From Physcomitrium patens (Eukaryota > Streptophyta > Bryopsida > Funariales > Funariaceae), in assembly GCF_000002425.4 (NCBI RefSeq), contig NC_037261.1:7802701-7866700 (forward strand): DNA of 64,000 nt, written 5' to 3'. Each line of letters starts with the position of its first letter. Position 1 is the first letter of the stretch. Below, one piece after another: positions 1-64,000 of this stretch. Under the pieces are notes generated by a model. That model was given only the letters and a program-made list of their open reading frames with translations. It was not told the origin of the DNA and did no database searches. Position numbers and translations under genes: made by a program.

Positions 1-611
1 CAATTTCAATGAATCTTCGAGTCCATTTTCTTCATAAACACCTAAAATCCTTTCATCATCTTGCAATGTAACTAACTTACATAATTCTCCTTCAATATCA
101 TATAATCTTTTTGTTTCTTTTCTTTTAAAATCATCAACTTTCTTATACATAATATTTCCATTCTCTAATATACCAATAGAATTCCCATCAAAGGCACCTT
201 CATCACGCGAGAGTACCTCCTCCTTTGTACCTCCATAATCTCGCTTTACAGTGGTACCTCCCCAAAATCCTTAAATCCTTCAACAATCTTCGGCAATGGT
301 TTCTCCCTCAACCTATCTCGATTCCGTTCATGGTTGGGAGGTACTGTTAGAAATTATACAGCTTTCCTCCCATCTTCGCTCCGTATCCTTGCATAAGCAG
401 AACCATCGTCAAGTACTTTTGTTTCCATCCGTGTTGCCATAATATAAGATTGTCCTAAAATTAACAGATAAGACGTTGTATCTTGAACAAAGAAATGTTG
501 CTCCGTCGCAACATCCCCAATCCAAATTTTGACATCTGGACAAGCTCCATATAATTCGCCCCATGTGTTATTAGTAGCTCGTATTGCCCATCTATGTTCC
601 ATATCAATTGG

Positions 612-2439
612 CTATTTTTGCTTCTTATAAAGATCTTTAGACATGAGATTTATTTCAAAACCATGGTCGACCAAAGCAACAATTAGTTCTTCTATATCTC
701 CTACTTTCACCAATACCTCAGTAGTTGTCCTTACCCAATGCTTTCGAGTATAATGGCTCAAGGTTTCCATTTTCTTATCACTATAATCTTCGAAACGTAC
801 TCGTTGATTATACCCATTCTTTTCATTTGTTGGTTGCTTGTAATCAATATCAACCTCTTCTTCATCTTTATATATTCTTGCATCAATAGCATGACTCATT
901 CCAGTTTCACCCATTAATTACCTCTTTCGCTTAATGCTATCAATGATAACATCATGAAACTCCTTCTTTGCAATTTTCAAAACTTCTTTCAATGTGAATT
1001 CCACCTTAGTGTTTAATATACGTTCTTCCAACACCCCTTTCAAATTTGTGCCGCTTCAATGTCAGAAAGTAGCTTATAAGCAATTGATTTGTCCTTATCT
1101 TTTGTCTCCCTTATTTTTTCTTCCAATGATGCTGAGGTATCCTTTACAGGCAATTATTATGAAGCTGCCTCCTGAGCCTTGTCTCCTCGAGTTTGCCTCT
1201 TAGAAGAATTTCCTTCTCTCGTATCATCAAAATTTCCTCGTCTCTTTTCTTCCATCAAAGCTTTATGTTGGCTCTTAACAATATATGCATGAACTGAAAG
1301 AGACTCAACAGGATCCTTCCAACCTGTTGCACCTCATATTGTAGCTGCAGTCCTCAATAACGCTTCTCGAGGTAATTTCCCCTCTTGCATTGTAGAAATG
1401 GCAGAAGCTCAAAACTCACTAGTTTTCGTACTTCCACCAAGGTCATCATCTACTCTAACACCATAACTTGCACTTTCTCGTGCTACTGTTTCATGCTCTT
1501 TTAAGTAATCTTGAACCAATGCTCTTATTCTTCCCTTGCCAAAATTGGTTTGAAGAAGATCTTCCCTATCCTTTAATGCTATCTTCCCATCTTTCCAACA
1601 AATAATTCCTTGCCGTATCATATTATTAAATTCATTGCAATCTTTCTTAGTGTGTGAAGCGTCATCACACCAAATACATCTTTGTATATATCCTTGTTTT
1701 GAAACATTCTTCAAATTATTTGTAGAAGTATTTTCTTCAAGTCTTGTCAATTTGATTTAAAGATCTCGCATTCCTCGTATAATTTCTTCCATCCCCATAT
1801 GTGCTTTCTTTGATAAGGATGTCGAAGGTTGAACTGTAGGCATTGTTGGTGGTATTGTATGTACTGGAGCTTTGGGTGCTTGTACTGCTTTTGGAATATT
1901 GCTCCTATCCTTCCTCCTTTCTCTTTTTGTAAGCAATCCCACCGCATCTTCAACGCTCTTCCACTTCGTTGTCAATCCTTCATCTTCTTCTTTGTCTTCA
2001 AGAAGGAGTTCTAATTTCTCTTGCAATTCTCCATCAGCAGCTTGAAGAAATAGATCAACTTTGTTCTGCTCCAATGTCAATTTTTCTACCTTCAATAATT
2101 GAGAGTACTGCCTCTCAAATTCCCTTAGTAGCTCTATTGCTTGCAAATTCTTATTGGGCCGTTCAATCCATTCCAAAAACAGCTTCTTAGTAACGCGATC
2201 AGCATCTTCCAAGAAATATTCGTCTTTCAATGCATGTGAAAAAAACCTCCCATGAATTCCCATAACGATCCGTAATCGATGTAATGTGGTCTCTTATCTC
2301 TGGTATCATGGCAAGTCCAAATAATTCAACCATTTTCTTCTCAGAAACCCGATTTAATTCCATTTCACGAACATAACATCTTAAATACCTTGAAATATTT
2401 CTTTTATCAAATTGATCAATTTTATTGACCACTGCTTGC
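612..2439 (-). pseudogene. Element A gag C-terminal part and start of protease (fossil)
   Basis: Read on the minus strand, this continues a Gag of the type also seen in element E. It has a helical capsid-like region (motifs DQFDKRNISRYL and ELLREFERQ), a Pro-rich linker and a zinc-knuckle-like CIWCDDASHTKKDC near 1690. A retropepsin-like segment (VALVDHGFEINLMSKDLY) follows near 650-700, then the flap and C-terminal part of the protease (ILGQSYIMATRMETKVLDDG) at about 354-602. Similarity to E's gag at 23099-24165 is clear along its length. It is an old virus-like element copy with a few breaks. The call to gypsy Gag/retropepsin rests on motif and order; no database search was possible. Confidence 0.75.
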
Positions 2440-2991
2440 TGTCACGGCCATAATCATGTAAGCTAATAATTACATATAGAAATAGGTAGAAGTAAGTAAA
2501 AGTAGATAAAAGTAAGTTAATTGTATAATATTTAATATAGAAGCTTCCTAGAAACTTTCTAGACGCTGCTTTGACTTCATAGGTGTCTTTAATTGACTTT
2601 TTGGATTAGAAACGTGGTCAACAAGTTGGCCATGTGCCACACATGTTGTTAGCTTGAAGATCAAGCTAACTATGTGGCCCACACATAGAAAAACTTGCCT
2701 TGTAAGTCAAGGCATGTGTCCTACAAAGTCAACACATATTGGAGGTCCTATAGAACGTCGCCACGTAGCCCCTAGTTAGATAGTATATATAGAGACAAGA
2801 GTGAAGGCTTCTTCACTCTTGTCAACTCCTTTCTTGCTTCTAGTCTAGTTTCAAGGGTCTCTAGTTTTCTTGTATTTTGGCAATAGCCATTCCAGTTTCT
2901 TTCTTAATATACATATTTCTATTTTGTCCTATTTCTTTTTGAGAAAAGTCTCACTTACTCTTTAGCTTTCATCGAGTTCTTGTCCTTGACA
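2440..2991 (+). repeat. Element B 5' LTR, 552 bp
   Basis: Begins TGTCACGGCC and ends CCTTGACA. It is nearly identical to 8261-8812. It contains GAAGCTTC-type heat-shock half-sites near 2541, a TATATATA box at 2784 and a perfect hairpin over the predicted transcription start. Confidence 0.95.
2784..2825 (+). promoter_or_regulatory. Element B core promoter, start-site hairpin and self-primer
   Basis: TATATATA lies at 2784-2791. 31 bp downstream, at 2815-2825, is ACTCTTGTCAA, the exact complement of the PBS at 2994-3004. The spacing is what a plant TATA box needs for a start at 2815, so these would be the first 11 nt of the RNA. The region 2794-2823 is a perfect inverted repeat: GACAAGAGTGAAG, four-base loop GCTT, CTTCACTCTTGTC. 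The 3' LTR has the same arrangement at 8605-8646. Confidence 0.75.
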
Positions 2992-2993
2992 GA

Positions 2994-3004
2994 TTGACAA
3001 GAGT
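2994..3004 (+). other. Element B self-priming PBS
   Basis: TTGACAAGAGT begins two bases after the 5' LTR. It is complementary over all 11 nt to ACTCTTGTCAA at the predicted RNA 5' end. It does not begin with TGG, so an ordinary tRNA 3'-CCA primer does not fit. Self-priming is known in the Tf1/sushi group. Confidence 0.75.
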
Positions 3005-3040
3005 ACACTTACAATATCAAAGCTTTGTTTTTTCTTGAGT

Positions 3041-3110
3041 AAGAGTGGATTACCCCTTTCTCTTGACAAGACATAAGCGTATTAGAAGTTTGCGGATTAC
3101 CCACTTCTAA
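3041..3110 (+). other. Element B leader hairpins with GGATTACCC loops
   Basis: Two stem-loops lie between the PBS and gag. The first has stem AAGAG/CTCTT (3041-3045, 3060-3064). The second has stem TTAGAAGT/ACTTCTAA (3082-3089, 3103-3110). Both present GGATTACCC in the loop. Matching hairpins with different stems occur in the leaders of C and D. Confidence 0.6.
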
Positions 3111-3203
3111 ACTGATATTGTTCTTAGTATCTTCTTTGTTATCAAGTCTTTCTTTTCTTTTGTCTTGAGCAATATCAAACAAATTTTTCTTCTTAGTGTC
3201 ATT

Positions 3204-4208
3204 ATGGCAGAGCTTGTTGAAATGAAGAGTGTAATGGTACAAATGCAAGAGCAAATGAGGGAGTTAATGCTTGCGATGCATCAACTCAATTCACCAACAC
3301 AGGAAAGAACAAGAATAGCAGAAAGTAGAGATATAGAGATGATCGGAGCTGCTTCAACATCTACAACAAATCACGTTCCTTCTCCAATTGTACAACACCC
3401 TATAAGCACTAGAGAACCAAGAATTGCCTTACCTGAGAAATTTGATGGTACGAGATCAAAGTTTCGGGGGTTCATCAATCAAGTACAATTGGCAATTGAA
3501 CTTCAACCGCAAAGCTATCCAACTCTAGGATCACAAGTCAGGTTTATTGGCACTCTACTTTTTGGTTCTGCATTATCGTGGTTTTCGTCTTTTCTTGAAC
3601 AACGAAATCCAATATTGGACAATTTGGAAGCTTTTTTGGCGGAGTTTCGATCTATGTATGGTGAACACGATGCAACTCGTGTTGCAACAAATAAGATCCG
3701 AATTCTGCGACAAGGAAATCGCTCAGTAACAATATATGCTTCACAATTTCGACAACTTGCAATTGACATCAAGTGGGATGATGCTGCACTCATTAGTCAA
3801 TTTCTTTATGGATTGCAATACGAAGTAAAGAAATTGATGCTCAACTTACCTGATCCTCAAACTTTGAGTCAAGCAATCGATTTTGTGGTAAAATGTGATA
3901 ATCGACTTTTTGAATTTCGATCTGAGAATCATTCACGGGAACCTCAACGTTATTACTCAATGGCAACATCAACATCTTTGCCAAACGTACATTCAGAAGT
4001 AGAAGACATGCAAATTGACGTGGTACATTTTAAACCCCTAACTGAGCAAGAAAAGATTCGTCGTCGTCAAGAAGGATTATGTTTATATTGCGGAGAACCT
4101 AAGCACACTGCTCAACATTGTCCAAAGAAACGACGCAACTATAAAATGAGGGGTACGACGGTCAAAGAAGACAACATGTCCGAAAACGGATTCGTCCAGC
4201 TACAATAG
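3204..4208 (+). CDS. Element B Gag
   Basis: About 334 residues from the ATG at 3204, which I prefer because the sequence upstream is structured leader. A short N-terminal coiled coil (MQEQMRELMLAMHQL) is followed by a Ty3-type capsid region (PEKFDGTRSKFRGFINQ, then YGEHDATRVATNKIRILRQG and QFRQLAIDI). A CCHC zinc knuckle, CLYCGEPKHTAQHC, lies near 4079-4120. It forms the particle and packages the RNA. The pol frame overlaps its end at a -1 offset. The frame is open throughout, in keeping with the very young LTRs. C and D carry homologous gag regions. Confidence 0.9.
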   Translation: MAELVEMKSVMVQMQEQMRELMLAMHQLNSPTQERTRIAESRDIEMIGAASTSTTNHVPSPIVQHPISTREPRIALPEKFDGTRSKFRGFINQVQLAIELQPQSYPTLGSQVRFIGTLLFGSALSWFSSFLEQRNPILDNLEAFLAEFRSMYGEHDATRVATNKIRILRQGNRSVTIYASQFRQLAIDIKWDDAALISQFLYGLQYEVKKLMLNLPDPQTLSQAIDFVVKCDNRLFEFRSENHSREPQRYYSMATSTSLPNVHSEVEDMQIDVVHFKPLTEQEKIRRRQEGLCLYCGEPKHTAQHCPKKRRNYKMRGTTVKEDNMSENGFVQLQ

Positions 4209-7200
4209 GGACCGTGCAGCTGGAACCTTGTACAATTCCTAATGAAGGTCCTATCCTCTCCTCAGAACCCTCTCCTTGTTTTATAATAGACTTATATTTA
4301 GGACCTAAGAATTACAAAGCCTCTGCTTTATTAGATTCGGGAGCCTCAGCATGTTTTTTAGATGAACAATTTGTTAAAAGTCGTAAAATACCCTTTGTAC
4401 AGAAACCTAAACCAGTACATGTAGAAGTCATAGATGGTCGTCCCTTGTCTTCTGGAGATGTCACTCATGAAACTCATCCTATAAAAGTAACAATAGACGG
4501 TCATGATAGCTACATAGCTTTTAACATAATTAAATCCCCGTCCAATCCAGTTATTTTAGGTTTATCCTGGCTAGAAAAATATAACCCTCGAATAGATTGG
4601 AATTCGCGTAAACTTGACTTTTCCAAAAGCGTTATTAATAGTTTTACCAACCAAATAAAAAATTATAAGTCTACTATAGTAAAACCCGTACTGATAGGTG
4701 CAAAAGCATTTATACACGCAGCAAAAGAAGGATCAACTTTTGCTATTTATGCTGCACCTATTTCTGAAAACGTAAAGACTTCAATTGGCATTCCAAGTCA
4801 ATATCAGGAATATCAAGACGTTTTTGAGAAAAAGAATGCAGATATTCTTCCTGAGCATCGTCCATATGATTGTTCAATCGACCTCAAGGAAGGAACTCAG
4901 CCACGATTTGGACCAATTTACAGTTTATCGCAAGATGAGATGGCTGAACTCAAGACATATATTGACGAGAATTTAGCGAAGAATTTCATACGCCATTCAA
5001 AATCTCCAGCAGGAGCTCCAATTCTATTCGTAAAGAAAAAAGATGGATCATTACGAATGTGTGTTGATTATCGAGGACTCAACAAGATCACAATCAAGAA
5101 CAGGTATCCATTACCTTTGATATCAGGACTCCTTGACCAGTTGAATCAAGCTAAGATCTCTACAAAAATAGATCTAAGAGGAGCATATAATCTAGTACGG
5201 ATCAAAGAAGGAGATGAATGGAAGACTGCGTTTCGAATCAGGTATGGACATTTCGAATATAATGTCATGCCCTTTGGACTCACGAATGCACCAGCTGCTT
5301 TTCAACATCTCATGAATGATGTATTTCGTGAATTCTTAGACAATTTTATCGTCTGCTATCTAGACGATATCCTGATCTATTCCAAGAACGTCGAAGAACA
5401 TGAAATACATGTTCGTCAAGTATTACAAAAACTTAGAGATGCAGGATTGTACGCCAAGATGGAAAAGTGTGTATTTCACACTACTCAAGTTGACTTTTTA
5501 GGATACATCATTTCAAATGATGGTCTCATGATGGATTCTAAGAAAGTCCAAACAATCGTGGATTGGAAGATTCCAAGGACGGTAAGAGATGTCCAATGTT
5601 TCTTGGGATTTGCTAATTACTATCGGATCTTCATCAAAGATTTCTCACGAATTGCAGCTCCACTTACACGCTTGACTAGTAAAGATAAATTTCAATGGAA
5701 TCAAGAAGCGGAAGCAGCATTTGAAGCCTTGAAGACATCGTTTGTCTCTGCACCAGTCTTATATCGTGTTGACTTTTCCAAGGCATTTTTTATGGAAACA
5801 GATGCATCATATTTTGCCTTGGGTGCAGTTTTATCATAAATGGGAACAGATGACAAACTCCATCCGATAGCTTTTCATTCAAGAAAATTCTCAGCAGCCG
5901 AGATCAATTATGAGATCCACGATAAAGAACTTCTTGCGATCGTGGATTCCTTTCAAGAATGGCGTCATTATCTAGAAGGTGCTTCTAGTCCAGTCACTGT
6001 GTATACAGATCACAAGAACCTCGACTATTTCATGTCAGCATGCGTGTTGAATCGTCGTCAAGCTCGTTGGAGTATGTCTTTGTCAAGATTCGAGTTCATT
6101 ATCACTTATCGGCCAGGAAAACAACAAGGTTTCTCTGATGCCCTATCTAGACGTTCTTATTTTGCACCAAAAGAAGGAGATGCAGCTTTTGAGCAACAAA
6201 GAACGGTCCTCTTGAAACTGGAGCAATTTCATCTCCGAGCAATGAAATCAACATTGACTGTTGATTCAACTTTTCTCAAGCAAATCCAGTCCAGTATGTC
6301 CTCAGACCCTCTTGTTTATGATATCGAGAATAATTCTTCCAAGTCTTATGATCCTTCTAAGTTCGAGTTCAAGAATAATCTATTATATTTTGAAGGACGC
6401 CTATATGTTCCAGAAGGAGAAGCACGTTTACGTGTTCTTCAAGCACGTCATGACTTTCCAGCAGCAAGGCACTTTGGATATAATAAGACTTTGAAACTCA
6501 TATCAAGAGATTTTTGGTGGCCACAAATGTGGAAGTCAGTCAAAGACTTTGTACAATCATGTGATATTTGTTCAAGATCAAAAATTCCTCGTCATCGACT
6601 TTACGGACTTCTTCAGCCATTACCTATACCAGAACAACCATGGTCTTCTGTTTCTATGGATTTCATCACAGATCTTCCAAGCTCAAGATCTTATGATTCT
6701 ATATTTGTGATAGTAGATCGTTTCACGAAGATGGCACATTTTGTGCCATGTACAAAATCTATCATAGGTTAAGAAACAGCTAAGCTTTTCATTGATAATA
6801 TCTATCGCTATCATTGATTACCTAAAGATATCATATCAGATAGGGAAACTCAATTTGTGTCAAGATTTTGGAAGACCCTTTTCAAGATTTTAAAAGTGGA
6901 CATAAAGCTATCTTCGGCTTTCCATCCTCAAACTGATGGACAAACAGAGCGCGTAAACCAAGTCTTGGAGCAATATTTAAGGTGTACTATCAACTACCAA
7001 CAAGATGATTGGACAACCCTTCTGCCATTGGCAGAGTTTGCTTATAATAATACGGTACATTCTTCCACGCAACAAACACCTTTCTTTGCCAATTATGGCT
7101 ATCATCCACGACTTGATACTTTTGATTTTTCAAAAGTTGATAATCCTGCAGCAGAAGATATGGCAAATCGGTTGTCAGAGTTACATGCAATAATGAAGAC

Positions 7201-7702
7201 GCAATTGAAGGAAGCTCAAGAACGACAAAAGATAAACGCAGATCTATATCGTAAGGAGCAACCACAAATCAACGTGGGTGATAAGGTATGGCTACTTCGT
7301 CGCAATATCAAGACTACTCGACCTTGTGACAAGTTGGACTATCGTAGGCTTGGCCCCTTTTCTGTTTCTGAACAGATCAACCCAGTTGCATATCGGTTAC
7401 ATCTACCGGAGTCAATGAAGATCCATCCTGTATTCCACGTGTCTCTTCTTGAACCATATAAGACAGTGGATATACAAGGAAGAAGACAAATGCCACCGCC
7501 TCCTATAGAAGTAGATAATAATGAAGAATTTGAGGTGGAAGAGATATTAGACTCAAGGCAGCGCCGAAATAAGCTGGAATATCTTGTTCATTGGCGCGGA
7601 TATGATATTAGTGAACGCACATGGGAGCCATCTAGGAATCTAGCAAATGCATCAGCTAAAGTCAAAGTTTTTCATCAAAGACATCCATCAAAACCAAGAT
7701 GA
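4202..7702 (+). pseudogene. Element B pol: protease, RT, RNase H, integrase, chromodomain
   Basis: Domain order is typical of a chromovirus. Retropepsin comes first (LLDSGASACFLD, about 4331) with ILGLSWL downstream. Reverse transcriptase follows, with [18 protein letters not shown] and the catalytic YLDD at 5357-5368. RNase H has TDASYFALGAVL and YTDHKNLDYF. Integrase has its HHCC zinc finger (about 6448-6585) and core (MDFITDLP, FHPQTDGQTERVNQ). A chromodomain ends the protein (about 7528-7644: LEYLVHWRGYDISERTWEP). Such chromodomains are known in other chromoviruses to bind modified histones and steer insertion. The pol frame is -1 to gag. The copy is nearly whole, with about three breaks. 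Confidence 0.9.
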
Positions 7703-7796
7703 AAATCTCTCTTATAAAAGAGACAAGATTGAGGCAAGATAACATTCAATTTCCTATCCTTGTTTGTAACTTCTTTGCATTTGTGACGCTAATTAG

Positions 7797-8219
7797 ATGG
7801 AGAGCCAACAACCAGCGGATTCAACTCAAGAACCTTCGTTTGTTGACCTACCGGACGAGACATTACGATTGTCACAACCTTCAAGACGACGCAATCGAGA
7901 TGAAGATCTTCAAGAAAGACATGTTCTTCCTCGAACAGATGGTGAGATACAACGCGTTTGGTATCACGATTTAGGAAGGAACTCCCGATGTTTGGTGATT
8001 TTGCTAGAGGTAGGAACAACTCCTGATGGTGTTCCGAATATTCTATTTGAAGGAAGTTATGAAGGCCTCAATAATGATCAAATAACTGGGTGGTCTTCCC
8101 GCCCTGGTATGGGACACTATCGATGGTTGAGAGGCCCTATCAATCATCTTCGAAGAGAACAGAGATCAGAGTATGTGGCGAATATAATTCGTCGCATCAT
8201 AGATTTCCTCAACATATGA
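7797..8219 (+). CDS. Element B ORF3, unknown 140-aa protein after pol
   Basis: An open frame of 140 codons lies between the chromodomain end and the polypurine tract, in the sense direction. It has an acidic N-terminus, then an Arg-rich stretch (QPSRRRNRDEDLQERHV). A more ordered region holds VWYHDLGRNSRCLVILLEV, ILFEGSYEGLNNDQITGW and a basic tail (RRIIDFLNI). I see no signal peptide, membrane segment or zinc motif, so it does not look like an envelope protein. I do not recognise the family. A homologous, broken version lies at the same place in element D (25309-25731). Its survival in two clearly diverged copies suggests it is a real third gene of this family. It could be a captured host domain. 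Confidence 0.7.
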   Translation: MESQQPADSTQEPSFVDLPDETLRLSQPSRRRNRDEDLQERHVLPRTDGEIQRVWYHDLGRNSRCLVILLEVGTTPDGVPNILFEGSYEGLNNDQITGWSSRPGMGHYRWLRGPINHLRREQRSEYVANIIRRIIDFLNI

Positions 8220-8246
8220 TGACCGCTCCTCGTGGAACTCGTCTCT

Positions 8247-8257
8247 AGAAGGGGGGG
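8247..8257 (+). other. Element B polypurine tract
   Basis: AGAAGGGGGGG lies three bases before the 3' LTR and is the expected plus-strand DNA primer site. Element D keeps AGAAGGGGGGG in the same place just before 25773. Confidence 0.85.
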
Positions 8258-8260
8258 TAA

Positions 8261-8812
8261 TGTCACGGCCATAATCATGTAAGCTAATAATTACATATAG
8301 AAATAGGTAGAAGTAAGTAAAAGTAGATAAAAGTAAGTTAATTGTATAATATTTAATATAGAAGCTTCCTAGAAACTTCCTAGACGCTGCTTTGACTTCA
8401 TAGGTGTCTTTAATTGACTTTTTGGATTAGAAACGTGGTCAACAAGTTGGCCATGTGCCACACATGTTGTTAGCTTGAAGATCAAGCTAACTATGTGGCC
8501 CACACATAGAAAAACTTGCCTTGTAAGTCAAGGCATGTGTCCTACAAAGTCAACACATATTGGAGGTCCTATAGAACGTCGCCACGTAGCCCCTAGTTAG
8601 ATAGTATATATAGAGACAAGAGTGAAGGCTTCTTCACTCTTGTCAACTCCTTTCTTGCTTCTAGTCTAGTTTCAAGGGTCTCTAGTTTTCTTGTATTTTG
8701 GCAATAGCCATTCCAGTTTCTTTCTTAATATACATATTTCTATTTTGTCCTATTTCTTTTTGAGAAAAGTCTCACTTACTCTTTAGCTTTCATCGAGTTC
8801 TTGTCCTTGACT
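8261..8812 (+). repeat. Element B 3' LTR, 552 bp
   Basis: Begins TGTCACGGCC and is nearly identical to the 5' LTR. It is followed at once by the CTTGC target duplication (8813-8817). Confidence 0.95.
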
Positions 8813-8996
8813 CTTGCAATGCTTTGGTTGCCAAAGCTTCCTTTCGATCATTGCTTTGCTGTTGCTGCATTGATAATGAGAAGGCTTGAAACATACTAGC
8901 AATAGACAGATCCATGTGCATACCTTGTCCTTTAGAAGAACCCCCAGCAGAAACTCCTTCTAAAGATCCTTCAAAATTTTTATTTTCGTTCTGCAT
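8813..8996 (-). pseudogene. Element A gag N-terminus, right of the B insertion
   Basis: Minus-strand reading gives MQNENKNFEG at the start, then FQAFSLSMQQQQ and EALATKAL. The matching start of E's gag reads FQAFALFMQQ then EAMATKAL. This is the N-terminal end of A's Gag. The rest of that Gag resumes at 2439 on the far side of element B, and the CTTGC target duplication (2435-2439 and 8813-8817) marks the break. The segment upstream (8997-9045) is the untranslated leader up to the primer-binding site. Confidence 0.8.
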
Positions 8997-9045
8997 AAAT
9001 ATTAAAAAAAATCAAACGAAATCCAATACCTTCCACCTCAAGCTT

Positions 9046-9062
9046 TCACGTCAAGTTCACCA
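9046..9062 (-). other. Element A primer-binding site
   Basis: Four bases inside the LTR, the minus strand reads TGGTGAACTTGACGTGA. It starts with TGG, as expected for a sequence complementary to a tRNA 3'-CCA end. Element E has TGGTGAACCCGACGTGA at the same place. I did not identify the tRNA. Confidence 0.6.
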
Positions 9063-9066
9063 CTTA

Positions 9067-10211
9067 TGTCGTATTACATACTTTCCTTCTCGAGAACGCG
9101 TCGGGCATCTGGCTGTAGAAGGTAGTATAGAGATTCGCTAATATTCAAGCAGTCTATCGGTTTTTGACTGTTGGAATATAAACGATTGCAAAAATATATC
9201 GTAAATCTATACGGATGTCCTTCAACTGCTCGTCAAAATCCTTTTTGTCCAAGTCGGTAGGTCTCTAGACGTTACAGAGAACCCCAAACAACCCAATCTG
9301 CTAATCTCCAATACCGCTTTATACTCATGACCTTGTATCCACTAACTGTCTTGTTAGATTTACCCAATAAATTTCATTCACTCCACATACTCAATCCTAT
9401 AGACACCCTTTTAATTCTTCAATCACAGATGTAACTTCGATTTCACAAAGTAGTCAAGAGTAATCACACCCACTTCATTAAAATCCCGATTCACCAATAC
9501 AACACTGACTTCAGTAATGTTTGCCTCAGTCTTCCCAAAACCCTATGAAGAAAAAAAATCCCAATTCTCTGTCTTTCCCTCCCCCCCCAAAGCATGAAGC
9601 TAACTCTTCGATCCTTCAAACTTATTCTCTCTCTTTCATTTCTTAACCTATCCTCCCCTTTAATCCTAATTCTCCCCTCTTTAAAACCCTAGCTTCTGAA
9701 TTTCTTCAATCTTCCATCTTGGATCCAGAATTGGCTCTGTTGTCAGAGCTTTCTCCTCCGTTTTTTGCCTTTAAGAGATCCTTTTACCGAAAGGACGTTC
9801 TCGGAACGCCACAAAGGACGGAACAGCCTGAAACGGAATCAGAGCCCCGTAATCGAGACCACATTGAGTCGCCTGACCAATTCAGGTCTCATATTGGCTA
9901 AGAGGCCCGTAGTAAGACCTGGATGTTCCCGTAATTAGACCGCATTGGGTTGCCCGATGAAGTCAGGTCTCATATTAGATAAGAGGCCCATAATAGGACC
10001 TAAATTGGATGTCTTGAAATTGGATCCAATTGGCTCTTCGAACCAAGCTCACCTATCGTTGAATTGGTCCTTTCCCTTTCAACTGACTCCCGTTACTGGA
10101 ATCAAATGGAGCATTTCAATATACCCCGGCTGATTGTAACGGGGTGACTGAACCTTAATAAAAGTCCCCTTTCTTTATATTTTCACGGTATACTCATGTT
10201 ACAACACGACA
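9067..10211 (-). repeat. Element A 5' LTR, 1145 bp
   Basis: On the plus strand it starts TGTCGTATTACAT and ends GTTACAACACGACA, so the ends form an imperfect inverted repeat with TG...CA termini. A second copy of the same sequence starts at 63196 and runs to the window edge. Inside, about 9847-10002 is an 82-bp tandem duplication built around TCAGGTCTCATATT. On the right it abuts element C's integrase directly. Confidence 0.85.
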
Positions 10212-12923
10212 CCGTTCCGTTTGGCTATTAGTTTGAGGATGAAAAGCCGAAGAAAGCTTCATATCCACCTTCAGTATTTCAAAGAGAGATCTCCAAAACT
10301 TTGATACGAACTGGGTTCCTTGATCTGATACGATATCATCTGGTAGTCGATGATATCGATACACATTATTAAGAAAGAGCCTTGCTGTGACTTCACTAGA
10401 CGATGTCTTTTTGCAAGAGACAAAGTGCGCCATCTTTGTGAGCCAATCTACCACGACAAAGATGCTATCAAATGAGTTCGATGATGGCAGGTCCGTGATG
10501 AAGTCCATAGAAATTGAAGACCATGGTAGATGTGGAATCGACAATGGCTGTAGGAGTCCATAAGGGCAATGTCGAGGATTCTTGGATCTTGAACAGATGT
10601 CACAGGAGAGGACAAAATCTTTCACATCCTTCCATATTTGAAGCCACCAAAAATCTCGAGAAATAAGCTCCAAGGTCTTGTTGAATCCAAAATGTCCTAC
10701 AGCTAGAAAATCATGGCGAGATTGAAGAACTCGGAGTCATGCTAGTCTTTTTGGGATATATAACCGCTCTTCAAAGTATAAAAGATCTCCCTCTATCTTG
10801 AACTTGTCATCAATGGCATGTTGCTCAATATCAATGGCTACTGAATCTTCAATGGTCACGACACGTACCTGATTCAGGAAGTAAGCATCAATTGGCACAA
10901 TAGTAGCGCAAAGTTGAAATTGCTCTAGCTTCAATAATGTCGTACATTATTGATCAAACACTGCTTCTCCAACCTTTGGTACAAGATACAATCTCCTCGA
11001 TAAGGCATCAGATAGTCCTTGCTGCTTTCCAGGTCAATAAGTGATAACAAAATCGAACTTAGATAGCAACATACTCCACCGTGCTTGACGTCGATTTAGA
11101 ACTCGAGCCGACATGAAATACTCCAAATTCTTGTGATCTGTGTATACCGTCACTGGATATGCAGCTCCTTCAAGAAAGTGATGCCATTCTTGGAAAGAAT
11201 CCACTATAGCAAGAAGTTCCTTATCGTGGATCTCATAATTGATTTCAGCAACAAAGAACTTTCGAGAATAGAATGCAACCAGATGGAGCTTCTTGTCTTC
11301 TCTCATTTGTGAAAGTACAGCTCCCAAAGTAAAATCCGAAGCATCAGTTTCTAAATAAAAGGCCTTTGTAAAGTCTGGATGTACCAAGATTGGAGCCATA
11401 GTAAATACAGTCTTCAAGTCTTGAAATGCCTTCTCCGCTAGAGGTCCCTATTCCAGCTTATCCTTGCATGTCAATCGAGTGAGAGGAGCAGCAACTTGAG
11501 AGTAATTCTTGATGAAGATCCGATAGAAGTTGGTAAAATTAAGAAAGAATTGTATGTCTCTAATCGTCTTCGAAACCTCCCAAGACACGATTGCTTCCAC
11601 CTTCTTGGGGTCCATCTTCAAGCCTTCCATAGTCGCAACGAATCCCAAAAACTCCATCTCTATTTGGTGAAATAAACACTTCTCCAACTTGGCATATAGT
11701 CCTCGCTCATGTAGTTTCTCCAAGACCAAACGAACGTGCTTTTCATGCTCTTCCACGTTTTTGGAGAATATCAAAATATCATCCAAATAGATGACAACAA
11801 AATCATCAAGGTGCTCTCAGAAAAGGTCATTCATCATATGTTGAAAGACCGCTAGAGCATTGGTAAGACCAAAGGGCATGACATTATACTCAAAATGGCC
11901 ATACCTTGTATGGAACGTCGTCTTCCACTCAACTCCTTCCTTGATTCGTACGAGGTTGTAAGCTCTCCTTAGATTAATTTTTGTAAAGATCCTTGCACGT
12001 CCAAGTTGTTCTAAGACACCAGAAATCAAGGATAATGGATAACGATTCTTCTTTGTTACCTTATTGAGGCTTTGATAGTCCACGCACATCCGCAACGAGC
12101 CATCTTTCTTCTTCACAAATAAGATGGGTGCTCCAGTTGACGATTTTGAATGACAGATGAAGTTCTTGGCTAGATTCTCATCAATGTACTTCCGCAACTC
12201 CGCCAACTCCGTCTGCGATAGATTGTAGATTGGGCCAAAAGGCGGTTGTGCTCCTTCCTGCAAGTCTATGGCACAATCATATGGTCAATGTTCCGGTAGC
12301 ATGTCGGTATACTTCTTTTGAAACACATCTTTAAAATCCTTATATTGCTCAGGTATACTTGTTGTTGAGATCTTTTCCTCGGTAGTTGGAGCCGCATAAA
12401 TGACAAATGGTGTGCCTTCCTTAGACGATCTTATAAACGCTCTTGCTCCAATGAATAAGGATTTTTTTATTCGGGATTTTCTATTAGGCTTGCTCTTGGG
12501 TGGTTTTGTAGGAAAGGTCATCTTCTGTAACTTCCAATCTATGGATGGATTATGTTTTTTCAACCAAAAAAGACCAAGAATAATAGGATTTGATGGGGTT
12601 CTAATAATATTGAAAATAATATGACTACTATGGCCCTTAAACATCACTTCTATAGGTTTTGATTCATGGGTGACACTACCATACAATAAAGGTCGCCCAT
12701 CTATGACCTCAACATGAACAGGTTTGGATTTTTGTACTAAAAGGATCTTATGACACTTCGCAAATTCTTTGTCTAAGAAACAAGCAGATACTCCTGAATC
12801 TAATAATACTAAGGTTCTCAGTTTTTGAGGGCCAATAAGCAAAGAGATTGTAAAGCAAAGGACAGGTTGAGCGGAAAGAAAGGAACCTGGTTGTTGTTGC
12901 GATATTTCACTGTCTAGTCGCAC
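10212..12923 (-). pseudogene. Element C pol (protease to integrase), fossil
   Basis: On the minus strand the order is protease (LVLLDSGVSACFLD, about 12810), reverse transcriptase ([36 protein letters not shown], then DDILIFSKNVEEH), RNase H ([27 protein letters not shown]) and the integrase zinc finger and core (SCDICSRSK, MDFITDLPSS, SSAFHPQT). Similarity to B's pol is high over the whole length. The sequence is cut within the integrase by A's LTR, so the chromodomain and ORF3 are not visible. It is broken in several places. Confidence 0.85.
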
Positions 12924-12937
12924 GGTTCCTATTGTGG

Positions 12938-13953
12938 CTAGGCATCCTTGTTTTCCTGAACAAATATCTCCCTAGTCTTGACAATACGTCGATTTTGCTT
13001 CTTAGGGCAGTTTCCAACTTTGTAGCCTTCTTCACCGCAATACAAGTATAGACCTTCCTCCATACGCCGCTTTTTTTCTTCTAAGGTAAGGGATTTGACA
13101 CGTATCACATCAATTTGCATGTCTTCTACCTCTGAATGTGAATTCACACTGCTTGTCGACATAGTTGGGGCGTGGCAAACTGTATGTTGTCTTGAACGTT
13201 AGTCTTGGCGGCGTTGGAATAGGCGATTATTGTACTTCACAGCTTGGCTAATAGCTTCGTTGAATGTTTGTGGATCAAGAAGAGTTAACAGCAAATCCTT
13301 CACATCATTCCTTAAACCCCAATAGAATTGATTCATCAACGCTTCTTCATCCCAATTGATGTCGCATGCTAATTGCCTGAAGTCCGATGCATAGACTGAT
13401 ATAGAACGCATCCCTTGTCGTAGTGATCGGATCTTTTTTGTAGCCCATCGAACTTTATCATGTTCACCAAATGCTTCTGCAAATGCCTCCAAAAAGGTTT
13501 CAAAGTTGTTTAGTATGGACGATCGTTTCTCAAACAAAGGAGTAAACCATGATAGAGCTTGCCCTGTAAGTAAGGTTTCAACAAGCTCAACACGTGACTC
13601 CTCCGTTGGATAGCGTTCGGGCTGTAAAACTGTTATCAACCTGATTTGATTGACGAATCCTTGAAACTTGGAACGCATACCATTGAACTTGTCCGGAAGG
13701 CTAACTCGGGGCTCCTTATATTGTAGAACCACCGGTGCTTGTCGAACCTGAAGTAAAGTTGCTTCTCCAAGTGTAGAAGTTTGAGGCTAGTGCAACCTAG
13801 ATTGTGCCATCCCAGATGTTCCATCATTATGCAGCCTTGCCACGACTCCTTCAATCTCTACAATTCTTTGCGATAACGTAGCAAGGGCATTCATGATAGC
13901 ATCCAACTTGGACTCCAAACTTTCCGTCATATTAATGTCTTGGCCTCCGGCCA
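12938..13953 (-). pseudogene. Element C gag, fossil
   Basis: From the start region near 13953 (MAGGQDINM) the minus strand carries a Ty3-type capsid domain (LPDKFNGMRSKFQGFVNQ; FGEHDKVRWATKKIRSLRQG; QFYWGLRNDVKDLL) and a zinc knuckle (LYCGEEGYKVGNCPKK). It matches B's Gag in order and motifs. The pol frame overlaps the end at a -1 offset, as in B. It has a few breaks. Confidence 0.85.
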
Positions 13954-13998
13954 TTCTAAGAGAAGGATAGAAATGACTCTACAAGAAGACAATATTGG

Positions 13999-14185
13999 TT
14001 TAGAGGAGGATACTCAGCAATCTCTAAAATGTCTTAAGAGCTTCAAAAAAAGGGATAATCTACTCTCTCCAAGAAGAATAAGACTCCAATATTGTAACAA
14101 AAGAAGTATCAGTTTAGAGGAGGGTAATCCGCAACCTCTAAAATGCTAGTACACTTACAAGCAGAGGGATAATCCACACTCTAAC
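13999..14185 (-). other. Element C leader hairpins
   Basis: Serial stem-loops on the minus strand. One has stem TTTAGAGG/CCTCTAAA (14135-14142 and 14113-14120) with loop TTGCGGATTACCCT. One has stem TTTAGAG/CTCTAAA (14022-14028 and 13999-14005). Two weaker repeats carry AGATTATCCC and GGATTATCCC near 14047-14072 and 14160-14185. The loop matches B and D although the stems differ. Confidence 0.6.
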
Positions 14186-14221
14186 GAGGAAGAAACTAAC
14201 TCTGATATCTGAGGTGAGTGA

Positions 14222-14232
14222 AGTCTCGACAA
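14222..14232 (-). other. Element C self-priming PBS
   Basis: TTGTCGAGACT on the minus strand, two bases inside the LTR end. It is exactly complementary to AGTCTCGACAA at 14372-14362 in the LTR. It differs from B's PBS at four positions, and the LTR partner changes to match. Confidence 0.75.
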
Positions 14233-14234
14233 AC

Positions 14235-14632
14235 TGTCATGGACACAAAAATACAGACCCGAGATCTAACAAGAAGTTCAAGAAGAACTGGCAAAAACTA
14301 GATTAATCAGATGAATATAAGAACAACACCAGAGAGGTGAGCTAGAGCTCGAAGAGATGTGTTGTCGAGACTGAAGACCTCTTCAGCCTCGATTCCAATA
14401 TATACTCCTATTTAGAAAGCTTCTCAAGCAACTTCTACCAACTAAAAAGCTTCTAGAAGGTTCCAGAGACTTACTTCTAGAAGCTTCTAGAAACTTATCT
14501 CTAGAAGATTCTAAGGACTATGTCCCTAACATCTTCTACCAACTAAGAAGCTTCTAGAAGGTTCCAGAGACTTGCTTCTAGAAGGTTCTAGAAACTTGTC
14601 TCTAGAAGGTTCTAAGGACTATGTCCCTAACA
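14235..14632 (-). repeat. Element C 5' LTR, 398 bp
   Basis: On the minus strand it begins TGTTAGGGACATAGTCC and ends ATGACA. The upstream half is a tandem duplication of about 100 bp (roughly 14432-14532 and 14533-14632) made of TTCnnGAA repeats. TATATATT lies at 14404-14397, with the predicted start at 14372. An imperfect inverted repeat (14365-14392, one mismatch) covers the start, as in B. Confidence 0.85.
14451..14593 (-). promoter_or_regulatory. Heat-shock-element arrays in the element C LTR
   Basis: Perfect alternating TTCnnGAA units lie at 14451-14463 (three units), at 14475-14492 as TTCTAGAAGCTTCTAGAA, at 14547-14564 as GAAGCTTCTAGAAGGTTC and at 14576-14593 as TTCTAGAAGGTTCTAGAA. Three or more such units make a strong binding site for heat-shock factors. 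They lie about 50-190 bp upstream of the TATA box, as in heat-responsive promoters. The motif is visible; heat response is inferred. Confidence 0.7.
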
Positions 14633-14639
14633 CCAACTT

Positions 14640-15015
14640 AATACTTATTGTAGAATAAACTTAATGCTTTGAAGGAATTTATTGATAAAAATCTTACGAA
14701 GAACTTTATTCAACACTAAAACTTTTCTACATATATGCTAATTATTTTTATGAAGAAAAAAGTTGAATTATAACAAATATATATAGATGATTTTAGATTT
14801 AAAAAATTAGCCATCAAAATCACTATTCTTTACTTTTGATATTGAGTCCTAATTAATTTTTAAAAACTAAAATTTACACTATAATAGATCCATAAAGAGC
14901 TTATAATTTCATATGTATTAAAGAAGGAGATGAATAGAAGACTACATTTCAATCTAAGTATGGCTATTTTGAATATAATGTCATGTCTTTTAGGCTTACA
15001 AATACTTGAATTTTT
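14640..15015 (+). mobile_element. Old chromovirus reverse-transcriptase scrap
   Basis: Plus-strand translation recalls B's RT (KEFIDKNLTKNFI, then NIMSCLLGL matching the [10 protein letters not shown] region). The sequence is very degenerate and AT-rich. It is older than element C, which lies directly left of it. Confidence 0.5.
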
Positions 15016-15517
15016 TTCTAAATATTTTATATAGTTTTATTTAGTAAAGTGTTAGAATTTTAAAAAAAATTAAAATATATTATTTTAAAAATATTCGTTT
15101 TTATCCTAAAAATTATGTAGGAACACAAAAAACATATTTTCTTTGTGCTACAAAAATTTATAGATATAATACTACATGCTAAGAAAAAAAATTACAATTA
15201 AAATTTATTTTTAAAAATTTATTATTTCAAATAAAAATTTAAAAATAGATTCTTAAAAAATAAAAAAATTATAAATTTAATAATTCTAAAAATGATATAT
15301 AATGTATAATATTTTTTAAGATTTACAAATTATTACAAAAAAATTATCAAAATCTCTTTTTAAGTTGGTGCTCTATATGAAAAGAATTAAAGGTACTTCA
15401 ATTAAATATTTTAAAAACTTATATAAGAATTAATAATAATTGATTATTTTAAATTAATTAATATGTATTTACAATCCAACTTAACTTATTAATTTCTTGA
15501 TTATTTAAATTTCATAC
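15016..15517. other. AT-rich DNA, no feature seen
   Basis: Runs of A and T with no open frame, repeat or motif that I can assign. Probably decayed transposon sequence. Confidence 0.4.
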
Positions 15518-16870
15518 TGTAGAATGGATAGAAATTTGTTTTTGTAAGATATTAATAAAGTAGATTAATCATTACTAGGGTAATCAATTCAATAGGATAG
15601 ATGATTGAATTAATTGTTAAAAATGGTTAAGTAAGAAATGATGGTTAAAATCTGGAATTTCACAAGTAAAGCATAAGTAAGTTGAAGAAGATATTGGAGG
15701 GGCCAGACTGTGATAGTCATGAACCGAAGTAAGCTTGGTGCTACCTCTTTGTCTCTTTGTTTCTTTGTAGTTGAAAAGTAATGGATAGTTTTTGAATACT
15801 ATGAAGTGAATCTGTGGAATAAATCAGAGATCGATTTATGAGATATTGAGTATGTAATTGGAGTACTCTGTGATTGAATTATTATGAGAGATATTAAAAG
15901 ATTGTCATCAAATTTTGTGGATGATTGATTATGGATAGAAGATTATGATTGTTGCTTGTTAAGAGTTGTGTGTGTTTTGATAGAGAAAGTCTGTGATTAC
16001 AAAAATTAAATGAAGCAAGATTGTTTGGAATAACAGTTTGTTATTTTTTGTGTTGGATAGAAATTGTGTATTTTGAGCGATCTTTTGAGAGTGAAGGATT
16101 GCACATTGTTGTTGTTATTAGTTGATGAAGAAATATAGTTAGTAGAAAAAAATATTATAGTGTTCTTTGGTGTTTTTAGTGGTTTGGAATATGGTTGATT
16201 GTGTAACCCTAATGTGTGAGCTCATGCGGATAGTCTTTCCTTGCGTTCAAATCTCCATCTATAGATTTATTTTGAAAGGAATTTATAGAATAAATAAAAT
16301 GACAACTACATTTTGGTGTAGCTGCCAAGGATTAACAAAAGTATTGAGTATTAGGAATTAACTGTCAAACAAGTAATTTTGGATGTTGTGCAAGAAGGTT
16401 ATAAAATTGAAATTGGTTCAAAAGTTAAGAAAAAATTATAGTTATATAGGAGATAGTAAGCAAATTCAGTAGTATATAATAAAAGATTATAGTTATTATG
16501 AATGAAAATATTACAGTAAAAAAAACATGCCAATCAAAAGAAAGAAAAGAGAGAGCGTAAGCAAGAAAATTATTGCAAAACAAGCAAGAACGAAAATTAC
16601 AAAAAGAAATGTTGAAAAAGTTGGATTAAGCCATGGTTGCATGCTTGTCGACATACCCAAAAGCTGATCAACTTCTAATATTTTAGACATATATATTGTT
16701 AAGAAAATTACCAAGAGCACTCGCAAAAAGTTTTTTCAAAAGCCCAGCATATGTCTTGAGCTCGTTAACTATAAGTGGAAGAAATATAGAAGAATTGGGT
16801 ACTCCATTGGATATCTTTTCAATAGCAAAAACTACCAATTTTGTCAAAACTGGTTGCATAGAATGACATA
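15518..16870 (+). mobile_element. 5' part of an H-type gag-only LTR element
   Basis: The 5' LTR-like region 15518-16310 begins TGTAGAAT and ends CAACTACA. It aligns, in opposite orientation, with the LTRs of element H (shared GTAAGCTTGGTGCTACCTC near 15730). A PBS-like TGGTGTAGCTGCCAAGGA follows at 16314. After about 300 bp, sequence matching H's gag start appears (GGATTAAGCCATGGTTGCA near 16623, TTGGGTACTCCATTGGATA near 16795). It fades out near 16870. It is a decayed partial copy. Confidence 0.65.
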
Positions 16871-17089
16871 AATTACTTGCGAATAAGGGCCAATTCAGCA
16901 TGTTTTAAAATTTATCATTTTTGCCTCCAATTTAATTAATAAATTTATTCAAGGATAATAATAGTAAATTAAAGAGATTAAAAAGTTCAAAAAATATGGT
17001 TATTTTAATAAGAGATTAAGCGACACATTGTCCTCTTCAATGTTCACAAGTCGTCCATTAGTTCTAATAGAAGTCCAAATGGGTGACGT
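16871..17089. other. AT-rich stretch without recognisable feature
   Basis: Low-complexity AT-rich DNA between an H-type fragment and an A-type LTR. Nothing assignable. Confidence 0.35.
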
Positions 17090-18360
17090 TGTCGTACTTT
17101 AAATGCTTACAGTATGTAAAAATTAGTTAAAATATATTATATGTTGACAAATCTAGATGTGTGTTAGAGTGGCTAGTAGATTAAATTAAAAAGAGTTGGT
17201 ATAAGAAACTTTACTTTGTTTCTTTACTTCTTTTGATTTTGACATTAAAATATATATATATATATATATATATATAGGACCTAAATATTTAGTATGAAGC
17301 CTTGGGAGAAGGTGGCAACCTAAGGATAAAAATCTAAACTAGTAGGAGGCTAATTGGAAGGGATGAAAGCAAGGCATGGTCGGATGAAGGCAAGGAATGG
17401 GAAACTTCATCCCTATTGGTCGAATACCATGCCCAATGGGCTTTGAGGAGGCTGCTTGCGACTTTAAGAAGGATTTCGGCAACTTCAAAGAGAGAATTCG
17501 GAGATTATAAGCTAAGATTGTAAAGTTTAGGATTTAGGGTACAATTTGTGTGTAAAAATTAGAGGATTTGGAGTTAAGGTGAAAAAATTATAACCGTTTG
17601 AAGTTAAGGTGTTTATTTAAGACATACTATTACTCTTTTGAGAGTACGAGGAGTTTTACAGCAGCTTTTGAAGATCGAAAGATGCAATTGGAATGTCGAT
17701 TTCAAGGCCTACATCTTTCACGAAAGAATTATTGCTTTTGAAGTTCATATGAAGGATTTGTAAGGAGTTGAAGGCGGTGCTTCCAAATCAAAGGCAGTAA
17801 GTAAGCGGTTTTGTTTGTAGTAATGGTTGGAACCATAACTTGAGTATTCGGATGAATTTTTGGCTCAAACTTTTTGGAGAATATAAACTTTTGTATTAAG
17901 AAGCTATACATACAAATTTCGTGGCATTTGAGCTTATATTTTGTGAGATATGAAGAAAATTGCAGGTAGATGTATAAAGACAAGGGTTTGAATCGGCTGT
18001 TAGGGTTTTTAAGATATCTCAAGATCTGCAACGAATTTGTAATTGAAATTTGTTGTAGAAGTTAATAAGAATACATCAGTACCTCATGTAAAATTTTAAT
18101 TCTTTTAGACAGTCGGATTAGGAGATATGACGAGTTGAAGTTTGGAAAAATCTCCACATAAGAATAAACGAGGTTTCAGAAGATTTTATCATACTTTGGA
18201 AGTTGTGGGTTACTTGAAGATTGTATATTTGGTGTAATTACTCAAAAAATTAAAAATTATATATAAACTTAGGACTTCCCTTATTTTCAAGCTTAATTGA
18301 ATAATTAGTGATAGCCAAAAGCCCAGCATTTTTTTGAGGCAAATTCTCTCTACCCCGACA
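17090..18360 (+). repeat. A-type LTR (decayed), about 1.27 kb
   Basis: Starts TGTCGTACTTTAAATG and ends CTACCCCGACA. Its first half aligns with the LTR at 60750 and with E's LTR (shared CCAATGGGCTTTGAGGAGGCTGC near 17432). It contains an (AT)n tract at 17251-17276. No matching target duplication is seen, so it may be a joined or rearranged LTR and not a clean solo copy. It abuts the truncated 5' LTR of element D. Confidence 0.55.
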
Positions 18361-18379
18361 ATGCCTTTTCTAGTCTTAG

Positions 18380-18920
18380 TATCAAGGACAAGAACTTGAT
18401 GAAAAAACAATCTAGACAAGAGAGCCTTCACTCAAAGAAAGGTAAAAAAATATAAATAAATAAATATGTATATTGAAAGAGAAACTAGAATGGCTATTGT
18501 CAAAAGACAAGAAAATTAGAGACCCTTGTAACTAGACTAGAAGCAAGAAACGAGTTGATAAGAGTGAAGAAGGCTTTACTCTTGTCTCTACATATACTAT
18601 TTAACTAGAGGCTATGTGGCGACGTTCTATAGGACTTCCAATATGTGTTGACTTTGTAGGACACATGCCTTGACTTATAAGGCAGGTTTTTTTATGTATG
18701 GGCCACATAGTTAGCTTGATCTTCAAGCTAACAACATGTGTGGCACATGGCCAACTTGTTGACCACGTTTCTAATCCAAAAAGTCAATTAAAGATACCTA
18801 TGAAGTCAAAGCAGCATCTATGAAGCTTCTAGGATGCTTCCATATTAAATACTATAGAATTAACTTATTTTTACCTATTTGTATATGTAATTACTAGCTT
18901 ATATGAGTATGTCCGTGACA
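18380..18920 (-). repeat. Solo LTR of B type inside the 5' LTR of D
   Basis: On the minus strand it begins TGTCACGGACATACTC and ends CCTTGATA. It aligns along its whole length with B's 552-bp LTR, including the start-site hairpin. Flanks are CTTAG (18375-18379) and CCTAG (18921-18925), a target duplication with one mismatch. Sequence on each side continues D's LTR. This is the product expected from LTR-LTR recombination. Confidence 0.85.
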
Positions 18921-19112
18921 CCTAGTCTTGTTTCAAGACTTTCTAGTCTTCTTGTTTTTGGCAATAGTCATTCTAATTAATATTACATCTCTTTTTGAGA
19001 GACTTTCTAGTTCTCTTTAGTGATAAAAGAGTATATTGAAGATTCTCTTTCTTCAAGATTCATGTCTTTGATAGTTTGTGAAGAGTGCTAACATATTATT
19101 TTTTTCTTGTTT

Positions 19113-19280
19113 TAGAAGTGAGTAGATTATTCCACTTCTATTTTTATATTTTGAAGGTTGCAAACTACCTACCTTTAAAAAAAAAATCTTATTTTCTAAC
19201 ACTAATCTTTTCCTTAAAGAGAGTTGATTATTCTTCTTTATAGGATTTATTTTTAGAGGTTGCGGATTATCCTTCTCTAA
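19113..19280 (+). other. Element D leader hairpins
   Basis: Serial stem-loops between the PBS region (19074 on, TTTGTGAAGAGT) and gag. Stems are TAGAAGTG/CACTTCTA (19113-19120, 19133-19140), TTGAAGGT/ACCTTTAA (19151-19158, 19171-19178, one G-U pair) and TTAGAG/CTCTAA (19253-19258, 19275-19280). The last carries GCGGATTATCC in its loop. A weaker one lies near 19215-19240. Confidence 0.55.
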
Positions 19281-19288
19281 TTTAACTT

Positions 19289-20250
19289 TTGAATTCGTTT
19301 GAGTTGTCTATGGAAGGAAAGATTGTGGATGATTCTCTCAATGAAAGTGAGAATATATTTACAACTATGGCAGATCTTCATGAGCTTGTCAACACTCTAA
19401 GAGTAAAAATCTCACATATTTCCAACGTAAATCATGAAAGTACTATGCCTACACCTATGGAAGAAGTTCAGAGTCTGCAACAAGAAGTTGTCCAATTGAA
19501 AGAAAGTAGATCAACGTTACAATCAAATCCAAGGAGTTTTGCTTCTACAAGTATGACAAGGATAAAGATTAGTATGCCTGAGAAGTTTAATGGAACAAGA
19601 TCAAAATTTTGAAGATTTTTGCAACAAGTCAACGTCTATTTAAGGTTGCACCCTTTCCAATATCTTGATGGATTTATTCAAGTAGGATTTATAGGTACTC
19701 TATTATTAGAAAATGCTCTCTCTTGATTTGCACCTTTAATGGAAAAAGATTTATGACTCTTTTATGATTTGAATTCATTCCTAGAAGTATTTACAACCAC
19801 ATTCGAAGAAAGTGATCGAGAATGAGTAGAAGGGACCAAGCTTTTATTCTTATGGCAAGGATCACGATCAGCTACTATACATGCTGCCAAATTCTAAAAT
19901 CTTGCTTCCAACGTGGACTCGAACGACAAAGCACTTATCAACCAATTTCAATATAGATTGAAGGATAGTATCAAAGATTTTTTATTAATAATGCCAAAAG
20001 TAGAATCTTTAAAATAATTTATTACTGAAGCCATTGCATACAAAAATTATTTATTTGAAAGGCATCAAGAACAAAGATTTGGTTGGAGAGGAATAAGTCA
20101 AGTAATGGCGATAGTTCCCAATTTTTCTGAAGCGTATTTGTCAAAGCCAGAACCAATGCAAATTGATATGATACATTTTAAACCTCTTACAAAGCAGGAA
20201 AAGACTCGACGTCGTTGAGAGAGGTTGTGTTTATATTGTAGAAAAGTTGA
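19289..20250 (+). pseudogene. Element D gag, fossil
   Basis: Plus-strand reading shows the N-terminal region (MADLHELVNTLRVKI), PEKFNGTRSKF and, after decay, sequence matching B's capsid region and a remnant of the zinc knuckle (LCLYCRKVEHT). It is broken in many places and is a copy of the B/C/D family gag. Confidence 0.75.
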
Positions 20251-21937
20251 GCACACTATTCCTATAGATATAGCAATTAAAGATTATAACAGCATAGTAG
20301 TATTTAATATAATAAAATCTCTCTCTAATCTAGTTATTTTAGGATTATCATGGCTAGAAAAAAATAACCCTCAAAGACATTGGATTTCTCGTCATCTTAA
20401 TTTTTCTGATAGTATAATCGAGGATCACGTTAGCAAAGTAGAAGTACATAAGACTAGTACATCCAAATTTTTATTAGTAGGTGCAAAAGCTTTCTTGCAT
20501 GCTACAAAAGAAGGATCATCTTTTGTTATATATGCTACATCCATTTCTAATGGTGAAACAACGTCGAGTGGTATTTCTAAGCAATATCAAGGATTCCAAG
20601 ATATTTTTGAAAAGAAAAATGTAGATATTTTTCCCAAGCATCAACCTTGTGACTGTTCAATTGATCTATAAGAGGAAGCTCAACCACCATTCGGACCAAT
20701 CTATAGCTTATTGCAGAATGAGTTGGCTGCATTAAAGAAGTATATTGATGAGAATTTGGCAAAAAACTTGAGACACCATTCTAAATCTCCAACCGGGGCT
20801 CCTATCTTATTTATGAAGAAGAAAGACGGATCTCTACAAATGTACGTAGATTATCGAGGACTCAACAAGATCACCATCAAAAGTAGGTATCCTTTGCTTT
20901 TGATTTCAAAACTGCTTGACTAACTCAATCAAGCAAAGATCTATACCAAAATAGATCTACAAAGAGCATACAACTTAGTTTGTATTGAAGAAAGAGATGA
21001 ATGGAAGACTGCTTTTTGAACTAGGTATGGACATTTTGAATATAATGTCATGCCTTTTGGACTCACGAATTCACCAACCGCTTTTCAACATCTTATGAAT
21101 GATATTTTTTGTGAGTTTTTAGATGGTTTTGTTGTTTGCTATTTAGATGACATTCTAATCTACTCTAAGAATACAAAAGATTATGAGCTTCATATTCGTC
21201 ACTTATTACAGAAACTTAGAGATGCATGATTATATGCCAAGTTAAAAAAGTGTGTATTCCACACTACTCAAATTGACTTTTTAGGATACATTATTTTCGA
21301 CAAAGACCTTATAATGGATCCCAAGAACATTCAAAATATCATAGATTGAAAGATTTCAAGAATAATACAAGATGTGCAATATTTTTTGGGCTTTGCTAAT
21401 TACTATCAAATCTTCATCAAGAATTTTTCTCAAGTTGCAACTCCACTTACATGTTTGACTTGTAAACATAAACTTGAGTGGAATAAAGAAGCACAAGCAT
21501 CATTTGATGCTTTAAAGAAGGAATTTATTTTTGCACCAATCTTATATTATGTTGACTTTTCCAAGGTATTTTTTATGAAAGCAGATGCGTCAGATTTTGC
21601 TATTGGTGTTGTGTTGTCACAAATGGGAATAGATAACAAACTCCACCCAATAGCTTTCTATTTGAGGAAATTTTCAGCAACCAAGATTAATTACGAGATC
21701 CATCACAAAGAGCTCCTTGCAATCATAGATTCATTTCAAGAATGGCGTCATTATCTAGAAGGCACTTCAAGTCCAGTTATCATATATACAAACCATAAGA
21801 ATCTCGAGTACTTCATGCCAGCTTGTGTCTTGAATCGTCGTCAAGTCCATTGGAGTATGTCTTTATCTAGATTCAATTTTAAGATCACTTATTGATTTGA
21901 AAAACAACAAGGTCTATCGAACGCTCTTTCTAGACGT
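20251..21937 (+). pseudogene. Element D pol, first part (protease end, RT, RNase H), fossil
   Basis: Protease end (NLVILGLSWLEKNNP), reverse transcriptase ([41 protein letters not shown]), and RNase H ([37 protein letters not shown]) are recognisable by comparison with B. It ends where element E's LTR starts at 21938. Many breaks. Confidence 0.8.
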
Positions 21938-22856
21938 TGTCGTGTTGTGGTTCGGCTATTATATGAAAATAATGTAATTATGTACTTAATATGTAATTTA
22001 TTAAATAATATGGTAAGAGCCATATTATTAGATTTTAGTTGGTTGTAGAATATAATTTGGTTATTATCTTGAGAAGAGGTTGTTTAAAAAGGTTACTATA
22101 GAATTTTTATAACTTTGATTTCTTTTTCATAGTGGCTTTTAAGATTGGTTTAGTTCATAGTGACTTCTAAATAATTAGAATCACCTTTGTTAGACATTGG
22201 TGACCTTTGAAAACTTCTTTTGGATTTTTTATTTGGTGTTAAAAAGACTCATTGTAAAAATCTTATAAGAAAAGGGATGAAGAAGGGGGTTTTGGTAGCA
22301 AAAGGATTAATTAGGGCACCAATATGGATGAATGGAGATAAATAATAAAAATCTCCATTCCTATTGGTCAAAAATCATGACCAATGGGTTTTGAGGAGGC
22401 TGCCCGAGGCCATTGTGTGTAACCTTGTTATAAAGCTTTCTTTATAAGTTTTGTGTGATTTGGAGCTTGGGTTTAAGAGATATAAGGAAAATAGTTTTCG
22501 GGTGTTTGTAAGTTAGGGTTTTGTGCACCTGCTAGGGTTTCTAAGATGCCGAACGATCGGTGATAGATGTACGGTTCAATTTTTTTGTGATACAAGTTAA
22601 GTATAGCATCTAGCTTAAGTAGAAATTTGAAAGAAAGTGAACGGTTGGATCAACATATATGAATTTCCAAAGTCTGATGTAAAAAAGTCTTTGGCGGGAA
22701 GAAATATATTTTGAAGAATTTTAATATATTTTGAGTTTTTACACAAAAAAAAGAGCTTTTTTTTTGGGAGCTAAGGCATTATATACAAAGGAAACCTAAA
22801 CTCTCTACAGCTAGATACCCGGTGTATTCCCAGATTGAAAAACACGTCACACGACA
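21938..22856 (+). repeat. Element E 5' LTR
   Basis: TG...CA LTR of 919 bp. Its end (CTAGATACCCGGTG ... CACACGACA) matches the ends of the A-type LTRs at 9067, 60750 and 63196. Confidence 0.75.
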
Positions 22857-22859
22857 GCT

Positions 22860-22877
22860 TGGTGAACCCGACGTGAA
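22860..22877 (+). other. Element E primer-binding site
   Basis: TGGTGAACCCGACGTGAA, three bases after the LTR. It starts with TGG, as expected for a tRNA-primed element. Element A has a near-identical site. Confidence 0.65.
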
Positions 22878-22924
22878 AATTTCTGAGGTAGAGAGTTTTG
22901 AAAAAATATTTTTGGCTTTCTATT

Positions 22925-24167
22925 ATGGAAGGGGGACAAGGAAGTAGTGGTAGGAATTGCACTGGGGATTCTTTATTGCAATTGGATCCTGCTACAACTC
23001 AAATGTTTCAAGCATTTGCACTTTTTATGCAACAGTAGCAAGCAGTGGAACGCAAGGAGGCAATGGCTACTAAAGCCTTGTAGTCTGTTGTTGGGATTTT
23101 GGATCAATTTGATGGAAGAAATATTTCCAAGTATCTTAAATATTATTCTCGGGAGATGGAGCTCAATAAGGTGCCAGAAAAAGATATGATCCTTACATTT
23201 GAGCTTGTAGTTGTACCAGAGTTTCGTGAGCATATAAAGGGTATTATTAAAACTCATGGAGACAGATGGGAAGATTTTATCCTGCAGCTAAAAGAAGAGT
23301 ATTCTTTGGAGGATGCAGAAAGGGTCACAAGGAAATCATTTATGGAATGGGTTAATAAACCCAACAAAAGGTTGGTTGCAACAGAGTTACTTCGAGAATT
23401 TGAGAGACAATTTCTTCAATTATCTCGAGTGGAAAAGCTCACACTTGAAAATGATAAAGTGGAGTTATTTCTTCAATCAGCTGGAAATAATTTACAGAGA
23501 GAATTGGAATTATTATTGGAGGATAATACAGAGGATAATGGACTTACTACTAACTGGAAGAAAGTCTCTCAAGCTGTAGGCATACTTGCTAAAAGAGAGT
23601 ACCGGAGGGGTAAGGTGGTAGTAATGCAAGAAACTAGACCTCTACCAACTACAATACCTCGTAGGCAATTGGCAGAACCTGCTATACCAGTAAGTACTAT
23701 TCCAATTCCTATGTCTACAGTTGCACCACAGAAAGATGCAATTGACGAGTTGGTAAAAGGAATGAAAGACTTACAAATCAAATTGGCAAAGCTAGAGGAG
23801 AAAGAAGGATTGTCCGAGAACAAATCTATATCAAAGCCAGGATATATACAACGATGTATTTGGTGTGATAGTATGGAGCATCCTCGAAAGGAGTGTGGAG
23901 ATTTTGCTAATATTTTGTGACAAGGAGTAATTTTATGGAAGGATGGAAAAATTGCGTTGCGAGATATAGATGAGTTTCTCAAAACCAATTTTGAAAAGGG
24001 TGGGATGAAGAAGGTTTTGGAAGAGTATATATCTCAACAGGCTATGGCATCAAAAGAAGCTACTACCTATGGCATTCAGGTTGTAAAGGAGGAAGAGGAT
24101 ATTTTTGATAAGCATGTAAATACAAGGGGTTTATGGAATCATGCTATTATGAGCATGAATAAGAAAA
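22925..24167 (+). pseudogene. Element E gag, fossil
   Basis: Starts at the ATG at 22925 (MEGGQGSSG). It continues through FQAFALFMQQ, DQFDGRNISKYLKYYSREME, ELLREFERQFLQLSRVEKLT and the zinc-knuckle-like CIWCDSMEHPRKECGDF near 23850. It ends with the region just after the knuckle (TNFEKGGMKKVLEEY). It has few breaks and is a good family reference for A's gag. Confidence 0.8.
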
Positions 24168-25210
24168 AAATTTCATCACAGATCTTTCAATCTAAAGCTT
24201 TTATGACTCTATATTCGTGATAGTAGATTGTTTTATCAAGATGACACATTTTGTACCATGTACAAAATGTATCACAAATAAAGAAACAGCTAAGCTTTTT
24301 ATTGACAATATCTATTGCTATCATGGATTGCCAAAAGATATTATATTGGATAGGAAAACTCAATTTGTATCAAGATTCTAAAAAACCCTATTCAAGATTC
24401 TAAAGGTGGATATAAAGCTTTCTTCAGCTTTCCATCTTCAAATTGATCAACAAACAGAACTGATTAATCAAGTTTTGGAGCAGTATTTGAGATGTACCAT
24501 CAACTATCATCAAGATGATTGGACAACTCTTTTACCATTGGCAGAGTTTGCATTTAATAATTCGATACATTCTTCCACTCAACAAACACATTTCTTTATC
24601 AATTATGGTTATCATCCACGTCTTGATACTTTTGACTTTTGAAAAGTTGATAATCCTATAACGGAAGATTTACCAAATTGCTTGTCAGAGCTACATACAA
24701 CAATGAAGATACAATTAAAGGAAGCTCATGAACAACAAAAGATCAATGGGGATGTCTATCGCAAGAAGTAACTATAATATAATATGGGCGATAAGGTATA
24801 GTTACTTTGTCGTAATATCAAGACTACTCATTTTTGTGATAAATTAGATTATCTTAGGCTCAAACCTTTTTCTATTTGTGAACAAATCAATCCTATTGCC
24901 TATTGATTACATCTACCATAGTCTATGAAGATCCACCCTATATTTCACATGTCTCTTTTGGAGCCATATAAAACAGTGAATATCTTGGGAAGAAGACAAA
25001 TGCCTCCTCCTCCTATAGAAGTGGATAATAACCAAGAGTTTGTGGTAGAAGAAGTCTTAGACTCAAGGTGGCACCAAAATAGGTTGAAATATCTTGTTCA
25101 TTGGCACAAATATGATATTAGTGAACGCACATAGAAGCCATCAAAGAATCTTGCAAATGGAGCAAAGAAAGTTGAAGTCTTTCATCAACGACATCCATCA
25201 AATCCAAGAT
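24168..25210 (+). pseudogene. Element D pol, last part (integrase core, chromodomain), fossil
   Basis: Resumes at the integrase core (matches MDFITDLPSS and FVIVDRFTKMAHF of B). It goes on through QPQ/HPQT-like region, FAFNNSIHSSTQQTHFF and YGYHPRLDTFDF to the GKL-like linker and a chromodomain (VVEEVLDSRWHQNRLKYLVHW). Several breaks. Confidence 0.8.
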
Positions 25211-25308
25211 AAAGAATAGCAAACCTTTGCTATAAAAGAAACAAGATCAAAAGAAAATAACATTCTACCTTCTATCTCTCATTGTAGCTTCTGTGTATTT
25301 GTGATGAA

Positions 25309-25731
25309 ATGGAATACCAACAACTAGCAGATTCAATTCAAGAGCTTTTATTTGCGGACTTAGTGGATGAGTCATTGTGATTATTACAACCTTCAAGACA
25401 ACGGAATCGAGATGAAGATCCTTAAGAACGACATGTCCTTCCTCAAATAGATGGCGAGATACAATGTATTTGGTATCACGACCTTGAAAGAGACTCATAA
25501 TATTTAGTGATTTTATTAGAAGTAAGAACAACTCGTAATGGTGTTTCAAATGTTTTATTTGAAGGAAGTTATGAAAGCCTCAATAATGACCAAATAACAA
25601 GGTGATCTTCTTGCCCTGGTATGGAACACTATAGATGGTTGAGAAGACCTATCAACCATCTTCGAAGAGAGCAAAGATCAAAGTATGTAGCAAATATAAT
25701 TTGCCGCATCTTGCACTTCCTCAATATATGA
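25309..25731 (+). pseudogene. Element D ORF3 relic
   Basis: Homologue of B's ORF3 at the same place. It shares QPSRQRNRDED, RHVLPQ, LFEGSYESLNNDQIT, HYRWLRRPINHLRREQRS and the FLNI end. It is broken several times. Conservation over this distance is the main support that ORF3 is a true family gene. Confidence 0.7.
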
Positions 25732-25772
25732 AGACCGCTGCTCATGGAACTTGTTTCTAGAAGGGGGGGTAA

Positions 25773-26321
25773 TGTCATGGACATATATATTTAGCTCAAT
25801 AGTTACTTATATGATTAAGTAAAAGTAGATAAATAAAGAATAATTTCATAAAGTCTTCTAGAAAAGCTTCCTAGAAGCTTCATAGATGTGGTTTTGACTT
25901 CAAATATGTTTGTAGGTTAGAAACTTGGCCAAAAACCTAACCATGTATTAGTAGCTTGTGGAACAAATTAACTCCATGTAATAGCTTATGGAACAAGCCA
26001 ACTACGTGGCGCATACATAGATAACTTGCCTTGCAAGATAAGACATGTGACTAGCAAAGTCAACACATGTTGGAGGTCGTATAGGACATCACCACATAGC
26101 TCTTAGTTAGATAGTATATATGGAGGCAAGAGTGAAGCCTTCTTCACTCTTGTCAATGCCTTTCTAGTCTTAGTCTTGTTTCAAGTCTTTCTAGTCTTCT
26201 TGTTTTTGGCAATAGCCATTCTAGTTAATATTACATCACCTTTTGAGAGACTTTCTAATTCTCTTCAGTGATAGAAGAGTGTATTGAGGATTCTCTTTCT
26301 TCGAAATTCATGTCCTTGATA
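25773..26321 (+). repeat. Element D 3' LTR, 549 bp
   Basis: Begins TGTCATGGACATATA after AGAAGGGGGGGTAA and ends TCCTTGATA. It has the B-type layout: TTCTAGAA/GAAGCTTC half-sites near 25854-25882, TATATA near 26115 and an imperfect start-site hairpin ending CTTCACTCTTGTC. Confidence 0.85.
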
Positions 26322-27775
26322 GTTAAGAGGGCTTGAGTGGCCGAACTTCCTCTCTTTCTTCTCCTTTTTGTAAGGCGAAGCCCTCCCAAATTGTTTCTAG
26401 GCTTTTAATTGAAAGAAATTTTTTCTTACTTTATCACTGCCTTGGTATTTTCTTCCTTAGTCACTCAAAGTTTTGTGCTTTTGAGCAATATTTGGTATTC
26501 AATTTTTTTTAATTACTAGATTTTAAATAACACAAGTTACAAGTAATTTGAAGCTTAGACGGATTTTTAACAAATTTTCAAGTAGCAAGGGATTTAATAC
26601 CTTTAAGAATGTCAACTTCAAAAATTTGTAACTTGGTGACCTCTAACTCAAATTTAATATGACTTGCTAATATGAATGTAATTTAAAGTTTAATTTATTA
26701 GAAAATTTGAGTCAATAACTTTCAAATTATTATAATTTTTTGATGATTTTTAGAGTGGAGACGGATCTATTGCCCTAGTAGTTTAGAACATTTATCTTTG
26801 GAAAAACGTAACTTAATACCTACTATTTTTTTTTCATCAAATCTTATTTTGAAAAAAAACTTGTTAAGTCTAATTTTAGGAAAAAAATAGAATTTTTAAC
26901 TTTGAATCAGTAACCAATTTTTAGTAAATTTTTAAGTAAAAGAGATCTGATGCCAAGGTAGCCAAAGTAGCTCTACTTGGAAAAAACCATATCTCAAGCA
27001 TTTCGGAATAGAAAGTAGAAGTATGCTAGAGTGAACCTTAATCACACATAAATTGACATGCATTGGAGTCTCAAGAAATTTTTGGTGAATTTTTGAGTGA
27101 CAAAGGTAGTTGGCTACAATTTAATATACTCAACGTATGTTACTGTTTTCCTCTCTAATCATCCTCTAATCACATTCTTTTAGCATCTAATCTATTCTAT
27201 TAGTTCTTATTTGTCTTTTTATCATTAATTAATATTATTTTATAATTTTTAAGAACTTTTTCTTTATTTCAATAATTAATGATAAAGTTTTATCTTTTCA
27301 TCCATCTTTATCTTTAAAACATAAAAAAATTAACCTCATCTTTTTATTTTCATCTTTTATTTTTAACCTTAGTTTATAACTTTTACTTTTTACTTTCTAC
27401 TTTTATTTTGGTTATTTTAAAATCTTCACTCAACTTTTACTTATCAATTCTAATTTATTTTATTTTATTTTATTTTTTATTCATAATTTTTAGAATTTAA
27501 GCTTAATCAAATAAATCTTATAAGGCAATTAATTAACTAGACTATAATATTTAAAAAATCATAAAAATTATATACTTGACTTGTTGTACTTGATTGGATT
27601 AATAATAATATTATATCATTTTTTATTTTTTATTTTTTACTATTAATATTTATTTATTTATTTATTTTTGATATGATTATGGTTTAAATGTCCACCTTGG
27701 TTAATATTGCATTTTAATCTAAGTTACAATTGAATCAAATTGAACTTAAGTGAGGGAAAAAAAAAACCGTTCATA
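26322..27775 (+). repeat. G-type LTR fragment (3' two thirds)
   Basis: Aligns with 41754-43241 and with 56161-56738: shared AAGAGGGCTTGRGTGGCC at the left end, TCCAAGTA and AACCATATCTCAAGCATTTCGGA in the middle, GAATTGAACTTAAGTG at the right. Its 5' part is missing, and element D abuts it. Confidence 0.75.
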
Positions 27776-27989
27776 GAATATAAGCAAATATTAGACATTA
27801 TTATAGTGGCTACATTAAAAAGTTGAAATACATATTTTACATTATCTAAAAGGTATAGCCAATTTAAAAATTTAATAATAAAAAAAATTAGATGAATTTA
27901 TAGCTTAAGCTTATGCAAATTGAAGACAAGATATAAAATCATGAAGATCTATTTTTAGGTTTCTATATATGATTGGATATTCTCCATTC

Positions 27990-28335
27990 AATTAGAGTTC
28001 AAAATTATATAATATTATTATTTTATCTATTATTGAGGTAGAATATAAAATATCATCTAAAACAACAAAAGATATCACATGGTTTTAAAGGCTATTTGAA
28101 GATTCATAGATTCAAATCAACAAAGCAATATCAATCATGAATAATAATCAAAGATGTATAAAGCTGATAGCTAATCCAATACTATAGGCTTGAATTAAAT
28201 ATATTGAAATAGATTTTCATTTTATTTGAAGAAAGTTTCAATTTAGAGAAGTTAAACTTTTATATATGCATAATAGAGAACAATTGACCAATATACAAAC
28301 TAAACCAATCAATAAAATATGACACTTTAAATTTT
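27990..28335 (+). mobile_element. Ty1/copia RNase H fossil
   Basis: Plus-strand pieces resemble the end of copia pol: a STEAEY-like region (IEVEYKISSKTTKDITWF), NNNQRCIKLIANPI (the DN-x-S-A-I-x-L-x-x-NP motif), IKYIEIDFHFI and REQLTNIQTKPINK. Heavily decayed, several frames. Confidence 0.6.
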
Positions 28336-28937
28336 AAAAATGATATGAGATTAATCTATCTTTTTTCTTAATTCTACACATGTGCATGCTAGAAATTTGA
28401 CTTACATCTCAAACAATATCCACATGATAAGTTCTTCTATATTTTTACTATACAATGTCAAAAAAATATATATATTAATTTTTATATCTATATAATAAAT
28501 ATTTTGATTTTAAATCTAAAACATTCCTTACACCAATTAAAGCCATAAGAAATTTTTAAAAGTGAGGTATTAGATCCTAAAGTTTAAGAAAAAACAAAAT
28601 CCTTGTGGATAAAGAAGATGTGGGAGGTTTTAAGCTACAATTTTAGATCTTTTATATAAACCAAAGGATTTTTGGGAGTCAATACTTTATATATATTTTA
28701 AAGATGGATATATAGAGCTATGATAAAATTTTGACATAAATATGAATTTTTAAAAAAAAATTATGGATTTTCTTTGAAATTACTAAAAATCTAAGTCATC
28801 AACAAATGACTAGTTATGATTTAGTATAGCAAAGGGTGTTAGGAAATTTTTAGATGCTCTAAAAAGCCTTATGTATAAAACTTTTTAAATATAAAAGATT
28901 TTTATTAGTAGATTTTTTTTTGATATTACTATATTTA
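28336..28937. other. AT-rich DNA, nothing assigned
   Basis: No open frame or motif I can support; probably decayed transposon DNA. Confidence 0.35.
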
Positions 28938-29166
28938 TTTGTCTTTTATATTAAAAATAAATCATTTGTCTTTTATATTAAAAATAAATCATTTGTCTTT
29001 TATATTAAAAATAAATCATTTGTCTTTTATATTAAAAATAAATCATTTGTCTTTTATATTAAAAATAAATAATTTGTCTTTTATATTAAAAATAAATCAT
29101 TTGTCTTTTATATTAAAAATAAATCATTTGTCTTTTATATTAAAAATAAATCATTTGTCTTTTATT
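28938..29166 (+). repeat. 27-bp minisatellite, about 8.5 copies
   Basis: The unit starts TTTGTCTTTTATATTAAAAA and continues for seven more bases. There are eight full copies and a partial ninth, almost identical to each other (one unit has a single change). It reads as an open frame (SFILKINHL per unit) only because the unit is a multiple of three. I see no sign that it is translated. Confidence 0.9.
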
Positions 29167-29189
29167 GAAACTTAGATAATAAGTTAAAG

Positions 29190-29250
29190 CTAGACTCTGT
29201 ACAACTAGGTATTCAATGTATTCTCAGTTCATAAATCATGTTATACAACA
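29190..29250 (+). repeat. A-type LTR 3' end scrap
   Basis: CTAGACTCTG...CTAGGTATTCAATG...ATGTTATACAACA follows the pattern of the ends of the E and 60750 LTRs (CTAGATACCYRGTRYATTC...ACGACA). No recognisable element follows it. Confidence 0.45.
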
Positions 29251-29632
29251 ACATGATTGTTATGCACCAATATGGTGGGATTTGATATTGCAACATAATA
29301 CAAGCATTTATATTGAAAATGTGAAAAAATCCTAAGCAAAAGGGAGTATTAGCAAAAAATATGCCTAGGGTTTTCTCCCTCATACTTAGCCAATATCCAT
29401 GTTATACATGGATGAACTTAATAAGCGGCAATGTTCACCATAGTAAAGGCATCAATTAGATATCATCTATGAAAAACACATAGTTTGAATACATTGCTGT
29501 AAATAGAAAACATGATGACCTCCTCAAACATAACGTGTTTGAAATGTATAAATGTTTATACAACATGCGAAAAGAACTTCTCCCTTATTATACCAGAAAT
29601 TTCTACAAGATCATGGTAATTCGTCAATGCCA

Positions 29633-30653
29633 AAACTTGGTTACACAGCTTTTCTCGAAGAAAGGGATGGAGCAAGGAGTGGCTGCAACATTGGCGATAT
29701 GGCTGGCGAAAAAATGTCCCGCTGCAGGGGTTACTTTGGCCGCCTTGGGAGAGATCTCCCAGCTAGTTGCAATGCTAGATTCAAGCCCCATTTACTGTTC
29801 CCACTCGGCTCTCTTAACACTTCTCAGTCTCGCAAACGGCAACGATCTCAACAAAGCTGCCATTGTTGACGCAGGCTCGGTTCCAAGGTTGGTCTCTCCA
29901 AAATCCCAAACCATCAATCCAGGAAGCCGTCGTCGCAGCCTTTCTCAAATGTCAGCGCTAGAACGCAACAAACCCTTTGACGGCATCTCCGGGGCCATCC
30001 CTCTACTTGCTCACATCGTAAAATTCGGCCGCTGAGATCGAATTCGCACCAACGTTCTGTGGAAGCTATAAACCTGTCGAGCAATGTAACATCAAAGTCT
30101 TTGTTGAGACGGATACAATGCATCTCATCCTCAACACAGTGAAGAATCCTCATCATACGGACAAGCTATAGCATTTTTTTAGTAAGATGGTGGGTGTTCC
30201 ATTCGGTTGCAATTCCACGATGGAAATTGCCGGCATAATGGAGACCTTGATTGAGATTCTCCGGTGGGGTGCTCACTCTAAATGCCAGGAGGGAGCTGCG
30301 TACGTTCTCATGGAAGCTGCGTATCACAACTACGCCCATCGACAAGCTATGGCGCGGAATCAAGCGGTTCCTGCTTTTCCAGAGGTGTCCCTCCTTGGCA
30401 ATGAATTGGCGCAGAAGCGAGCGATAAGAATTTTGAAATGTCTACGGGAGGATCGAGCACAACGGAGGTCGGTTTCGGGTCCCATGGGACTGCTGCAGGA
30501 CAGCTCTAAATTCCACCAGAGGTATTCGATCCTTATAGACAGCTAACAGAACTTCCTTGAGGGGATAATGAACCTTGTGAATGACATGGTGCGGCAAAGC
30601 CTAGAGGAAAATTTGCAACGTATTGTGCGCAGGGCGAACTTTCCTTTGGCTTA
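29633..30653 (+). pseudogene. 5'-truncated U-box/ARM-repeat E3 ligase-like gene relic
   Basis: This host-type sequence encodes ARM repeats of the plant U-box (PUB) ubiquitin ligase family. In order it has LVTQLFSKKGMEQGVAATL, LNKAAIVDAGSVPRLV, NPKPSIQEAVVAAFL (other frame), SALERNKPF, GAIPLLAHIVKFG, NIKVFVETDTMHLILN and TVKNPHHTDK (another frame), IAGIMETLIEILRWGAHSKC, GAAYVLMEAAYHNYA, AQKRAIRILKCLREDRAQ, and the C-terminal tail DMVRQSLEENLQRIVRRA ending in TAG at 30651. Frame changes occur near 29896, near 29935, near 30030 and near 30170, where an in-frame TAG also ends one frame at 30168; another break lies between 30546 and 30570. No U-box or introns are seen, and the 5' end fades near an LTR scrap. 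A pseudogene is most likely; its working copy would be elsewhere. Confidence 0.75.
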
Positions 30654-32393
30654 GGGATTTGCGAAAGCAGAGATGATGAGATCTCTGTCGCCTAGTGGAT
30701 TCTCAAGTTTGGAGAGTTTTCCCTTTTGAAATTATGTTCCATTTTCTTCCTGCACGTTCCTATTCCAGTAATTAGTATTCCATTTTGTAATGGACCCTCT
30801 CGGACTGAGCAACTGGGCAAGCTTCCCTTCGATCTAGTTCACTACAAATTTTGTCTGGTTCTCAGGTGGTTTGAAAATCTAGTTTTAACATTCTAGAAGA
30901 AATTTTGAGACTTTTCATGAAGTTGGCTTAAATCCTTTTGTTGGTGGAGGCGTTATGAAAGACTACAAGCTTCTAGTTCCAATCGTCTCGTGCGTGGATT
31001 GTAGTTCTGCACTTTTCACTCATCCGACCTGTTGGTGTGCTGACTAACAAACATTCGAGAAATTTTATCACCAGTTTTGAGAAACTTAAGCATATCTTCA
31101 GTTCACTCATACAGGACTGGGATCCAAAACAGAGTTATTTATTTGAATTTAATAATGCGTACAGTTTACTCACAACCTTTTTGGAATTATAGACTCAAGC
31201 CTAAAAATGCTATGCACAAGCACGGTGATAAATACGAATTTGGGGAGGGGTTGCCTGAGAGACATACCAGTCTGGTCTTGGCAGAACGGTCAGAGTTGTT
31301 CTTCCACGTATATTCAACAAAGATAGGTCTGTACCAGAGCCGTTGATTTTCATTTGACATGTATCCTTGCGGATATGCACTACATAAGAGTGCTGCAAAT
31401 TAGTTTTGTGTTCAGATCCACCGACGCGTGCAACCTGGAGTAAAACAATGAGAAAACAACGGGGATCCTTGCTAAGAACTCACGAGTCCAACTCATGATC
31501 TTGAAACTGTGCAGGCATATCCTTACCTCATGCTATCATGTCACGAACGATTTCCAGGCTATTATCTTTTGCACCTGCTATTTGCATGGTCTTATCTGCT
31601 ACGTGCTAAGTAAGAATCTTGCACTCAAGGTAAGCTGACATGTTAATTCTGTCTGCCAGGCTATTGTAACTGGCAGTCCATGACATGGGTGCCGTGTTGC
31701 CTGGCTTGTACAGTTGCAGGGCCACTACAACTGGATATGCCTCCAGTAGAAGCCCATCCATGACTTGAACATGCCACTAGTGGCATCTGAATTGATGTAC
31801 CTTAGTTGCAATGTTTTGGTAGCACACAACAACTACAGAACTGAACTATACAGATTCCAACGCAAAGCAAGCACTAGACAACAACAGAATTTTGTTGAGG
31901 ATGTAGATGATTCATTTTTGCCTCCACCAAGGTGCAACAAACGGAGTGGAGATAGCTTCCCCCTAGAAATTGTGTGGCTGTTAAATGGCCTTTCAGACAT
32001 TGTGCATTGGGATAGAAGAAACTTTCACTATGTTAAACTTGAATCTATGCATGGCTGCAAGTTTAAGATCCCGACTCCAGTTGCTTCCTTGTATCCTTTT
32101 CTCACCTCTTTCTCACTTGGCTTTGTCATACTTCCCAAATACCTGGGAGGAATGGAAAAGATTATTGGTATCTATCTCCTAAAGTATGAAGTTGCTTTCT
32201 CCCAAAAAATGCATTCTGGCCACTTGTCTTGGTTTTGTGCAACCTTCGAGGTTGTTCCTTTGCACCACTTTCCTCATATACTTGCATTTGAAAAGGTACC
32301 AATATTTTTATTTCATGTAAACATTTCCAAAAGAATCTTTCACTTATTCTTCAAATTTAACGACTTCATGATAATGTAGATAGATAGATAAAT
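30654..32393. other. Host-type intergenic DNA
   Basis: Base composition is more balanced than in the transposon regions. The longest open frame, 31771-32379 on the plus strand (about 200 codons; SFPLEIVWLLNGLSD, HYVKLESMHGCKFKI), resembles nothing I know. It has no clear splice or homology support. It could be an old exon, part of a long 5' region of PIFI or chance. Confidence 0.3.
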
Positions 32394-32828
32394 ATGCACT
32401 TTTTCATTTCACCTTTGACTAGCTATGTCTCTGAAACACCACAACATGGAAACATGAACTTGAATATTCATGTAACAAATAATCCACGTTGGTGTTCAAT
32501 GTTCTTCCGAAGTATTCAGGTCTGTTCGGCCGACGGAAGTGGGGCAGTTTTCCAACGAGGACGATCGTCGTCATCGTCATCGACGTCGTTGCTGATTTAG
32601 GCAGTCCTCGCGAGTCCGCCACCCTCCCCACCCTTGCTTTTGCTATGCTTTCGCGGGCCGCGCTGCCTACGTCGACGCCTATCGTCATTATTATCCGCGC
32701 CCTCGCAGCCTCACATCGACTCCGGCAACAACAACAACAACAATATCAAGTTGAACAACAACAACGACGAAGAGGACGCAATCTCACGCAGCTGCGAGAG
32801 CGCGGGGACGGCTAGGGATTCTGCCTTC
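32394..32828 (+). promoter_or_regulatory. Probable PIFI promoter/5' UTR
   Basis: GC-rich stretch rising to the first exon of PIFI, with CGTCGTC-rich DNA near 32560-32600. A (CAA)n-rich tract at 32725-32770 is typical of plant 5' UTRs. The plus strand has no clear TATA box. CCACGTTGG near 32483 resembles a G-box core. Start site not determined. Confidence 0.4.
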
Positions 32829-35593
32829 ATGGCGACGCTCATCTTCCCTGCTGTTTCCTCCTCTGTTACTGCACGCCACAGCCTCGCAGCCAGCCTCGAG
32901 GCCGTTGCGCCTTGGCGCAGACCGCCCAGTGGCTCCCCTGGTCCCTCCTCTCTAGGTATTTTCTCTGGCCTCGCATCGATTGGGTTGGAATTCGGGTAGA
33001 GCAGTAGGGCTGTTGGGTCCTCTCTGGGGAGTGTGTGCCAGCTGGGTGACGATGTCTCGCGGTACATGAGTGTATTTTGGTTTCGGGCTTCTCGTTCGTG
33101 GCTGAGGAGGTGGGTATTGTTTGTAACTGCGCGATGGCGAGTCATACGTGTGGCTTCTTCTGTGAGGATTCTTGGAAATTGGTTTGTTTCGTGAAGTTGT
33201 GAGATGGTGGATTATGGGTGTGGATTTGGATTAAGTGGTACATGGTTTGGGATGCTGTAATTCCGTTGGTAAAGTTGGCCACGGCTTTGTCAGTTTGTTT
33301 TGGAATTCATCGTGTGAAGGTTTTTCGGGGTGGATTTCTTGACCTTGTGTAATGAGACGAATCTTTTCTCCTTTTTTTACTCTTTTCTTTTTTGGGATTC
33401 ATGCTTGTCTCTGGCGTGTTGTGTGGAGTATTTGGGATTGTGCTGCTGGAATTGACATTGCTATGGTTAGGGGTTTTAGCAATTAGTTAGGAGGAGTTTT
33501 GCATTTTGTGATGCTGATCTTATGAGTTATTGGAACGTGTTTCTTTTCTATTGCCTACGTATTTTTTACGAATTGATAAGCTGAGTCTGTGTTGTGATTT
33601 TGGGGTTAGATGTAGCTTTAGGGTGTTCAATGAATCGTATGAGAGTTAGCGTACAATAGTGGAGTCTTTTATTACTTTCCAGCTGACGAGACTCTTGTGA
33701 TCATGTGCTACCTGTTTGTGTGGGAATGACGTCTCCTCTACATTTGTTTGTCTATTTATGCTCAGTTAATGTGAATTTGACGCTGAGGTCAGATTGAGGT
33801 AGTCTGCGAAGTCAATCCTGAAGCACTTGTGCATTGGATGGTGGTGCAGTATCCCGTTTTCATGGATTTCAATTAACAGCTGAAGTGAGAGCTTTAAGGT
33901 CGCAGAATTCGATAATGTTGGGGGGAAAGATTTCTGCAACTTCCGTAGTAAACAACACAGGCGTGAAGCAGTAAGTTCAAAATCCTAGTAATCAATAAAA
34001 CTTCACGTACCTAGCTTAAAAATACTTAAATAGTAGGCAGCGAATATTACGCCTTTAGATAACACTCCCCGCTGCAGTCGTTGCAAGTACATGATTCTAA
34101 TCCATATAGTGTAGATTTTGTGCTAAGCTTAGAACATGTTATTAGTTTGAATCCTTGATGTGAAATGAAGGTTTACATTGGTTATCTGCCGCAGGTACAG
34201 CTTACCGACTTGGGCAGATTTTGAGATGGGGCGTGCCACAGTCTTTTGGGAAACCAACAATGGCCAAAAACCGACATCTGTGAGTAACTGCGGTGTGTCA
34301 TGGTTACCGTGGTTGCAAAGGTTTCGGTCGTCTTGTGAAGATCTTGTGCAGAGGCTGGGTAAATATTGGTTGAGGATGTCTCACGACTATTTTTGACGTA
34401 GCCCATTTTGGCAGGGTCAACTTCTTACTATCTACTTCAATTCGTCTGCAAGTAGTCTGACACCTAATTCCGAATATGGGATTGGATTCAACGGTATACT
34501 AAGATCCCTTCATTCCTCCTTTGGAAGCACACCCTTCCTTTGACATTCAGATCCACAATGGCATTCAGATGCTGTGGAGATGTTGATAAAATTGGACGTT
34601 GGTGCAGGAGGTTTCAATCAGCCTATTATGTGTGGTGGAGAGCCGCGTATCATGGCGAAGAAGGAACGAGGAAGCCTTTGCACTCCTATATATTCCATTA
34701 AAATAAACGTGCCCTTACACGGTAAGCCTTGGGAAGTTTGATTTCTGACTTTGATTAGGAATTGAATGTGTTTTTTGAATCTATTTTGGATATTGATTTT
34801 TTGGGGTGTACCTCGCCTTCTTCGGATAGCATATTCATGCATTTCGGCCACTTCGACGTTTCCAGGCCCTGACTGACATTGTACTTTTAATCGACTCTCA
34901 GCATTGACTTTGGAATTTTCTTTTACCGATGGAAAGGACTGGGATGGCCCATATAAGTTGGTCATGGACGTACCTCAGAAATTAAAAGGCTTGCCTCAGA
35001 GCTACTTCGACGAGGTAATTGCATAGTGACATGCTTGATTTGGAAGGAATAGCATATTTGGGATGGACTCAATGGCATGCTAGTGCAATATAGTCACAAT
35101 TATTGCAATCCAACTGTCTGACCAGATAAGAGATTTTTCAAAAGGAGCCTGGCCAAAACAGAATTTTATTATGATGTTTTATTTTTATTTTTATTTTTAT
35201 TTTATACGTGAGTGTGCCTTGATGTACAGGGTCTTGCAAAGGAACTTGCCCACGAAGGAGCCTGTGAAAATGCGATTTATCCTGAGGCTGTATTTATTCA
35301 AGATCGTTGCGTCTTCCCGGCAGGAATGATTCAAGAAGGGGTATTTACTACGCATCAACCTACACTTTAGGGCTGGTCTTATTTTGGGTTGTGGACTTCA
35401 CGAGCTCGATTCTTGCTTTTATCTCAAACAATTGTTCCGTACTAACTCTCATGTGTCTGATGTCATCGCTCAGGGAGATAGGTGTGATCTGGATATTGTG
35501 CCCGGTTGCACCGATCCGGAGTCGCCATTCTATGACCCACTTGCAAATGTGGACGATGGATCTTGTCCATATATTGTTGACGAAGAGAATTAG
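32829..35593 (+). CDS. PIFI: PIFI, chloroplast protein for post-illumination fluorescence rise (8 exons)
   Basis: Eight exons: 32829-32955, 33850-33970, 34195-34279, 34415-34493, 34608-34721, 34902-35014, 35230-35340, 35474-35593. All junctions are GT-AG and all phases agree, giving 870 nt and 289 residues. Residues 1 to about 80 look like a transit peptide (MATLIFPAVSSSVTARHSLA, rich in S, A and R). The mature part carries SLPTWADFEMGRATVFWET, GIGFNGGFNQPIMCGGEPR, FSFTDGKDWDGPYKLVM, EGACENAIYPEA, GGDRCDLDIVPGC and LANVDDGSCPY. These match my memory of Arabidopsis PIFI (At3g15840, 268 aa), a chloroplast protein needed for NDH-dependent, non-photochemical reduction of plastoquinone. The DPLANVDDGSC tail resembles short Ca-binding-like repeats. 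No break is seen. The first two exons rest on phase and transit-peptide character; the last six on clear similarity. Confidence 0.88.
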
Positions 35594-36600
35594 GTGGCTC
35601 GGTAAGAATTTGCTGCAAATTGTCGCACTGAATCCGCCAATCGGAGCTGGCATCGTCCCATTGCAGATCGGCGGCGGTGTTATATCGTATAGTTTCAGCG
35701 TCACATAGTGGTGGTGACAGTACGAGCATACTGGAGATACTGTCTTATAATGTATTCTAGTGTAGGGCAACTGTCATGAATTCGTGAGTTACGTCTCAAT
35801 GATTATATTGGAGCATACATGGCGAGGATTAGAGATTAGATTGTATATTAAATATATGTATTTATGTCAGCGATCGAATCACAATCAAAAGGAGCGTAGT
35901 CCTAAGCGCAAACAACGAAGAAATGACGGCAAGTACCTAATCTCTCCATCTCCTATGATAAATTACTGGAACGTTCTGTTACAGTACTGGCTTGTACCTC
36001 TCTTCTCAATCATGGTGCCTTCAAGTCTTGCAGATTGTTCTGGGTACTGGTATACTTCTTGTTATAGCAGAGCTCTTTAAAGTCTTGATATATTAAGCAC
36101 GTTGAATGCAGCATGGTCGTGAATTTTTTATGTTTCCACTTTTCAGTGGTTGCGAAGCGTCTTGGGTTGGTAAGCAGCGGTGACGCTGCGGCTTCCTCAC
36201 ACGAATGGTCACAATGATTTTCTGCTCGATTACGTGTACGCATGTTGATGGCTGCATTTAGAGAACTTCCTGGTTGCATGTGACAGTGTGTAGTAGCACG
36301 CTGCTGATTACGGCAGATTCATATGGATGAGATTCACATGGATGAGGTTGCGAACTTATCTTTCTGGCTTCTTTGTGATTGGTTGCCGAATCAGTAGTGG
36401 AAGAATCTTTGACATTTAGATTACGTTTCGACTCAGAGTTGCTGTTTTGGGCATCTTAGATCTTTGATTTTATCATGAATCAGTATTTGTACATTTTCAT
36501 TTTAGTCTTGATTCTCAATAGTTCAATGTTCACTCAATGCCATGATTATTGTTTTGTGGAATTTTAAGAGCCTCCTTCCATGCTTGATTGGGTGGCCAGA
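35594..36600 (+). other. PIFI 3' UTR and downstream DNA
   Basis: Balanced-composition DNA after the TAG at 35591. No further coding exon is recognised. A run of AT-rich sequence near 35840 (TATATTAAATATATG) could serve for 3' end formation. I cannot place the end. Confidence 0.35.
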
Positions 36601-39035
36601 ATAGAAACTAGAAGACAAAACTTTCTCCTAATTTTTTGACATATTATTAGTTTCAGCAGTGGGTCTAGGTAGTTCGTCTTTAGTTAATTTGGAGAGTAGA
36701 AAATGTTGGTGGAGCAATCTTCTAATATATTGGTGGACACTTACCTATTTACTGAAAAGGCTTTTTTTATGATCTCCTATGAAAGGTCATAAAGTGCTTT
36801 ACTCCCTTGCATATGGAAGTGTAAAACTTGAAAATAGGTGATTTCAAGGTGTAGGCAAAGTCCAAGAATAACATTGACCATCCATTGAGCATAGGAGGTC
36901 TTAAGTGATAAGATGGTAGTTAATACTAGAAATTGTGTAGCTGAGCTATTGTAGTTAAAATATTAGGTTCCAAGGTAAGATATTAAATAAAGATATTAAT
37001 TTATCATAAATTTTTTATTAAAATTTTTAATAAACTTATTTCAATAAATTGCAAAAAATTACATGAATATGTGAAAAGGTGTACATGAGACTATGTCTAA
37101 CTTTTCTTGAATATTCTATTATTTATTAGAATACTAGAATTACCAAATCAACCATTTTTTAGTCTATGTATTGAAATTATGTATAGAATATAACAAAAAT
37201 ACTTATTAATTTAAATATTGTAATTTAAAACTTTGAAAGAAATTAACTTTTGATACATTGAATTTAATGATTGTAAAATAATTGGATCTTTTGATTTCTT
37301 ATAAAATACATTATAATTTATAAGTGCTAGTATAATAACCTAAAAAAACATAATTTATCTCTAAGACTTTGTAATTATTAATAGAAATTATTCTTAATAA
37401 TTTAATATTTTTTTATAAACATTAAGATAATACTTTAACATACATATATACTTACTAAACATATCATCAAAAAAATATTAAATTAAGATAGTGGTCATAT
37501 GAATAAATATTTTTTATATTTATTGATTTCTTTTAATTCATTATATTTATTTTTTGGTTTAATTTTTCTTTTGCCTTATTATTTTCTAATTAAAACATAA
37601 TTGTTTGAGAATTTTGATCTATGAACAGAGTTTACTTTTGTAAGTAATATATATATATATATATATATATAGAATTTTCTTATCATATATCTCTACTTTA
37701 TAAATGAGATGTGAGCCAAAATTAAGATTTTTGTAAAATATTTGAATTCCATCTATATATTAAGAATGCTTAAGAAGACAAGTGTTGGCTCTCATTCATT
37801 GCATGGATGGGCCTTTGTTTTCATCAAAAAGAGATTCATGTTTTGTAGAGTTCACAACCCATTTTACAATTTATCCTTGTATTTTACAATTGATTGGAGA
37901 GTTTTACAAGTTGAAGTAGTGATTTTCAATGGTTGCATAGATGGATCTTTTTTTTCATCAAAAAAGCTTGTCATTTTTGAAGTTTACAAGGCATTCCATA
38001 GGGCGTTTGTTAAATGATCAAGGCATTCTATAGGATGTATTATAGTTGATCATGGCATTTCACAAGGCATTCTATGTTGCTAATGATAGCATTGGAGTGG
38101 CATGAAGGAGATTAAGTAGAACAAAAGCATGACAATGCTCATAATTTTGATGTGAGTGAATCAATTTTGATTGGATTTATAATGAATTTTTATGATTCTA
38201 GTTGTATTTGAAGCTGTATTGGATTTTATAAGCTTATCCAAGAATGTTATTTATAAAGAATTTTGATTAGATTGTTTTAAATATGGACACTTGACCTTCT
38301 TAATCATGTACTTGTATCTACTATGTAGTGTGTATAATTATTATTTTAATGATCAATATTATATTAAATTTTTACTTTGTGATCTTAATTTTTAGATGTA
38401 TATACAATTCCATTGATCTTCTACAATATTCAACATTACTTCTCTATTGTTGATTTGCTCCTTTTGATTCTTTTTTATTCTTTTCATGGATGAAGTTTCT
38501 ATTATAGAATCAAAGCTCATTTTTTCATAATCTTTACAAGTTTGTTTAATGGAATTCTTTTGTGCACGAGCTGCATGTTGTGGTACTATAGTGAAGTTTT
38601 AGATGTTTATGTGATTTATAAAAAAGTTCAGTTCTAGAGAGATAAAAGAAAAATAATACATAATCAAGGAAGTGATTAGATAATGTATCAACGTAATTGA
38701 TTTGATCATCTATGTAAAATTGATAACAAGCAGTGTTAAGTGGAGCATGATAAAGCATTGTAAAGAGACTCTATTGTAACTTCTTCAAATGAGTGTGGTT
38801 GGTGGCACAAACTCCTTTTCTCTCTTTTTATCCAAAGTTTTTATTTTTTTTAGATGTTCTGTGCTACATGTAACAGAGGAGCAACTTGCAGCTCTCTTCA
38901 TGTAAGAACCAGCAATGTGGATATCCATTTTGAATAATGTAAAATCCTTTTCCATGAGTAAAATTTATAATTAAAATTTATAATCAAGTGAGTGTAATTG
39001 TAGATGCAGAATGATTCAAAGAATAATATTGGGAG

Positions 39036-39070
<35 letters not shown>

Positions 39071-39602
39071 TTTTACTAGCATATAAAAGAAACAAGATTG
39101 CAAGTGAATAAAAAGCTAGTGATAATACCTTTGAATCTAACTTCTAGAGTAGTGTTATGTGCCACATTTACTTCAGCAAGTTATTATGTTTGTGCAAAAA
39201 AAAAATTCATATATAAATTATTCCATAATTCAATGAAAATTTATGGCAAAGACAATAATTTTTTAGCACAATAAATAAAAAAATATATAATAATTATTGA
39301 TTGTGTGAATGTGTTTTTGAACCATTTTTTTGATTATATTTTTAGTATAAGATTAGGTTAATTATTATTATATGCTACAACATTTAAAATTTTCTTTACA
39401 AATATGTTATAAAAAAAAAATAAAATTTAAATAATTTTTATGAAATGAATTGATATTGATTTTTTTTAATTTCTAATTTTAAGATAAATTATTTTAATTA
39501 CAATAGGTGGTTGATTTAAAATTAAAAAAAAATCAAATAAATATTTTTAATAGTATTTTGTAATAATATCAAAAGATATAATGTAATAAATAAAATCAAA
39601 AT

Positions 39603-39639
<37 letters not shown>

Positions 39640-40979
39640 AATTTATTTAATTTCTAGCCATATATTATATTTTTTAAAATTACTTTAATTCATATTTTAA
39701 ATTATTTAATAAATACTATTATAAATTTGCTTATTATAGTATTAAAATAATTAATATTATATTTTTTGATTAATTTATTTTTATTTTGTTCACCTAAATA
39801 TTTTAAACACAATTTGTCTATTTTTACTTATCATCTCTACTTACATCAACAATAACACCCAATATAATATTATGTCAAAATTTGGATATAATTTTATTAA
39901 TTAATATTTTTTTAGATCATCAATAATAATAAGTTATTTATTGATAATATATAAACAAATAAATAAAGTAGATTAAATTATTTTACATGTGCAATTAATT
40001 GTACATTAAGTCCATGACCTAATTTGTAAAAGATAAATTATTCTCTATAATATTTCTTTAATCTATCAATTTTCTTTTTTTTTATATTAATATAGAATTA
40101 GTTTTGAAGAACTTGAATGCAAAATTTCCTACTAATGTATAAGATAAAATGCTTAAAAGCTAAGATCTTGATATCAACAAACTAAACTTTGTGAAAATTT
40201 GTGTCAGAAATCCATGACAATGGCAAGGATTTAACTCGTACCATATAAAATAAAGTAACTCAAATATACAGCAATGTAAAACATTTTATATATATAGTAA
40301 TTACATTCATAAGAGCAGAAAATTTAATATAGATTTTTACAATTTATGTAAAGTTCCAAGATTTTTGAGTTTATTTTTTTGAAGGATAGAAAATTTTTTA
40401 ATGGTTATTCTTCTAAAAAAAACTATTAGATCTTTTTATAATTTTCATCTAGTAGAAGGAAAAAAATTTTAAATTTTTTTCAAATTTATATTTCTTAATA
40501 TACATTTTAATGACTATCATCATTTATATTTATATTTATATTTTTTAAAATGAATATTTTTAAATCTGAAACTTATATTTTTAATTTTTATATATTATAA
40601 ATAAAAAAAAATAAAATATAAGAGAAATTTATACCTAAAGATCCACTTTAAAAGCCCATGATTCAAAAGTTTTTCTAAGTTTTTCTTTTGGGTGAAGAAA
40701 TGATTTCCTTTCAAAGCATTGAACTTTGGATACGGTACAAAGTAAAATAAAAAGACAAAGAAATATATCAATTTATTCTTCTATTACAAGTTTAAATATT
40801 TTAATTTATATTTTTATTCTAAAAAATATAAAAAATATATCAATTTATTCTTCTATTACAAGTTTAAATATTTTAATTTATATTTTTATTCTAAAAAATA
40901 TAAAAAACATATAAATTAATTTTTCACTATTTTAAATGATGTTTTTATAGTGTTTCTTAATGAATGATTTTTCTTTTGA
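36601..40979. other. AT-rich gene-free region with microsatellites
   Basis: Holds (AT)n tracts at 37647-37671, 39040-39067 and 39605-39636. An approximate duplicated segment near 37790-37850 and 37930-37995 centres on GCATRGATGG and TTCATCAAAAA. A 72-bp direct repeat is present twice at about 40764-40908. No protein family recognised. Confidence 0.5.
40764..40908 (+). repeat. 72-bp tandem repeat, two copies
   Basis: ATCAATTTATTCTTCTATTA starts each unit; the two copies are almost identical. It lies 70 bp upstream of the 5' LTR of G. Confidence 0.8.
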
Positions 40980-43241
40980 TGCTAAAATTAGATTTTAGTA
41001 GAATTTTTCTTTTATGTCCTAAAAATTATATCCTGAATTAATCCACAATCTTAGTTTTCAACTCCAAGTCTGATTCTTAATTTGACTATGGTTAGAAAAT
41101 CCCTTAAGACTTTTTGTTCTATCTTCCTATTTATTTTTTAAGATTTTTTTTTTAATCTTAAATTTCATGTCACAATTGAAATAGATTAAAAATATAAATT
41201 CTAATTTTTAAATTAATGATGTTTTCTAGAAGATAGAAATGAGCTAATTGTTGTGGTGGAATTCCTCTCTTAATGATTTTAATCACTATTTAGAGATGAA
41301 AATTGGAAAGAAAGAAAAAATCACAAATATATTAATTCAAAGTCAAATTGTAATTGGATCTTTGATTTACTAAAAATTCATGTTTAAAAGACTTTAAATT
41401 GAAGAATAATAATCATAATAGCTTTGATGGCAAGAATCCTTGCTAATCTCTAAGTAGATTGAATAAAATTAATATTATAGTTAGAACTTATAACTAAATT
41501 AGAAAATTAATTAGTTTTTATGATTTAAAACTTTAATTTGGACATGTGAGTAGTCAAATTTAGGATAAAAATGTGTTTTAGAAACATTGGTGGTGTTAGT
41601 TTTGCCAAAAAAGTGTTAGTTTTTGAATTATAGGCATTTCCAGCCTTAAAATCGGATTTAGGTTTAGAGTAATCGTAGATCCTTGATCTTGCTTAGGAAT
41701 TTTTTGATTTGGATGGTTGAGATGTAGCTGCAACCTTTGGGCCCCCTCCCACCTGATTAAGAGGGCTTGGGTGGCCAAGCTCCCTCTCTTTCTTCTCCCT
41801 TTTGTAAGGCAAAGCCTTGCCAAATTGTTTCTAGGCTTTAATTGAAGGAAATTTTCTCCCACCTTATCACTACCTTGGTATTTTTTCTTCTCAGTCACTC
41901 AATTTTTTATGCTTTTGATCAGCATTTGGTGCTTATTTTTTTTCTAGTTACCAGCTTTGCAATGATATAAGCCACAAGTAATTTGAAGCTCAAATAGATT
42001 TTTGGCAAATTTCCAAGTAGAAGGGGATCTATTATCCTTGACATTGTAGAAACATCTATTTTAAAAATTTGTAATTCAGTGACTTCTAACTCAACTTAAT
42101 ATGACTTTAATATGACTTGATATTACGAATGTAATTTAAAGTCTAATTTATTAGAAAATTTGAATCACTAACTTCTAAGTTATAACAAATTTTTGATGAT
42201 TTTTAGAGTGAGGATGAATGTGTTGTTTCAGCAACTTAGTACAATTACCTTTGAAAAAACATAGTTCAATATCTATTAATGTTTTTTCATCAAAGCTTAT
42301 TTTAAAGAAAATCTTGATAAGTATAGTATTAAGAAAAAATTAAATTTGTTAACTTTGGATCATTAACCAACTTTTGGTGAATTTTTAAGTAGAAAGGATC
42401 TGCTGCTAAAGGAGCTCAAGTGGCTCTACTTGGAAAAAACCATATCTCAAGCATTTCGGATTGGCTTTATATAAGATTTAAAAAGATAGAATAATGCTAG
42501 AGTAAACCTTGATTACACCAAAATTCACATGCATTAGAGTCTATAGAAAGTTTTGGTGAATTTTTGAGTGGCAAGGGTGGTTGCCTACAATTTGACATGT
42601 TCAAGGTATGTTATTATTTTCCTTTCTAATCATCTTCTAATCACATTCTTTTAGCATCTAATCTACTCTATTAGTTCTTATTTATCTTATTATTATTATT
42701 ATTTAATATTATTTAATAATTTTAAAGAATTTTTTCTTTATTCCAATAATTAATGATAAAGTTTTATCTTTTCAACTATCTTTATCTTTAAAAGATAAAA
42801 ATAAATTAACCTTATCTTTTTATTTTTATCTTTAACTTTTAATCTTAATTTATAATTTTTATTTTTTTACCTTCAACTTTTATTGTGGTTATTTTAAAAT
42901 CTTCATTTAATTTTTAATTATCAAATTTAATTTATGTTATTTCATTTTATTTAATTTTTTATTCATAATTATGAGAATTTAATCTTAATCAAGTAAACTT
43001 TGGAAGGCAATTAACTAATTAGACTATAATTTTTAAGAAATAATAAAAATTATATACTTGACTTATTATGCTTGATTGGATTAATTATGATTATTATATT
43101 ATATTATTTATATTTATATTTATATTTATTTTTTTATTTTTTATAATTATGATTTAAGTATCCACATTGGTTAATATTGAATTTCAATCTAAATAAAATG
43201 GAATCGAATTGAACTTAAGTGGGGAGAAAAAATTGCTCACA
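40980..43241 (+). repeat. Element G 5' LTR, 2262 bp
   Basis: Begins TGCTAAAATTAG and ends AATTGCTCACA. The 3' copy starts at 55384 and is alignable for about 1355 bp. A third, partial copy is at 26322. The PBS-like TGGTGCATTTGCC follows at 43245. Confidence 0.75.
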
Positions 43242-44089
43242 TTTTGGTGCATTTGCCAAGAATGTCCCTTTTAATGTTTGTTGCTTGGAACATATCTATC
43301 TTAATTGTTGAAACTACTAGTTTTTTTTTGTAATTATTTTGAATTTTTGGTTATTTTTATATTATTTTTAATTCTTCTATTCTCTATCTTGTATTGTTAT
43401 GGACTTCTTTGCTTGTTTTCTTGAAGTTTGAGATGGAAGTGTTTTGAAGTCGTGATAGGAAGAGCACAACATGAGGTAAGTTATCTATCTTTCTTTAAAG
43501 CTAGCTTTCAATTCAAAATATTTTTATTTCAAGTAATGGTTAAAGAGGGAGCAAGGCAAGACTTACTGTTCTTAAGTATACTCTAAATCCCTTCTATCCT
43601 CTTGTAGTGTAATTGCACAACATCCATTATATGATTCAAGAATTTCTCTATTCCACCTCTTTTCATGAAGGAAATCTGGTATGTTGTTGATAGGTACTAT
43701 TTCAATTTATAGTTATTTTATAGAGAGTGAAGTCCAATTAATGGTCAACATGATTTTTTTTTTTGTTGTTGAGCATATACTTGTAGAATGTGATGACCTC
43801 TATGATGCAAAGTTGAAAGTAATAGGTTTCCCTAAAGATTGTCTTTTTTCTTATCTATTATGATTTTTGTGATTCAGCCTTGTATAACAATATTGCTAAA
43901 GAATTAAAAGGAATTGTGCTCCCTAGTTTGGAAATTACAAGTAGAAGTGTAGAAATTGAAGGATGATTCCACTTATCTATAGCTTATATAAAATTTAGAT
44001 AGGCATTTATCTTCCACTATATGCACCACATTTAGATAAAGATAATATTTTATTTGTGAATACAAGATTACATAACTATTAAATTAAAT

Positions 44090-44128
<39 letters not shown>

Positions 44129-44850
44129 TGGCTTTTAATTAGAATAGCACTTGAATCATTTAATCAAGAGTTAATTCTTCAATGTGCCACATTATAGAGG
44201 AACGGAAGTAAAGTGAAATTCTATTTGATACCAAAGAAGTTAGCCCCAAGTCCTTTGGTGATCTTCCTCCATTCTTGGGCATTAATTCACTTAGAAAGCT
44301 AAAGGAAGAAAAGCTAGGTTGAAGTCAATGCTGTTCCATTCTGTAAAGCAGTGAGCTCTCTAGGCAAAGAGGAGTGACCAAGTGGCCATGTATAGAATAA
44401 GGTTGGTTACTCCTTCTCTTTAAAAGTGAATCACCTCTTAGGTAAGGATAAATTAGAGATAGTAAAAGGAACATGTGCAGTGTCTTAAAGTCTTTAAGAT
44501 CTTAGATGTACTAATTTACTAGATCCCATTAAAACCTAGTCTTACCAATAGAGGACTCTAAGAAAACCACTAAAAAAGACAACTACTAAGTCTAAAATTT
44601 CTATCAATCAAATCCAAGTAGAACCAAGCTAACTCGAAGAGTTTGTAGAAGTCTATTTAGTGAATAGAATAGAATTAGATTTAGATATTGCAGACCAATA
44701 TATAGAAGAGGTAGTAGAACCATCATATCTTAATTTAGAAATAGTATAAGAAGAGTAGGGATTGAGACCTATTTCACATCTAATAGATCTTGGACGTGTA
44801 TCACCTCCAAATCCTATATCCATAAATTCCTTTGTTCAACTAAGAAGATT
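43242..44850 (+). other. Element G leader, with a poly-A run
   Basis: Sequence between the PBS (43245-43257, related to the TGGCGCCGTTGCC type of plant gypsy elements) and gag. A run of 34 A at 44093-44126 could be an old insertion's tail or slippage. No coding sequence is recognised. Confidence 0.45.
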
Positions 44851-46030
44851 GTCTATTGTAATACTAGTAGGTTTACAAGTGGCATCCATGCCACCAACCA
44901 TGCCCACTTTCAGGGGTATAAGAGATTAAGATCCATCTGCATATGTAGAGGGATTTTTAGAATTTCTTACCACATATTTAATTATGGACTTTAGATACTG
45001 TTTGATATGATTTTTTAGGACATTGAAAGATGTAGCCTATAAGTGATATAGGAATAATCCTCCTATCATCTTTGTAGATTGAGACATATTTATGAAAGTA
45101 TTCTTAGAATAATTTAGTTTAGAAGTAGGACAAAGTAATGACTTCACAGTCTTATCTATTTTGAGGTAAGGAAATAGTAAAGAAATCATTGCTTACATTA
45201 GATAATTCAAGTTAGTGGTTACCAAATTTGTTGATACACTTCTCACTAATGATACCTTGATCTATTTTTTTATTCAAAGATTTAATAATGAAGGTACCAT
45301 TAGAAAAATCTCAAAGGGCCACCTCACAACTCTAGTAAATGGTAAAAAAATAGCTAAAATAATAGAGCAAATTGATAAGGAATAAGAAATGATATAGAAG
45401 AAAGAACATCGAAGAATCCCTAGTTTTATATCAATCGATGCTTAGAACATACAAACTATTCAAGAACCATTGCATGGTTCTATTACTATTCATTTCTATC
45501 TCGATTGAAGGAAGAAATTAAGAATGAGATTCACCAAGCTCAAAAAGGATTCCAAAATCAAAATTTTTAACAAATTAAAATGATAATAAAGCAGATATCC
45601 TTATTGATAAAAAAAACTAGAATCTCAATTAAGTGCTATTATCTATAGAATTTGATAGACATGCTTCAAGTTTATGGTGTACTAATTATAGCTAATTAAG
45701 CCACACTAGACAATTCTACATAATGATTCTTGTACAAAAACAACAATCTTTAAGACAACAACTTGTTATTCTTCTACATACAAATCAAGTCAATGTTAGA
45801 TCTACCTTCAATCAACAATATTATGATTCATATAATTAAGGTCTTAGGAATCAATTGAAGCAAAGGTATGAGATTCATAACCTTTGTAGTAAGAGATACG
45901 CACCTTGTAATTGTTGGATAGAAAATCAAGTAATTTTTAATAATTGTGAGAAGAACCATCCTATTGAAGTATGTAGAAAATCAAACTAAGTTATAATCCT
46001 AAATTCTCTACTAGATAATTATTCTAAATA
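44850..46030 (+). pseudogene. Element G gag, fossil
   Basis: Pieces of a Retrotrans_gag-type domain: PTFRGIRD at the start, a TLKDVA..Y segment, FVD.DIFMKVFLE and a QFK-containing region. Downstream near 45880-45980 is CNCWIENQVIFNNCEKNHP, a Cys/His region. Heavily broken. Confidence 0.5.
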
Positions 46031-46859
46031 AGCCCATAATAATTTATACCGAGCAAAACAACCTCAGTATGAAAATAATCTAAAGCCCCTAAATTTGTTC
46101 TATGATTATGAAAACAATTGACAAACTCAACATCTTCCTTTTGGCATACAAACAACTGGTGGCATAATTCTATTAAATAGAATCTCTAGTCAAATTGAAG
46201 GCAATCTTCAAAACAACAATCAAGCTAAGCAAGATATTAGATTTCTAAAAACTTTAGTTGAATCCTTAATTAAGCAACGTCAAATTTAAAGTGACCAACG
46301 CCAATTCTCTTCTTCATATCCTAATTTTATTTTGTATGAGCAATAAGTAAAAGAAAAAGATTTAGCAATTAGAGTTTTTGCCTTAATAATTATAACTAAA
46401 TCAAAGGCTGCCAATTAAAATCCAATAGCTATAGAAGATACTTAATTAGAGGACTCTTTGCATCTATCTAAGTAAGCTAAGATAATTAAAATAAAAATAA
46501 AGAATACTAAAGAAGTTGAGGTTCCACCACTAAAATTAAAACATGAAATAAAAAAATTACTATTTCAAATTGAAAATGGATCTAAATTGTAGAAGGAGTC
46601 AATTGAAAGAAATTGGAAGTGATCTAGAATTTTTGATATGGTAGACAATCCACTATATAAGTAAACTAGAGAATTGGTAGATAAATCTTATGAATTGTGA
46701 GCTGATTTGAAAAAAATCAAAGGAGATATCATCATAGCTCAATTATTAGAGGTTTCTTCAATACGAAAAAAGATACTTAAGCAAAATATCCCGGTTAAGA
46801 GGTGCCAGAGGTCTAAGGTTAAGATTGTTATTAGTATTTAAATATCTAAAATTTCATAT

Positions 46860-47220
46860 GATATAAAAGCACTTGAAATAGAGGTCTTGTTGATAGACAA
46901 GATTCTACCTAAGGTCTTGATAGATGGAGGTAGTGGCTTAAATATCATGCCAATACAAATCATAGAAAAATTAAGCTTCAATATTATTGGACCATCTCTA
47001 TTTGTCATTAACATGGCAAATCAAAGTCCAAAAGACTCAATAGGCTTGATTCAAGATTATAAGATAGTTACAAGGAGTAAAGAATACTTTCTTATCTTCT
47101 ATGTAATTCAAATGCATTCAAATAAGAATGTATTTCTTCTTCTTTTGGGTTGTCCATGGTTGAAGGCTTCCAATATAACTGTAGAATGGAAGGAGGTGCT
47201 AAATCTTATATTATATATAA
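46860..47220 (+). pseudogene. Element G protease, fossil
   Basis: A retropepsin-like reading with the active-site context VLIDGGSGLNIMP, FVINMANQSPKDSIG, and LLLGCPWLKASN at the C-terminal loop. The variant DGGSG for DSGAS is common in this kind of plant gypsy element. Confidence 0.65.
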
Positions 47221-47899
47221 TTCTCTTTATAACCATACTAAGATTTTTATTCAACTTAATTGAATATATCATAAAAAAGAGTATAGTGATTCTTTAGAAG
47301 AAGATGTGCATAAACCACCTATGATAGAGAAATCAAAGAAACAAGTTAGATTTATCCTTTCAAAGTTCTATTTAAAATCCAAGTAGCTAATTTAAACTTC
47401 ACAACTATAGGTTGTTTAGGCCGAGGATTGTATGACTAGAAAGATAATGGAAAATTTGCCCAATGGTTAATAAACCACCTTAACTCCATTGAAGAGTATT
47501 TAGTAAACTTTTTAGAAGAATTTACAATCCATCAAGAAGAAGAAGAGAATTTAGATTTAGCCACATTAGTAGATGACATTTGATATGAATATGTTTTTCA
47601 CTTATACATGGATGGTATCCAAGTCAATGACCTAAAGATGTTAGTAGAAGAAAAAAGAGCTAAATCTATTCCTTTACTTAAAAAAAACCTCAATTGGAAT
47701 AAATGCTAGTAATGAAGGAACAATCTATCTACCAATTCTTAAAGATTGCTATAGAAGACCCATTAAACAATAAGATGTTTAAAAAATAGATTGAAAAAAT
47801 TTAGATGTCTCTTATAATAACAAAGAATCAAGACTTCTCGAGATTGGTTCTCAACTAACAATGAAGAAATGAGCCATTATAAGTTTCTAATTATGGAAT

Positions 47900-49250
47900 A
47901 TTAAGATATTTTTTCTTAGTCTTACACAAATCTTAAGAAAATTCCTCCAAAAGTACCTCAATATAAAATTCTTCTACTATCTGATTCCATTACAGTGAGG
48001 CAAAAGGAACATCAAATGAATCTTGCTCTACAATTTGTAGTCAAGGCCAAATTAGAGAAGTTGTTATAAGTTGGTTTTATTAAACTTGTGGAGATAATTA
48101 ACTAGATTAATTTTTTCTATGATGTTAGTAAAGAAAAAGAATGGAAAGCTTTGAGTTTGGATAGACTATAAAAAACTAAAATAATACATCCAAAAATATT
48201 ACTTTTTTCTATCCTTTATAAACACCATTTTAGAAGAGGTAGTTGGCCATAAATCTTACATATTTATGGATGGATACTTAAGATACAATCAAATCTCTAT
48301 TACTTAAGAAGACCACCACAAAATTACATTTATAATTCCATGGAGAACCTTTATCTATATAGTCATGTTTTTTAGGCTTTGTAATGATCTTTATGTATTT
48401 CAACGGACAATGATCTTTTAGTTTTCAGATTTATTATATACATTAATGACTATTTTTATCAATGACTTTAGCAGTTAATCTTCTAAAGTAGATCACCTTG
48501 CTTGTCTTTAAAAGAACTTTGATTGTATTAGACATATAAGAATAGCCCTCAATTCAAGTAAGATCTTTATTGTAGTACAATATGAGATTTTAATATGATA
48601 TGTGGTTTCTAAGAATAGAAAAAAGCTTGATTTGAAAAAAATAGAAGTAATTATGAACCTTCAACATCCTTCAACTAAAAAAGAAGTAAAAACGACCTTA
48701 AGTCATGTAAGTTGGTATCGGGAGGTTATTCATGATTATGCCACCAAAACCCTTCTTATATCTAAACTTCAACAAAAAATAGTCAAGTTTGAATGGACCC
48801 AAGAATGCCAACAAGCATTTGATCAATTGAAAAGAGATCTAAGTTCTTACTTGGTATTAAAACCACTAAATTGGAGTCAACTATTTCATGTGTATTGTGA
48901 TGTGTCATTAATTCTGGTAAGTAGTACTTTATGTCAATCATCAATTAGAGAAAGAAGAGACTATCCTATTATCTATGCAAGTAGATAATTGCATGCAGCT
49001 GAAAAGAACTATAGTAAACTAAGAGAGAATGTTTGGCCATGGTTTTTTTAGTGAAGTTCTATCATTATCTTTTGTTGAATCTGATAGTCTTTTTTGTAGA
49101 CCACATGGCCATTAAATACTTATTCAACAAAGTGGATTTTAGTGGGAAGATAATTCCATGGATTTTACTATTGGAAAAATTTGACTATAGTATAGAATAC
49201 AAGCCTAGTATAATGCATAATTGAACAGACCATTTGTCATAGTTATCAAA
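47900..49250 (+). pseudogene. Element G reverse transcriptase and RNase H, fossil
   Basis: Matches the RT thumb/connection (HPSTKKEVKTTLSHVSWYRE, VKFEWTQECQQAFDQLKRDL), RNase H (FHVYCDVSLILVSSTLCQ; YPIIYASR) and its end (FFVDHMAIKYLFNKVDFSGK, FDYSIEYKPS). The upstream palm is more decayed. Several breaks. Confidence 0.7.
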
Positions 49251-49644
49251 GAATCTTAATCCTATATCCTTGGATGATAGCCTTATAGATGAATACCTCT
49301 TTACTATCTCATCTACTCTGGTGTAATACTTCTATATCATCCAATTTTTCAAAACTCAATAATTACTAAAGAACCTATTTAAGAATGAATGATGAAAGAT
49401 TAGAGTGAATATTAGACACTTTGCAATGATAGAAAAAAAATTATACTAGAGTGGAATAGGTGGTATTCTTCAACGTTATATAATATTTGAAGAAATACCA
49501 ATTATTTTAACTGCATGCCATAATAGTATATGTAGAGGTCATCTTTTTAGCATACTTATATGCCAAAAGGTACTTTGGGCTGGTTATTACTAACCTAAGA
49601 TGTTTAGAGATGCCCATGGGTATACAAAAAAATATGATACATAT

Positions 49645-50407
49645 TGTGATTGCTCGTTTTACTTATTTCAAATTAATCTAATGGGAATAAATCCATATAG
49701 TGGGATTTGAACATGGAGAATGACTAGTTGCTTAAGCGTTCACGTTAGGGACACACAATCAATTACCTCCTGAATGTATTATCTCTATTTCTAATATCTG
49801 AATACACAAGGAAACTATAATCTCCTCCTTCACCTTATCGGTCTCTTCCTTACAGTAATTTAGTCATACCAATAACTGCTATTTCCACCAATATATTCAC
49901 CTTTATAATCTCTAACTGTAATACTGTGCCCTCACAGCTTTTAACACACAATTACCCTCATTCCAATCACTGGAATTCTTTACACAGAACTGCCATTCAC
50001 ATTACGGTGTTTTACACAAACACAGACTCATTCTCTCTACTGAACTACAATTAGATTTCAGCATTCAAACTTTCTTCTTCTCAAATAATACCAATCACAT
50101 TTCCATTCCATAATTTACTTCACAATATTCAGAAACTCTCAATCCTCTTATTCAAAGAAAATAACAAATAAAAGAAAAGAGGTAGCACCAAGCTTACGTC
50201 GGCTCACAACCATCACAGCAATGGCACCTTAATTAACTTCTACAACTCCTATATACTTTTCCTTGATTCTCCAGATTCTAACCGTAATTCTATAATGAAC
50301 ACTTTTAATAACTAAATCACTCATCCGTCCTCTTGAATTTCCTATTATATGGACTATTAATATATTTTACCAATATCTTTCAAAAATGAATTAATATCTA
50401 TTCTACA
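49645..50407 (-). repeat. Element H 3' LTR
   Basis: Plus-strand start TGTGATTGCTCGTTTTAC, end ATCTATTCTACA. It matches 52681-53444 closely. It abuts G sequence on its left. Confidence 0.8.
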
Positions 50408-50614
50408 TAGCTTCACTCCTATCTATGCAGTGTCCTTGCAAACACTCAATTAATACCTATCTAAAAATTATCTAACAAAACTCTACAAAAATTGTCATCC
50501 TTCTAGCCTATCTAATTAATCAATTGCCACAGTATCTATTATTGGTTCCATCGATTCCGGTTCCAACTGCAAATCTTCATCCTCCTCCAATCCTTCCATC
50601 GGCTCTTGCGTCAA

Positions 50615-51124
50615 TTAATTTGAAAGGTCTTCATTGTACTCGCCCAGTTCACGGACTTGAGCTTCCAATTTCAAGATCTGGGCATCTCTCAATTCCAACT
50701 GTCGCTGAAAGTGACTCCTCTCTTCTGAAACTTTAGAAACTGGCAACGTCGATACTTGTGCTTGATTAATATTGACTAAATTCTCTGCCAATCTTATCAC
50801 CTCGACATTCAAGGCCTCAATTTCAGCCCTTAACTGCTCTGTTTCACATCTGTATTGGTCATTCAATACCAATTTTTCTTGCGCCAATAACTCGGCCTTT
50901 TTTCATTCCATTATCAACTGATCTTTCACTTTTTTCAGTTCCAAAATTGAATGACTGTGAGCTCGAAATATTTTTTGCATGTGGATCTCCGCCATGCATT
51001 TTCTTTCTTTGTCCCAAGCTTCCTGTTGTTCTCCAATTTTTTGTTCCAATAGTAGCTTGGATTTTGCATTCGCTTGGATGATCAGTTCTTGCTCTTCAAT
51101 TCTTCGGGTCTGCTTTGATATCAC
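50615..51124 (-). pseudogene. Element H coiled-coil region
   Basis: Minus-strand readings rich in E, Q, K and L in heptad-like spacing: RRIEEQELIIQANAKSKLLL, EQKIGEQQEAWDKERKCMAE, then CETEQLRAEIEALNVEVIRL and LRDAQILKLEAQVRELGEYN. This is long helical coiled coil. It lies downstream of the zinc-knuckle-like part of Gag in the same direction, so it is probably the C-terminal part of the Gag or a second product. It resembles no pol domain. Confidence 0.55.
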
Positions 51125-51493
51125 CCAAAATTATAACACCGAAAAGAAATAATAACAGAATGCAACACTTGAGAATGATCGTAAATGGATGCTCCACTCC
51201 TATTCTTTTATCTAGTGGTGATAACGACAACATGTTATCCCTACTGTCCATTTTTCACCTCCGTCCTATCTGACACATTAGTAATTACTAACTATCCTTT
51301 TAGCCACCTCTACACCCTAACGCACTTAATTAGGTCTATTTTAAGTACATTCGATGTGACCTCCTCCAGAAATTGAAAACCCGTCCCAGATTTTATGTAT
51401 GATATAATCGTAATCGGTTCCCATTAATGCGGGTACTGAATCGATGACCCATGAAATCCTCCAATTGAATAGATCCATTGAAAAATCCTTCAA

Positions 51494-52430
51494 TCACACG
51501 ATATGGCCCATTATTTGTGAGGATGAGGGGCATTCTATTACAGAATGACCGTGGCCCTTACAATTACTGGACCATACATTGGTCCTAGTATTAGTAAGCT
51601 TTTGCCTCTTCTCTTTATCTTTGGCCATATTGACGGCCATTTCTTCCATTTTCTTCCTCAAATTTAATAATAAGGTTTCATTGGAATCTTTTAGGGCTGG
51701 CATTATTGGTATCTCTGCCGTAGTTAATGCTTCCCAATTTAGAAATTGATCCACTGGTTGGCGGTTGTACCATTCAAATGCCATATCTTTTAAGGTCATT
51801 GGCAGCCATTGCAACCAAATATCTTCAATTTTTCCATTATTAGCTACACATGCTATAAAAAACTGAGACAAATATTAATCAAGATCCGCACCCAAAAATC
51901 TCCAAAAAATAAGTAGTGGCGCGACACTAGTTGTACGATCACCTATTGCACCCATTTGTATTGCAATCGGAATGGCTAGTCCTCCTAATGCCATTGAATT
52001 TCTTATTCTGCTAAACTCTATTTTAAAATAATCTTTGCTTTCCCTTGTTCTAATTTTCGAGCTCTCAGTGCTCCTCGATTTATTGTTATTTTCTGCAAAT
52101 AGATTTATTAGTTGAATTGCAGGTGAAAATATTGAAATTTGAAATACAATATAGTTATCTTTATTGGCGACCAATTTGTGTCAATCTGAAGAGCCACTAT
52201 TACTCGTTTCAGCAATACCCCCTATTGGAAAAATATCCAATGGAGTACCAAATTCTTCTATGCCTCCTTCTCTTTTAGTTAATGGTCTTAAGATTTCCAC
52301 TAGAATGTTAACAAAATTTTTTGCGAGTATTCTTGGAAGTTTTTCTAATGATACATACGACTGCAGAATTAACACTCTGTCCAGTTCTTGATATGTTTGG
52401 ATGCACCGACAAGCTTGCAACCATGGTTTA
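51494..52430 (-). pseudogene. Element H gag, fossil
   Basis: Minus-strand pieces: an N-terminal part (ACRCIQTYQELDRVL), a middle (KIEFSRIRNSMALGG), then QFFIACVANNGKIEDIWLQW, LPMTLKDMAFEWYNRQPVD (a retroelement Gag signature) and CKGHGHSVIECPS, a CCHC-like knuckle. A few breaks. Confidence 0.6.
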
Positions 52431-52660
52431 ATCCAATTTTATTGATGCTTCTTTTTAAGATTACGTTCTTGTTCTTCTCTAAGTAAGTTCCTTCCTTGCG
52501 CTCTTCCATGTCTTTCTCTCAACTGATTTATTTTCGTCGATGCAATGCTCTCGTTCTTATTAACCATAATCTTACTTCAAACACTACTGAAATCGCCTTC
52601 CATTGCCAATTTTCTCACACGTTTGGTAATTAATTCCTAACACTCAAAGCTATTATCACT

Positions 52661-52677
52661 CCCCAGTAGCGGCACCA
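52661..52677 (-). other. Element H primer-binding site
   Basis: TGGTGCCGCTACTGGGG on the minus strand, three bases inside the LTR. It is related to the TGGCGCCGTTGCCGGGG site used by many plant gypsy elements. Confidence 0.65.
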
Positions 52678-52680
52678 AAA

Positions 52681-53444
52681 TGTGATTGCTTGTATTACTT
52701 ATTCTAAATTAATCTAATGGAAATAAATCCATATAGTGGGATTTGAACATGGAGAATGACTAGTTGCTTAAGCGTTCATGTTAGGGTCACACAATCAATT
52801 ACCTTCTGAATGTATCATTTTTATTTCCAATATCTGAATACACAAGGAAACTATAATCTCTTCCTTCACCTTATCGGTCTCTTCCTTACAGTAATTTAGT
52901 CATACCAATAACTGCTATTTCCACCAATATATTCACCTTTATAATCTCCAACTGTAATACTGCGCCCTCACAGCTTTCAACATACAATTACCCTCATTTC
53001 AATCACTGGAATTCTTTACACAGAACTGCCATTCACATTTCGGTGTTTTACACAAACACAGACTCATTCTCTCTACTGAACTACAATCAGATTTCAGCAT
53101 TCAATCTTTCTTCTTCTCAAATAATACCAATCACATTTCTATTCCATAATTTACTTCACAATATTTAGAAACTCTCAATCCTCTTATTCAAAGAAAATAA
53201 CAAATAAAAGAAAAGAGGTAGCACTAAGCTTACCTCGGCTCACAACTATCAGAGCGATCGCATCTTAATTAACTTCTACAACTCCTATATACTTTTCCTT
53301 GATTCTCCAGATTCTAACTGTAATTCTATAATAAATCACTTTTAATAACTAAATCACTCATCCGTCCTCTTGAATTTCCTATTATATAGACTATTAATAT
53401 ATTTAACCAATATCTTTCAAAAACAAATTAATATCTATTCTACA
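52681..53444 (-). repeat. Element H 5' LTR
   Basis: About 764 bp, matching 49645-50407. It is followed by G's integrase region. Confidence 0.8.
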
Positions 53445-53479
53445 TATGTCAATGATATATAAGAAATAATCTTCTTATG

Positions 53480-54250
53480 AATCTACCTCTTAAAGTATCA
53501 TTGCCATTAATGTCTTTTGAAAAATAGGGAATTGATTATATTAGAAAAATTTATCCTAATTCTTTTAGTAGTAAAAAAATATACCATTATAGCTACAAAA
53601 TATTTGACCAAATAGGCTAAGACCAAGGCAGTAACAACAAATGATGCTAAAACTACAACTAACTTCTTGTTTGAATAAATCATCATTCAATTTGGTTGCC
53701 CTAAAATATTGATTAGCAATAAAGATTAACACTTTTTGAAAAAAGTAATGGAGGGAGTTATAAAACGATTCGCAATTAACAATCATAAGACAACATCCTA
53801 ACACCCTCAAATCAATGGCCATATTGAAAGAGTAAATCAAATTCTTATGAATATCTTATAAAAAATCATAGTGGATTCAAAATGAGATTGAAATATCAAA
53901 CTTTCTTATGCCTTATGGACTTATAGAACCACCTTCAAGATTACTACCCAAGCTACAACTTTTTCTTTGGTCTACAAGTTAAAATCCATTCTATTAATTG
54001 AGTTGGAAATTCTATTTTTTCAAATTGCTATCAATGAGAGGCTTTCCTACAATAAATCATTGAAAGATTGCTTAGAATGATTAGAACACGTGAATGAAAC
54101 ACATAAAATGAGTACCTAATATATAGAGGCTATTTAGAAGAGGTGCAAAATTACCTTTGATAAAAGATACAAAAATAAGATTCTTCAACCTAGCATATTG
54201 GTTCTACTTTAGGATATTAAGAAGCTTGACTTTTTAAGCTAGTTTGATGC
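53480..54250 (+). pseudogene. Element G integrase, fossil
   Basis: On the far side of H the reading resumes with the integrase core: YHYSYKIFDQIG-like and IIIQFGCPKILIS, HPQINGHIERVNQILMNIL, WTYRTTFKITTQATTFFLVY, IELEILFFQIAINERLSYN. It is typical of a gypsy integrase without a chromodomain. Heavily broken. Confidence 0.65.
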
Positions 54251-55383
54251 GCTTTTGTTAGATTCTTATCTCGTTAAGGAATTCTTTTTCAATAATTTTA
54301 TTTAACTATAAATCTTAAATGGAGAAGACTTCTTAACTCACACTTCTGAAAATAGATACAAAGAATAGAAAACTTAATAATTAGATTGTTACCACCACCT
54401 TATATTTATCAACCATTTACTAAATTTAGATATAGAAATTTTTTTATGTAGATATTTATTATGATTATAAAGATCTTGGAAGTTTTAATATGTCAAATTA
54501 GCATACAACTTGCTACTACTATATAATTTATAACAATCTCTAAAAATATCTACTTATAGGCATAAGAAGTGAATTAAGATAAAGATTAGATTCAAATTGG
54601 TTTAGGATTAAAATCCTCTAAGTTTTTAAATTGATGCTATTATGATTGTGAACTAATGAATATATAGGAAAAAAAGCTATAGGATGGATATAGAAGGATC
54701 CCTCTATGCAGTTGTACTTAGATCAACTTATATAACTTTCAAAAGATCTTCATTTAGATTCATACTAATATAAGCTAATATTAATATTTTAATTCATAAA
54801 ATTCAAAATTTTCTTAAAATTATATCATTCTTTAGTCCAAATTCACTTTAATAAAGATAGAAAGAGGATTTGTAATATTTTTTGGCTATAGATTCAAACT
54901 TGTTCTATCCAAGGAGAATGGAATATTTTTTTATATTTTTATTTATAGATCCAAGAAACCTTGATTTGAATAGAGAAGTCTAAGTCCAATTCTCTTCTTG
55001 TTTGCAACTATAAACTAAATTCCTAAAACCATGAGGCCCAATAGATAAGACAACTAATACTTCTATTAGCAGGAAACTTTAAGTTCTTCTCTTCTTCTAA
55101 TCGTCCTAGATGGTTGCCGTGTGTGAGTACAATTAATATCCTCAATGGTTAGTTATAATCACTTTTATAATTTTTAATATATTTTTAATAATTTTAATGC
55201 TAATATAATTAATTTATAAATCTAAATTAGTTTTTTTAGTTAATTATGACTTTGTTTGTATTTTTAGGTTATTAAGTAGATAGATACTTCTAATTATTAG
55301 ATTGAGTGATTATTAAAAATCCTAAAATTAATAGGTTTCGAAAGTCCATAATTTTTTTGATCTAATTTAAATTTTTTTTTTAG
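54251..55383. other. Element G 3' untranslated region
   Basis: AT-rich DNA between the integrase fossil and the 3' LTR. No other feature seen. Confidence 0.4.
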
Positions 55384-56738
55384 TGCTAAAATTAAAATTT
55401 TACTAAAATTTTACTTCTAAGTCTTAAAAATTATATCTTGAATTAATCCACAATCTTAGTTTTCAACTCCAAGGCTGATTCTTTATTTGACTATGATTAG
55501 AAAATCCCTTAAGACTTTTTGTTCTATCTTCCTATTTAATTTTTAAGATTTTTTTTTTAATCTTAAATTTCATGTCACAATTGAAATAGATTAAAAATAT
55601 AAATTCTAATTTTTAAATTAATGATGTTTTCTAGAAGATAGAAATGAGCTAATTGTTGTGGTGGAATTCCTCTCTTAATGATTTTAATCACTATTTAGAG
55701 ATGAAAATTGGAAAGAAAGAAAAAAATCACAAATATATTAATTCAAAGTCAAATTGTAATTGGATCTTTGATTTACTAAAAATTCATATTTAAAAGAGTT
55801 TAAATTGAAGAATAGTAATCATAATGGCTTTGATGGCAAGAATCCTTGCTAATCTCTAAGTAGATTGAATAAAATTAATATTATAGTTAGAACTTATAAC
55901 TAAATTAGAAAATTAATTAGTTTTTATGATTTAAAACTTTAATTTGGACATGTAAGTAGTCAAAATTAGGATAAAAATATATTTTAGATACATTGGTGGT
56001 ATTAGTTTTGCCAAAAAAGTGTTATTTTTTGAATTATAGGCATTTCCAGCCTTAAAATCGGATTTAGGTTTAGAGTAATCGTAGATCTTTGATCTTGCTT
56101 AGGAATTTTTTGATTTGGATGGTTGAGATGTAGCTGCAACCTTTGGGCCCCTTCCCACTTGATTAAGAGGGCTTGGGTGGCTAAGCTCCCTCTCTTTCTT
56201 CTCCCTTTTGTAAGGCAAAGCCTTGCCAAATTGTTTCTAGGCTTTAATTGAAGGAAATTTTCTCCTACCTTATCACTACCTTAGTATTTTTTTCTTCTCA
56301 ATCACTCAATTTTTTATGCTTTTGATCAGTATTTGGTGCTTATTTTTTTTCTAGTTACCAGCTATGCAATGATATAAGCCACAAGTAATTTGAAGCTCAA
56401 ATAGATTTTTGGCAAATTTCCAAGTGGCAGAGGATCTATTATTCTCGACAGTGTAGAAACGTCTATTTTAAAAATTTGTAACTCAGTGACTTCTAACTCA
56501 ACTTAATATGACTTTAATATGACTTGATATTACGAATGTAATTTAAAGTCTAATTTATTAGAAAATTTGAATCACTAACTTCTAAGTTATAGCAAATTTT
56601 TGATGATTTTTAGAGTGAAGAAAAGTCTATTGCTTCAGCAACTTATTACAATTACCTTTGCAAAAACATAGTTCAATATCTATTAATATTTTTTCATCAA
56701 ATCTTATTTTAAAGAGATGCTTGCTAAGTATAATTTTC
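55384..56738 (+). repeat. Element G 3' LTR, truncated
   Basis: Starts TGCTAAAATTAAAA and follows 40980-42340 closely. It breaks off at about 56738, where copia sequence begins. Confidence 0.75.
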
Positions 56739-58020
56739 TATTATGGTCTTTGTTCAATTAACCTTTCTATATTATGAGCCAAGATGATAAAATCATCAAA
56801 ATAGATAATTACTATCAGTAAGAACTCTTTAGATTGCATTACATATAACGAATAATCAGTCTCACTCTTTACAAATCATTTATTAATAAAAAATGTGTCA
56901 ATACATTAGTACCATGCTTTTGGTAATAGTTTCAATCTATACAATGATTTCTTCAACTTGCATATAAGGTGTTCTTTGTCTTGTTGTACAAATCCTTGAA
57001 GTTGATCCATGTAGGTGTCTTCTTGCAATTCTCCATTCAAAAAGGTCATCTTCACATCTATTTGTTGTATTTCCTAGTCCATTGCTACTTTAATTGCCAC
57101 AATATCCCTAATGGTAGTGAATTTGGCAATGGATGCAAAAGTCTCATTAAAGTCAATTTTAGCAACTTGTAAATATCTTTTAGCAACTAATCTTATGTTA
57201 TGCCTCACCATTATATCCATTGTATCTCTTTTAGTCCTAAACATCCACTTACAACTATCATTAGATTGATTTGCTAGAAAACGTGCCAATTCTTATGTAT
57301 CATTATTCATACAAGATTGGTATTCTTCTTCCATAGCTTTTTTCTACTTCATTGCATCTTGAGATTTTATAGCATCACACAAAGATATACTTTACTTACT
57401 TAAAGAAAGATGTGGTTCTTCCACCATTTGTCACAAGGTCTTCTTTCTCTTAAGGGATATCTTCTTTCATTTCAATAAGATTTAGCTATTTGTATTCTAA
57501 GCTCCCTTTCAAGCTTCTTAACTCTTAAAGCTTGTATTTTTTTACTTAAAGGTTGATACTCTTTTTCATTATTGTTATAATATTCAACATCTTCATTTCT
57601 GGCCTTTAGAATTTGAAAAGGCCTTCTTTTTCATCTTCATTTATAGCTTTATCATCTTTATTTTTTTCATCTTCTTCTTTTGTTGCTGAAATTGGAGATG
57701 TGTCCACAAATACATCATTATTCCTACTTAGACATAACTCCAAGTACTCATAAGAACTTTTATATTCTAAAAATTCAACATCACAATTTTTGGTGATCTT
57801 TTTGGTATCTAAACATATTAGCTTAACTTTCATGCTTTAGTACCTTCACAATATTCTAAAAAAATACACTTTGTATCTTTTGCATCAAGTTTGGACCTCA
57901 TACAATGTGGTGTCTTTGCATGTACAATGCATTCAAAGATCCTCATATATAAAATATAAGGTTTTTTCTTATTCTAAGTTTTTTATGATGTCATTGATGT
58001 AAGAGCACTTATTAGATATC

Positions 58021-58065
<45 letters not shown>

Positions 58066-58500
58066 TTACGAAAGCTTTTGCCTAAAACTCATAATTAAAA
58101 TTTTGAATATGAAGCATATTTCTTGCTATCTCCAAATTGGTTTGATTTGCCCTTTCAGTAACACCTTTTTGTTGTGGAGTATATGGAGTTGTTGTTTGTC
58201 TAGCAATTCTTTCATTCTTCAAATAAATATCAAATTTCTTAGACATGTACTTACTTCCATTATTCATACGCAGTACCTTGATCTTGAGCTTATTTTGTTT
58301 TTCAATAAATATTTTAAATTCCTTAAACATCCAAAAGCACTCACTCTTTGGTTTAAGAATATAAATCCAAATTTTTCTTGAAAAATCATTAATAAAAATG
58401 AAAAAATATTTTTTTCCTCCAATACTTGTGTTCTTCATAGATCCACATATATTAGAATAGAGAATCATCAACAAATTTTTAGTACATTGTTGAGCTGTAA
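56739..58500 (-). mobile_element. Ty1/copia pol fossil
   Basis: Minus-strand order is integrase core (58474-58082: FINDFSRKIWIYILKPKSE, then PYTPQQKGVTERANQT), a linker (57833-57606: CLDTKKITKNCDVEFLEY and an acidic run) and reverse transcriptase (57289-57074: CKWMFRTKRD, VRHNIRLVAKRYLQ, DFNETFASIAKFTTIRDIVA). The integrase-before-RT order is diagnostic of Ty1/copia. An (AT)n tract at 58027-58060 lies inside. Many breaks; LTRs not seen. Confidence 0.8.
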
Positions 58501-59494
58501 TACATCTAATAGATAAAAAGAATGAAGAATCTATTATATTATAGAAGATCTTACTTCAAATATTGTAAAAAATTATCATAGAAAATAGACAATAGTCCAA
58601 AAGAAAGTAGAATTAAAGATTTAAATACTATCTTTTTACAAAGTAGATTTCTACTTACTTTTTAAGGGCATAAATAAAGCAAAAATAAAGATAGATTAGA
58701 AAAATAAAGAATATAATTCTATGTAGGAAGAATTTAGGAATTGATTTAAATAAAAAATAATTAAAAAAGACAAAAATTGATATCTAGAAAGGCCTGGTTA
58801 TCAACTTGGATCGAAATTAGATTCCAAGATACAAAAGCAAGCACAAATAGCAACTTGAAGGTTCTTTGGTAGATCAAAGAGTGGGATTTGAGAAGAGACT
58901 TGATAAGTTTTCTTTAAAAATTAATTTTGTAGGAACTGAGTATGTAATGACTTTGCAATAGCTTTGCAAAGTCTCAATTGTTTTGGATGACTCTAAAATT
59001 TGTGAAATAAAAAGGTACTATATTTTGAAGAATTTTGTAAGTTTTATAGTAGATCTATAGTTCAAATTTTAGTAAGTAATAAGAATAATTATCTAAAGTA
59101 TATGCTATAAGTTTGAACTTGATTGAATAATTGAATTGAAGGCTATTAAATTTCAAGTAGGTTGAGGTCTCAAAAATTATATAGTAATAAAGTTATAGCC
59201 ATTAAAAATTAAGGTATATTTTTAAGATAAAATATATTTTTTTGAAGATATAAGATGTTTGATGATAGATTTTGGAGATCAATAGATGTAATTATAAGGA
59301 TGATTTAAAGATCTACATCTTTTATGAAAGAATTTTTGCATTTAGAGCTTGTATAAAGAAGTTATAAAATATTAAAGACAACACATGTAATTCAAGGCAA
59401 TAAAAAAATTATTTTTTTGATACTAAATATGATCCACAAAATATACTATTCTATTATTTAAAATATATATTTTGGCAGCATGTTATGATAGTAG
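58501..59494 (+). other. Decayed sequence, partly A-type LTR
   Basis: The part near 59260-59400 (AAAGATCTACATCTTTTATGA) parallels 17700-17760 of the A-type LTR. The rest is unassigned AT-rich DNA. Confidence 0.4.
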
Positions 59495-60158
59495 TGTCAA
59501 GATAGAGAGAATTTGCCTTAAGAAAGTGCTTAGATTTTGGCTACCACTAATTGCCCGATTAAGTCTCAAGATTAAAAAAAATACCAAGTTTATATATAAA
59601 ATTATACAAAATCCAAATCACCAAAACAAACCTTGACTTTGAACAACAATTGCTAAGTCCTCCTAAATCCTCCAAAAATAATCCTTGTGCCACTAGAAAG
59701 AACTTCAAGCTAGCTCTCAAACTCTATAACTTCAATCTTTGAATGAATCCCTATTTTGTCCTAGGCCATCGTTTTTGTGGCCAAAGGTCTAATTTGGACC
59801 CTGTCTCACAAATAGCTGACTCTTGGATATCAATCTAACATATCCTAATGATTTTTTAGTCCAATCTTATTCTCAACTTAATCTTAGTATCAACTATACT
59901 AATTATTTACTTCTTCTAACTTGATTTTATCAATTTATGGTCTTTCTAAGGTAGTAGGAGAGTCTCTACAACCTAGAAGGTAAAATTACTAACTAACTTT
60001 TAACTTACTAACTATTAAGATAAGAAAATAACCTAAGAGGTTTTTATAAAAGCCATGTTTAGATACTTCAAATTATAATTAAATTAAAATAATTAAATAT
60101 TAATTATAAATTCAATTTTAATTATAATTTTACTATATAATCATATTACATCACGACA
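59495..60158 (-). repeat. A-type LTR, minus orientation, decayed
   Basis: Begins TGTCAAGATAGAGAGAATTTGCC, the reverse of the end of the LTR at 17090-18360, and ends ATTACATCACGACA. The element internal to it is not seen. Confidence 0.45.
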
Positions 60159-60749
60159 ATACAGTTAAAAGAAGCTCAAGAACAACAAAATATCAATGCA
60201 GATGTCTATCGAAAAGAACAACCACCATTCCACATAGGTGACAAGGTATGGTTACTTTATCACAATATCAAGACCACTCGTCCTTGTGATAAGTTGGACT
60301 ATCGAAGGCTTGGACCATTTTTTATTTTTATACAAATCAATCCAGTTGCATGTTGTTTATACCTACCAAAGTCAATGAAAATCCATCCAATATTTCACGT
60401 GTCTCTTCTTAAACCATAGAAGACAGTGGACATACCAAAAAGAAGACAAGATCCACCTCCTCCTATAGAAGTGGACAATAATAAAGAGTTCGAAGTAGAA
60501 GAAGTTCTAGATTCAAGGCTACTCGAAAATAAATTAGAATATCTTGTCCATTGGTACATATATGATATTAGTAAATGCACATGGGAGCCAATAAAGAATC
60601 TTGCAAATATAAAAAAGATGGTGGAGGCTTTTCATTGACGACATCTATCAAAATTAAGATGAAAACCTTTCTTATAAAAGAAACAAGATCTAAGCAAGAT
60701 AATATTCCACTTTCAATCCTTATTTGTAGCTTCATTGTAGTTTTGATGT
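60159..60749 (+). mobile_element. Chromovirus integrase C-terminus and chromodomain (fossil half)
   Basis: Plus-strand reading: QLKEAQEQQNINADVYRKEQ, KVWLLYHNIKTTRPCDKLDY, MKIHPIFHVSLLKP, IEVDNNKEFEVEEVLDSR, LEYLVHWYIYDIS. It is the 3' part of a B-family pol. It begins just where the minus-strand half at 61592-62245 ends. A few breaks. Confidence 0.75.
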
Positions 60750-61591
60750 TGTCGTACTATAAAAGCTTATAATATGTAAAAATTAATTAGAACATATAAT
60801 ATGTTCATAAATCTATATATATGTTAGAATGGTTAATAGATTAATTTAAAGAGAGTGGATTTAAGAAACTTTATTTTGAGTTTTATCTTTTTTGATTATA
60901 GCATTTCAAAAAATTGTAAGACCTAAATATTTAATATAAAGCCTTGAGAGGAGATTAGAGCCTAAAGATGAAAATCTTAACTAATAGGATGCTTATTGGA
61001 AGAGATGAAAGTAAGGCATGGTTGGATGAAGGCAAGGAATGAAAAACTTCATTCCTATTGGTCGAAGGCCATGTCCAATAGGCTTTAAGAAGGCTACCCA
61101 AGGCCTTATTAGGGATTAAGGTTTTTCTTTTGAAGTCATTCCAGCTTTGGAGGCTGAGATTTTTGCTTCACCTTTCAAGTTGGTGGTTGAGTGGCATTAG
61201 TGTAATTTTTAGAGGTTTTCTCACAATTTGTAAATTGGATTGGACTATAAATTTTTAAGCATATAGAAGACTTATATTTATAATTGGATGCAAAATTTTA
61301 CATCAAGTGGATGGTTTGATTGGATGTTACAGCTTGTTAAAGCTCATTGATTAGGATTGAGGCTTATAAGAAAAATCTAAATTGGTTAGATATGAAAGTA
61401 ACAAGGTAATTGGGATTTATATATGGTTAAAGCTACTAAGAAGATTATTTTTAGTACTTTTGAATTGAAATTCAGATTATATTCTTCTTGTATGGATGAA
61501 ACTTATTAGGATTTCTTAAATACTTGTGAAACACAACTTTTATAGCTAGATACCTAGTACATTCTCAAGTAAGATAACATGTAATACGACA
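60750..61591 (+). repeat. A-type LTR, 842 bp
   Basis: Starts TGTCGTACTATAAAAG and ends CATGTAATACGACA. It shares its first 450 bp pattern with 17090 and its end with E. It separates the two chromovirus halves. Confidence 0.7.
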
Positions 61592-62245
61592 ATGCCTTTA
61601 TTATTGCATATTGCTTTGATAAATGATTTACCAAATCTTTTGCCACAAGATTATCAACTTTTGAAAAGTCAAAAGTATCCAGTCGTGGATGATAATCATA
61701 AATGGCAAAGAAAGAAGTTTGTTTTGTAGAAGAATATATCATGTTATTATAAGCAAACTGTGTCAATGGCAAAAGAGTTGTCCAATCATCTTGTCGGTAG
61801 TTGATGGTACATCTTAAATATTATTCTAAAACTAAATTAACTTACTTTATTTATTCATCAGTTTAAGTATAGAATATTGAAGATAGTTTTATATCTACTT
61901 TTAGAATCTTGAAAAGAGTCCATCAAAATCTTGATACAAACTAAGTTCTCTTATCTGATATAATATCCTTGGTTAATCCATGATAGCAATAGATATTGTC
62001 AAGAAAGAGTTTAGTTTTTTCTTCACCTATGATAGATTTTGTATATGATATAAAATGTACCATCTTAGTAAAATGATCTACTATCACGAATGTAGAGTCA
62101 TAAGAACCTGAGATTGGAATATCTATGATGAAATCCATAGAAATAAAAGACCAAGGTTGTTCTAGAATGGATAATGGCTGAAGAAGTCCGTAAGGTCGAT
62201 GACGAGGAGTTTTTGATCTTGAGCAAATATCACAAGATTATATAC
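61592..62245 (-). mobile_element. Chromovirus integrase core (fossil half, inverted)
   Basis: Minus-strand reading: integrase zinc-finger end and MDFIIDIPISGSYDSTFVIV, then FAYNNMIYSSTKQTSFFA and YDYHPRLDTFDFSKVD. This is B-family integrase. It stops where the 60750 LTR ends. Several breaks. Confidence 0.75.
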
Positions 62246-62289
62246 TATCATAAGATTGTACACAAATTTGATATCATATAAATCAAATC

Positions 62290-62480
62290 TTTCTTTTATT
62301 CCAAAATTTTACTTCACATTATTGAAATTCTATTCATTACTCTTCTTCTATAAAAAAAAAATAAAGAAACAAAGAAGTAGCACCAAGCTTATCTTGGCTC
62401 ATGACTATTTCAATCTGGCCCTGTCTACTTCTTCTTCAAACTACTTATGCTTTCCATGCAATGCCAACCACTATATAATT
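62290..62480 (-). repeat. H-type LTR scrap
   Basis: AGTAGCACCAAGCTTATCTTGGCTCA parallels AGGTAGCACCAAGCTTACCTCGGCTCA of element H's LTR (53217 on). No element ends are visible. Confidence 0.6.
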
Positions 62481-62599
62481 GTAAGCCATAAAATATGCAC
62501 CAAAATTTTATTTAGTTAATTTTTGGTATTTTGATAAGATATAGTATTATTTATTTGTTAATTGTGAAAAAATAGAGGTTAATAGGAAAAATAAAGTTA

Positions 62600-63195
62600 A
62601 TTTTAGTCAAAATATAGTAAAAGAAGATCGAAAGTTACTTTGCTCTTGAAGCCACAAGTGATGGTGAAGGAAGATGATTCAACAACTCTTTTGCCATTGA
62701 CAGATGTTTGAACAACTCTTTTGCCAACAAGATGACAACTCCAGATGTTTATGGAGATCCAACACTTCTCATTCAATAACAGTATAATTACATTCGGTAG
62801 CCACCAATTCCCAACTGGCATAAAAGATAGGATGAACCAGATCCTTGTCATCCTTCTAACTTAAGACCAATCCAATAGCCACATTAGATGCATCAACATA
62901 CACATAAAAGGGCTTCATCTAATGAGGAGCCACCAATATTGGTGTAGAGACCCATTTTGACTTCAATGCTTCAAAGGCCACGGTACACTTCATGGTCCCG
63001 ATAGGACTAGATTCATTTGATGGAGGTTTTTTTAGTAAGTTCATTAAAGGTTGAAAAATAACTACAAACAAATGAATAAACTGTTAATAATAATTGACAT
63101 AGCCGACAAACCTTTGAACACCAAAGACTGTTTCTAGTCTAAGAAAATACACTATATGCTGTATTTTGTCAGGATCTATAGCAATACTGTGGCAT
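62600..63195 (-). mobile_element. Gypsy RT/RNase H fossil
   Basis: Minus-strand reading: AIDPDKIQHIVYFLRLE and QRFVGYVNYY (RT connection), FEALKSKWVSTPILV, PFYVYVDASNVAIGLVLS and HPIFYASWELVATECNY (RNase H). It differs from both the B family and G. It is cut by the A-type LTR at 63196. Several breaks. Confidence 0.7.
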
Positions 63196-64000
63196 TGTCG
63201 TATTACGTGCTTTCCTGCTCGAGAATGCGCTGGACGTTTGGCTATAGAAGGTAGTATAGAGATTCGCCAATAGTCAAGCAGTCTATCAGTTTTTGACTGT
63301 TGGAATATAAGCGACTGCAAGAATACACCGTAAATCTATACGGATGCCCTTCGACTGCTCGCCGAAGTCCTTTTTGCCCCAGCCGGTAGGTCTCTAGACG
63401 TTACAAAGAACCCCGAACAACCCAATCTGCTAATCTCCGATATCGCTTTATACTCACGATCTTGTATCCACTGACTGTCTTGTTAGATTAACCCAATAAA
63501 TTTCATTCACTCCGCATACTCAATCCTATAGAAACCCTTTTAATTCTTCATCACAGAGGTAACTCGATTTCACAAAACAGTCAAGAGTAATCAAACCCAC
63601 TTCATTAAAAATCCCGATTCACCATTACAACACTAACTTCAGCAACGATTGCCTCAGTCTTTCCAAAACCCTATGAAGAAAAAAAACCCAATTCTCTGTC
63701 TTTTTTTTCCTTCCGAAGCATGAAGCTCGCTCTCTGATCCTTCAAAAAAACCCCTCCCAAAAACTTATTCTCTCCCCTCTCATTTCTTAACCTTAATTCT
63801 GAATTTCTTCAATCCTCCATCTTAGATCCGGAATTGGCTCCCACCGTCAGAGCTTGGATCCGAAATTGGCTCTCGCCGTTAGAGCTTTTTCCTCTGTTTT
63901 TACCTTTAAGAGATCCTTTTACCGAAAACAACGTTCCTTGAAACGGCACAGAGATCAGGACATCCTGAAACAGAATCGAAACCCCATAATCAGGACAATA
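63196..64000 (-). repeat. A-type LTR running off the window
   Basis: Begins TGTCGTATTACGTGC and follows 9067-9870 closely. In this orientation the left end is the LTR's 3' end, so either a solo LTR or the 3' LTR of an element lying to the right. Confidence 0.8.

Follow-up and report, generated by a model that had tools for sequence, protein, structure and literature searches.

The window, a 64,000-nucleotide stretch of the Physcomitrium patens genome (RefSeq assembly GCF_000002425.4, contig NC_037261.1, positions 7,802,701 to 7,866,700), carries LTR retrotransposons that are referred to here as elements B, C and D. Element B lies on the plus strand at positions 2440–8812, with two LTRs of 552 bp each and the target duplication CTTGC at 2435–2439 and 8813–8817. 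The 5′ LTR (2440–2991) is 99.8% identical to positions 8261–8811 across 551 bp, and the 3′ LTR (8261–8812) was delimited by comparison with the 5′ LTR and by reading its ends, which are unlike, with TTGACT at 8812 in the 3′ LTR versus TTGACA in the 5′ LTR. The first base of a TATA box, TATATATA (2784–2791), is located 31 bp ahead of the putative self-primer and presumed RNA start, ACTCTTGTCAA (2815–2825), and the primer binding site (PBS), TTGACAAGAGT (2994–3004), begins two bases 3′ of the LTR. These are followed by the gag open frame (3111–4208; Pfam Retrotrans_gag and Ty3_capsid), a frame encoding the protease and reverse transcriptase (4145–5839; Pfam RVP_2 and RVT_1, placed in the RT tree), the RNase H and integrase zinc-binding domain in the same frame past a stop codon (5840–6772), and the C-terminal part of the integrase with a Tf2-type SH3 domain and a chromodomain (6818–7702; Pfam SH3_Tf2-1 and Chromo, and translation). 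According to the open reading frames of the window, the pol frame of B is interrupted by stop codons. A probable polypurine tract, read from the sequence, adjoins the 3′ LTR at 8247–8260.

Element C is situated on the minus strand, with its self-primer AGTCTCGACAA at 14362–14372, 32 bp past the TATA box at 14404, and its PBS TTGTCGAGACT at 14222–14232; its U3 contains a tandem duplication of about 100 bp at 14429–14632 (94% identity). Element D is an older copy on the plus strand, bearing a decayed PBS (19076–19086) and, in its 3′ LTR, a self-primer copy read from the sequence (26146–26156). The 5′ LTR of D houses a B-type solo LTR on the minus strand (18381–18920), 85% identical to the LTR of B, with a left arm at 18574–18586, a primer copy at 18555–18565 and a similar hairpin; it is flanked on both sides by resumed LTR sequence of D. 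Outside these elements, an open frame at 29484–30035 matched two P. patens proteins, one with 97% identity over 67% of the frame and the other with 100% over 40%, and an array of about 12 units of a 27-bp tandem repeat was found directly upstream of it (28883–29206). A second repeat family was represented at 40968–42717 and 55373–56812, 14.4 kb apart, with several stretches 93–96% alike, and by a third, more diverged copy at 26323–27246. No match to Rfam (gathering threshold) and no tRNA was found when the window was scanned.

For comparison purposes, relatives were drawn from 65 contigs of prokaryote assemblies, which we take to be eukaryotic contamination. Contigs L002–L007 and L032 are labelled Trichormus, a name that presumably points to an Azolla fern host, and they are hence called fern-associated. 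Eukaryotic-type LTR elements were present in the “uncultured Trichormus” contigs L002–L007, L020, L021, L023, L032 and L047, probably as contamination from the plant host. In an RT tree of 49 of the 88 gathered rows, with a midpoint root and without a Tf1 or Tcn1 reference, elements B, C and D and the fern-associated L002–L007 fell in a group of 36 rows (100/99) together with seven named frog sequences, which we take to be sushi-type, while sequences from Tanacetum and Closterium lay outside the group. Contig L001 sat with C and was counted as moss-type. The chromodomain at the integrase C-terminus of B was recognized with Pfam Chromo at 1.6e-15, and the F, W and Y in its translation presumably occupy the aromatic-cage places (positions after HP1). 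Elements B, C and D thus appear to be P. patens chromoviruses of the Tf1/sushi-Tcn1 group, with which the RT tree agrees.

The Tcn1 plant chromoviruses described in PMC6317226 are alike in their moss and club-moss hosts, chromodomain, mostly absent tRNA PBS and relation to Tf1/sushi, and a Tcn1-type group in non-seed plants is restated in the relevant part of PMC10085805. SM-Tcn1 of Selaginella, likewise a Tcn1-clade element of a non-seed plant, differs in that its authors (Novikova et al. 2010, PMC2864245), in the part of their report considered here, did not find a tRNA PBS or self-priming in it. In P. patens, RLG1 is the most abundant transposable element, of gypsy type with a chromodomain and expressed in protonema; priming is not covered in the portion of that paper used here (PMC7466625). 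We take B and D to be, most likely, copies of RLG1.

The 11 nucleotides at 2815–2825 in B are an exact complement of 2994–3004, as are 14372–14362 in C of 14232–14222, both as proposed in the sequence-only reading. At the base composition of the LTR, the match in B is expected by chance about 0.0002 times per LTR and, among the 11-mers starting at 2992–3300, the LTR contains the complement of the one at 2994 only. The PBS starts two bases past TGACA, or past TGATA in the D copy of the window; the B site, formerly placed inside the LTR, is in fact two bases downstream of the LTR end at 2991. The TATA-to-primer spacings of 31 bp in B and 32 bp in C were confirmed, whereas the four compensated differences claimed between B and C proved to be three (primer positions 2, 6 and 8), all of them compensated. 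The match of 9 of 11 reported for D holds for the copy in the window and reflects the decay of one old copy: among 29 other D copies, 12 matched at 11/11, 11 at 10/11 and six at 9/11.

The same layout as in B was also found in contigs L001, L003, L005, L006 and L032, with a complement of 11 nt, and in L007, with one of 12 nt; these six serve as examples and not as a rate among the 65. Five primer sequences were read: ACTCTTGTCAA in B and D, AGTCTCGACAA in C and L001, AAGGTGAACAA in L003, AAGGCGAACAA in L005, L006 and L032, and ACTCTTGATCAA in L007. When the four 11-nt forms (B, C, L003, L005) were compared, primer positions 2–8, i.e., seven of 11, were variable, and each change was mirrored in the PBS. 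This covariation is carried by four arm/primer forms only, from two host groups, and L003, L005, L006 and L032 all come from one assembly. Matches in L020, L024, L026, L033, L039, L043, L045, L053, L059, L060 and L064 were rejected as chance, being without a TGACA-type LTR end. A first scan for a hairpin plus a PBS had given 22 matches (word length 9) versus none in shuffles, many of which were dropped because they represented the tandem U3 repeat of C or were without an LTR end. Screening of viral contigs by pattern returned 4 and 43 matching stretches, none confirmed as a relative.

Across the P. patens genome, the primer–PBS match was 11/11 in 8 of 8 copies of B, 19 of 30 of C and the 12 of 29 of D given above, and the others had one or two mismatches. 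The copies were read at 8 (B), 30 (C) and 30 (D) loci from the 40 near-full-length best matches of each; the counts include the B and C of the window and leave out its D, and they favour motif-keeping copies, since the B and C queries contained the motifs. A protein search, from which eight loci were taken among 76 scored matches, recovered the primer and PBS in all eight (six at 11/11, two at 10/11), with the U3 arm described below visible in 8/8 and an open frame of 1187 aa in 4/8. A genome-wide test of covariation had been proposed, and its outcome was divided: the two sites covary between lineages, whereas within families the primer, arm and PBS of single copies have mutated independently of one another, which is what dead copies would be expected to show. 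Covariation within families was thus without support in the copies read; paired changes in single D and C copies were few and, being of the C-to-T or G-to-A type, fit decay. In the window and 70 loci (297 kb), no third P. patens primer form with an LTR-type end was found, only the B/D and C forms.

In all nine elements with this layout, the primer begins at C|A, 31–33 bp past the first T of the TATA box. The preferred TATA-to-start distance is 30–31 bp in mouse and has been estimated at 32 bp in Arabidopsis, in the part of PMC1779604 drawn on here, and it is from the TATA spacing that the RNA start of B would be placed at A2815. A similar arrangement is known from Tf1, in which the first 11 bases of the RNA are complementary to the PBS and RNase H cuts between bases 11 and 12, and the same self-priming has been proposed for Tj1 of fission yeasts, in the passages of PMC7175516, PMC4600332 and PMC10085805 relied on here. 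The exact complement, its covariation across unrelated primers, the TATA spacing, the C|A start, the absence of a tRNA-type PBS and an RT group common to the frog elements together make it highly probable, judging from sequence, that the moss elements are self-primed. This part of the sequence-only reading stands; its claim of novelty for land plants falls, because Neumann et al. 2019 (PMC6317226) had already predicted self-priming for the majority of Tcn1 chromoviruses of plants, which they report from mosses and club-mosses, and for the copia TAR elements.

Two other explanations were rejected. One is that priming is by a tRNA or half-tRNA, with another role for the match in the LTR, as could be supposed because other plant chromoviruses use tRNA priming as a rule (PMC6317226). 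However, the expected absence of a tRNA match was borne out in comparison with 20 moss tRNA genes: TGG is absent from the 22 nt at the PBS in both B and C, the complement to a tRNA 3′ end reaches at most 2 nt, and internal matches are at most 7 nt, no longer than with a shuffled PBS. The genes compared cover six kinds (Lys, Asn, Gln, Arg, Ile and Asp), which leaves room for a half-tRNA of another kind; we consider tRNA priming very improbable. The other is chance complementarity, whose probability we regard as negligible given the expectation quoted for B alone and the recurrence of the match, with different letters in the same place, in C and the contigs.

A feature missed in the sequence-only reading is a hairpin whose 3′ arm includes primer sequence. 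In B, this hairpin consists of 13 bp formed by a left arm in U3 (2794–2806), 5′ of the presumed RNA start, and a 3′ arm (2811–2823) that overlaps primer positions +1 to +9; its predicted energy is −21.3 kcal/mol (z −5.9), and none of 200 shuffles was as stable. The corresponding left arm of C, TCGAGGCTGAAG (14381–14392, minus strand), forms 12 pairs (z −5.6), and that of D, GGCAAGAGTGAAG (26125–26137, plus strand), was read in the 3′ LTR and from the hairpin fold. Hairpins with z between −4.7 and −8.3 were obtained in eight of the nine elements, the exception being L007 (z −0.4), and in all eight the left arm sits 3′ of the TATA box and 5′ of the presumed start. The arm pairs with the primer up to +8 or +9, mostly also with 3–4 bases upstream of +1, across a 4-nt loop; the helix measures 12–13 bp in B, D, C, L001, L005, L006 and L032 and is shorter and interrupted in L003.

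When each arm was compared with its own primer, 70 of 72 positions were paired in the eight elements, versus 214 of 414 with the primers of different-primer elements; the register was the best of nine per element, a choice that gave 3/9 in the armless L007. Because MAFFT put the moss-type and fern-associated hairpins in different registers, the pairs were counted by position. The arms of D, C and L001 contain one G:U pair where the PBS has A, and thus do not simply duplicate the PBS. Taken together, the U3 arm is probably a base-paired element, of RNA or DNA, that is linked to the primer. Since L007 has a primer and a PBS without it, the arm is dispensable in some self-primed elements. Our literature search, which lay outside the main Tf1 papers, so that an earlier report is possible, found no U3 arm covarying with a primer and PBS. 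Such an arm and the three-way covariation go unmentioned in the passages of PMC6317226 considered, and no arm is mentioned for Tf1/Tf2 or Tj1 in the parts of PMC7175516, PMC4600332 and PMC10085805 considered, in contrast to the moss elements. What is apparently new is a U3 arm before the presumed RNA start that matches the primer, not self-priming itself.

The moss elements also differ from Tf1, which, as far as those sources describe it, requires a three-duplex “pretzel”. The LTR-end duplex of this structure was seen in none of the four moss-type elements (B, C, D and L001), where the pairing of the LTR end with U5 was no better than in shuffles (fractions 0.42–0.97); the five fern-associated elements do show this duplex, at fractions of 0.000, 0.005, 0.01, 0.045 and a borderline 0.06 (L032). 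The duplex between the LTR and the region after the PBS stood out only in L003 (0.02) and L006 (0.045) of the nine elements, and in none of the moss type. With its side duplexes not found, a pretzel was rejected for the moss-type elements, which appear to resemble Tf1 at the primer step while the rest of the Tf1 RNA structure was not found. Additionally, L003, L005, L006, L007 and L032 share the motif CACMAGTTRYG after the primer, near +12 to +25, which pairs with the LTR end (GTTACGGAG with CTCCGTGAC, plus matched variants).

The possible consequences of the arm were explored by folding short pieces without protein. In the 5′ RNA folded alone (D left out), the primer paired with the PBS with a probability of 0.89–0.95 in 8/8 elements. 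In two-strand RNA folds of eight elements (L006 left out), the pairing of the PBS with the 3′ primer copy was 0.00 throughout; when the 32 nt ahead of the primer were held unpaired, the 3′ copy captured the PBS at 0.40–0.96 in seven elements and at 0.00 in the armless L007, which speaks against the RNA half of a lock. When pairing of the 5′ primer was disallowed, the 3′ copy captured the PBS at 0.00–0.01 in B, C, L001, L005 and D, 0.44 in L003, 0.55 in L032 and 0.97 in L007. Pairing of the PBS with the 5′ primer was itself low in some two-strand folds (B 0.01, L001 0.19, C 0.60), and in B the LTR-end sequence TCTTGTC was the partner of the PBS instead. For plus-strand strong-stop DNA, the PBS snapped back with a probability of 0.00–0.32 in the eight arm-bearing elements, 0.59–0.98 when the 32 nt before the primer were held unpaired, and 0.97 in L007; even in the arm-bearing elements, the PBS was only 0.35–0.76 unpaired and hence not wholly free. 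These models suggest that the arm may prevent both PBS pairing with the second primer copy, at the 3′ end, and PBS snap-back in strong-stop DNA.

The explanation that we prefer overall, with somewhat better than even confidence, is that these are self-primed Tf1/sushi-Tcn1 chromoviruses with a primer-locking U3 arm. Transcription of B would begin at A2815, as the TATA spacing suggests, and nucleotides 1–11 of the RNA, which are complementary to the PBS at 2994–3004, would pair with it and, after cleavage of the kind known from Tf1, prime minus-strand synthesis into U5. With R at each end of the RNA and the PBS copied again, an element that primes itself has extra copies complementary to its own PBS. 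The arm at 2794–2806 would be missing from an RNA starting at 2815, leaving the 5′ primer copy free to prime. The arm would be present both in the 3′ LTR, where it precedes R, and in plus-strand strong-stop DNA; there it could fold over primer positions +1 to +9 and prevent snap-back of the PBS end of strong-stop DNA ahead of strand transfer. The hairpin and the covariation are observed in the sequences, and the lock function that they may serve is put forward tentatively, on the strength of the folding models.

Two other readings accept much of this. The arm could be a promoter or DNA element, such as a protein-binding dyad or a feature that positions the start site, and play no role in reverse transcription while self-priming is right; its location in 8/8 hairpin elements, downstream of the TATA box and ahead of the presumed start, would suit this function, but the arm tracks the primer and not a fixed binding motif, the moss-type and fern-associated arms are unrelated, and the replacement of A:U by G:U in C, L001 and D preserves RNA pairing better than a DNA palindrome. 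We regard this as rather unlikely. Alternatively, foldback synthesis or mis-transfer could re-make the palindrome, so that the three-way match results from copying and not from selection. The arm does run in the same sense as the PBS, and the palindrome of the moss-type elements, L005, L006 and L032 extends 3–4 nt past the 11-mer, as foldback copying would give; at the G:U pair of D, C and L001, however, arm and PBS are unlike, and the recurrence of the end at +8/+9 and of the 4-nt loop in both host groups suggests a constrained shape. An origin as a by-product is also improbable in our judgment.

Under the preferred reading of a primer-locking arm, self-primed LTR elements of non-seed plants may carry a dedicated U3 lock arm that covaries with primer and PBS, a generalization that we consider conceivable and short of probable. 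If the fern-associated contigs do come from ferns, the host range would be wider than the mosses and club-mosses of Neumann et al. The self-complementarity needed for priming turns hazardous after the first strand transfer, as pairing between the primer copy in the 3′ R and the recopied PBS would abort strand transfer; a covarying lock arm would be a built-in answer to this hazard, and the use of the armless 5′ copy would let the element tell apart the two R copies at the ends of its RNA.
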